Shown here piece by piece: positions 1-33,220 of a stretch of 33,220 bases of DNA. Within the stretch, counting starts at the first letter, position 1; every line of letters begins with the position of its first letter. The translations under genes and the position numbers were made by a program. The stretch comes from a virus: IMG/VR virus record IMGVR_UViG_3300017776_000075, positions 1 to 33,220 of that record; one strand, given 5' to 3'. The notes beneath the pieces were generated by a model. It worked only from the letters and a program-made list of their open reading frames with translations. It made no database searches and had not been told where the DNA came from.

Positions 1-164
1 ACGTTGACGCAGACGGCAATGAGGTTGAGGCAGATGCTGAAGGTGCTATTGCCAAGAACCGCAAGGGCATCCGATACCCTGAGTTGCTGGCGTTTGTGGG
101 TGCAGCTACTGAACAGCGGCTGGCTGACATTGAGACACGTCTGACCGCATTGGAGACAGCATAA
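1..164 (+). CDS. Tail fibre protein, C-terminal fragment (5' end outside window)
   Basis: The reading frame that starts at base 3 is open to the TAA at 162-164 and gives about 53 C-terminal residues. It includes G-I-R-Y-P-E-L-L-A-F-V and then a heptad-like helix (EQRLADIETRLTALE). Phage fibres and spikes with an S74-type intramolecular chaperone often end with a Tyr-Pro-Glu-Leu segment and a short coiled coil, so this is most likely the tail end of a large fibre or its chaperone. The stop overlaps the next ATG (taATG), and the fibre-type neighbours support the call. The catalytic part of any S74 domain would lie outside the window and cannot be checked. Confidence 0.6.
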   Translation, partial: VDADGNEVEADAEGAIAKNRKGIRYPELLAFVGAATEQRLADIETRLTALETA

Positions 165-673
165 TGGCAAAAGATAAGCTCACTGATTACGATGCCACCG
201 CGTCCAACAACACGGATGTTGGCGGTATATCTGTAGCTGAAGGGATGCTGCCCAGTGGCGTGAACAACGCCATCCGGGAGCAGATGAGCCATCTCGCTGA
301 CTTTGCGGCTGGCACCAGCGGTGTGGACGTTCTGAAGCTACAGGACAACACCGACACAAACAGCATCAAGCTGCAAGCGCCAGCAAGCGTGACCACTACT
401 GTGACGCTTACACTGCCTGACGGTGATGGTACAACGGGACAGACTATTGTAACTGATGGCGCTGGTACGTTAAGCTGGGGTTCTGGCGGTGGCGGGTCAT
501 TCTTAGGTGATAGTGGTGGCGGTACGGCTGACATCATTCGTGTGCATGAAAAGCAATTAGACACGAGTGTAACAGTATCCGCCACAGACAATGGTCTTTG
601 CGCTGGGCCGCTCACTTTGGCAACGGGCGTGGTTTTGACAGTCGCAACAGGCGGCACGATGGTGATAGCATGA
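164..673 (+). CDS. Tail fibre-like virion protein, paralogue of the gene at 32726
   Basis: This 169-residue protein has an N-terminal segment with the pattern GISVAEGMLPSGVNNAIREQM, followed by L-P-D-G-D-G-T-x-G-Q-T-(I/L)-(V/L)-T-D-G-A-G-T-L-S-W and a Gly-rich hinge. Both patterns are common in fibre proteins of marine phages. The protein aligns along its full length with the product at 32726-33214, so the two are paralogues. It probably forms a beta-structured shaft or attachment piece of the tail fibre. The start overlaps the stop of the upstream fibre gene, and the stop overlaps the next start (ATGA), so translation is likely coupled. The exact position in the virion is not known. Confidence 0.7.
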   Translation: MAKDKLTDYDATASNNTDVGGISVAEGMLPSGVNNAIREQMSHLADFAAGTSGVDVLKLQDNTDTNSIKLQAPASVTTTVTLTLPDGDGTTGQTIVTDGAGTLSWGSGGGGSFLGDSGGGTADIIRVHEKQLDTSVTVSATDNGLCAGPLTLATGVVLTVATGGTMVIA

Positions 674-1029
674 GCGAGTTAAGAGCAGACACAATCACAG
701 GCAGTGATGGCACAGGCCCAGTCACGCTGACTAAGCAGAGTGCGGCAAAGGCGTGGGCGAATTACGCTCATGCTACTGGATTGAGAGAAAGTTTTAATAT
801 CTCAACATTTACCGATAACGGAACGGGGGACTACTCTCTTTCTTTAACAAGTAGTTTTAGCAATGCAAACTATGCGGTAGGCGGAATATCTATAAGTGGT
901 GGAGATAGAACTGTCGTTCTTGATACAGCATCTACCGCATCTATTATAAGAACAAACAACTACGATACAAGCGCTGGAAGCGCCATTGATGGAGAATCGT
1001 CTTTCTCAGCACACGGAGACCTAGCCTGA
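670..1029 (+). CDS. Small fibre-type protein, tandem paralogue 1 of 3
   Basis: This 119-residue protein starts at ATG 670, which overlaps the previous stop as ATGA; an upstream non-ATG start would extend into the previous gene and is less likely. It has an N-terminal MSELRADTITG segment, then A-K-A-W-A-N-Y, S-F-N-I-S-T-F-T-D-N-G-T-G-D-Y and the C-terminal end HGDLA. The same order of motifs recurs in the next two genes. The AKAW...DNGTGDY pattern is widespread in phage fibre and receptor-tip proteins and suggests a compact beta-sandwich. Function as a fibre tip or decoration is inferred from context. Confidence 0.65.
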   Translation: MSELRADTITGSDGTGPVTLTKQSAAKAWANYAHATGLRESFNISTFTDNGTGDYSLSLTSSFSNANYAVGGISISGGDRTVVLDTASTASIIRTNNYDTSAGSAIDGESSFSAHGDLA

Positions 1030-1436
1030 TGTCTGAACTCAAAGTAGATACCCTCACTGGCAAGACCACCGCCAACGACATCACCGTGACTGTTGGTGCT
1101 AGTGCTACTATGTCTCTGGAACAGGGGTTGGCGAAGGCTTGGGTTAACTTTAATGGAACGGGAACGATTGTTTCTCGTGATTCACTGAACGTGTCTGGGT
1201 TGGTAGATAATGGAACGGGTTGGTATTCAGTTAATTTTGCCAATTCTATGGATAGTTCCGACTATTCTTCTACGGGTGCAGGCGGCGGGACAAGCGGCAT
1301 ACCGTTAACTAAAATTCCACCAACTAATGTTGTTTACAACACCTCTGGGTTTCAGCTTCAGACTTTAAATACTGCGTCTCAGGCAACTCTTGATACACAA
1401 ATTATAGGAACACAAAACTTCGGAGACTTAGCATAA
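1029..1436 (+). CDS. Small fibre-type protein, tandem paralogue 2 of 3
   Basis: This 135-residue product starts MSELKVDTLTGKT, nearly the same opening as its upstream neighbour. It keeps the core A-K-A-W-V-N-F, S-L-N-V-S-G-L-V-D-N-G-T-G-W-Y and ends FGDLA. A Gly-rich loop (GAGGGTSG) is specific to this copy. The start overlaps the upstream stop by one base (tgATG). It is likely an alternative or stacked tip domain of the tail fibre that arose by gene duplication. No enzymatic motif is visible. Confidence 0.65.
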   Translation: MSELKVDTLTGKTTANDITVTVGASATMSLEQGLAKAWVNFNGTGTIVSRDSLNVSGLVDNGTGWYSVNFANSMDSSDYSSTGAGGGTSGIPLTKIPPTNVVYNTSGFQLQTLNTASQATLDTQIIGTQNFGDLA

Positions 1437-1798
1437 TGGCTGGAAAAATTGTAGCAGATTTGCTGGAACACAGCACCGCTGGGTCAATCGCCACGAACTA
1501 TGTTGTCGAGGGTAGTGCGAAGGCTTATTGGAGAAGTGCTACTACTTACACACTAGGCGCATCCTTGAATGTTTCATCAATGACGGACAATAGCACGGGT
1601 AATTATGACGTTTCTTTTTCTAGTGCATTTGCTTCCAGCACTGACATAGTTAACACCTTTGGAAACGTTTCTAGCGTCTCAAGAACGTATGGCGGCTATG
1701 TTCTATCAGCTTCTCAAGTTTCTTGCAGAATGTTTAACTCTAGCGGAACAGCCAATGACACTAATGCAACGGGCAATGTTCACGGAGACCTAGCCTAA
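1436..1798 (+). CDS. Small fibre-type protein, tandem paralogue 3 of 3
   Basis: This 120-residue product lacks the MSEL opening but retains the core A-K-A-Y-W-R, S-L-N-V-S-S-M-T-D-N-S-T-G-N-Y-D-V-S-F and the terminal HGDLA. It is the most divergent of the three tandem copies, mainly in the N-terminal quarter and the last third, while the DNxTGxY core stays. The taATG overlaps on both sides make the three copies and the next gene one translationally coupled unit. A role as a fibre tip protein is inferred from the family pattern and context. Confidence 0.62.
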   Translation: MAGKIVADLLEHSTAGSIATNYVVEGSAKAYWRSATTYTLGASLNVSSMTDNSTGNYDVSFSSAFASSTDIVNTFGNVSSVSRTYGGYVLSASQVSCRMFNSSGTANDTNATGNVHGDLA

Positions 1799-2262
1799 TG
1801 AACACACCATCATTCAAAGGCACACACCTGTTTGACCGCCTATGCTGGGCAAAGGAAAACCTAGACGGTGTGCAGTCAGACTATCGTGTTGTTTATGAGG
1901 ACAGCATTGATGAGTGCGCCAAGATACTTGTGCCTGACCCCAACTGGATGGCGTGTGCATTGCAGGGCGGTATCCTGCCGCCAGTGTGGGTCTACTGGGA
2001 ACTGGCAAAAGACGAAGCGCAGCCTGACTTCAAAAAACATACGCGCGGCTACCTGCTGCACGAGACTGAGCCAATGCCAGCGATGACAGAAGAAGAAGCA
2101 ATCGAATACCTAATTCAGAAGGATATCCCTCAGTCTGTCTGGCAGAATTGGGATGAGGGCAACCGCCCGACTATGGTAATATGTAAAAAGCAACAATTAC
2201 CGCAGACAAGAGAATGGCGCAATTCGTGGCGCATATCTGATGAACTAAACTTAGCCGCTTAG
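1798..2262 (+). CDS. Conserved phage protein next to fibres, possible fibre assembly factor
   Basis: This 154-residue soluble protein is rich in Trp and acidic residues and has no signal peptide or membrane segment. It ends with a P-Q-T-R-E-W-R-N-S-W-R-I stretch, related to the N-R-D-F-R-G-A-W stretch near the start of the next protein. Both resemble the R-x-W/F-R-x-x-W signature found in small phage proteins that sit just after tail fibre genes and act as assembly factors. I do not recognise a named family for the whole protein. It starts on the stop of the upstream fibre gene and is followed by a separate ribosome site. Confidence 0.5.
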   Translation: MNTPSFKGTHLFDRLCWAKENLDGVQSDYRVVYEDSIDECAKILVPDPNWMACALQGGILPPVWVYWELAKDEAQPDFKKHTRGYLLHETEPMPAMTEEEAIEYLIQKDIPQSVWQNWDEGNRPTMVICKKQQLPQTREWRNSWRISDELNLAA

Positions 2263-2271
2263 GAGATTATA

Positions 2272-2631
2272 ATGGCTGTTTCAACTTATATCGTGGATAA
2301 GGACGGTAATCAGATTGATGCCTCAACTGCTACCGTTCCAGCAAATCGTGACTTTCGTGGTGCTTGGTCACTGTCAGGCTCAGTGATTTCTGAGGACTTG
2401 GCAAAGGCAAAGGAAATCTTTGCCGACAAGGTGCGTGAAGCCCGTGGCCCACTGCTTGAAGCGTTAGACACAGATTATATGAAAGCACTGGAAACAAGCG
2501 CAGACACAACACAGATTGTGGCTGACAAGCAAGCACTGCGTGATGCACCGATTGCTGGCAACAGCGCATCGACTATTGCTGAGTTAAAGGCCGCTTGGCC
2601 TTCTTGCTGTGGTGTTAGCCCTTACGCATAA
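2272..2631 (+). CDS. Putative tail fibre assembly chaperone
   Basis: This 119-residue protein has a good ribosome site (AGGAG) six bases before the ATG. It shows V-P-A-N-R-D-F-R-G-A-W near residue 22, a helical middle (LAKAKEIFADKVREARGPLLEALDTDYMKALE in two parts), K-Q-A-L-R-D-A-P and a C-terminal E-L-K-A-A-W-P. This arrangement is common in small phage proteins that follow the fibre genes and are annotated as tail assembly or fibre chaperones. The helical layout fits a chaperone rather than a virion shaft. The function is by family resemblance and position. Confidence 0.6.
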   Translation: MAVSTYIVDKDGNQIDASTATVPANRDFRGAWSLSGSVISEDLAKAKEIFADKVREARGPLLEALDTDYMKALETSADTTQIVADKQALRDAPIAGNSASTIAELKAAWPSCCGVSPYA

Positions 2632-2641
2632 GGACGCAAAA

Positions 2642-2866
2642 ATGGAAATGACCAGCCTCATAGACATGCTACTTGGCCTTGTTGTGGCTGGTGTTGCGTG
2701 GTTCCTGTCTGAGCAAAACAGAGAGCAGAAGCGGCTCAACATTTTGCTGAACAAGACCCGCGAGGAGTACGCCACACGGGCTGAAATGCGTGACGACATG
2801 CGTCAGGTTATGGAAGCCCTGCACCGTGTCGAGGACAAGCTCGACAAGGTGCTTGGTCGTTCCTAA
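2642..2866 (+). CDS. Small membrane protein with a coiled-coil domain
   Basis: The ATG at 2642 lies ten bases after AAGGA; the frame is open further upstream, but that part overlaps the previous gene. The product has 74 residues: one hydrophobic N-terminal helix (about residues 5-22, SLIDMLLGLVVAGVAWFL), then a charged amphipathic helix to the end. This topology is seen in phage spanin-like and holin-accessory proteins and in many uncharacterised phage membrane anchors. It heads a run of genes that leads to the lysis cassette, so a lysis role is possible but not shown. Confidence 0.6.
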   Translation: MEMTSLIDMLLGLVVAGVAWFLSEQNREQKRLNILLNKTREEYATRAEMRDDMRQVMEALHRVEDKLDKVLGRS

Positions 2867-3072
2867 TGTTTAAGGTTATAGTCCTAGCTTGTAGCGTAGT
2901 CGTGCCAGAGCAATGCTATGAGTATCACGACACACGCGGCCCGTACAAAGACCGCGAGAAATGCGTATCCCGCGCGCATGAGATGGGTAACGCTATAGCT
3001 CAGATAAACAAGGGCGCAATCATGCCTCAAAAATACAGATGTAAACAACTGACGCCGGGGCGGCTGACCTAA
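2866..3072 (+). CDS. Small secreted Cys-containing protein
   Basis: This 68-residue product starts on the stop of its neighbour (taATG). A short hydrophobic N-terminus (MFKVIVLACSVVV) could be a signal sequence. After it come three cysteines in the contexts P-E-Q-C-Y, E-K-C-V and R-C-K, which could form a disulphide in the periplasm. The layout (hydrophobic start, acidic/Tyr stretch, R-G-P-Y, E-x-C, Cys near the end) is shared with many unnamed small phage proteins. The 59-residue protein at 8433 has a similar plan. No function can be named. Confidence 0.55.
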   Translation: MFKVIVLACSVVVPEQCYEYHDTRGPYKDREKCVSRAHEMGNAIAQINKGAIMPQKYRCKQLTPGRLT

Positions 3073-3569
3073 TGGTAGTCGCAGAGGCGTTGGCCGGGAT
3101 TGCGCTTGTGAAGGCGGCGGTCGACGGCATCAAAAGCACAATCGGCACCGCGAAAGATATTTCGACCATTGCGTCTGACATCGACGCGCTGTTTCAAGGG
3201 TCGGACGAGGTTCAGAAGAAGGCGTCGAAAAAATCAGGCGTGAGGCTGGGTGATCAGTTTGGTGTTGATACCGTGGCAAAAGAGATTATTGACCAACGCC
3301 TTGCGGCGGAGGCGCTCAGGGAAGTTGCGGCGATGTGTGACCTGCGCTTCGGACACGGCACTTGGGCTTCAATACTTGCCGAACGGCAAAAGCGTATCCA
3401 AGAGCAGCGAGAGGCAGCGGCGAAGGCGCGAAAGGAAGCTCAGATTAAACACGATGAGATGATTGAAGGGCTAAAGGCTGCGCTAATAATATCCGGCACA
3501 ATCGCGGTGGCCGTTGGGCTGTTTGTTTTCTTTATGGTGTCGGTAGCCGGGGCAATCGGGATAGCGTGA
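3072..3569 (+). CDS. Phage membrane-associated protein with C-terminal TM segment
   Basis: The 165-residue product has an N-terminal Ala/Ile-rich helix (LAGIALVKAAVDGIKSTIG), a charged middle with a coiled-coil stretch at about residues 105-135 (RQKRIQEQREAAAKARKEAQ), and a strongly hydrophobic C-terminus (about 140-162) that looks like one membrane span. Proteins of this plan occur in marine phage genomes close to lysis or structural genes. It starts on the stop of the preceding gene, and its stop overlaps a GTG start. A role in the envelope, either lysis or DNA ejection, is plausible. No family name is claimed. Confidence 0.55.
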   Translation: MVVAEALAGIALVKAAVDGIKSTIGTAKDISTIASDIDALFQGSDEVQKKASKKSGVRLGDQFGVDTVAKEIIDQRLAAEALREVAAMCDLRFGHGTWASILAERQKRIQEQREAAAKARKEAQIKHDEMIEGLKAALIISGTIAVAVGLFVFFMVSVAGAIGIA

Positions 3570-3988
3570 TTAGCCACACCGCCACCGGCTTGATGGGCGA
3601 GTACGTCGCCGCCTCGGCTGTGTTACAGTTTGGGTATCGCGTCTCGATGGCGCAGCAAGATAAAATTGACCTAGTATGCTGGGGTGACGATAATGAATTT
3701 TATCGCGTACAAGTTAAGACTAGCCACTTGGTTAAGAATGAGAGGCGTCGCAGCCCGGTGTATCATTTCCAGCTTAGCAGTGGATGCAAGACTAAACATT
3801 TACCGAGCGAGGAAGACTATGACCTATTATGCCTTGTGGGCGCTGAGCATAGGCGCACGTTGTGGTTGCCAATCTGGTCAGTGCGCCAATATACGAAGCG
3901 CGTGTCGGCCAAGCTATTTGATGAGGCTGAGGCGGAGCGTGCGTCGTTTTTTAAGGCGATTGAAATTGTCAGGGAAATGAGACGATGA
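3566..3988 (+). CDS. PD-(D/E)XK family endonuclease
   Basis: The GTG at 3566 overlaps the upstream stop (GTGA), giving 140 residues; an internal ATG at 3593 would remove the residues just before the first motif. Visible motifs are G-x-x-G-E at residues 8-12, K-I-D-L-V with Asp35, and R-V-Q-V-K-T with Gln49 and Lys51. This is the E...D...QxK arrangement of small PD-(D/E)XK nucleases, including Holliday junction resolvase-like enzymes. It probably cuts or resolves DNA in the host cytoplasm. Its place just before the lysozyme is unusual for a recombination enzyme. It is one of four PD-(D/E)XK-type proteins in the window. Confidence 0.68.
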   Translation: MISHTATGLMGEYVAASAVLQFGYRVSMAQQDKIDLVCWGDDNEFYRVQVKTSHLVKNERRRSPVYHFQLSSGCKTKHLPSEEDYDLLCLVGAEHRRTLWLPIWSVRQYTKRVSAKLFDEAEAERASFFKAIEIVREMRR

Positions 3989-4434
3989 ACAAAGACAGAC
4001 TGCGTGAAGAACTGGCCGACGACGAGGGCTGCAAGTACGAAATATATCTCGACCACCTCGGGCTGCCGACGTTTGGTCTCGGCGCGCTTATAAAAGAAGG
4101 CGACCCAGAATACGGTCAGCCAGTCGGCACGCCAGTGTCAGAAGAGCGCGTGCGGCAGCGCTTCGCCTTAGACATAGCTGTGACGATCGAGGACTGCCAC
4201 CGCCTGTACAGCGACTTCGACGAGCTGCCGGAAGAGGCGCAGCTCGTAATCGCCAACATGTGCTTTAACCTCGGGTATCCCCGGCTGTCCAAATTCAAGA
4301 ACATGAAGGCCGCAGTCGACGCACGGGATTGGAACGAGGCCGCCGATCAGATGGTAGACAGCCGCTGGCACGATCAGGTCCCGAACCGGGCGAAGCGTCT
4401 GGTCGGACGCATAAGGAACTTGGTCAATGGCTGA
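3985..4434 (+). CDS. Endolysin, GH24 lysozyme (T4-type)
   Basis: This 149-residue enzyme hydrolyses the MurNAc-GlcNAc bond of peptidoglycan at the end of infection. The GH24 catalytic residues are present with exactly the T4 lysozyme spacing: Glu14 in D-D-E-G, Asp23 in Y-L-D-H and Thr29 in L-P-T-F-G-L-G. Further conserved helices include C-F-N-L-G-Y near residue 93 and the R-A-K-R-L-V-G-R-I C-terminal helix. There is no signal peptide, so release should need a holin, and two holin-like genes follow directly. The start overlaps the preceding stop (ATGA). Length is normal for the family. Confidence 0.93.
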   Translation: MNKDRLREELADDEGCKYEIYLDHLGLPTFGLGALIKEGDPEYGQPVGTPVSEERVRQRFALDIAVTIEDCHRLYSDFDELPEEAQLVIANMCFNLGYPRLSKFKNMKAAVDARDWNEAADQMVDSRWHDQVPNRAKRLVGRIRNLVNG

Positions 4435-4645
4435 GATTACGATGGAACGGTTTTTGCGTTGGAAGCTGTTACCGCGAGGCATGATGCTATTGAGCAGCCT
4501 GCTCGTGTGGGAAACGTCGAGCTGGTTTATGTATGACCTCGGCGCTGAGGCGACGACCCAGCAGACCGCGTTTGTCAGCACGATATGCGGCTGCTTCAGC
4601 GGCATGTTCGCAGTTTGGTTAAATCACGAGACGGTGAAAAAATGA
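4427..4645 (+). CDS. Holin-like two-TM membrane protein
   Basis: This 72-residue protein overlaps the lysozyme gene by eight bases. It has two hydrophobic stretches, about residues 18-36 (RGMMLLSSLLVWETSSWFM) and 50-66 (VSTICGCFSGMFAVWL), and a charged C-terminus (NHETVKK). Small two-TM proteins directly after an endolysin gene are typical of holins or of holin partners. The W-E-T-S-S-W-F-M-Y-D-L-G block recurs in related phages as far as I can recall. Which of this and the next gene makes the lethal hole cannot be decided from sequence. Confidence 0.6.
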   Translation: MAEITMERFLRWKLLPRGMMLLSSLLVWETSSWFMYDLGAEATTQQTAFVSTICGCFSGMFAVWLNHETVKK

Positions 4646-5016
4646 TAGCAGCACTAATACCGGCCGTTAGCGGCATCCTCGATAAATTTGTCCCCGACGC
4701 CGACACAAAGAACAAGCTGGCGCACGATCTCGCCACAATGGCCGAGAAACACGCTCAGGAGCTTGCTCTGGCGCAGATAGAGGTTCTCAAGGCAGATGCC
4801 AAGGGTAACTGGTTCCAAGCGAGCTGGCGCCCCCTCATAGGCTGGATATGCGGCCTGTCGCTGGGCATCAACTATATGGTGTCGCCTATTGCGGCTGGGT
4901 TTGGCGTCGCAATCCCGCAGGCTGACATGTCGGTGATGATGCCGCTAATGTTTGGCATGCTAGGCATCGGCGGCATGCGGTCATTCGACAAGGCGAAGAA
5001 GACCGACACAAAGTAA
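4642..5016 (+). CDS. Holin of the gene-transfer-agent three-TM type
   Basis: The ATG at 4642 overlaps the upstream stop (ATGA) and gives 124 residues; the longer open frame upstream lies inside the previous gene. The protein has an N-terminal amphipathic helix, an Ala/Glu-rich helix (residues about 30-50), then N-W-F-Q-A-S-W-R-P-L-I-G-W and hydrophobic stretches at about 65-80, 82-92 and 98-112. The W-R-P-x-I-G-W motif after a helical lead is the signature of the GTA_holin_3TM family, best known from alphaproteobacterial gene transfer agents and their phages. It probably permeabilises the inner membrane to let the lysozyme through. Confidence 0.82.
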   Translation: MIAALIPAVSGILDKFVPDADTKNKLAHDLATMAEKHAQELALAQIEVLKADAKGNWFQASWRPLIGWICGLSLGINYMVSPIAAGFGVAIPQADMSVMMPLMFGMLGIGGMRSFDKAKKTDTK

Positions 5017-5040
5017 AACCCCCCGCCGAAGCGAGGGGTC
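5015..5040 (-). terminator. Intrinsic terminator of the leftward operon
   Basis: Read on the minus strand, CCCC-U-CGC-UUCG-GCG-GGGG folds into a stem with a one-base bulge and a C(UUCG)G tetraloop, followed by GGUUUUAC. This is a good intrinsic terminator for transcription arriving from the leftward genes. On the plus strand no T-tract follows, so stopping of the lysis transcript would be weaker. Confidence 0.72.
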
Positions 5041-5049
5041 AGGGAGAAG

Positions 5050-5196
5050 CTATTTAACAGGGCTTTTCTTTCTGATCTTGAGCATCATGCTCTTGCTCGT
5101 GGTTGGCCTGTTAGTCCGACCCAGCCGGTCAACCGGTGGCTTTGCGGCTGGTATTGCGAGCGCCTTTTTTAATTCGTCAATCGTTGGTGTCTTCAT
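5050..5196 (-). CDS. Small basic protein, 48 residues
   Basis: Minus-strand ATG at 5194-5196 opens a 48-residue frame that begins MKTPTIDELKKALAIP and ends in a basic tail (MLKIRKKSPVK), with the stop at 5050-5052. It overlaps the 3' end of the upstream leftward gene by 20 bases and ends just ahead of the intrinsic terminator at 5015-5040, which fits a last gene of the operon. No family is recognised. The basic C-terminus could bind nucleic acid. The call rests on position and on clean placement between gene and terminator. Confidence 0.5.
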   Translation of the reverse strand: MKTPTIDELKKALAIPAAKPPVDRLGRTNRPTTSKSMMLKIRKKSPVK

Positions 5197-5371
5197 TTTC
5201 TACCCCTGTTCTGTAGCGCCGGTAATACCGGTCGCCGGTCTGCATGTTCTCAAAAGTAACGCTGTAACCGTCGCCTAGCTCTTCGATGTGGCGCGCCAGC
5301 ACGCTGATCTGCTGGCCTCGATCGTCGATGATCCACGCCCATTCGTTAACTTTAAATGAAATCTCACTCAT
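5177..5371 (-). CDS. Small hypothetical protein
   Basis: The minus-strand ATG at 5371 follows AGAGGTGAC, a good ribosome site; the longer upstream frame would run back through the terminator hairpin at 5392-5411 and is rejected. The product has 64 residues (MSEISFKVNEWAWIIDDRG at the start) with alternating hydrophobic and charged residues, E-N-M-Q-T-G-D-R-Y-Y-R-R-Y and an acidic end. It looks like a small beta-barrel (SH3-like) fold, but this is only a guess. It lies after a terminator, so it may have its own promoter or be made by read-through. Confidence 0.55.
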   Translation of the reverse strand: MSEISFKVNEWAWIIDDRGQQISVLARHIEELGDGYSVTFENMQTGDRYYRRYRTGVENEDTND

Positions 5372-5385
5372 ATTGTCACCTCTGA

Positions 5386-5412
5386 AAAGAACCCCCAGCC
5401 GAAGCCGGGGGC
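5386..5412 (-). terminator. Internal intrinsic terminator in leftward operon
   Basis: On the minus strand CCCCC-G-GC-UUCG-GC-U-GGGGG pairs as five plus two base pairs around a UUCG loop, with one mismatch, and is followed by UUCUUUUC. It sits between the HTH gene (ending at 5450) and the start at 5371. It would reduce expression of the two last small genes relative to the exonuclease part. Confidence 0.7.
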
Positions 5413-5449
5413 AAGGTAGCGTCGGGACGGGAGGAATACCCGACGCCAA

Positions 5450-5662
5450 TTACAGTAGTCTAAAGCCGTGGGCGATGCCAGCGGTTTTCTCTGCGGCGCC
5501 TCGCTTGACCAGCGCGTTCATATATCTGGCGCACTGCGTCATCGACTTGCCGCTTTTTTCGGACAGCTCACGGATCGACGGGTAGTAGCCGTATTTGCGG
5601 TGGAACCGCGCTATCACCAGCCGGATGTGATGCTGCTTCGGGGTCAACGTAACCTCAGTCAT
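5450..5662 (-). CDS. LexA-like winged-helix DNA-binding protein without peptidase domain
   Basis: The ATG at 5662 follows GAGGTG and overlaps the upstream exonuclease gene by eight bases, giving 70 residues. The pattern T-P-K-Q-x-x-I-x-x-V-I-A-R-F-x-R-K-Y-G-Y-Y-P-S-I-R-E-L-S-E-K-S-G-K-S, then a second helix and A-L-V-K-R-G, matches the N-terminal DNA-binding domain of LexA. The S24 self-cleavage domain is absent. It may act as a small transcription regulator of the phage early region, possibly at the divergent control region at 7671-7780; the target is inference. Confidence 0.75.
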   Translation of the reverse strand: MTEVTLTPKQHHIRLVIARFHRKYGYYPSIRELSEKSGKSMTQCARYMNALVKRGAAEKTAGIAHGFRLL

Positions 5663-6620
5663 CACGCACCTCTTTTACCGTCAGCGTGTTCTGGCGCACC
5701 GTGCGGGCTGGCTTGCCCGGCGTGGCTGGCTTGGGCGGCTGTGCCTTAAACTGCCGCATCGGCCAGCGCACCGCGTATTTGGTGTTGCCGACGACGCCGG
5801 TTGCGGCCTCGTGGCTGCCCATAAATTCCTTTAGCGCCGCCTCAGCCTCGTCTATGTCCGCCTCGGCTGCCTTCTTGGCGTCCTTGGCGTTGACGAGCTG
5901 TGCGAGCCACTCAGCCTCGGTGGCGGGCAGATCCAGCGGCGGGGCGCCGTCGTCGACCCGCGGGTAGGCGGTGTTGCCGTCCGAGGATGACAGCACCGGA
6001 TACCACTCGATGTCGCGCTTGCGGCGCTCGAAGTCCTCGATGGCGTCGATTATCTTTGCCTGCACTGCCGCGTCGGCTTGGTACAGGAAGATGCGTAGCT
6101 CTACACCGCCGTATAGCACGCACACAGCGCCCCAAGTGGCTTTGCTGACCAGTAACTGCCCCTGTAGCTGTAGGACACCCCTGTGAGCCGCTGGCGCCTC
6201 TTCTGGCTTAGCGCTAGTCAGCTTGCTCTCCAGCACGCCCGTGCCGGTCACAAACACCCGGCCGTTGGGGCAGATGATGCCCTTGTCATAATCGGTGTCG
6301 ACCCAGCCACCGACACCGGCATCTGCGGTGCCATCGAGCGACGCCGCAAACGGTATCTTGTCGTAGAACAGCGCGTCGTGTTCGAGCTTCAAGTCGTCGA
6401 GGCCGAGGCGCTCGGTTGCGGTAAGCAGTATGACCGGCTCAAGTGTGTCGCCCCAATCGCATGCCTCGTTGCCGTTAAACGGCTTCGGGTCGGGTTTGCC
6501 CTCGATGTCTGCCAGCACGCTTGCCAGCAGATCGTTGGGTGTGTCGTAGGGCGACGCGTTCATCAGAGCCGGTATGCGGCTCGCGGTGATGATGTGATTT
6601 GGTGTTTTTTTACCGACCAT
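5655..6620 (-). CDS. YqaJ-type viral recombinase (lambda-exonuclease-like)
   Basis: This 321-residue protein matches the YqaJ/lambda Exo-type PD-(D/E)XK recombination nucleases. Visible signatures are I-T-A-S-R-I-P-A-L-M at 10-20, G-D-T-L-E-P with Glu61, the catalytic Asp96 in S-L-D-G-T, Glu131-Ser-Lys133, and the helix L-Q-L-Q-G-Q-L-L at 150-157. Such enzymes chew one strand of linear double-stranded DNA 5' to 3' so that a single-strand annealing protein can pair ends. No annealase of the Beta or RecT type is visible in this window. A helical region (about 235-265) and a Pro/Lys-rich tail follow the nuclease domain. Confidence 0.88.
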   Translation of the reverse strand: MVGKKTPNHIITASRIPALMNASPYDTPNDLLASVLADIEGKPDPKPFNGNEACDWGDTLEPVILLTATERLGLDDLKLEHDALFYDKIPFAASLDGTADAGVGGWVDTDYDKGIICPNGRVFVTGTGVLESKLTSAKPEEAPAAHRGVLQLQGQLLVSKATWGAVCVLYGGVELRIFLYQADAAVQAKIIDAIEDFERRKRDIEWYPVLSSSDGNTAYPRVDDGAPPLDLPATEAEWLAQLVNAKDAKKAAEADIDEAEAALKEFMGSHEAATGVVGNTKYAVRWPMRQFKAQPPKPATPGKPARTVRQNTLTVKEVRDD

Positions 6621-6621
6621 T

Positions 6622-7296
6622 TTAACTACTCCACTTGTTAGATTTACGCAGGTTTTCTTCAGCCGTGATTACCTGCAAATTCCACGGCACATGTAGACCG
6701 CATATGTCGTTACCTTGAAGCGGCACGATGTGGTCTAAATGAAATTTGATAAAGCCAGCTTGCTTATTCATGCCCCTGACTTTTCTCACCAGCCGGTCAA
6801 GCTCGCGCCTGTCGCACCACCTTGGCGTCGCCCAGCGCAAAGCCTTCTGACGTTTGAACGAGGCCAGCCGCATTGACGGCGACTGCTTGCGCCTCTCTCG
6901 CTTTGTCTTCTCAAACACAAGGCGGCGCGTTTCTGGCACAAACCGAATGATGTGCTTGACCGTGCGAAACTTCGGCGTCTTATGCGTCTTGACGCAGACG
7001 ATGTCCGAGCTGACGTCGTAGTCACCGTTGAAGTAAGTTTTCTGGGTGCGGTGCTTCGCCAGCACAAGGTAGCAGGACGCGTCGGCTGGCATGCCGACAG
7101 ATGTGGGGTAAACGACTGTGCCAACTTCTGGCGCGTATATCGAGCCATTCACCTCGACTGGGCGGTTGGGGTCATAGAAGTGATCGAACACGATGTAGCC
7201 GTCTGGAAGCTCGACCTTCATGCCGTCAGCCTCAAAGGCTCTGACGACGCTCTCATGCCCGCGTATGTCTGAGGCGGTAGTAAATGCGTGTATCAT
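6622..7296 (-). CDS. HNH endonuclease with long N-terminal extension
   Basis: The ATG at 7296 follows GGGGTG and overlaps the upstream micro-gene stop (tgATG); an upstream non-ATG start is less likely. The 224-residue product ends in a clear HNH fold: H-L-D-H-I-V-P-L-Q-G, then G-L-H-V-P-W-N-L-Q-V-I and E-N-L-R-K-S-N-K-W. This D-H-I-V-P-L...G-L-H-x-x-x-N-L-Q...N-x-x-K form is typical of phage HNH nucleases. The first 150 residues, including a basic R-E-R-R-K-Q stretch, have no recognised domain. It could serve in DNA processing or as a free-standing homing nuclease. It ends one base before the exonuclease start. Confidence 0.85.
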   Translation of the reverse strand: MIHAFTTASDIRGHESVVRAFEADGMKVELPDGYIVFDHFYDPNRPVEVNGSIYAPEVGTVVYPTSVGMPADASCYLVLAKHRTQKTYFNGDYDVSSDIVCVKTHKTPKFRTVKHIIRFVPETRRLVFEKTKRERRKQSPSMRLASFKRQKALRWATPRWCDRRELDRLVRKVRGMNKQAGFIKFHLDHIVPLQGNDICGLHVPWNLQVITAEENLRKSNKWSS

Positions 7297-7415
7297 CACT
7301 GCACCCCTAACTTGACCATCAAAGCCCACACGTTCCACTTAGTCGTCACGATGTTGGTACACATCACCACCGCAAACGACACCAAAAACAACATTCCGAT
7401 TATGTCTTTAATCAT
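7296..7415 (-). CDS. Micro-protein with one TM segment, 39 residues
   Basis: The minus-strand ATG at 7415 follows GGAG with eight bases between. The frame encodes 39 residues: M-I-K-D, then a hydrophobic stretch (IIGMLFLVSFAVVMC), a short polar part with W-N-V-W and an end at TGA 7296-7298 that overlaps the HNH start. The good ribosome site, hydrophobic span and coupling to the next gene support it as real. It is a small inner-membrane protein of unknown role; phages often use such peptides to modify host functions, but nothing specific can be said. Confidence 0.55.
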   Translation of the reverse strand: MIKDIIGMLFLVSFAVVMCTNIVTTKWNVWALMVKLGVQ

Positions 7416-7439
7416 TGTGATCTCCATCAGGCGGGGCTG

Positions 7440-7670
7440 TTAGGCCACGCCAAATTCGATTGCGGCATCTGCGTGCATGCAGGCCATTTCCTCGTCAGCC
7501 AGATCGGCGCGGTACTGATCGTCGCCAGTCAAGCGATCACGCTGTGCCTCGGTCATCCACAAAAGATGCAGGTCAAGGTCGTGACAAATGTCACCGTCGG
7601 CATTGCGCTCGATTGCGTCAAACTCTGCGTCGGTGTATTTGTCTTCGCGGTTCCAATCAATCTTAGTCAT
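7440..7670 (-). CDS. Small acidic protein, first gene of the leftward operon
   Basis: This 76-residue product has a good ribosome site (GGGAG) before the ATG at 7670. It is strongly acidic (for example D-G-D-I-C-H-D-L-D-L-H and Y-R-A-D-L-A-D-E-E-M) with no membrane segment. Acidic early phage proteins often mimic DNA or bind host enzymes, but no family is recognised here. It is the first gene transcribed leftward from the divergent control region, so it is probably made early. Confidence 0.6.
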   Translation of the reverse strand: MTKIDWNREDKYTDAEFDAIERNADGDICHDLDLHLLWMTEAQRDRLTGDDQYRADLADEEMACMHADAAIEFGVA

Positions 7671-7780
7671 TTTAGTCTCCCTTGCAATTTACCTGTTTTG
7701 TGCCTCTCGACTATTTGAATATGGACTTTATATTCATAAAACACAACCCCTATAGCTAAATAATTTTGAGGTGATATCAA
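7671..7780. promoter_or_regulatory. Divergent control region with inverted repeat (operator candidate)
   Basis: This 110-base AT-rich gap separates the leftward operon from the rightward replication operon. It holds a perfect 7-base inverted repeat, TGAATAT (7716-7722) and ATATTCA (7730-7736), with a 7-base spacer, which looks like a dimer operator. An A/T-rich stretch CTATAGCTAAATAATTTTG (7752-7770) may include a rightward -10 region. No strong consensus promoter can be fixed by eye. The LexA-like protein at 5450 and the small protein at 7781 are candidate binders. Confidence 0.5.
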
Positions 7781-7990
7781 ATGTCTGAAATCAAGCCAGT
7801 ATTGCTGAGGCTCAGAACCTCGACCATCGAGGCGCTCAAGGGCGAGCTAGAATTATCGGCTCACCGTAGCCAGTCGTCGCTGGCGGATGAGATGCTTGCG
7901 GCGCAGATTGCCAGCAAGATCCGGCAGCGCAATGTTCAGTCGTCGCTCGACGGTCAGGCTGGGCGTGCCGGTTTGGAGAAGCTGGGCTGA
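7781..7990 (+). CDS. Small ribbon-helix-helix-like protein
   Basis: The ATG at 7781 follows GAGGTGAT, and the stop overlaps the next start. The 69-residue product begins with a beta-like basic strand (IKPVLLRLR) followed by two helices (TSTIEALKGELEL and SQSSLADEMLAAQIASKI). This strand-helix-helix order resembles Arc/MetJ-type DNA-binding proteins, though the usual loop sequence is not clear. As first rightward gene beside an operator-like repeat it may be an autoregulator. A non-DNA-binding helical protein cannot be excluded. Confidence 0.5.
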   Translation: MSEIKPVLLRLRTSTIEALKGELELSAHRSQSSLADEMLAAQIASKIRQRNVQSSLDGQAGRAGLEKLG

Positions 7991-8436
7991 TGCGCGCCGG
8001 TGGTGGACGTTCTAAGGGGGCGACCTTCGAGCGCGAAATAGCCAAGCTGGTTGAGCAGGCCACATCTCGCAAATTACGAAGACGCCTATCGCAATATCAG
8101 GAGAAGGATCTGAGCGATCTGGAACCTGCCGACGGCAAGCCGTTCCCGTTCCTGATCGAGTGCAAGCGGTACGCGAGCGGTGTGTCGCCGAAGTGGTGGG
8201 ATCAAATCGTCACGGCGGCACGGTCTGCGGCTAACGTCGATGACGCCCTGCCGTGCCTGATATATAAGCTCGATCGCCAGCCGATACAGGTGAGGCTGCC
8301 GGTGCAGGCGCTGGTGATGCTGGGCGCACCGTTGGCCGGTGACTTGGCTGAGGCGTATGACTGGCGCTACACGGTAACGATGGACTGGGACACATTCGAG
8401 ATGGTGCTGCGAGAGCATCTGGCGGGGGTAGTATGA
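7990..8436 (+). CDS. PD-(D/E)XK nuclease, Holliday-junction-resolvase-like
   Basis: This 148-residue protein shows G-A-T-F-E-R-E-I-A-K-L-V near residues 10-21 (helix with Glu), an Asp-rich strand (D40, D43) and F-L-I-E-C-K-R-Y with Glu57 and Lys59. This is the E...D...ExK pattern of phage PD-(D/E)XK resolvases. It probably resolves branched DNA before packaging, or trims replication intermediates. The start overlaps the upstream stop by one base; the stop overlaps the following 59-residue gene (ATGA). The exact subfamily is not certain. Confidence 0.75.
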   Translation: MRAGGGRSKGATFEREIAKLVEQATSRKLRRRLSQYQEKDLSDLEPADGKPFPFLIECKRYASGVSPKWWDQIVTAARSAANVDDALPCLIYKLDRQPIQVRLPVQALVMLGAPLAGDLAEAYDWRYTVTMDWDTFEMVLREHLAGVV

Positions 8437-8612
8437 AGTATTGGCTGATATTAGTGGTGATGACTAGCGACACGTCGGGTAAGGTCGACGTCATATCGAA
8501 GCACGAGACGATCAGCGAGTGTCACGTCGCAATGACAGCGCGCGGCTTTGAGCAGGTTGAGAACACCTACTGCTTAATTACCGAAGATGGCGTCGATTGG
8601 AAAATCAAGTGA
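8433..8612 (+). CDS. Small secreted or membrane-anchored protein, 59 residues
   Basis: The ATG at 8433 overlaps the nuclease stop (ATGA). The frame codes for 59 residues: a hydrophobic start (MKYWLILVVM), a short polar region, then S-E-C-H and N-T-Y-C with two cysteines 17 residues apart. This could be a signal sequence followed by a periplasmic disulphide domain. The plan resembles the 68-residue product at 2866. Its stop is overlapped by a GTG start. No function is known. Confidence 0.55.
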   Translation: MKYWLILVVMTSDTSGKVDVISKHETISECHVAMTARGFEQVENTYCLITEDGVDWKIK

Positions 8613-9040
8613 CCCGGCCGAAGTATGAGACGCAGGGCGACCTAGACAACGAGCAGCGCGTCGCTGACATGCTAGAGCTGCACGGGTACGAGCTTTGCAA
8701 GCTGCCGGTGCGTTATGAGCTGGACTTCGCCATACACGACCTGCGCGACGGCGGCTCGGTCTGCGGCTTCGGTGAGGTCAAGGCGCGCCGGGTAAAACAC
8801 GACGCATACCCGTCGGTGATGATCAGCTTATCAAAAGTTTTGAAGGCAAGGCAGTTGACAGACACGACTGGTTTGCCGTCTTATCTCATAATTCTCTACC
8901 TCGACTGTCTGGCGCGTTTGGACTTTGCCAGCGACTTCGAGGTGCGGAAGGGTGGTAGGTCAGACCGAGGCGACCCACAGGACGCCGACGTCTGTGCCTA
9001 CTACCAACTAAGCGACCTGCGAGTAATCAGGTCATTTTAA
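8609..9040 (+). CDS. PD-(D/E)XK nuclease-like protein
   Basis: The GTG at 8609 overlaps the preceding stop (GTGA); a TTG further upstream is possible but less likely. The product has 143 residues. Asp39 (Y-E-L-D-F) and Glu56-x-Lys58 (F-G-E-V-K-A-R) give a canonical D...ExK core, preceded by an N-terminal helix (LDNEQRVADMLELHGYEL) that carries a conserved-type Glu. A cluster of basic residues, A-R-R-V-K-H-D, follows. It is probably another DNA or RNA nuclease of the replication region; substrate is not predictable. Confidence 0.65.
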   Translation: MTRPKYETQGDLDNEQRVADMLELHGYELCKLPVRYELDFAIHDLRDGGSVCGFGEVKARRVKHDAYPSVMISLSKVLKARQLTDTTGLPSYLIILYLDCLARLDFASDFEVRKGGRSDRGDPQDADVCAYYQLSDLRVIRSF

Positions 9041-9072
9041 TAACTAATGTTGATGTTAAGGAGCAAATCGTT

Positions 9073-9720
9073 ATGGCATTAGGTTTTTCTACAGAAGCCC
9101 GCAGCAGCGGGGACATTTTACCGATCATCAAATTCGATGCGAAGGGTGGTGACTGGATCAAGCAAGACCGCGTCCAAGGCGCGGACGGCACTTGGCAAAA
9201 GAACGAAGAGGACATTGCGCCGGGTTTCAAATTCGCCGCAGACTTGGACGCGATGGAAGTGGGCTGGCTGAGCTTTGCCTCGGGTGCGCCTGACTTTCAT
9301 ATGGTCAAGATCGGCGACGCGATGATGGCGAAGCCAAGCGAAGAGCATAAGCAGGCGTTTCGTATGCGTATCGTTATCAGCGGCGAGAGCGGCCCGCGGG
9401 AGTTTAGCCACAGCGCGAAGACTGTGCTGCGGGTGGTCGACAAGCTGCACGACCAGTTTATGGCCGAGCGTAATGCGAACCCCGGCAAGATACCGGTGAT
9501 CGAGGCTGGCACGCCCGAGACGATTAAGATGCAGTCGCCACAGGGCGAGTTGCGTTTCAAGGCGCCGGTATTGAGCATCGTCAACTGGGTCGATCGTCCA
9601 GCAGCAATGGATGGGGCAGGCAGCACGCCTGCGTCACAAGAACACGCACCAGCACCGGTAGCGCCGCCCGTAGCGGCTACACCACCGGCCGCTGCAAGCG
9701 CAGGCAGCGACCTGTTCTAG
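9073..9720 (+). CDS. Putative single-stranded DNA-binding protein
   Basis: This 215-residue protein has AAGGAG ten bases before its ATG. About residues 1-170 are mixed beta-type sequence with many aromatic and basic residues. The last 40 residues are a flexible Ala/Pro linker (PAPVAPPVAATPPAAASAG) that ends S-D-L-F. A folded domain plus a Pro/Ala linker plus a short acidic-aromatic tip is how phage and bacterial SSBs are built. The position directly upstream of the primase-helicase supports this. No OB-fold motif can be shown by eye. The tip also resembles a sliding-clamp contact (xLF). Confidence 0.55.
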   Translation: MALGFSTEARSSGDILPIIKFDAKGGDWIKQDRVQGADGTWQKNEEDIAPGFKFAADLDAMEVGWLSFASGAPDFHMVKIGDAMMAKPSEEHKQAFRMRIVISGESGPREFSHSAKTVLRVVDKLHDQFMAERNANPGKIPVIEAGTPETIKMQSPQGELRFKAPVLSIVNWVDRPAAMDGAGSTPASQEHAPAPVAPPVAATPPAAASAGSDLF

Positions 9721-9728
9721 TGCGTGGG

Positions 9729-9771
9729 TGGGCGGCGTTTTCCCTTGGCGTCGCCCACCACCTCAAGGGAA
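9729..9771 (+). promoter_or_regulatory. H-type RNA pseudoknot between ssb-like and primase-helicase genes
   Basis: Stem 1 pairs TGGGCGGCG (9729-9737) with CGTCGCCCA (9749-9757), nine pairs including one G-U. The loop sequence TTCCCTTG (9740-9747) pairs perfectly with CAAGGGAA (9764-9771), eight pairs. Loops are 2, 1 and 6 bases, which is good H-type geometry. It begins eight bases after the TAG stop of the upstream gene and lies 19 bases before the next ATG. A role in translational control is inferred. Confidence 0.55.
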
Positions 9772-9790
9772 CAGGGGTCGAGGGTTTATT

Positions 9791-11632
9791 ATGAGTAATA
9801 TCGCATCGTATATAGAGACGGTCGCCAAGGCGTACTGGGGCGAGCCTAACCAGAAGCGCGGACACACGCTGCGCTGGGGTACGCACGGCTCAAGGGAAGT
9901 CGACCTGCGGAAAGGCACTTGGTTTGACTTCGAGGCAAACGAGGGCGGGGGTGTCGTCGATCTTGTGCGCGCGAATGAGGGCGCCACAATAATGGGTAGC
10001 ATCCCGGACATACTCGAAAAGAAATTTGGCATACAAAAGCAGGCGCAGGTGAAGTTGCAACCGGCGCGGTTTATGAGCGCGGTGTATGATTACACAGACG
10101 CTGACGGCGTCGTGCAGTATCAGGTGAGGCGTTACGAGCCGAAGACGTTTAGGGCTGTCAGGCCAGACGGTAACGGCGGCTGGCTGCACAACCTCGACGG
10201 CGTGACGCCGTTGCCGTACCGCCTGCACGACATGCTGGCACGCCCGGACATGCCGGTGTTTATCGTCGAGGGTGAGAAGGCGGCCGACCGTTTGGCGCGG
10301 CACGGCATCGTCGCCACAACGAATAACGGCGGGGCGAAGAATTGGAAGCCCGAGCTGAACCAGTGGTTCGCGGGTCGCAATGTCGTGATCCTGCCTGACA
10401 ACGACGACGCGGGCAGGGCGCACGCCGACACGGTCGTCGCCAATATCTTCGACGGTGCGGCGGCGGTCAAGGTCGTCGAGCTGTCGGGGCTGGCAGACAA
10501 GGGCGACGTCGTCGACTACCTCGCCGGCGGTCGGGATATTGAGGACATGCTGTCGGAAGTTAAGGCGGCAGAGATGCTGGGCGAGGCGCCGGCGGTCGAC
10601 GTGGCGGCGGACAACGACAATGCGGGTGAGCCGGACGTCGATTACTTCGACTTCGTTGGCGCCAGCTACATACGAAACATGCCGCCGATAGACTGGGTCA
10701 TTGGCGATGGCGATAGTGGCATCATTACGCAGCACGGCCTCAGCGTTATGTATGGCGCGCCGGGTGCGGGCAAGTCGTTTATCGCGCTAGATATGGCGCT
10801 GTCGATTGCTGAGGGCATCCCGTGGCAGGGCATGCAGACGCGGCAGGGTAAGGTGCTGTACATAGCGGGCGAGGGCGTTGGCGGGCTGGGTAAGCGCCTC
10901 AAGGCGTGGGAAGCGCACAACGGCCGTCAGGTGGGCGAGAACCTGCACGTCTTGCAGGTGGCGGTGAATTTTCGTGAACAAAGCGACGTCGAGAAGCTGA
11001 TGCGCTCGATCGACCGTGAGGGTGACGGCTGGACGTGCGTGTTCGTCGACACGGTGGCGCGGTCACTGGTCGGGGCGGACGAGAACAGCGCGACCGAGCT
11101 GGGGCTGTGGGTTGCCGCGGCGGATAGCCTCAAGGCGCACTGCAAGTGCGCGTTGGTGGGTATACACCACAGCGGCAAGGACAGCACGAGAGGCATGCGC
11201 GGCTCCAGCGCGCTTCTGGGCGCCGTAGATACGTCGCTGGTGGTCGCAAAGGACGAGAGCCTCGTATATATGCGGTGCGAGAAGCAGAAGGACGCCGAGC
11301 CAGTCGATGAGCAGGTGTTCGAGATGACCGAGGTGGCGCTGATCGACGGGTCGTCCATTGTGTTGACGCGTCTGGACGGCGATGAGGTGCCGAAGAAGCG
11401 CAAGTCGGGCGGCCTGTCGGTTAATCAGCAGATGGCGCTTGAGGCGCTGCAAAACGTGATTATCGAGACGGGTAATCAGGCCGTCGCGTCGTCACTTTGG
11501 CACGAGGCGCATAAGGCAAAATGCCCCGATTTAGCGCGTCAGAGAGCCGGTGAGGCGCGCCACAAGCTAATGGAGAAGAGAATTGTGGCGTCCGACGGCA
11601 ATCGGGTGTGGATAGTAAATGAAAACAATTAG
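9791..11632 (+). CDS. DNA primase-helicase fusion (TOPRIM plus RepA-like AAA_25)
   Basis: ATG 9791 follows GAGGG by seven bases and gives 613 residues; the open frame upstream covers the pseudoknot and is unlikely to be translated. Residues 24-60 (L-R-K-G-T-W-F-D-F...G-G-G-V-V-D-L-V) look like a primase N-domain without zinc ligands. A TOPRIM domain follows with F-I-V-E-G-E-K (Glu160) and L-P-D-N-D-D (203-206). The helicase has Walker A G-A-P-G-A-G-K-S at 322-329 and Walker B C-V-F-V-D at 416-420, then a winged-helix-like tail. It should prime and unwind DNA at the phage fork. No catalytic DNA polymerase is seen nearby. Confidence 0.88.
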   Translation: MSNIASYIETVAKAYWGEPNQKRGHTLRWGTHGSREVDLRKGTWFDFEANEGGGVVDLVRANEGATIMGSIPDILEKKFGIQKQAQVKLQPARFMSAVYDYTDADGVVQYQVRRYEPKTFRAVRPDGNGGWLHNLDGVTPLPYRLHDMLARPDMPVFIVEGEKAADRLARHGIVATTNNGGAKNWKPELNQWFAGRNVVILPDNDDAGRAHADTVVANIFDGAAAVKVVELSGLADKGDVVDYLAGGRDIEDMLSEVKAAEMLGEAPAVDVAADNDNAGEPDVDYFDFVGASYIRNMPPIDWVIGDGDSGIITQHGLSVMYGAPGAGKSFIALDMALSIAEGIPWQGMQTRQGKVLYIAGEGVGGLGKRLKAWEAHNGRQVGENLHVLQVAVNFREQSDVEKLMRSIDREGDGWTCVFVDTVARSLVGADENSATELGLWVAAADSLKAHCKCALVGIHHSGKDSTRGMRGSSALLGAVDTSLVVAKDESLVYMRCEKQKDAEPVDEQVFEMTEVALIDGSSIVLTRLDGDEVPKKRKSGGLSVNQQMALEALQNVIIETGNQAVASSLWHEAHKAKCPDLARQRAGEARHKLMEKRIVASDGNRVWIVNENN

Positions 11633-11650
11633 TTGGAAGAAAATGTCCGG

Positions 11651-11732
11651 TGTCCGCCGGACGCTGTCACGGTTGGCGGACGGTGTCACGTCCTGTCCGG
11701 TTTTCCTTAGGAACCGGACGGACACCGTGACG
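11651..11732 (+). repeat. Structured leader with inverted and direct repeats
   Basis: GTCACGGT (11666-11673) can pair with ACCGTGAC (11724-11731), closing a domain with two hairpins inside: GGACG/CGTCC (11678-11682 with 11689-11693) and GTCCGGTT/AACCGGAC (11695-11702 with 11712-11719). CGGACG(C/G)TGTCACG is also directly repeated at 11658 and 11677, a 19-base period. It may be a three-way-junction RNA in the leader of the next gene or an iteron-like DNA site near the replication genes. No T-tract follows, so a plain terminator is unlikely. Confidence 0.5.
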
Positions 11733-11764
11733 CTCGGACGTTACAAGGGAAAAAGGAGTTAATT

Positions 11765-12349
11765 ATGGTGGCTAAGAAGCGTGTGGCGAGAGGTAAGCCG
11801 AAGACGGATAAGGTGTACTATCAACCGAGCCAAGCGGCTATGAGGCGTCAGCAACAGAGCCTGCACAAATACGATGACGAGGTTAACCGGCTGGAGCGGA
11901 AGTGGGGCATCGACAGACTGCCTTGGCTTGTGCCGCTGCAATTGCGTGAGCGTTTTTACGAGCAGCTCGACAAGCTCAACGCGGCGATCGACAAGTGTGA
12001 GGGCGTTGACCACGAGGTCGAGGTGACGCTCAGGGGTTGTGCCGCCATCGAGCGTGCAGCTATCGAGGGTGGCGCCGAGCCGCTAACCGGCGAGTACATC
12101 GAGGGCAGGATGCCGGACGGCAGGGTGCTGGCGATAACGGCCAACGGGTATGAGGCGGGTAAGGTGAAACAGGACAACCGCGAGATGAAGGTGTTTACGG
12201 TTGACGAGGTGGGCGTCGTTCTGGAAAAGTGGCTGGAAGAGAACAAGGCGAAGACGCTGGTCGATGAGGCGAAAAATGTTTTCCCCGGCGCGGTGGTTGA
12301 GAGTATAGTGAAAAACCAGTTGCTGCTGGATGACGAGGTGCCGTTCTGA
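11765..12349 (+). CDS. Replication-region protein with SSB-like acidic C-terminal tip
   Basis: This 194-residue protein has a strong ribosome site (AAGGAG). The first 20 residues are very basic (VAKKRVARGKPKTDK), followed by helices (QAAMRRQQQSLHKYDDEVNRLERKW), a central mixed part with E-P-L-T-G-E-Y and G-R-M-P-D-G-R-V-L-A-I-T, and a helical C-terminal part. It ends L-L-D-D-E-V-P-F, close to the D-D-D-I-P-F tip by which bacterial SSB recruits partners. I recognise no family for the body. A role in DNA replication or in binding SSB partners is an inference from the tip and the neighbours. Confidence 0.55.
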   Translation: MVAKKRVARGKPKTDKVYYQPSQAAMRRQQQSLHKYDDEVNRLERKWGIDRLPWLVPLQLRERFYEQLDKLNAAIDKCEGVDHEVEVTLRGCAAIERAAIEGGAEPLTGEYIEGRMPDGRVLAITANGYEAGKVKQDNREMKVFTVDEVGVVLEKWLEENKAKTLVDEAKNVFPGAVVESIVKNQLLLDDEVPF

Positions 12350-12567
12350 TGGAATACGAAACCGAGCGTGATGACGTACTGAAAGACCGCGAGTACATGC
12401 TGCTCGGTAAGTCGACGTGGATCGACATACGCAATCTCACAGTGAACGTGCAGCGCACTGAGGCGGGTGTTACGGTCGACGTGTGGCCGAGAGAGCTGAT
12501 GCGGGGATACGCGCCCATAGCGACGCTCTCGGTGCCATTCAGCGAGGGAAGCGATGTCGAAGATTGA
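12349..12567 (+). CDS. Small hypothetical protein
   Basis: This 72-residue soluble, acidic protein starts on the stop of the upstream gene (tgATG). Alternating hydrophobic residues (W-I-D-I-R-N-L-T-V-N-V-Q-R and G-V-T-V-D-V-W-P) suggest a small all-beta fold. It contains no recognised motif. The 3' end overlaps the following zinc-ribbon gene by 14 bases. It belongs to the rightward early operon. Confidence 0.55.
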   Translation: MEYETERDDVLKDREYMLLGKSTWIDIRNLTVNVQRTEAGVTVDVWPRELMRGYAPIATLSVPFSEGSDVED

Positions 12568-12721
12568 GCAGGGTGACGGGTCAATGGCTAGGCTGCTGTC
12601 GCAGCAGCGTTGTCCGAGGTGCCGGTCGTTGATGCTGATACAGAGCGACGACGGGTACAAAAAGAAATACGATTGCATAGTGTGTGGTTTGAAAGTAGTT
12701 GACGTAAAGGATAGCGAATAA
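12554..12721 (+). CDS. Small zinc-ribbon protein, 55 residues
   Basis: The ATG at 12554 opens a 55-residue frame that overlaps the upstream gene by 14 bases and ends on the next ATG (taATG). It holds C-P-R-C (Cys20, Cys23) and C-I-V-C (Cys41, Cys44), the two knuckles of a zinc ribbon, separated by 17 residues with D-D-G-Y-K-K-K-Y. Such small ribbons bind DNA, RNA or polymerase subunits. The conserved knuckle spacing and tight gene coupling support it as a real gene. Confidence 0.68.
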   Translation: MSKIEQGDGSMARLLSQQRCPRCRSLMLIQSDDGYKKKYDCIVCGLKVVDVKDSE

Positions 12722-12990
12722 TGAAACGAGCGGACTGTTTGGATACGGCTAAGGCATATGTTACGAAGGATCGGGCAAACGATCACGGCGATATGGAAGA
12801 CAACTTTAGGACGATTGCGACCTACTGGTCGACGCATCTGGGTCACAAGATCGAGCCGCAAGATGTTGGCGTGATGATGGCGCTGCTGAAGATGGCGCGG
12901 GTAAAGAGCAATCCATTCCACGAGGACAACTACGTTGACGGTGCCGGGTATCTGGCGTGCGCTGCGGAATGCGTTGACGTCGATGGCTGA
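12721..12990 (+). CDS. DUF6378-like phage protein
   Basis: This 89-residue protein has the order R-A-N-D-H-G-D-x-x-x-N-F-x-x-I-A-x-Y-W-S, L-G-H-K-I-x-P-x-D-V-G-V-M-M-A-L-L-K-M-A-R and N-P-F-H-E-D-N-Y-V-D-G-A-G-Y-L-A. This matches a family often found in phages of alphaproteobacteria and other hosts (DUF6378, as I recall it). The His-Gly-Asp and H-x-D-N-x-x-D residues could bind metal, and a nucleotide-hydrolase-like all-alpha fold has been suggested for similar proteins. The true reaction is unknown. Confidence 0.72.
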   Translation: MKRADCLDTAKAYVTKDRANDHGDMEDNFRTIATYWSTHLGHKIEPQDVGVMMALLKMARVKSNPFHEDNYVDGAGYLACAAECVDVDG

Positions 12991-13207
12991 CATAATAAAA
13001 TTCGGCGAGCGTCACGTCGTCCACTTCTTCACCGACCCAGTGACGTGCGACTGGTGTGACGAGGAAACGAAAGGCTTTGTGTACGAGGGCATGCAGTCGA
13101 TCGTGTGCAGCCTGTGCAAGCAGCCGCTGCTCATTATCGAAGACAAGCCGACGCTGATTGTGACTTTAGAAAATGATGATTACGACGAGGACGACGATGT
13201 CAGCTAA
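12983..13207 (+). CDS. Small zinc-ribbon protein with acidic tail
   Basis: ATG 12983 overlaps the upstream stop by eight bases; the longer frame lies inside the previous gene. The product has 74 residues with C-D-W-C (Cys22, Cys25) and C-S-L-C (Cys42, Cys45), a likely zinc ribbon, and a very acidic end (ENDDYDEDDDVS). It is the second four-Cys ribbon in 700 bases. It overlaps the small terminase start by 11 bases, so it may be co-expressed with packaging genes. A regulatory role in late transcription is one possibility. Confidence 0.65.
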   Translation: MADIIKFGERHVVHFFTDPVTCDWCDEETKGFVYEGMQSIVCSLCKQPLLIIEDKPTLIVTLENDDYDEDDDVS

Positions 13208-13709
13208 GACGCCACAGGAAGTGTTGAACAAGTTTTTAGAGCGTGTCGCCAGTGGTGAGCCGGTGAGTAAGGTTTGCAAAGACCCATCTATGCCTGCTTG
13301 GGTGACGATATCGACACGCATAGCGGCTGACCCTGAGTTTGAACAACAGTATCGGCTGGCGTTAGAGTTTCGCGGGATGGTGCTTGCTGACGAGCTTGAC
13401 GACATAAAGCGCGAGGCAAAGACCGGGTTGATCGACCCAGCAAGCGCACGCGTCGCTGCTGATATACTCAAGTGGCAAGCGGCTCGCATGACGCCGAAGA
13501 TGTATGGTGATAGGCAGCAGGTCGATGTGCAGGCGGTGAAGGGCGGCAGCTACCTTGAGCTGCTAACGAAGGTCAATGATGCGGCTAAGGACAGATTGAT
13601 CGAAAGCAAAGAAGACACACAACCCGATAGACTACGCGCGCGCGATGAAGTTAACCAAAATCCGGTTAACAAGAAGTTGCACAAAAAAAAGGCAAAACAG
13701 CGCAAATGA
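13197..13709 (+). CDS. terS: Terminase small subunit
   Basis: ATG 13197 overlaps the end of the preceding gene; the product has 170 residues. The N-terminal half has a helix-turn-helix-like part (SGEPVSKVCKDPSMPAWVTI) that fits DNA recognition. The centre has the family hallmark A-D-I-L-K-W-Q-A-A-R-M-T-P-K-M-Y-G-D-R. The C-terminus is very basic (KKLHKKKAKQRK). It should bind the packaging site and hand the DNA to the large subunit that follows 200 bases later. An imperfect palindrome lies within its 3' end. Confidence 0.83.
   Translation: MSAKTPQEVLNKFLERVASGEPVSKVCKDPSMPAWVTISTRIAADPEFEQQYRLALEFRGMVLADELDDIKREAKTGLIDPASARVAADILKWQAARMTPKMYGDRQQVDVQAVKGGSYLELLTKVNDAAKDRLIESKEDTQPDRLRARDEVNQNPVNKKLHKKKAKQRK
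13650..13670. repeat. Palindromic element, copy 1 (inside small terminase gene)
   Basis: GTTAACC and GGTTAAC form a perfect 7-base inverted repeat around a 7-base spacer. The inner 17 bases, TAACCAAAATCCGGTTA, occur again with one change at 13810-13826. It may be a recognition site for the terminase or for a regulator. Confidence 0.5.
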
Positions 13710-13910
13710 CGGTAAAGTTATCCACAGGCAGCGTAAGTCATTGTTTTTGCACAACAACGAAATTCCATAATCAACGTTATGCGACATTTTCTGCAATTAT
13801 GCCGAAAAATAACCAAAATCTGGTTACCCCCCCCCGGTCGATCACACGCGGGGGGCGGGAAGAAAAATATATACCCCTTACCACCCCACACCCCCCGTCG
13901 GAGCTGACGC
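13710..13910 (+). other. Non-coding gap between terminase genes, packaging-site candidate
   Basis: This 201-base stretch is the largest gap in the rightward gene run. It is compositionally unlike its flanks: an AT-rich first half, then a run of nine C at 13827-13835 and of six G at 13850-13855 that can pair as a hairpin, followed by an A-rich stretch. A 70-codon frame opens at 13706 but has no coding character. Because terminase small-subunit binding sites often lie in or next to its own gene, a pac or cos function is plausible. Confidence 0.45.
13810..13826. repeat. Palindromic element, copy 2 (between terminase genes)
   Basis: TAACCAAAATCTGGTTA has a 6-base inverted repeat with a 5-base spacer and matches 16 of 17 bases of copy 1 at 13652-13668, in the same orientation 158 bases downstream. 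Confidence 0.5.
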
Positions 13911-15311
13911 ATGACTGACACCCACGCCACCGTCGAAGCAATCGCCGCGCTGCGCGAAGACCCCGCCCTATTCGTTGAGACGGTACTGCAAGCCACGCCG
14001 CAGCGCTGGCAGGCTCAGGCGCTCGACGCCATAGCAAAGCACGACCGCGTCGCCATAAAATCCGGCCACGGCGTCGGAAAAACCGCATTTGAGAGTTGGG
14101 TCGTGCTGTGGTGGCTGATGACGCACTACCCCTGCAAGGTCGCCGTGACGGCGAACAGCGCGCACCAGCTATCCGACGTGCTGTGGACAGAGATAGACCG
14201 CTGGGCGCGCAACATGCCCCAAGCGTTCAAAGACCTGCTCGAATTTAAGTCGGACAAAATATCGCTCAAGGGCGCAACCGACAGCTTCGCCGTGGCGCGT
14301 ACATCGAGGCGCGAGAACCCGGAGAGCTTGGCGGGCTTTCACTCGCCGCACATGCTGTTTGTGGTCGAAGAGGCGTCCGGCGTGCCTAACGTGATATTTG
14401 AGACGGCCAGCGGCGCGCTATCCACCCCCGGCGCGAAGATAATTATGTGCGGCAACCCCACGCGGTCCGACGGGTACTTTTACGACGCGTTCCACGGCGA
14501 CCGCGACAAGTGGCGCTGCATCACTGTGTCGTGCGAAGAGGGCGAGTACGTCGACCCGAAGTTTATCGCCGAGATGGCCGAGAAATACGGCGACGAAAGC
14601 AACGTGTTTAAGGTGCGCGTGCTGGGCGAGTTTCCGACGCAATCCGACGACGTGCTGCTGCCGCTGCACCTGATCGAGGACGCGGTGACGCGCGACGTCG
14701 AGGCCGGGCCTACCACCCCCGTCGTCTGGGGGCTGGACGTCGCGCGCTTTGGCGGCGACCGGTCGGCACTGGCGAAGCGTCAGGGCAACGTGCTGATTGA
14801 GCCGATCAAGACGTGGCAGAACAAAGACCTGATGGAGCTTGCCGGTATCGTGCTGAGCGAATACGACGCCGTGCCGTACAGCCAGCGGCCGCAGGCCATA
14901 TACATTGACGCGATTGGCTTGGGCGCCGGGCTGGCTGACCGACTGCGCGAGCTGGACATGCCCGCCGTCGCTGTGTCGGTATCCGAGACTGCGTCGCTGA
15001 AGGATCGCTTCAACCGGCTGCGTGATGAGCTGTTCTGGGGCGCCCGCGAGTGGTTTGAGGCGCGAGACTGCCACATACCGGACGACGGCACGCTGATGGC
15101 GGAATTGTCGGGCATACGGTACAAGTACCTGTCGACCGGCAAGCTGAAGGTCGAGAGCAAGGACGAGATGAAGCGACGCGGCCAGCGCAGCCCCGACGTG
15201 GCCGACGCGTTTGTGCTGACCTTCGCGGGGCAGGGTGCGGTTGCTGGCGGCTACTCAAGGGGTTATAATCACAATCGCACACTGAAACCGAAGACGAACT
15301 GGGTGGTTTGA
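13911..15311 (+). CDS. terL: Terminase large subunit
   Basis: The 466-residue packaging motor has both expected parts. The ATPase shows Walker A S-G-H-G-V-G-K-T at residues 51-58, Walker B L-F-V-V-E-E at 149-154 and coupling motif I-M-C-G-N-P-T at 178-184. The nuclease has G-L-D-V-A-R-F-G-G-D (Asp276), I-Y-I-D-A-I-G-L-G near 345 and D-V-A-D-A-F near 430, the RNase H-like acidic triad. It pumps DNA into the prohead through the portal and cuts the concatemer. Length is normal. Its stop overlaps the next ATG (tgATG). Confidence 0.95.
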   Translation: MTDTHATVEAIAALREDPALFVETVLQATPQRWQAQALDAIAKHDRVAIKSGHGVGKTAFESWVVLWWLMTHYPCKVAVTANSAHQLSDVLWTEIDRWARNMPQAFKDLLEFKSDKISLKGATDSFAVARTSRRENPESLAGFHSPHMLFVVEEASGVPNVIFETASGALSTPGAKIIMCGNPTRSDGYFYDAFHGDRDKWRCITVSCEEGEYVDPKFIAEMAEKYGDESNVFKVRVLGEFPTQSDDVLLPLHLIEDAVTRDVEAGPTTPVVWGLDVARFGGDRSALAKRQGNVLIEPIKTWQNKDLMELAGIVLSEYDAVPYSQRPQAIYIDAIGLGAGLADRLRELDMPAVAVSVSETASLKDRFNRLRDELFWGAREWFEARDCHIPDDGTLMAELSGIRYKYLSTGKLKVESKDEMKRRGQRSPDVADAFVLTFAGQGAVAGGYSRGYNHNRTLKPKTNWVV

Positions 15312-17467
15312 TGAACGGCTTACTGTCTCCCGACGACATGATGATGGCAGGCGCTCAGGGTACGCCGAATAACTCAGACGCCCTGATGCAGTCGCTGTAC
15401 GGTATGGGCGATTATGCCGACGCTGGCATGATCCTGCCATACGCGATCACACCGCAGGGCGAGCGCGTTTTGTCATTCCCTGCACCTGTTCAGTCGGTTG
15501 CGCGCACTGTGGCGCGTGGTATGGGCGCTATGCCATTAGAAACCGACCCATATACCGGCATGCTGTCCGAAAACGTGCTTGCAGACGCCGCTGAGGCTGC
15601 TGGGCTGTTTACTGGCGCCGGACTACTGGCACCCAAACCAGCGGGCGCTATCGGCATGTCTGGAGGCGGTGGCGGCGTAACACGCACAATACCGCCGCGC
15701 CAAATCGACGATCTTGGCTTTTACAGTCAGGCGTTAGAAACGGCTGCGCGTTTGCCGCAGGCAAAAGGCACAGGCCAGCAGATGGAAGCTATGCTGACCA
15801 AGGGTGGCGTAAAGCCTGACGAGATAGCGTTTACACCCGGCCTACGCGGCTTGCTAGATCAGCCGCAGGTTACACGCGAAGAGCTGGTTGGCTTATTGCA
15901 GGAAAAGCAGATTAGGCCGCAGGAAACGGTGCTTGAAAGTGCGAAGTTTGAAAGTTTGAATTTTCCGGCTAGGCCAGATGTCGTAACCCCCGAAGAATAC
16001 TTTGACCCCGTTGATCTTCAAGAAGAAATTGTAGACGCTCTGCACCTCAACACCGACGCTTATGTTGAGGCGGCGTTTGGCGGTAAAAAAACAGAAAAAG
16101 AAATAGAAGATTTAATTGAAAAAATAGATGAAGTCGGGTTTCCCACGGCTGACGATATTGGTCAGGAAACGCTTGATGCGCTGTATTCGGTGGCTAGGGA
16201 TCAGATTTTTGAAGAATACAACATGAACCCGACTTATCGCCTTGTTGATCCTGACACTGGATTTAAGATAATGGGAAATGACGTTGAAGGCTTTGATATT
16301 TTTGACGCAGATGGCGACAGAATTGCGGCCTTTGAAGATTCTATTGCTGAGGCACGCGTGCGCGCGCACGATTTGGCTTCCGATTTTGGTATTGTATCTG
16401 GCGGGTTTGATGACGTTAGGTTTAATCAGCCGGATATGGTCGAAGAAGGCGGCACAAATTATCGCGAAAATCTTTTGCAGATACCGGAATACGAGGGTAT
16501 GACGCGTGAGTTTTATAAACAAGGCCATTTTGACGAGCCTAATATTGCTGTCCATACTCGCACAACAGACCGCAATACCGAGAGTGGCGTCAACGATGTT
16601 TTGTACGCTGAAGAGTTGCAATCAGATTGGGGCCAAAGCGGTAGAAAATATGGATTTGACACACCAAAAGACAGAGAAAAATTAGCTCAAATAAAAAAGC
16701 AGGTAGAGCCGATACAGCAAAAACTAAACGATGCTGTAGATAAAAGAGACGCTTTTTATAGGGACTTTATGAACAAAATCGCTGAAAAAGTTGGCGGTGT
16801 AAAAATAACAAAGGACGAATTTGATAAAGATTATGCTATGGCAGGTTTGGCTATAAAAGCAAAAGACGGTTCAGAGCTTCTCAGCCGCTCCGAGGTAAAC
16901 GCGCTTATGAGAGGCACAGACCAAGTTGCACTAACTGCTGATGGCCGAGAGCTTCCGATTGATCCGTCAAATTTTGACGGCGTAGATATTGCCACAAAGA
17001 TGGGCGATTTTGATTTTAGGATAAGAAGCGCCAGAGATGAGCTTGACAATACTAGGGGCGAATTTGGGGCTGACATACCTATAGGCCCGCTTGTTGGCAA
17101 CACAGAAAAATTTGTTGAGGCGGGCATCAAGCGCCTTTTGATACAGGCCGCAAACGAAGGCAAAAGGTATGTGTCGTTTTCTCCGGGTGATTTGCAGGCT
17201 GATCGGTGGAATAACCCCGGACTTGTTGTTCACTACGACCAGATCATTCCTAGTGTCGGAAAAAAAATAGCCAAACGCTTCGACAAAGATGCGTTTACCG
17301 GCAACAAATATATCGAAGAGCTGGGCGACCGCTTTACCATCGAAATCACGCCTAAAATGCGCGCGGCGATACAAGAGGGCGTGCCGTTGTTTGCCGCTGG
17401 CGGTCAGGGCTTGCTCGCCGCAGGCGAAGGCATGCGCCAACAGCCACAACAAGGAATATTGTACTAA
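15311..17467 (+). CDS. Large polyvalent-like phage protein
   Basis: ATG 15311 sits on the terminase stop and gives 718 residues. The first 130 are Gly/Ala/Met-rich. From about residue 380 there is N-Y-R-E-N-L-L-Q-I-P, H-F-D-E-P-N-I-A-V-H-T-R, E-E-L-Q-S-D-W-G-Q (about 436), then N-T-E-K-F-V-E-A-G-I-K-R-L-L, A-A-N-E-G-K-R-Y-V-S-F-S-P-G and Y-D-Q-I-I-P (to about 650). I recognise this order, with the E-(I/L)-Q-S-D-W core, from very large phage and mobile-element polyvalent proteins. Its activity is not known to me. The part coded by about 15940-17300 is visibly richer in A/T than its neighbours. It may be injected with the DNA. Confidence 0.6.
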   Translation: MNGLLSPDDMMMAGAQGTPNNSDALMQSLYGMGDYADAGMILPYAITPQGERVLSFPAPVQSVARTVARGMGAMPLETDPYTGMLSENVLADAAEAAGLFTGAGLLAPKPAGAIGMSGGGGGVTRTIPPRQIDDLGFYSQALETAARLPQAKGTGQQMEAMLTKGGVKPDEIAFTPGLRGLLDQPQVTREELVGLLQEKQIRPQETVLESAKFESLNFPARPDVVTPEEYFDPVDLQEEIVDALHLNTDAYVEAAFGGKKTEKEIEDLIEKIDEVGFPTADDIGQETLDALYSVARDQIFEEYNMNPTYRLVDPDTGFKIMGNDVEGFDIFDADGDRIAAFEDSIAEARVRAHDLASDFGIVSGGFDDVRFNQPDMVEEGGTNYRENLLQIPEYEGMTREFYKQGHFDEPNIAVHTRTTDRNTESGVNDVLYAEELQSDWGQSGRKYGFDTPKDREKLAQIKKQVEPIQQKLNDAVDKRDAFYRDFMNKIAEKVGGVKITKDEFDKDYAMAGLAIKAKDGSELLSRSEVNALMRGTDQVALTADGRELPIDPSNFDGVDIATKMGDFDFRIRSARDELDNTRGEFGADIPIGPLVGNTEKFVEAGIKRLLIQAANEGKRYVSFSPGDLQADRWNNPGLVVHYDQIIPSVGKKIAKRFDKDAFTGNKYIEELGDRFTIEITPKMRAAIQEGVPLFAAGGQGLLAAGEGMRQQPQQGILY

Positions 17468-17724
17468 TGCCCGCCCGCAAAAAGAAAAACGTGAGCCTGT
17501 CAGTCGGTCGCGGCGAAAAGCAGTCGGTTAAGGCTGGCGGTGGACTTACGGCCAAGGGTCGTGCAAAATACAAACGAGCCACCGGCTCGAAGTTAAAGGC
17601 GCCCGTGACCGGCAAAGTAAAGCCGGGCAGTAAGGACGCAAAGCGGCGCAAGAGTTTCTGCGCCAGATCGAGGAGCTGGACTAGCCCGCGCGGCAAGGCG
17701 GCTCGACGCAGATGGAAGTGTTAG
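17467..17724 (+). CDS. Small basic phage protein, DUF6321-like
   Basis: This 85-residue, very basic protein has K-A-G-G-G-L-T-A-K-G-R-A-K-Y-K-R-A-T-G-S-K-L-K-A-P-V-T split over residues 22-48, then K-P-G-S-K-D-A-K-R-R-K-S-F-C-A-R and a final R-R-R-W-K-C. This is the pattern of a small family found in many phage packaging and portal neighbourhoods (DUF6321, as I recall). The two Cys in S-F-C-A-R and at the C-terminus may bind metal. It could coat DNA or act at the portal. It starts on the stop of the large upstream gene. Confidence 0.7.
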   Translation: MPARKKKNVSLSVGRGEKQSVKAGGGLTAKGRAKYKRATGSKLKAPVTGKVKPGSKDAKRRKSFCARSRSWTSPRGKAARRRWKC

Positions 17725-17733
17725 GAGAAAAAC

Positions 17734-17814
17734 ATGCCCGGACATTACGGTAAGAAAAAAGGCAAAGGCAAAGGTAAAGGCATCAACATGCAGACCGGTA
17801 AATACTGCAAGTAA
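17734..17814 (+). CDS. Micro-protein of 26 residues, Lys/Gly repeat
   Basis: The ATG at 17734 has a strong ribosome site (AGGAG) and opens a 26-residue frame, M-P-G-H-Y-G-K-K-K followed by K-G repeats and ending N-M-Q-T-G-K-Y-C-K. The stop overlaps the next ATG (taATG). Tiny proteins of this form, with a Gly-His-Tyr start and a Lys/Gly core, occur in phages beside similar basic genes. It may bind DNA; function is unknown. The ribosome site and coupling are the main evidence. Confidence 0.6.
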   Translation: MPGHYGKKKGKGKGKGINMQTGKYCK

Positions 17815-18011
17815 TGGCCTCACCGAAACCCAAAAATCCCTCGCTTTGGTCTCGCGTAAAGTCTGAGGCGAGGAAAAAATTTGACGTGTACCCGTCCGCC
17901 TATGCTAATGCTTGGGCGTCGAAAGAGTACAAGCGTCGCGGCGGGACTTGGTCAGGCCCCGACAACCGTGTTAAGAGGACGAAGAAACGTGGCAGCAAAG
18001 CGAAAGCCTAA
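17814..18011 (+). CDS. Small basic phage protein (Trp/Tyr, GG-W type)
   Basis: This 65-residue basic protein has L-W-S-R-V-K-S-E-A-R-K-K-F-D-V-Y-P-S-A-Y-A-N-A-W-A-S-K-E-Y-K-R-R-G-G-T-W in two overlapping blocks, a pattern (V-Y-P-S-A-Y-A-N-x-W-A-x-K-x-Y-K) that I recognise from small phage and large eukaryotic virus proteins. It is positively charged throughout and has no membrane part. It starts on the upstream stop and overlaps the next gene by 23 bases. A DNA-binding role is likely but not proven. Confidence 0.65.
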   Translation: MASPKPKNPSLWSRVKSEARKKFDVYPSAYANAWASKEYKRRGGTWSGPDNRVKRTKKRGSKAKA

Positions 18012-18222
18012 GGCTGGCCTCGGCAAGTGGTTTGGCGAGAAGTGGGTCGACGTTAAAACCGGCAAGCCCTGCGGGCGCAAGGCCGGTGAGAAGCGCGGCT
18101 ACCCTGCTTGTCGTCCAAAGAAGGTCGCCAAGCGCGTGACCAAAAAAGAGGCGCAGAAGAAGACCGGCCCGGCAAGGGTAAAGTGGTCGGTTACGGCGTC
18201 TGGAAAGAAGAGGAAGAAATGA
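17989..18222 (+). CDS. Small basic protein, DUF5872-like
   Basis: Start is taken at GTG 17989 because the family core begins soon after, G-L-G-K-W-F-G-E-K-W-V-D-V (residues 10-22), and because the longer frame upstream lies over another gene. The 77-residue product has P-C-G-R at 27-30 and Y-P-A-C-R-P at 38-43, then a Lys-rich tail. The W-V-D...C-G-R...Y-P-x-C-R-P order is that of DUF5872 as I remember it, also reported in large algal viruses. The two Cys could bind metal. A GTG start in an overlap means translation probably depends on the upstream gene. Confidence 0.62.
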   Translation: MAAKRKPKAGLGKWFGEKWVDVKTGKPCGRKAGEKRGYPACRPKKVAKRVTKKEAQKKTGPARVKWSVTASGKKRKK

Positions 18223-18437
18223 TTGTATGTGATAATTGCCCGTACCGTGGGCGTTGTGAGAATATGGCGCGTTGCATCCAAGGTAAAAATCCGCCGGTCG
18301 AAGTCGTGGCTACGCCTCGCCCACCAAAAACTGTGGCGACGACATTCGGACACACCGAGACAGCCGCAAAAATAGGTGCGACGATTAAGCCTGCCAAGGG
18401 CGCGAAAAAGAAGACGCGCAAGGTGACAATGCAATGA
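18219..18437 (+). CDS. Small Cys-cluster protein
   Basis: ATG 18219 overlaps the upstream stop (ATGA), giving 72 residues. Four Cys are packed at the N-terminus in C-D-N-C-P-Y-R-G-R-C-E-N-M-A-R-C (Cys4, 7, 13 and 19), which suggests a zinc or iron-sulphur site. A Pro-rich linker (NPPVEVVATPRPPK) and a basic tail (AKGAKKKTRKVTMQ) follow. No named family is recognised. It belongs to the run of tiny basic genes between the polyvalent-like protein and the portal. Confidence 0.6.
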   Translation: MIVCDNCPYRGRCENMARCIQGKNPPVEVVATPRPPKTVATTFGHTETAAKIGATIKPAKGAKKKTRKVTMQ

Positions 18438-18580
18438 TGGTGCGGCGCCCTATAGTTGGCCGCATACGCCGCGTTCAGCCCCCGCTGGAAGAAAAGCCGG
18501 AACTGTGTAATAATAGCGTAGCGGATAAAGCTAAACCCGCGCCAAGACGCGTGGCTAAAGGTGCGAAGAAAAATGGCTAA
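18434..18580 (+). CDS. Small basic protein, 48 residues
   Basis: The ATG at 18434 overlaps the upstream stop (ATGA); a second ATG at 18437 is equally possible. It encodes 48 residues, rich in Arg, Pro and Lys (R-R-P-I-V-G-R-I-R-R-V-Q-P-P, ending R-R-V-A-K-G-A-K-K-N-G), and overlaps the portal start by eight bases. It has one Cys. Like its neighbours it is strongly basic and probably disordered. The tight overlap on both sides is the evidence for it being a gene. Confidence 0.5.
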   Translation: MMVRRPIVGRIRRVQPPLEEKPELCNNSVADKAKPAPRRVAKGAKKNG

Positions 18581-20636
18581 AATGGACGACTACCAGCTCG
18601 GCTCGATTGTGTCAGGTGAAATCACCGACGCACTAAATCACTTCGACAGCGAATACACCGAGGAGCGGCTGCGCGCCCTCGACTTTTACTTGGGTGAGCC
18701 GCTGGGCAACGAGGTTGAGGGTCGGTCGTCTGTAGTCGCCACTGAAGTCGCCGACACGGTTGAGGCTATTATGCCTAACCTGATGCGGGTGTTTACGTCC
18801 AACGACAAATACGTCCGCTTCGCGCCGCGTAACGCTGAGGACGTCGAGGCAGCCGAGCAGGCGTCCGATTACGTCAACTACATCATCAATCAAAGAAATG
18901 ATGGCTATAAATTACTGCACACGTTTTTCAAAGACGCGCTTTTATTTCGTATGGGCGTCATAAAATTTTTCTACGAAGAAAAAGAGCAGGTAGACGAAGA
19001 AGAATACAACGGCTTGTCCGAGGACGAGCTGGTCATGCTGATGAACGACCCCGACGTCGAAATCGTCGAGCAGGACGAAACCGTAATGGAGAGCATGTAC
19101 AGCGAGGAAACTGGCGAGACTGTGCCGCTTCGCTCTGAGTACGACCTGACCGTCCGCGTCACACGCAAAGAGGGCGAGATCAAGGTCATCAACGTGCCGC
19201 CCGAGGAATTTCTGGTGTCACGCCACGCGACCGGCAATCTGGAAGACGCACACTTTATGGCGCACCGCACGTCGCTGACTGTGTCCGAGCTTGTGGCTAT
19301 GGGTTACGACCGCGACATTGTCGAGAAGCACGCCGGAGAGAATGAGCTGGACGTCGACCGCGAGGTAAGCAATCGCTTTCAAGATTTAGAGGCTGCCACC
19401 GGCGTTGACCCGGCCGACCCAACTTTGCGCTCGGTCATTTACCACGAGTGCATTATGAACGTAGACTTCGACGGCGACGGCATCGCCGAGCGTCGGCGCA
19501 TCTGCGCGATTGGCTCCGACGGCGCCGAGATACTGCACAACGAGCCGTGGGATCACATCCCGTTTGCGGTTGCGTCGCCCATCCTGATGCCGCACCGGCT
19601 GGTCGGCCGCTCGATCTACGACATGACCGAGGACTTGCAGGTCATTAAGACCACGCTGATGCGCCAGTATCTGGACAGCGTCTACAGCTCGACACTGCCG
19701 CGCATAGCGGCCGTCGAAGGTGCCGTAAATCTCGACGACCTGCTAGATGCACAGGCTGGCGGGGTGATCCGGGTTCGCCAACCGGGCATGATACAGCCAC
19801 TAGCTGGCGCGTCTGTGGGTAGCGAAATACGCCCGCTGATGGATTATTTGGACACGGTAAAAGAGCAGCGCACCGGCATGAGCCGCGCGTCTCAGGGTCT
19901 GGACGCCAATAGCTTGCAGTCGTCTACAGCGTCAGCCGTCAGCGCGACGGTACGCGGCGCGCAGGTCAAGCTGGAAAGCTACGCGCGCACAATGGCTGAG
20001 ACGGGCGTGAAGGATCTGTTCAAGGGCATCTTGGCGCTTGTGCTAAAACACGACACCAATGAGAAGATGATGCGCCTCAACAACAGCTTTGTGCCGATTA
20101 ACCCGGCCGAGTGGAAGTCGCAGTTTGACACCATCGTGCAGGTCGGGCTTGGCACCACAGACGACGAAACCAAGATTGCGTTCCTGACGCAGATTGCGGC
20201 GAAGCAGGAGCAGATCCTGATGCAGCTTGGCGCCGACAACCCGCTGGTGTCAGCGCCGCAGTATGTGAACACGCTGCGCTCGATTGCCGAGATTGGCGGC
20301 TTTAAGGATGCCGATCAATTCTTCAACCCGCCGCAAGTTGTCGCCCAGACGCTGGCAATGCAGAAGCAGCAGGCCGCGCAGCAGCAGCCGCAGCAAGACC
20401 CGGCGATTGTCGCGGCACAGCAAAAAGCGCAGATGGACATGCAGCTTGCACAGCAGAAGGCTGAGGCTGAGATCGCGTTGAAGCGCGAGCGTATGCAGGC
20501 CGAGCTAGAGCTTGAGCGCGAGAAGATGATTATGGAAATGGACATGCGGAGACAAGAGCTGGAAGCCGAGGCGCAACTACGCGTGGCTAAGGCTGTGACC
20601 GACGCCGAAATATCAACCAACCTGCCGAGGGCATGA
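18573..20636 (+). CDS. Portal protein (P22-like)
   Basis: ATG 18573 gives 687 residues; AGG lies ten bases upstream. The body has S-S-V-V-A-T-E-V-A-D-T-V-E-A-I-M-P-N-L-M near residue 52, a middle domain with N-V-P-P-E-E-F-L-V-S, then D-L-Q-V-I-K-T-T-L-M-R-Q-Y-L-D and the T-G-M-S-R-A-S-Q-G-L-D segment near 440, all typical of P22/SU10-like portals. The C-terminal 110 residues are a Gln/Glu/Met-rich coiled coil that may form the barrel. The twelve-subunit ring forms the DNA channel at the capsid vertex and binds terminase and adaptor. Its stop overlaps the next start. Confidence 0.9.
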   Translation: MAKMDDYQLGSIVSGEITDALNHFDSEYTEERLRALDFYLGEPLGNEVEGRSSVVATEVADTVEAIMPNLMRVFTSNDKYVRFAPRNAEDVEAAEQASDYVNYIINQRNDGYKLLHTFFKDALLFRMGVIKFFYEEKEQVDEEEYNGLSEDELVMLMNDPDVEIVEQDETVMESMYSEETGETVPLRSEYDLTVRVTRKEGEIKVINVPPEEFLVSRHATGNLEDAHFMAHRTSLTVSELVAMGYDRDIVEKHAGENELDVDREVSNRFQDLEAATGVDPADPTLRSVIYHECIMNVDFDGDGIAERRRICAIGSDGAEILHNEPWDHIPFAVASPILMPHRLVGRSIYDMTEDLQVIKTTLMRQYLDSVYSSTLPRIAAVEGAVNLDDLLDAQAGGVIRVRQPGMIQPLAGASVGSEIRPLMDYLDTVKEQRTGMSRASQGLDANSLQSSTASAVSATVRGAQVKLESYARTMAETGVKDLFKGILALVLKHDTNEKMMRLNNSFVPINPAEWKSQFDTIVQVGLGTTDDETKIAFLTQIAAKQEQILMQLGADNPLVSAPQYVNTLRSIAEIGGFKDADQFFNPPQVVAQTLAMQKQQAAQQQPQQDPAIVAAQQKAQMDMQLAQQKAEAEIALKRERMQAELELEREKMIMEMDMRRQELEAEAQLRVAKAVTDAEISTNLPRA

Positions 20637-21712
20637 CGATGGCTATGAAGAACCCACCACGCCGCACCACGATCAGAGGTCAGAAGCACCTGCTGGCTTA
20701 CATCACGCCGGAAGAGGCGCAACTGCTTATGGACAATGGTGGCTCTGGTGAGCCGGGGCCAATGGGCATACCGTCATTTCCGCCATCTGAGCGTGACAGT
20801 TCTGGTAGAAACACTGGTAGCGGAAGAGAAGGCGGTTCTAGTCGCGGTGGCTCTAGTGGTCGCAGTGGCCCTCGCGGCGGTCGCGGTGGTGGTCGTGCAA
20901 GCGCCGGTATGGATACAGCGCGAGGACGTGGTAGAAGTGAAGACAGAGATGCGGCGCAAGCTGCTAGAGATACGGCCGCTGATAGAGCAAGAGAAGCAGC
21001 ACAAGACGCTATTGACCAAGACATAGCCGAACCAGAGGCTATTCGCCCGGATCAAGAGCAAATGTCCGCTGAATTGGCGTCTCGTCCGGCGGCTGGTTTA
21101 AGTCGCGCTCAATACAATGCAATGCCCGGATATATGAGGGCTGTTTACGATCAAACAGGCGCTTATAACTTTGATATTGACCCAGTAACAGGAAGGGTCA
21201 CTGGTTTTACAGGGCCAAGCGTTCTTGGTTTTACGCCCGGTATTGCTGGATTGCTTACTAGCCTTATGCCAGAACCCACAACAGAGGCAGAGCTTGGTGG
21301 CGTTTATACTGGCTTTGGGCGTATGGGAGAAGACCGAGAATTTATGGGCGGCACTGGACGCGAGGATGTTGTCGAGGCGCAAACAAATCCTGTTACCGGC
21401 CAGCAAAACCAATGTCCAGAAGGCTACGTCTTCGACGAGGACTTGCAGGCGTGTCGTATGGGTGGCGGTACGCCGGGCTTCGGCACACCAGTCACCGGCG
21501 CTGGCCCGTATGAGGCTGGCGACTACGCGCGTATGGGCTTGCTTGACGTTGCGCCTATGGGTACGGGTATGTTCGCAGAACGGTATGGTGCGGGCTTTGG
21601 CACGCCGCAGGACTTCAGCGCGGCCAACTTGGCGTTTCGGCGTGGTGCGGCGACGCGCCCGCAGTATTTCCAGCAAGCGCCTGACCTGACAGGATACACA
21701 CTTTTAGCGTAG
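20633..21712 (+). CDS. Virion-associated protein with Gly/Ser/Arg-rich region
   Basis: This 359-residue product starts at ATG 20633 (ATGA overlap) or at 20639. Residues 1-50 include H-L-L-A-Y-I-T-P-E-E-A-Q-L-L-M-D-N-G-G-S-G, which I recognise from uncharacterised proteins between portal and scaffold genes of marine phages. Residues about 50-110 are low-complexity Ser/Gly/Arg. Further on there is C-P-E-G-Y-V-F-D-E-D-L-Q-A-C, a small two-Cys motif, and a C-terminal R-P-Q-Y-F-Q. Function unknown; the position suggests a head protein or an assembly factor. Confidence 0.6.
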   Translation: MTMAMKNPPRRTTIRGQKHLLAYITPEEAQLLMDNGGSGEPGPMGIPSFPPSERDSSGRNTGSGREGGSSRGGSSGRSGPRGGRGGGRASAGMDTARGRGRSEDRDAAQAARDTAADRAREAAQDAIDQDIAEPEAIRPDQEQMSAELASRPAAGLSRAQYNAMPGYMRAVYDQTGAYNFDIDPVTGRVTGFTGPSVLGFTPGIAGLLTSLMPEPTTEAELGGVYTGFGRMGEDREFMGGTGREDVVEAQTNPVTGQQNQCPEGYVFDEDLQACRMGGGTPGFGTPVTGAGPYEAGDYARMGLLDVAPMGTGMFAERYGAGFGTPQDFSAANLAFRRGAATRPQYFQQAPDLTGYTLLA

Positions 21713-21718
21713 GGAAAA

Positions 21719-22006
21719 ATGGACAAACACAAACTAAGGGACAAGCAGGCGCGGGCAGAAAAGGCCGCCAGCCTGCTAAGGCATGAGCTTTTTGTTGAGG
21801 CGTTTGATTACCTTGACACGCAGTTTATTGAGGCTTGGAAGTCGAGCGACGTTAAGGACGCAGAGGCACGCGAGCGTATTTATAACCTAAGCCAAGCACT
21901 TAGCGCCCTGAGGGGGTATTTTCAAAGTGTGGTAGAGGATGGTAAGTTAGCCGAAGCGCAACTGCAAGATTTGCAGAGGCGTACCATTTTTAACAAAATA
22001 AGGTGA
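21719..22006 (+). CDS. Small helical head-region protein
   Basis: This 95-residue product is almost all helix: E-K-A-A-S-L-L-R-H-E-L-F-V-E-A-F-D-Y-L, F-I-E-A-W-K-S-S, R-E-R-I-Y-N-L-S-Q-A-L-S-A-L-R-G-Y-F and a C-terminal K-L-A-E-A-Q-L-Q-D-L. Small proteins with this pattern are often coded just before the scaffold in phages of this kind; I know no experimental function. It has a weak ribosome site (AGGGAAAA). It could be an assembly cofactor. Confidence 0.6.
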   Translation: MDKHKLRDKQARAEKAASLLRHELFVEAFDYLDTQFIEAWKSSDVKDAEARERIYNLSQALSALRGYFQSVVEDGKLAEAQLQDLQRRTIFNKIR

Positions 22007-22013
22007 TGACATT

Positions 22014-23030
22014 ATGGTCGATAATCCGAGTGGAACCGACGCCCTTTCAATGAATGACGCATTAAGCCTTCTGAGCAATCCCCCAGCGGATACTGCGGCA
22101 GAAGAGCGGACTGAAGCTGACGAAGAGCAGCTTCAACAGCCCGAAGCCGAGGCACTAGATGCCGCCACCGACAACGCCGACGAGGCGCCGGATGACGACA
22201 TCGAAGATGATGAGGCTAGTGACGGCGAAGATGACTACTACGATGATGACGACGACGAAGTTGTCGAGGAGCCTCAGCAGACCTACAAAGTCAAAATTGA
22301 CGGCGAAGAGGTAGAGGTAGACCTAGACGAACTGCGAAACGGTTATCAACGGCAGCAGTCATTTACTAGGAAGTCGATGGAACTTGCTGAGCAACGCAAA
22401 GCCTTTGAGCAAGAGGCAGCCGAGACCAAGCAACTCCGAGACGCCTACGCGCAGCAACTTGATCAGTTGAGCGCCCAAATCCAACAGACAGTCCAGCAGG
22501 AACCTGATTGGAGAGCCTTGTCAGAAACAATGAGCGAGCGTGACTTGTTCCTAGCTAAGACCGAATGGGATCAGTATAAGGAACAGCAGAAAAACGTCGA
22601 CGCCGAGAGGCAGCGCGTCGCTCAGGAACAGATGCACGATCATCAGCGCAATCTGGAGAAGCACTTGCAACACCAGCGCGCCGATATGATGCAACGCATA
22701 CCCGACTGGCAGAATGACGATGTGCGGGAGACCGAGCGTCAGGAAGTCATAAAGTATGCACAGCGTCGCATTGGGTTTAGTGAAGAAGAGATCGCCAACG
22801 CGTCTGACGCGCGGGCTATCGAATTGCTTTACAAGGCGTGGAAGTGGGACAATCTTCAGTCGAAGAAACCCGCCGCCAAAAAACGCACCCGGCAGGCGCC
22901 AAAGATGGCTAAGGCAGGACGCCCGAAGACCAAGCGAGAAGTTGCTACCCGTTCTCAGCGTGAGGCAAAAAAGCGTTTTGAAAGCGCCGGAACTGTCGAC
23001 GCTGCCGTTAATTATCTAATGGGCAGATAG
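22014..23030 (+). CDS. Capsid scaffolding protein
   Basis: This 338-residue protein has the make-up of a scaffold. Residues about 15-90 are highly acidic (runs of Asp and Glu). A short conserved T-Y-K-V-K-I-D-G-E-E-V-E-V-D-L-D-E-L-R-N-G-Y follows near 90-110, then a long Gln/Glu coiled coil (115-230), and a basic helical C-terminus (KKRTRQAPKMAKAGRP and on) that should bind the coat protein. It directs prohead assembly and then leaves or is cleaved. It lies immediately before the major capsid gene, as expected. Confidence 0.85.
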   Translation: MVDNPSGTDALSMNDALSLLSNPPADTAAEERTEADEEQLQQPEAEALDAATDNADEAPDDDIEDDEASDGEDDYYDDDDDEVVEEPQQTYKVKIDGEEVEVDLDELRNGYQRQQSFTRKSMELAEQRKAFEQEAAETKQLRDAYAQQLDQLSAQIQQTVQQEPDWRALSETMSERDLFLAKTEWDQYKEQQKNVDAERQRVAQEQMHDHQRNLEKHLQHQRADMMQRIPDWQNDDVRETERQEVIKYAQRRIGFSEEEIANASDARAIELLYKAWKWDNLQSKKPAAKKRTRQAPKMAKAGRPKTKREVATRSQREAKKRFESAGTVDAAVNYLMGR

Positions 23031-23046
23031 CCCGAGGAGTACGACT

Positions 23047-24207
23047 ATGACTGTGTTTTCAACACAAGCGGCTGTCGGCGAAAAGGAACAGCTCGCCGAT
23101 ATTATTTACCGCATTAGATAGGGTAGGTGCGGTCTAAACCGGATGAACTGCTGGAACCCTAAGGCGAAAGCTATGGCAATCAGCATCCAAGCCGTCGGTA
23201 CACCGGCGGAAGGTTCAGAGACTACCTGAGGGGTGAAGCCCCCTTAATAACAGGCTAGAGCGTCCGGCACCCCAAACCGGGGTGATGATATAGTCCACTC
23301 CCACCGAAAGGCTGGGGTATAAGGCGACCCTGCTGAAACACCGATTTTCAGCAACGTAAAAAAAGAGACCAGCAATGGTATCTTTACTGAGTGGCAGGTC
23401 CAAGAATTGGCTTCAGCATCTGCTACCAACTACCATAACGAAGGTGCGACGACTTCTACAGCCGCCGCAACTCCAACATCACGCGTGGGCAACTACCACC
23501 AGATTTCCAAGAAGGTATTTGCTACCTCAGGCACTCTGGACGCAGTTGACACAGCAGGCCGTGAGCGGGAACACAACTACCAGAAGGTGTTGAAGGCTCT
23601 CGAACTGCGCCGCGATATAGAGAAGGCAATCGGTGACACCGACGTTGCCCGCTCTGGTAACGACCCACGCAAGTCAGCGTCTTTGACTTGCTGGATCACA
23701 AACGGCTCAGTCGGCGCGACTGCCGGTGCCTTCGCCACAGGCGACGGAACCGACACGATCACCGGCGGAGACGACCGTGCGTTGACGCTTGCCCTCATCG
23801 AAGACGGCATGCAGGATGCGTGGACCGACGGCGGCAATCCCCGCCTGATGATTGCGTCTGCAACTAACCGCGCTAACTTCTCAGACCTGTCAGCGTCTGG
23901 CAACTTGGTGTCTAACGACGTGAACATGACTGCCGCTAAGGAAGTCACATACGTCGGTTCGACTTCAGTGTTCCTGACTGACTTCGGTACTGTTGAGGCG
24001 GTTCCATCACGTCTACTTGGTAACGACCGGGTGTTCTTGGTTGACCCAGACTTTGTGTCAATCTGCACCCTCAATGGCCGTAACTTCCTTGAGGAAGACT
24101 TGGCTAAAGACGGCGATGCTCAAACAAGCCACCTTGTGGTTGAGTGGGCGCTCAAGCCGACCGCGCCAAAAGCGCATGCAATGATTATGGACTTGAACGG
24201 TTCGTAA
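23047..24207 (+). CDS. Major capsid protein, SU10-like, interrupted by a group I intron
   Basis: The gene is split: exon 1 is 23047-23114, exon 2 is 23325-24207, total 951 coding bases and 316 residues. GAGGAG precedes the ATG by seven bases. Exon 1 codes M-T-V-F-S-T-Q-A-A-V-G-E-K-E-Q-L-A-D-I-I and Y-R; the junction codon is AT|C (Ile); exon 2 continues D-P-A-E-T-P-I-F-S-N-V-K-K-E-T. This Y-R-I-D-P-x-E-T-P block is the usual N-terminal region of SU10/DUF5309-type coat proteins, normally unbroken. Without splicing, translation stops at TAG 23119. The coat protein should have the HK97 fold. A terminator follows at 24221. Confidence 0.88.
23115..23324 (+). ncRNA. Group I self-splicing intron without ORF, IA-like
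   Basis: The 210-base element has a full group I core. P1 pairs exon ACCGCAT (23108-23114) with GTGCGGT (23127-23133), ending in the U-G splice-site pair. P3 is 23139-23145 with 23261-23267; P4 is 23149-23153 with 23081+100 (23181-23185); P6a is 23192-23198 with 23203-23209; P7 is GACTA (23220-23224) with TAGTC (23291-23295); P7.1 is CCTG with CAGG; P7.2 is a GC hairpin; P8 is 23268-23273 with 23279-23284; P9 is a GAAA hairpin. The last base is G (23324), and exon 2 pairs with GGGT as P10. P7.1/P7.2 point to subgroup IA. No nuclease gene is inside. Confidence 0.9.
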
Positions 24208-24220
24208 TTGTTAAACGATT

Positions 24221-24250
24221 GAGGGGGCGGGCGACTGCCCCCTCTCTTCT
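24221..24250 (+). terminator. Intrinsic terminator after major capsid gene
   Basis: GAGGGGGC (24221-24228) pairs perfectly with GCCCCCTC (24237-24244) around an 8-base loop, and TCTTCT follows. It would limit read-through so that the capsid protein is made in excess over downstream tail genes. Confidence 0.75.
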
Positions 24251-24267
24251 AATTCATAGGTGGTAAT

Positions 24268-24591
24268 ATGAAACGCGTTTTATACACAGACCCGTACACA
24301 CAAAAAGAAGTGTACATGCACCAGAACAATGACGGCACGTCTTACATCGAGCAGAAGCAGAGCTTTGAGGGTCTGGTAAAGCTCAACCGTCAGATGAACA
24401 ACGACTACCAAAAGGGCAACATGATCGGCAACACGCAGCGCCACATGCAGCATGTAGCGGAAATCCCAAACGTCGTGTATAATCACCTGATTGAGACGCT
24501 TGGCACGCCGCAAGAAAACCCGAAGGGTTGGAAGGCGTGGCTAAACGACAACCAGAACCGTGATTTTAGAACAGGCGGCGGAAACATATAA
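24268..24591 (+). CDS. Conserved phage protein between capsid and adaptor genes
   Basis: This 107-residue product follows the terminator with a GGTGG ribosome site. It begins M-K-R-V-L-Y-T-D-P-Y-T-Q-K-E-V-Y and is polar and Asn/Gln-rich, with I-P-N-V-V-Y-N-H-L near residue 67 and W-K-A-W-L-N-D-N-Q-N-R-D-F-R-T near the end. The last pattern, a Trp helix followed by N-x-D-F/Y-R-T, is common in small phage proteins at this position. It may be a head completion or decoration protein. Its stop overlaps the next ATG. Confidence 0.6.
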   Translation: MKRVLYTDPYTQKEVYMHQNNDGTSYIEQKQSFEGLVKLNRQMNNDYQKGNMIGNTQRHMQHVAEIPNVVYNHLIETLGTPQENPKGWKAWLNDNQNRDFRTGGGNI

Positions 24592-25235
24592 TGGCAGTCG
24601 ACACTTACACCAACCTGCAAACAGCGATTGCCAACTTCTTGGCGCGTGACGACTTAACGGCGCAGATACCGGATTTCATCACAATGGCTGAGGCGCGCAT
24701 GAGCCGCGAGCTTGAGACGCGCAGTCAGGAAAAGCGCGTCACTGCGGCAACGGTTGCGAACAACGAATACCTCGCCCTGCCGGTTGACTTGCGTGAGGTG
24801 CGCGAGGTGAAGTTAAACACCACGCCGCTGACTGTGTTGAGTTACTACAGCCCGTCAGCTCTCGACACCAAGTTTTCGTCGGGAGGTGCTGGCAAGCCGC
24901 TGGGCTACAGCATCATCGGCGACGAGATCAAGCTGCGGCCGATACCGGACACAGCCTACACGGTTGAGATTGTCTACATCGGCACGATCGAGGCACTGTC
25001 AGCCACAAACCAGACAAACAACATCCTGAGCCGGTCGCCCGACGCCTACCTTTACGGCGCACTGGCCGAGGCGTATGCTTACCTGTTAGATGAGACGCGT
25101 GCGTCGCAGTACCTGCAACGGTTCAACCTTGCGCTTGAGGAGATCAAGGTTGATGAGCAGCGCTCGCATTACGGCACCGGGTCGTTGTTTATCAGCAGTG
25201 TGTATCAACGACAAAATTCAGCAGTGGAGAGCTAA
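24591..25235 (+). CDS. Head-tail adaptor protein (P22 Gp4-like)
   Basis: This 214-residue protein has T-Y-T-N-L-Q-T-A-I-A-N-F-L-A-R-D-D-L near the start, I-P-D-F-I-T-M-A-E-A-R-M-S-R-E-L-E-T-R, a beta region with L-P-V-D-L-R-E-V-R-E-V-K-L, and a helical C-terminal part with L-Y-G-A-L-A-E-A-Y-A-Y-L. This order is that of the phage adaptor family (Gp4 of P22, SU10 adaptor), which forms a ring under the portal. It continues the capsid-to-tail order of the gene run. Length is typical. Confidence 0.83.
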   Translation: MAVDTYTNLQTAIANFLARDDLTAQIPDFITMAEARMSRELETRSQEKRVTAATVANNEYLALPVDLREVREVKLNTTPLTVLSYYSPSALDTKFSSGGAGKPLGYSIIGDEIKLRPIPDTAYTVEIVYIGTIEALSATNQTNNILSRSPDAYLYGALAEAYAYLLDETRASQYLQRFNLALEEIKVDEQRSHYGTGSLFISSVYQRQNSAVES

Positions 25236-25238
25236 GCT

Positions 25239-25625
25239 ATGTCCAGTCTATCTGACTACCTTGAGAATGAAATTCTCGACCACATCTTAGGCACCGGCGC
25301 CTACACGATGCCAACAGCCGTATATGTCGGTCTGTCGACTGGGTCGTTTAACGACGACAACAGCGGCACCGAGTTGACTGGCAGCAACTACGCCCGCGTG
25401 GCGGCTACGTTTAGCGCGGCGGCTAGTGGCACAACGTCAAACAGCGCGGCTATCGAGTTTAATGCGGCCACCGGCTCTTGGGGCTTGATATCTCACTTCG
25501 GCATTTTTGATGCCGCCAGCTCTGGCAACCTGCTTATCCACGGCGCGTTCACCACAGCCAAAACAATCGCGTCAGGCGACATCTTGAAGATACCCACAGG
25601 TGATCTCGACATCACCGCAGCTTAG
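25239..25625 (+). CDS. Small virion protein, tail-fibre/decoration type
   Basis: This 128-residue protein has L-S-D-Y-L-E-N-E-I-L-D-H-I-L-G, Y-V-G-L-S-T-G, E-L-T-G-S-N-Y-A-R-V, S-A-A-I-E-F-N-A-A-T-G-S-W-G and H-F-G-I-F-D-A-A-S-S-G-N-L-L. This set of motifs defines a common beta-rich phage family usually annotated as tail fibre or minor virion protein (Gp80-like, as I recall). It is likely a capsid or tail decoration with a beta-sandwich fold. It follows the adaptor by three bases. Confidence 0.72.
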   Translation: MSSLSDYLENEILDHILGTGAYTMPTAVYVGLSTGSFNDDNSGTELTGSNYARVAATFSAAASGTTSNSAAIEFNAATGSWGLISHFGIFDAASSGNLLIHGAFTTAKTIASGDILKIPTGDLDITAA

Positions 25626-25633
25626 AGGCGGTA

Positions 25634-26365
25634 ATGGCAACAGGAACCCCTAGCCTAGACAACTTTACGTCAAGTATTGACGCGCTACCCTATTCGCTGG
25701 ATAGCGCGTTACTGCTAACTAAGGTCGATTGGTCAAACCCCACTCTCGAACAGCTCGATAACTGGGGTACGCTTGAGCAGCTAGATACGTTTGGCACGCT
25801 TGAGCAGATGGCCGACCTTGAGGTTTTGGCGTTTGAGGGTTCCGCATCTGTCGCGCTAACAGCCACCGGCGCTGTGCAGTTTGCTATTGAGATAGCAGGC
25901 ACCGCAAACGTCGCGGTCACAGCAACAGCCACGCCACAGCATGTGCAGGTTACTGACGGTGCCGCGTCTATTGCGGCAACTGTCACAGCCTCAGCCAACC
26001 GCGTGCAGCCTTTTGCGGCATCGGTAACTGGTGCGGCGAGCGCCACTGCAAGCGCAATATTTATTGCGTCTTACGGCGGCAGCGCCACAGTCGCCTTTAA
26101 CGCCACGGCTCAGGCGTTTTTGGTTTACGCATTTGAGGGCGAGGCGGAAGTAGCCGCCACAGCCACAGCGTCACCGGTCGCCGAGTTTGCTATGGTCGGG
26201 GCGGCAGAGCCAGAAATTACTGCTACAATCAGCGGCAGCATATTGGGCGAAGAGTGGTCAGCGATTGCGCCTACCACACCGTCTTGGGCGGCGGCTTCGG
26301 CTGGCGCGCCTAGCATTTGGTCTAACGCCCCAGCGGCGGCAACAGGGAATTGGTTGGGACAATGA
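25634..26365 (+). CDS. Virion protein made of seven 20-residue repeats
   Basis: The 243-residue product has three parts. Residues 8-30 contain I-D-A-L-P-Y-S-L-D-S-A-L. Residues 37-63 are three 9-residue repeats of T-L-E-Q-(L/M). Residues 69-201 are seven units with a period of exactly 20 residues, beginning at 69, 89, 109, 129, 149, 169 and 189; the pattern is G-x-A-x-V-A-x-T-A-T-A then a hydrophobic strand, with unit 4 degenerate. The tail is Ala/Trp/Pro-rich. A beta-solenoid or trimeric fibre is likely. Function is not recognised; context points to the tail or portal vertex. Confidence 0.65.
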   Translation: MATGTPSLDNFTSSIDALPYSLDSALLLTKVDWSNPTLEQLDNWGTLEQLDTFGTLEQMADLEVLAFEGSASVALTATGAVQFAIEIAGTANVAVTATATPQHVQVTDGAASIAATVTASANRVQPFAASVTGAASATASAIFIASYGGSATVAFNATAQAFLVYAFEGEAEVAATATASPVAEFAMVGAAEPEITATISGSILGEEWSAIAPTTPSWAAASAGAPSIWSNAPAAATGNWLGQ

Positions 26366-27825
26366 TACAGTTTGGCGAATGGCTACCGGATCAGCCTGAC
26401 TTTACCAACGCAGGCGTCATTGAGGCGACAAACGTGGTGCCGGCATATAATGGCTATCGCAGTTTTAATCAGTTTGTCGATTATTCAAACGCGGCGTCTA
26501 ACACACTGCTAAACGTGTTTGCGGCTAAAGATAATGACGGCACCGTGCGCCTGTTTGCCGGTGACGCGTCAAAGCTGTACTTGTTTAACGCTGGCACGAC
26601 AAACCTAGACGACATCAGTAAGGCTGGCTCACCGGCGTATGATTTGGAGAGCAACGAGCGTTGGCGATTTGTGCAGTTTGGCGACACGGTTATCGCGTCC
26701 GGCGGTATTGGCGAAGAGTTGCAGAAGTTTCAGCTTGGCACCGACACCGCGTTTTCTAACTTGTCCGGCACACCGCCAAAGGCAGATTTTATTACGGTTG
26801 TGCGTGACTTTGTGTGGACGGCCAACATCGACGAAGGCTCAGGCCGCGTGCCGTATAAGGTGTATTGGTCAGGCTTTAACGACGCAACGAGCTGGACGGC
26901 TGGCACGGATCAGTCTGACTTTCAAGAGATACCAGACGCTGGAGCCATTACCGGGATGATCGGCGGAGAATACTGCACGATCCTGATGGAACGCGCCATC
27001 GTGCGAGCCACTTACTCAGGCCCGCCGCTTATCTTCCAGTTTGACAAAGTCGAGACTGCCAGAGGCTGTCAGGTGCCGGGGTCGGTTTGTAACATCGGCC
27101 ACAACATATTCTACCTGTCGGATGACGGTTTTTACATGTTCGACGGGGCGCGCTCACAGCCGATCGGAGCTGAGAAAGTGGATCGGTTTTTCCTGACGCA
27201 AGATTTCAATTTCTCGTATAAGGACAAGATGACGTCTACCGTTGACCCGCAAAATCAGCTCGCTGTGTGGTCGTATGTGTCAAACAGCTCTCTCGATGAC
27301 CAGCCCGACACATTGTTGATATTCAACTACGCTCTGGGTCGCTGGTCTTTGGTGAGGGTCAAGAACGACTTAGTGGCACCGTTCTTTACGGCTGGTTATT
27401 CACTAGAGCAACTGGATAACATCAACACCAGCCTAGACGCCCTCCCGGCCTCACTCGATAGCGCGCTGTACAAGGGCGGCCAATATCTGTTTGGCGGCGC
27501 AAACGGCGCAAAGATAGCGGCGTTTTCCGGCGACCCAATGGAAGGCACGATTGTCACCGGCGAGGCAGCAGTCAAGGTCGGTAATCATTCAATCGTCACG
27601 CGCCTGTACCCGTACCACGAGGGCGGCACGGTTAACCTGTCGATTGGCCTTAGAGGCACGCCCACAGACACAGTAAACTTCCAAAATGGCGGCACGACAA
27701 ACGCCGCAGGCTTTGTGCCGTTTAGGGCGCACGACCGTTACCACCGCGTGAAGATGTTGCTAAGTGGTCAGTGGTCATACGCGCACGGCGTTGACGTTGA
27801 CGTAAGGCCAGTGGGGCGCAGATGA
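26362..27825 (+). CDS. Tail nozzle/hub protein (P22 Gp10-like)
   Basis: ATG 26362 overlaps the upstream stop (ATGA) and gives 487 residues. It begins M-I-Q-F-G-E-W-L-P-D-Q-P-D-F and has W-R-F-V-Q-F-G-D-T-V-I-A, V-V-R-D-F-V-W-T-A, W-S-G-F-N-D-A-T-S-W, then V-C-N-I-G-H-N-I-F-Y-L-S-D-D-G-F-Y-M-F-D-G. This series of beta-propeller-like blades is typical of Gp10/nozzle proteins of podoviruses. The nozzle sits under the adaptor and closes the tail. Near residue 350 it carries E-Q-L-D-N-I-N-T-S-L-D-A-L-P-A-S-L-D-S-A-L, shared with the preceding protein. Confidence 0.8.
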   Translation: MIQFGEWLPDQPDFTNAGVIEATNVVPAYNGYRSFNQFVDYSNAASNTLLNVFAAKDNDGTVRLFAGDASKLYLFNAGTTNLDDISKAGSPAYDLESNERWRFVQFGDTVIASGGIGEELQKFQLGTDTAFSNLSGTPPKADFITVVRDFVWTANIDEGSGRVPYKVYWSGFNDATSWTAGTDQSDFQEIPDAGAITGMIGGEYCTILMERAIVRATYSGPPLIFQFDKVETARGCQVPGSVCNIGHNIFYLSDDGFYMFDGARSQPIGAEKVDRFFLTQDFNFSYKDKMTSTVDPQNQLAVWSYVSNSSLDDQPDTLLIFNYALGRWSLVRVKNDLVAPFFTAGYSLEQLDNINTSLDALPASLDSALYKGGQYLFGGANGAKIAAFSGDPMEGTIVTGEAAVKVGNHSIVTRLYPYHEGGTVNLSIGLRGTPTDTVNFQNGGTTNAAGFVPFRAHDRYHRVKMLLSGQWSYAHGVDVDVRPVGRR

Positions 27826-28145
27826 CAACAGCACAGCGCAGCACAAATTTTCGCACGTTAAACCCTGTCACAGCCACAACAAGGGAAGTGTCAGAGGTAT
27901 TAAACAGGACTATTGATGGCGGATTAAATAGTATTGGGTACGCCACGCTTACAGCAAGCTCCACCACCACCACTGTAAACGACCCGCGATATGGGGTAGA
28001 GAGTATCGTATTTTTTACCGGCTACAACAAAACGCTAGAACACAGTTTGCCTTTTGTTAAAAGCACTAGCACCAATGGGACGATGATAATTGAACACAAA
28101 AATCACGGACATGACGTCGACGTCGCCTACCTTATTATCGGCTGA
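27822..28145 (+). CDS. Small virion protein
   Basis: This 107-residue protein overlaps the nozzle stop (ATGA). It has an N-terminal helix with R-E-V-S-E-V-L-N-R-T-I-D-G-G-L-N-S-I-G, then beta-type sequence with T-V-N-D-P-R-Y and H-G-H-D-V-D-V-A-Y-L-I-I-G at the end. Small proteins with R-E-V-x-E-x-x-N-x-x-x-x-G-x-x-N at the start are frequent downstream of tail genes in marine phages. It may attach fibres to the tail, but no function is established. Confidence 0.6.
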   Translation: MTTAQRSTNFRTLNPVTATTREVSEVLNRTIDGGLNSIGYATLTASSTTTTVNDPRYGVESIVFFTGYNKTLEHSLPFVKSTSTNGTMIIEHKNHGHDVDVAYLIIG

Positions 28146-28515
28146 AGACCGACTTGGCGCTCAGTGGGAACGGTGCCACAAGTGGATTAGCGACGCGCTG
28201 AAGTATGCTGGCGAAACGCACACTATGGAAGACGTCCACCACGCTGTGGCTACCGGCAAGGCACAGTTACATCCGCTAGAGAAGTCTGCTATTATCACAG
28301 AAATAGTGGACTACCCACAGCGGTCTATATGCCGCATCTGGCTTGCGGGCGGAGACTTGAGCGAGCTGACTGAGGCGGAGAAGTCCATATCGGTTTGGGC
28401 TAAGTCACTCGGATGTGACGCGATGGAGATTATTGGCAGGAAGGGCTGGCAACGGCACCTCAAAGATTACACCGCGACGGCGGTTATTTTGGCGAAGGAT
28501 TTGAACGATGAGTAA
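28111..28515 (+). CDS. Virion-region protein with GRxGW motif
   Basis: ATG 28111 gives 134 residues and overlaps the upstream gene by 35 bases; the next candidate start upstream is a TTG. The sequence has W-E-R-C-H-K-W-I-S-D-A-L, T-H-T-M-E-D-V-H-H-A-V-A-T-G-K-A, then I-W-L-A-G-G-D-L-S-E-L and G-C-D-A-M-E-I-I-G-R-K-G-W-Q-R-H-L. The last block resembles the T7 Gp13-type and GNAT-like small internal proteins of podoviruses. It is probably needed for virion maturation or DNA ejection. No acetyltransferase activity is claimed. Confidence 0.65.
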   Translation: MTSTSPTLLSAEDRLGAQWERCHKWISDALKYAGETHTMEDVHHAVATGKAQLHPLEKSAIITEIVDYPQRSICRIWLAGGDLSELTEAEKSISVWAKSLGCDAMEIIGRKGWQRHLKDYTATAVILAKDLNDE

Positions 28516-29263
28516 AGGCGGCGGATCAACACGCACAATCACCCAGACGCAAGGGCCACCAGAATACGCCAAACCGTTTATCGAATACGGTATGGGTCAG
28601 GCCAAACAGCTTTACACAGGCGGCACCGGCCAGCAGTATTACCCCGGCCAGACGGTTGTGGGTTACTCGCCGGAAAGCGAGATGGCATTAGCAGGTCAGC
28701 GTCAGATGGCGACTACCGGCTCGCCGCTTATTCCAATGACACAGGCCGTTGTGGCGCAAAACCTAGCAGGCACAAACCCACTACAGTCGGCTGCGTTCCG
28801 CCCAGCTATCGAGGCGGTGCAGGCTGAGGCGGCCAAGTCTGGACGCTACGGCTCAGGCTACCAGCAGGCGGCACTTGGTCAGGCGCTGGCGCCACTAGCG
28901 TATCAGGCGCAACAGGAAGCACTGGCACAGGCGCCGGGCGCGTATGAGTTTGGTTTCCGAGACTTGCAGAAGCTGGCCGAAGTCGGCGCGGCGCGTGAGG
29001 CGCAGTCTCAGGCCGAGCTGCAAGCTGACATGCAACGCTTCCAATTTGAGCAAGAGGCACCGGGTCAGGCGTTGGCTAATTATATGGCGATGGTACAGGG
29101 CGGAACGGTAGGCGGCACGTCGTCACAGCCGGTATTCCGCCAGCCGGTTGGCTCGGCGCTGTCAGGCGCACTTGGCGGCGCACAGATGATTGGTTCGTTT
29201 GCACCCGGATACGCTGGCTTAGGTGCGGCGGCTGGCGGCTTAGCGGGATTGTTGGGGGCTTAG
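28508..29263 (+). CDS. Ejection-type virion protein
   Basis: This 251-residue protein is rich in Ala, Gly, Gln and Tyr. It starts S-K-G-G-G-S-T-R-T-I-T-Q-T-Q-G-P-P-E-Y, has F-I-E-Y-G-M-G-Q-A-K-Q-L-Y and Y-Y-P-G-Q-T-V-V-G-Y, then a long amphipathic Gln/Ala helix region (about 80-190) and a hydrophobic Gly/Ala C-terminus (about 215-251). This make-up fits proteins that leave the capsid with the DNA and insert in the host envelope. It is the first of three such genes in a row. Confidence 0.65.
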   Translation: MSKGGGSTRTITQTQGPPEYAKPFIEYGMGQAKQLYTGGTGQQYYPGQTVVGYSPESEMALAGQRQMATTGSPLIPMTQAVVAQNLAGTNPLQSAAFRPAIEAVQAEAAKSGRYGSGYQQAALGQALAPLAYQAQQEALAQAPGAYEFGFRDLQKLAEVGAAREAQSQAELQADMQRFQFEQEAPGQALANYMAMVQGGTVGGTSSQPVFRQPVGSALSGALGGAQMIGSFAPGYAGLGAAAGGLAGLLGA

Positions 29264-29264
29264 T

Positions 29265-30590
29265 ATGGCGCAGATGACACCGGCACAGCGATTTCTAATG
29301 ATGACGCAGGGGCGTCAGCCACGCCCCGTTGCTAACATGATGCGACAGTATCAGACGCCTGCCGGGATTACCCCGCGTATGGCGTTGCAACGCCCACAGC
29401 CACCGGCACCAGCTATGCCAGCGGCAGCTCGTCTATCGCCAATGATGCAGCGCGTCGCGCAACAGGCCGCTATGCCGCGCATGACGCCGCCTGTGGCTGG
29501 CGCGGGTGCGACAACACCCCCGGCGACCACAACGCCAGCAGGCGGCCAACCTAGCGGGTTTATGAGTGCGTTTAGCCAGCCGTTGACGTCACCGGTCGGT
29601 CAGGCGATTAGCCAAGCCGCGATTGCGGGTGCGCGCGCCAGCGACTACTCGCCTACACCGGTATCGCTCGGCCGTGTATTAGCTGAGATGGGTGCGGCGG
29701 CTTCTGGCGGGTATATGGCAGGCGAAGAACGTGAACGTCAAATTAAAGCTGACGAGCGCGCAGCGAGACTGGCGAATTTACAGGCTATGACCGCTTATGC
29801 GAAGGCCGCACGCGGCGAAAAGCCAACGATGAAAATGCTGCCCGTAGAGGGTGGCGGTACGCAGTTGACTATGATCGACCCATACACTGGGGAGGAGCTA
29901 CAAAAAATTGGCGGAGTTAAGCCGCCGTCAGGTATGAGGTTGGAATTTGATCCAGAAACGGGGCAAATGACTTTTGTGCAAGGTGCTGGCAGCGATTTAG
30001 AAAAAGGCACAAAAAAGGATCTGGAAGCCGACATATCAAACCTTACCGGTCAACTATCTATGCTAGATCAGGCGGCGGCCACGTTTGATCCAGAGCTTTT
30101 GACCTATGGCGCAGAGCTTGAGAGTTTGTATGGGACAACCTTAGCAAAGATAAACCCGTCTATGCTTAGTGCAGAACAAAAAGATAAATTAACTCGGCGC
30201 ACGCAATTTGTTCGCGGCATTCAGCAAACATTTTCTACATTGCTTAATCAACTGTCTGGTGCGGCCGTGTCTAATTTTGAGCTTGGCAACGCTAGAAAAT
30301 ACAGCGTCAATCCAAATGACGACCCAATATCATTTGAAGCTAAACTAAGGGATCAGCGTGGCTTTGCAAACGCGGCTCTGTTTAGGGCGCAACAAATTTT
30401 GGGTGGCGAGTCTATTACCACTAATCTCGCTCAAAAGTATCCAATCTCGATCACCGGCAAGAACAGCCAAGGCGAGACAAAGACTTTATACATGCACGAG
30501 TTTGTAAACAAGTATATGGCTGCAAATGACGCGGATCAGGCGACTGCTATTGCGGCGTATGCCGAGGCGGCAAAGAAGGCTAGACAGTAA
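29265..30590 (+). CDS. Internal virion or ejection protein, coiled-coil rich
   Basis: The 441-residue product has a Met/Gln/Pro-rich N-terminus (about 1-110), a helix (E-E-R-E-R-Q-I-K-A-D-E-R-A-A-R-L near 155), then G-V-K-P-P-S-G-M-R-L-E-F-D-P-E-T-G and a helical C-terminal half that includes R-R-T-Q-F-V-R-G-I-Q-Q-T-F. The overall pattern (disordered start, helical rest) fits an internal virion protein. Some of the gene around 29900-30400 is richer in A/T than the rest. Its stop overlaps the next ATG (taATG). Confidence 0.6.
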   Translation: MAQMTPAQRFLMMTQGRQPRPVANMMRQYQTPAGITPRMALQRPQPPAPAMPAAARLSPMMQRVAQQAAMPRMTPPVAGAGATTPPATTTPAGGQPSGFMSAFSQPLTSPVGQAISQAAIAGARASDYSPTPVSLGRVLAEMGAAASGGYMAGEERERQIKADERAARLANLQAMTAYAKAARGEKPTMKMLPVEGGGTQLTMIDPYTGEELQKIGGVKPPSGMRLEFDPETGQMTFVQGAGSDLEKGTKKDLEADISNLTGQLSMLDQAAATFDPELLTYGAELESLYGTTLAKINPSMLSAEQKDKLTRRTQFVRGIQQTFSTLLNQLSGAAVSNFELGNARKYSVNPNDDPISFEAKLRDQRGFANAALFRAQQILGGESITTNLAQKYPISITGKNSQGETKTLYMHEFVNKYMAANDADQATAIAAYAEAAKKARQ

Positions 30591-32671
30591 TGGCTGACAA
30601 TGTTTTTGACTTAGCAGACGACCGCACAATTAGCCCGGCGCCTATGCGTATGCCAGTCGCATCCGGCACGGCTGGCGCGGCGTCAATACCTACCGTTGCG
30701 GCGGCATCCCTAATTCAAGAGCCAGAGGCGCGCATACGTTACTACTCACAGCGGATGGGTATACCGGCGGAAAAGTTTGGCATTGCTGATGGCAACATCG
30801 TTTACCAGACGCCAGAGGGTGCGCTGCAACGCGTGTCACCCGGATTTGCGCGTGAAGTCGCCAAGGGGCTTGGCCCGTCTCTTCCGGCCGCAGGTAGCGC
30901 GTTAGGCACGCTGCCCGGTTTGCTTATGTCCGCGACACCGGCGGCGCCTGCCGCTATCCCGACCGCTATTGCTGGCGGCACGACTGGCGCGATGGGCGGT
31001 CAGTATATTAGAGAGCTTCTGGCAAGGCAAATGGCCGGGCAAAGAATAAGCCCAATTCGCGTTGCCACAGAAGGCGCCATAGATATGGCGGCGTCACTTA
31101 CCGGCGCGCTAATAGGCAAGGGGCTTACCCGTGCGGCGGCCACTCAGGCGGCGAAGCAATTCAAGCAGGCGTTAAAGACAAGCGCAGGCGATGCGTCTCG
31201 CGCACTTCGTCAGACTTTGGCAAACGTCAACGCGCAGTACGGCACAAAAATATCGCTGACGCCAGCAGAGCTTACCGGCTCGGCAGACTTAATTGCGGCG
31301 CAAAAGGCGCTGACAGGAGACCCGCGCACTGGCGAGACAATGGCGCAATTTGCTCAAGAGCGCGGCGAGCAGATTGGTGTTGCGGCTTCTCAGATGCTGG
31401 AAAGCCTCGCGCCGAAAGCTGGCACGCAAGAGGCAACAGGAAGCGCATTGGCACAGGCTGCCGGTGAGGCGGTGACGCAGTTATCGAAGCAAAGGTCAGC
31501 AGCGGCAGCGCCAGCATACGCTAAGGCTTGGGAAGCCGGAAGCTCTGTAAACCTTCAGCCGTTTGACGCTTTGTTGACAGAGACGTCAGACAAATTTCAG
31601 CCGCTGAAAAACACGCTCAAAAGAATACGGGCAAACTACACAAAGCCCGCCAAAGTTAATGGCGAGACAAGGCCAGTAATTAGAGATGACGTAAACCTTG
31701 AGTATGTGCAGGATAACATCAAAGAGGTTTTGGATGATGAGATCAGCATTGCAATAAGATCAGGCGCAAACAAAAAAGCCCTCAGACTTCAAGAGTTACA
31801 GGGCAAGCTGTTGCAGGAAATGGATCGTCAGGTGCCGGAGTATGCGGGCGCTAGAAAAATCTGGGGTGACCTGAGCCGACCAATAGACGAAGTTGAGGGC
31901 GGTATACTGCCTATTCTGGCAAACAAAAACATCCGCGACTTTGAGTATATGGGCGCTAGGTTTTTGACCAGCTCAAGCCCGGCCGCTATCGCGCAGGCAA
32001 AACAAAATATACTGAAGGTCGAGGGCGGGCAGGACGTTTGGGATGCCACTGTTAGAGGCGCGCTAGAGCGTCAGTGGGAAAAAGCAAACAAGGTTCCAAT
32101 GTCATACATATCACGCCCAGACTTAGTGGCAGCCAGAGCGCCTGCGGTGTTTTGGTCAAATATGGTTGGCAACAAAGAGCAATTAGACCGTCTGAAAGCC
32201 GCTATGTCGCCACAGCAGATTGAGGCGTTTACTAACCTAACCAAAATTATGGAAGCCGCCAGCCGCGCTATGTATACCGGATCAGATACTTCGGCAAAAG
32301 AGAGCGCTAAAGAACTGCTAGATGAAACAACTATGGCTGGCACCGCAATGAAATACGCGCTGGCGCCTTGGGCAATACCGGGCGCGGCAAAAGACGCCGC
32401 TGGACGGGCTATGTCAGACGCTAATGTTAAAAAGCTGGCTAACGTCCTAACAAGCTCTGACGCCGTTGAGGCGCTTGCGGCATTACGAGCTGGTCAGGGT
32501 GGCAAGTGGTTCAACGAGCGCAACATGATGATCGCTGGCCGCTCATTAGCTCAAGCCGCAATGATTGGCGGCGAGCTTGTGACTGACTTTGAGGATCGCC
32601 CGCCCAAGTCGATATTATCAGGCGGGGCGCCCAGCATGACGCAGGGTATGATCAACCCGTTTGATATGTAG
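30590..32671 (+). CDS. Large internal virion (ejection) protein
   Basis: This 693-residue protein is the largest of the three ejection-type genes. Residues 40-60 contain E-A-R-I-R-Y-Y-S-Q-R-M-G-I-P and a D-G-N-I-V-Y-Q segment. Residues about 95-145 are hydrophobic and rich in Gly, Ala and Pro, like a membrane-inserting part. The rest is long helices with Arg, Lys and Ala (for example K-Q-F-K-Q-A-L-K-T), a central Y-A-K-A-W-E-A-G and a C-terminal region with amphipathic helices. It is likely delivered into the host to form the DNA channel. No lytic transglycosylase motif is visible. Confidence 0.62.
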   Translation: MADNVFDLADDRTISPAPMRMPVASGTAGAASIPTVAAASLIQEPEARIRYYSQRMGIPAEKFGIADGNIVYQTPEGALQRVSPGFAREVAKGLGPSLPAAGSALGTLPGLLMSATPAAPAAIPTAIAGGTTGAMGGQYIRELLARQMAGQRISPIRVATEGAIDMAASLTGALIGKGLTRAAATQAAKQFKQALKTSAGDASRALRQTLANVNAQYGTKISLTPAELTGSADLIAAQKALTGDPRTGETMAQFAQERGEQIGVAASQMLESLAPKAGTQEATGSALAQAAGEAVTQLSKQRSAAAAPAYAKAWEAGSSVNLQPFDALLTETSDKFQPLKNTLKRIRANYTKPAKVNGETRPVIRDDVNLEYVQDNIKEVLDDEISIAIRSGANKKALRLQELQGKLLQEMDRQVPEYAGARKIWGDLSRPIDEVEGGILPILANKNIRDFEYMGARFLTSSSPAAIAQAKQNILKVEGGQDVWDATVRGALERQWEKANKVPMSYISRPDLVAARAPAVFWSNMVGNKEQLDRLKAAMSPQQIEAFTNLTKIMEAASRAMYTGSDTSAKESAKELLDETTMAGTAMKYALAPWAIPGAAKDAAGRAMSDANVKKLANVLTSSDAVEALAALRAGQGGKWFNERNMMIAGRSLAQAAMIGGELVTDFEDRPPKSILSGGAPSMTQGMINPFDM

Positions 32672-32725
32672 GTGCCACTGACGCGGGCGCGCAAATATGC
32701 TATAAACTAGCAGAGGATTTGAGAT

Positions 32726-33214
32726 ATGAGCGTAAGAGATTACAACACCACCCCGTCCAGTAACACGACGATTGCGTCTATCGACATCTCGGAAGGCTGT
32801 AGCCCGGCGGGTATCAATAACGCGATACGCCAGCAGATGGCTGACATTGCGTCGGTGGTAGCCGGCACCGACGGGCTGGACGTGTTGAGCCTTGCAGACG
32901 ACGACAACAGCGCACAGATCAAGATACAAGCGCCCAGTGCGGTAACGACCACGACCACGCTTACTCTGCCAGATGGTGACGGCACTGACGGCCAGACACT
33001 ACTCACTGACGGCGCTGGCACACTTAGCTGGGGGCTAGGCGGCGGTGGCTCGTTCTTGGGCGAAGCTGGCGGCGGTCTGGGCGATATTATTCGCGTCCAC
33101 GAAGAGCAGATCGACACAGATGTGACGGTTGCGGCTAATACAAACGGTTTGGCGGCGGGGCCACTTATTGTAAACGCCACGATAACCATTAACGGCAACC
33201 TGACGGTGGTTTGA
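32726..33214 (+). CDS. Tail fibre-like virion protein, paralogue of the gene at 164
   Basis: This 162-residue protein has AGAGGA before the ATG. It opens M-S-V-R-D-Y-N-T-T-P-S-S-N-T, then I-D-I-S-E-G-C-S-P-A-G-I-N-N-A-I-R-Q-Q-M, L-T-L-P-D-G-D-G-T-D-G-Q-T, and a Gly-rich hinge before D-I-I-R-V-H-E-E-Q-I-D-T-D-V-T-V. All of these have counterparts in the product at 164-673. It probably anchors or forms part of a fibre at the tail. A 54-base gap separates it from the ejection gene, so it may start a new transcription unit of fibre genes that continues beyond the window. Confidence 0.7.
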   Translation: MSVRDYNTTPSSNTTIASIDISEGCSPAGINNAIRQQMADIASVVAGTDGLDVLSLADDDNSAQIKIQAPSAVTTTTTLTLPDGDGTDGQTLLTDGAGTLSWGLGGGGSFLGEAGGGLGDIIRVHEEQIDTDVTVAANTNGLAAGPLIVNATITINGNLTVV

Positions 33215-33216
33215 TA

Positions 33217-33220
33217 TGAG
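33217..33220 (+). CDS. Start of a further gene (only the first codon is inside the window)
   Basis: ATG at 33217 lies two bases after the stop of the fibre-like gene. The first copy of that gene (164-673) is likewise followed at once by an ATGAGC start, so a similar small fibre gene may follow here. Nothing more can be read. Confidence 0.35.

Follow-up and report, generated by a model that had tools for sequence, protein, structure and literature searches.

Introns in phage coat genes are already known, from mycobacteriophage LittleE and lactococcal phage Tuc2009, as are ORF-less introns in cyanophage psbA that belong to the lineage considered here. The major capsid gene of LittleE carries a probable group I intron, with splicing observed by RT-PCR (PMC3706429). 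It is also known that ORF-less introns can be mobilised in trans: F-CphI, a free-standing nuclease encoded beside the psbA intron of S-PM2, cuts empty psbA in a process termed 'collaborative homing' (PMC6083498). The window that we analysed, 33220 bases long, comprises one entire IMG/VR virus record. Our analysis of its sequence and of its relatives confirmed that 23115-23324 is an ORF-less group I intron in the coat gene, with guanosine-dependent self-splicing predicted.

The reading frames of the coat gene were compared with the alleles of its relatives (Table 1). Exon 1 opens with ATG at 23047 and its frame meets a TAG at 23119-23121, whereas the frame of exon 2 is open from 23326 to the TAA at 24207 and its earliest in-frame start-like codon is TTG 23407, 27 codons in. 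Removal of 23115-23324 restores a codon split as AT and C and yields a 317-codon ORF without internal stop. Among the best 80 IMG/VR relatives of the coat gene, 64 of the 79 readable alleles are continuous across the exact junction and 14 relatives carry a 210-nt insert there; one record (L036) is truncated within the insert, and another (L035) begins too late to tell. The original prediction had exon 1 stopping at TAG 23119, the coat protein resuming at 23325 without a start, and excision leaving one 317-codon frame. Our reading of the ORFs agrees on each point, and the 64 intronless capsid genes read straight through the predicted exon border.

A second scan, with the P1 sequence as pattern, found 27 stretches. 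All 27 complete alleles, the window included, are 210 nt long and end in G, and all are flanked by TACCGCAT upstream and CGACCCTG downstream. They also share the intron start TAGATAG, which is part of the P1 pattern that retrieved them. The intron-compatible exon end GCAT is kept in 19 of the 64 intronless alleles, and no further RF00028 match was found in nine intronless records. A terminator-like hairpin stands directly 3' of the coat gene in carriers and non-carriers alike.

Because of the in-frame stop and the missing start, coat production would depend on splicing, itself a prediction. It is hardly credible that the insertion is dead and that coat translation begins internally, within exon 2: the first start-like codon of that frame is the distant TTG, the N-terminal residues are part of a single frame in the intronless relatives, and the 27 metagenomic alleles keep the length, the terminal G, P1 and the core, with compensatory changes in the lineage.

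Table 1. Coat gene exons and predicted intron elements in the window.
Feature	Position	Strand	Remarks
Exon 1, major capsid gene (SU10-type major head protein)	23047-23114	+	22 codons plus AT; adjoins exon 2 directly in 64 relatives
P1 5' strand, exon side, ACCGCAU	23108-23114	+	ends in a U-G pair
ORF-less group I intron, 210 nt, IA-like (P7.1/P7.2)	23115-23324	+	RF00028; 27 equal-length alleles; covariation
In-frame TAG	23119-23121	+	halts translation 7 nt past the splice site in unspliced RNA
P10 strand GGGUAG	23121-23126	+	pairs with exon 2 CGACCC, 5/6
P1 3' strand / internal guide sequence GUGCGGU	23127-23133	+	
P3 5' strand	23139-23145	+	partner 23261-23267; 3 pairs with two-sided changes
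P4 (23149-23154 / 23180-23185) and P5	23149-23185	+	Rfam match, 38-intron mapping
P6 and P6a	23187-23213	+	two-sided changes in 6/7 P6a pairs
P7 5' strand, guanosine-site helix	23220-23224	+	partner 23291-23295; invariant
P7.1/P7.2 extension, characteristic of subgroup IA	23225-23254	+	P7.2: one two-sided pair
P8	23268-23284	+	4 pairs with two-sided changes
P9 hairpin, GAAA loop	23299-23317	+	
Terminal guanosine of intron	23324	+	G in 27/27 alleles
Exon 2, major capsid gene	23325-24207	+	PHROG 1328 major head protein, E 1.4e-68

A cmscan of the whole window against Rfam returned a single match above threshold, to RF00028 (Intron_gpI), at 23072-23316 on the plus strand, with 69.7 bits (gathering threshold 50 bits; E 6.6e-16). 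The generic P1 of the Rfam model, from 23072, lies too far upstream for the splice site; the P1 drawn between 23108-23114 and 23127-23133 has seven consecutive pairs and places its terminal U-G at the 5' splice site. In a mapping of P3-P8 onto 38 members of the lineage, pairing held in 99.2% of cells, and 15 pairs, in P3, P5, P6a, P7.2 and P8, had changed on both sides. Two-sided changes occupied 164 cells against a shuffle mean of 52.1, where the shuffles ignore relatedness; with the partner slid by one column, a control that keeps relatedness, pairing fell to 42-47% (maximum 47.2%). The P7.1/P7.2 extension, between the P7 5' and P3 3' strands, pairs in 38 of 38 sequences. Compensatory P3 changes (C-G to U-A and A-U to G-C) were also seen in L012 when the capsid carriers only were considered. 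The single-sequence fold of the intron was no more stable than shuffles (z -1.0), thermodynamic folding being poor at group I pseudoknots.

Together with the exact empty sites in relatives, the Rfam match over cut-off and the covariation bear out the group I class that had been proposed, and the structure that came with it (P1 with its U-G pair, a P3-P9 core and a partial P10) can be drawn. The intron is also free of a homing nuclease, as predicted, with no endonuclease ORF found within its 210 nt. The remark that 210 bases is small for an IA-type intron did not hold, since the lineage includes ORF-less psbA introns whose cores are similar in size.

The relatives of the intron were sought by blastn of the whole region against 50,697 phage records. 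The best intron matches were cyanophage psbA introns, led by S-SRM01 (78.4% over 164 nt, E 9e-29) and followed by S-PM2 and S-RSM88 (E 3e-22); these outrank the introns that crAss-like, Vibrio, Pseudomonas and Shewanella phages have in other genes. A 27-mer picked from the capsid and psbA introns, which gives the width of one lineage and no census, found at least 119 stretches. All 136 listed matches fall in psbA (111) or in the window-type coat gene (25), and the psbA matches among those listed occupy roughly seven positions along D1. A pattern for the window's form of P5 found the intron solely in this coat gene. A tree of the introns with outgroups, short and long-branched, places the capsid intron inside the psbA introns with weak support. 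These comparisons, in which the related sequence spans about 160 nt, indicate that the capsid intron belongs to the cyanophage psbA intron lineage and is closer to it than to other phage introns. No psbA was found in 18 records of the window's phage group, so the lineage has crossed between unrelated phages. In three cyanophage records (L118, L176 and L202), psbA itself carries two or three introns of this lineage at different sites.

We then placed intron presence on a tree of exon 2, with its first 200 positions left out. Presence changes nine times on this tree, at least eight of the changes being forced by well supported branches, and sister pairs such as L017 (carrier) and L022 (non-carrier) differ in it. 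Moreover, carriers that agree at only 30-60% of their fourfold sites, near saturation, have introns that are 94-97% identical. Vertical inheritance, from an ancestor with the intron and with most lineages having since recombined with intronless alleles, would account for the constant site and length and for the GCAT ends among the intronless alleles. We consider such repeated precise loss quite unlikely, for the intron stays near-identical in distant genomes despite the nearly saturated fourfold sites, while in the lineage at large the peripheral helices P6a and P8 are free to vary.

The exons around the site are also informative. In one clade, nearly all non-carriers read TACCGGAT before and TGATCCGGC after the junction, and carriers read TACCGCAT and CGACCCTGC. 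The foreign exon tract in these carriers extends from about -15 to +50, about 65 bp. Each of four carrier/non-carrier pairs differs at 13-14 of the 65 positions around the site and at 27-40 of 683 outside it (p about 1e-5 to 1e-4 per pair); non-carrier pairs show 0-5 differences in the 65 positions. The four pairs belong to one clade and may reflect one acquisition plus local exchange, hence fewer than four events. Such a tract is what homing predicts, as it co-converts flanking exon (PMC3984707). Under vertical inheritance, by contrast, the same tract would need replacing repeatedly, since non-carriers of this large clade nearly all read GGAT followed by TGATCCGG. With a GGAT exon end, P1 would contain a G-G mismatch; the exon brought in would therefore be the one that the ribozyme needs. 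The pattern thus points to spread of an ORF-less intron with co-conversion of the flanking exon, through an uncertain number of independent events.

The intron might instead move as free RNA that reverse splices into capsid mRNA and is then reverse transcribed and recombined, no DNA nuclease being involved. This would fit the failure to find a nuclease, and it would also fit the restriction of the intron to targets that match its guide sequence. Nevertheless, it seems very unlikely: reverse splicing should spare recipient exons, whereas carriers in the GGAT clade have exon replaced on both sides, and a non-exhaustive scan of the window genes detected no reverse transcriptase.

All together, we consider it highly probable that a group IA-type intron of the psbA lineage, predicted to splice, has spread in a homing-like manner with its flanking exon, helped by a break from elsewhere or by ordinary recombination. 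The intron would remove itself from late mRNA through the usual two-step reaction initiated by guanosine, and the 317-residue coat protein could then be made. Its horizontal spread among these small phages would be a homing-like conversion at the DNA level, running, as we infer, from carrier to empty allele and taking the flanking exon from about 15 bp upstream to 50 bp downstream, and the P1/P10-compatible exon would travel together with the ribozyme. Because the intron encodes no nuclease, the break that starts conversion would have to come from elsewhere, by trans or 'collaborative' homing; alternatively, conversion may ride on ordinary recombination in co-infections. A wider scenario is more tentative, and we hold it at somewhat less than even: an ORF-less intron of psbA type may have left cyanophages for the coat gene of small phages lacking psbA and swept through a single site with a putative nuclease in trans, the P1 exon supplied by co-conversion widening the range of alleles that it can enter.

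We searched for a nuclease that could serve the intron. None was found between the coat gene and its neighbours, and no gene of at least 50 aa separates the four near-complete carriers from the eight near-complete non-carriers by occurring in every one of the former and in none of the latter. The Pfam models HNH, HNH_3, GIY-YIG and Endonuclease_7 had no match in carriers, and matches to Endo VII-like PHROG models did not track intron presence. Two genes of the window are candidates only for a nuclease in trans. One is an Endo VII-like HNH gene (6622-7296, minus strand; PHROG 1035, E 2e-9), found in two of the four carriers and one of the eight non-carriers with near-complete genomes. The last 57 residues of its protein are 77% identical to a gene of carrier G001 (8068-8667) and the N-termini are unrelated; by its sequence it looks like a chimeric free-standing homing nuclease. 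The other is a PDDEXK_5 nuclease gene (3593-3988, plus strand), which adjoins the lysozyme gene and is present in 14 of 19 records tested. It had looked promising, but it occurs in carriers and non-carriers alike; a search by sequence found no solved relative of its protein. A host search with the coat protein and terminase against bacterial genomes gave nothing usable.

Whether the intron benefits the phage, by delaying capsid synthesis or by protecting the site against a rival's nuclease, rather than being a neutral or selfish passenger, may also be asked. The S-PM2 psbA intron does block F-CphI cleavage (PMC6083498), and the capsid intron is highly conserved. Still, we judge a benefit unlikely, given that about four fifths of close relatives lack the intron and that no matching nuclease was found.

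Other introns occur in this coat gene. In phage C72C1 (OQ984150; L002:4213-4453), a different group I intron (RF00028, 81.8 bits) lies near codon 105. Its GenBank record lists two 'major head protein' CDS separated by small antisense ORFs, the intron being apparently unannotated, and a literature search for C72C1 by name found no paper. Two coat genes with the codon-23 intron have a second group I intron, near codon 92 at L222:4243-4493 (minus strand) and near codon 87 at L234:6279-6506 (plus strand). Contig G003 (IMGVR_UViG_3300025818_000063) has coat exon 1 and the opening bases of the intron once more at its far end; its ends show no simple exact repeat, and it is possibly a strain-mixed assembly.

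Two aspects go beyond routine. One is the clear population record of an ORF-less intron's horizontal spread; the other is that at least four different introns have entered one coat gene, at codon 23 and near codons 87, 92 and 105. If our reading is true, a natural population offers for direct comparison the donors of one ORF-less intron, its empty targets and the recipients that it has converted, some of these alleles coming from the same metagenome project, and the spread of nuclease-free introns becomes directly testable. An intron lineage of a cyanophage photosynthesis gene would also be tied to a virion gene of unrelated phages. Furthermore, because gene prediction breaks up such coat genes, C72C1 being one case, capsid-based phage surveys would miss or truncate them.

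Compared with described systems, C72C1 shares the same coat gene and is the nearest sequenced relative (75% aa), but its intron occupies another site and its ribozyme is only distantly related. The LittleE intron likewise has U at the exon end and G at the intron end; it is 819 bp long with a homing-endonuclease ORF and belongs to another phage group, unlike the 210-nt ORF-less intron described here (PMC3706429). The BAKA/Optimus intron is also ORF-less (265 bp), lies in a virion structural gene and is spliced, but that gene is a tail gene of actinobacterial phages and no psbA link was shown (PMC3706429). Tuc2009, likened here by its description in PMC3706429, has an intron in a capsid subunit gene. 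The psbA introns of S-PM2, S-RSM88 and S-SRM01, the nearest by sequence of all known relatives, differ from the capsid intron in host gene (photosystem II D1 versus coat protein) and in the form of P5, and the S-PM2 intron adjoins the F-CphI nuclease whereas the window's coat gene has none beside it. Nevertheless, these psbA introns share with the capsid intron an ORF-less core of similar size and the P3-P8 architecture, at 75-78% DNA identity over 156-165 nt.
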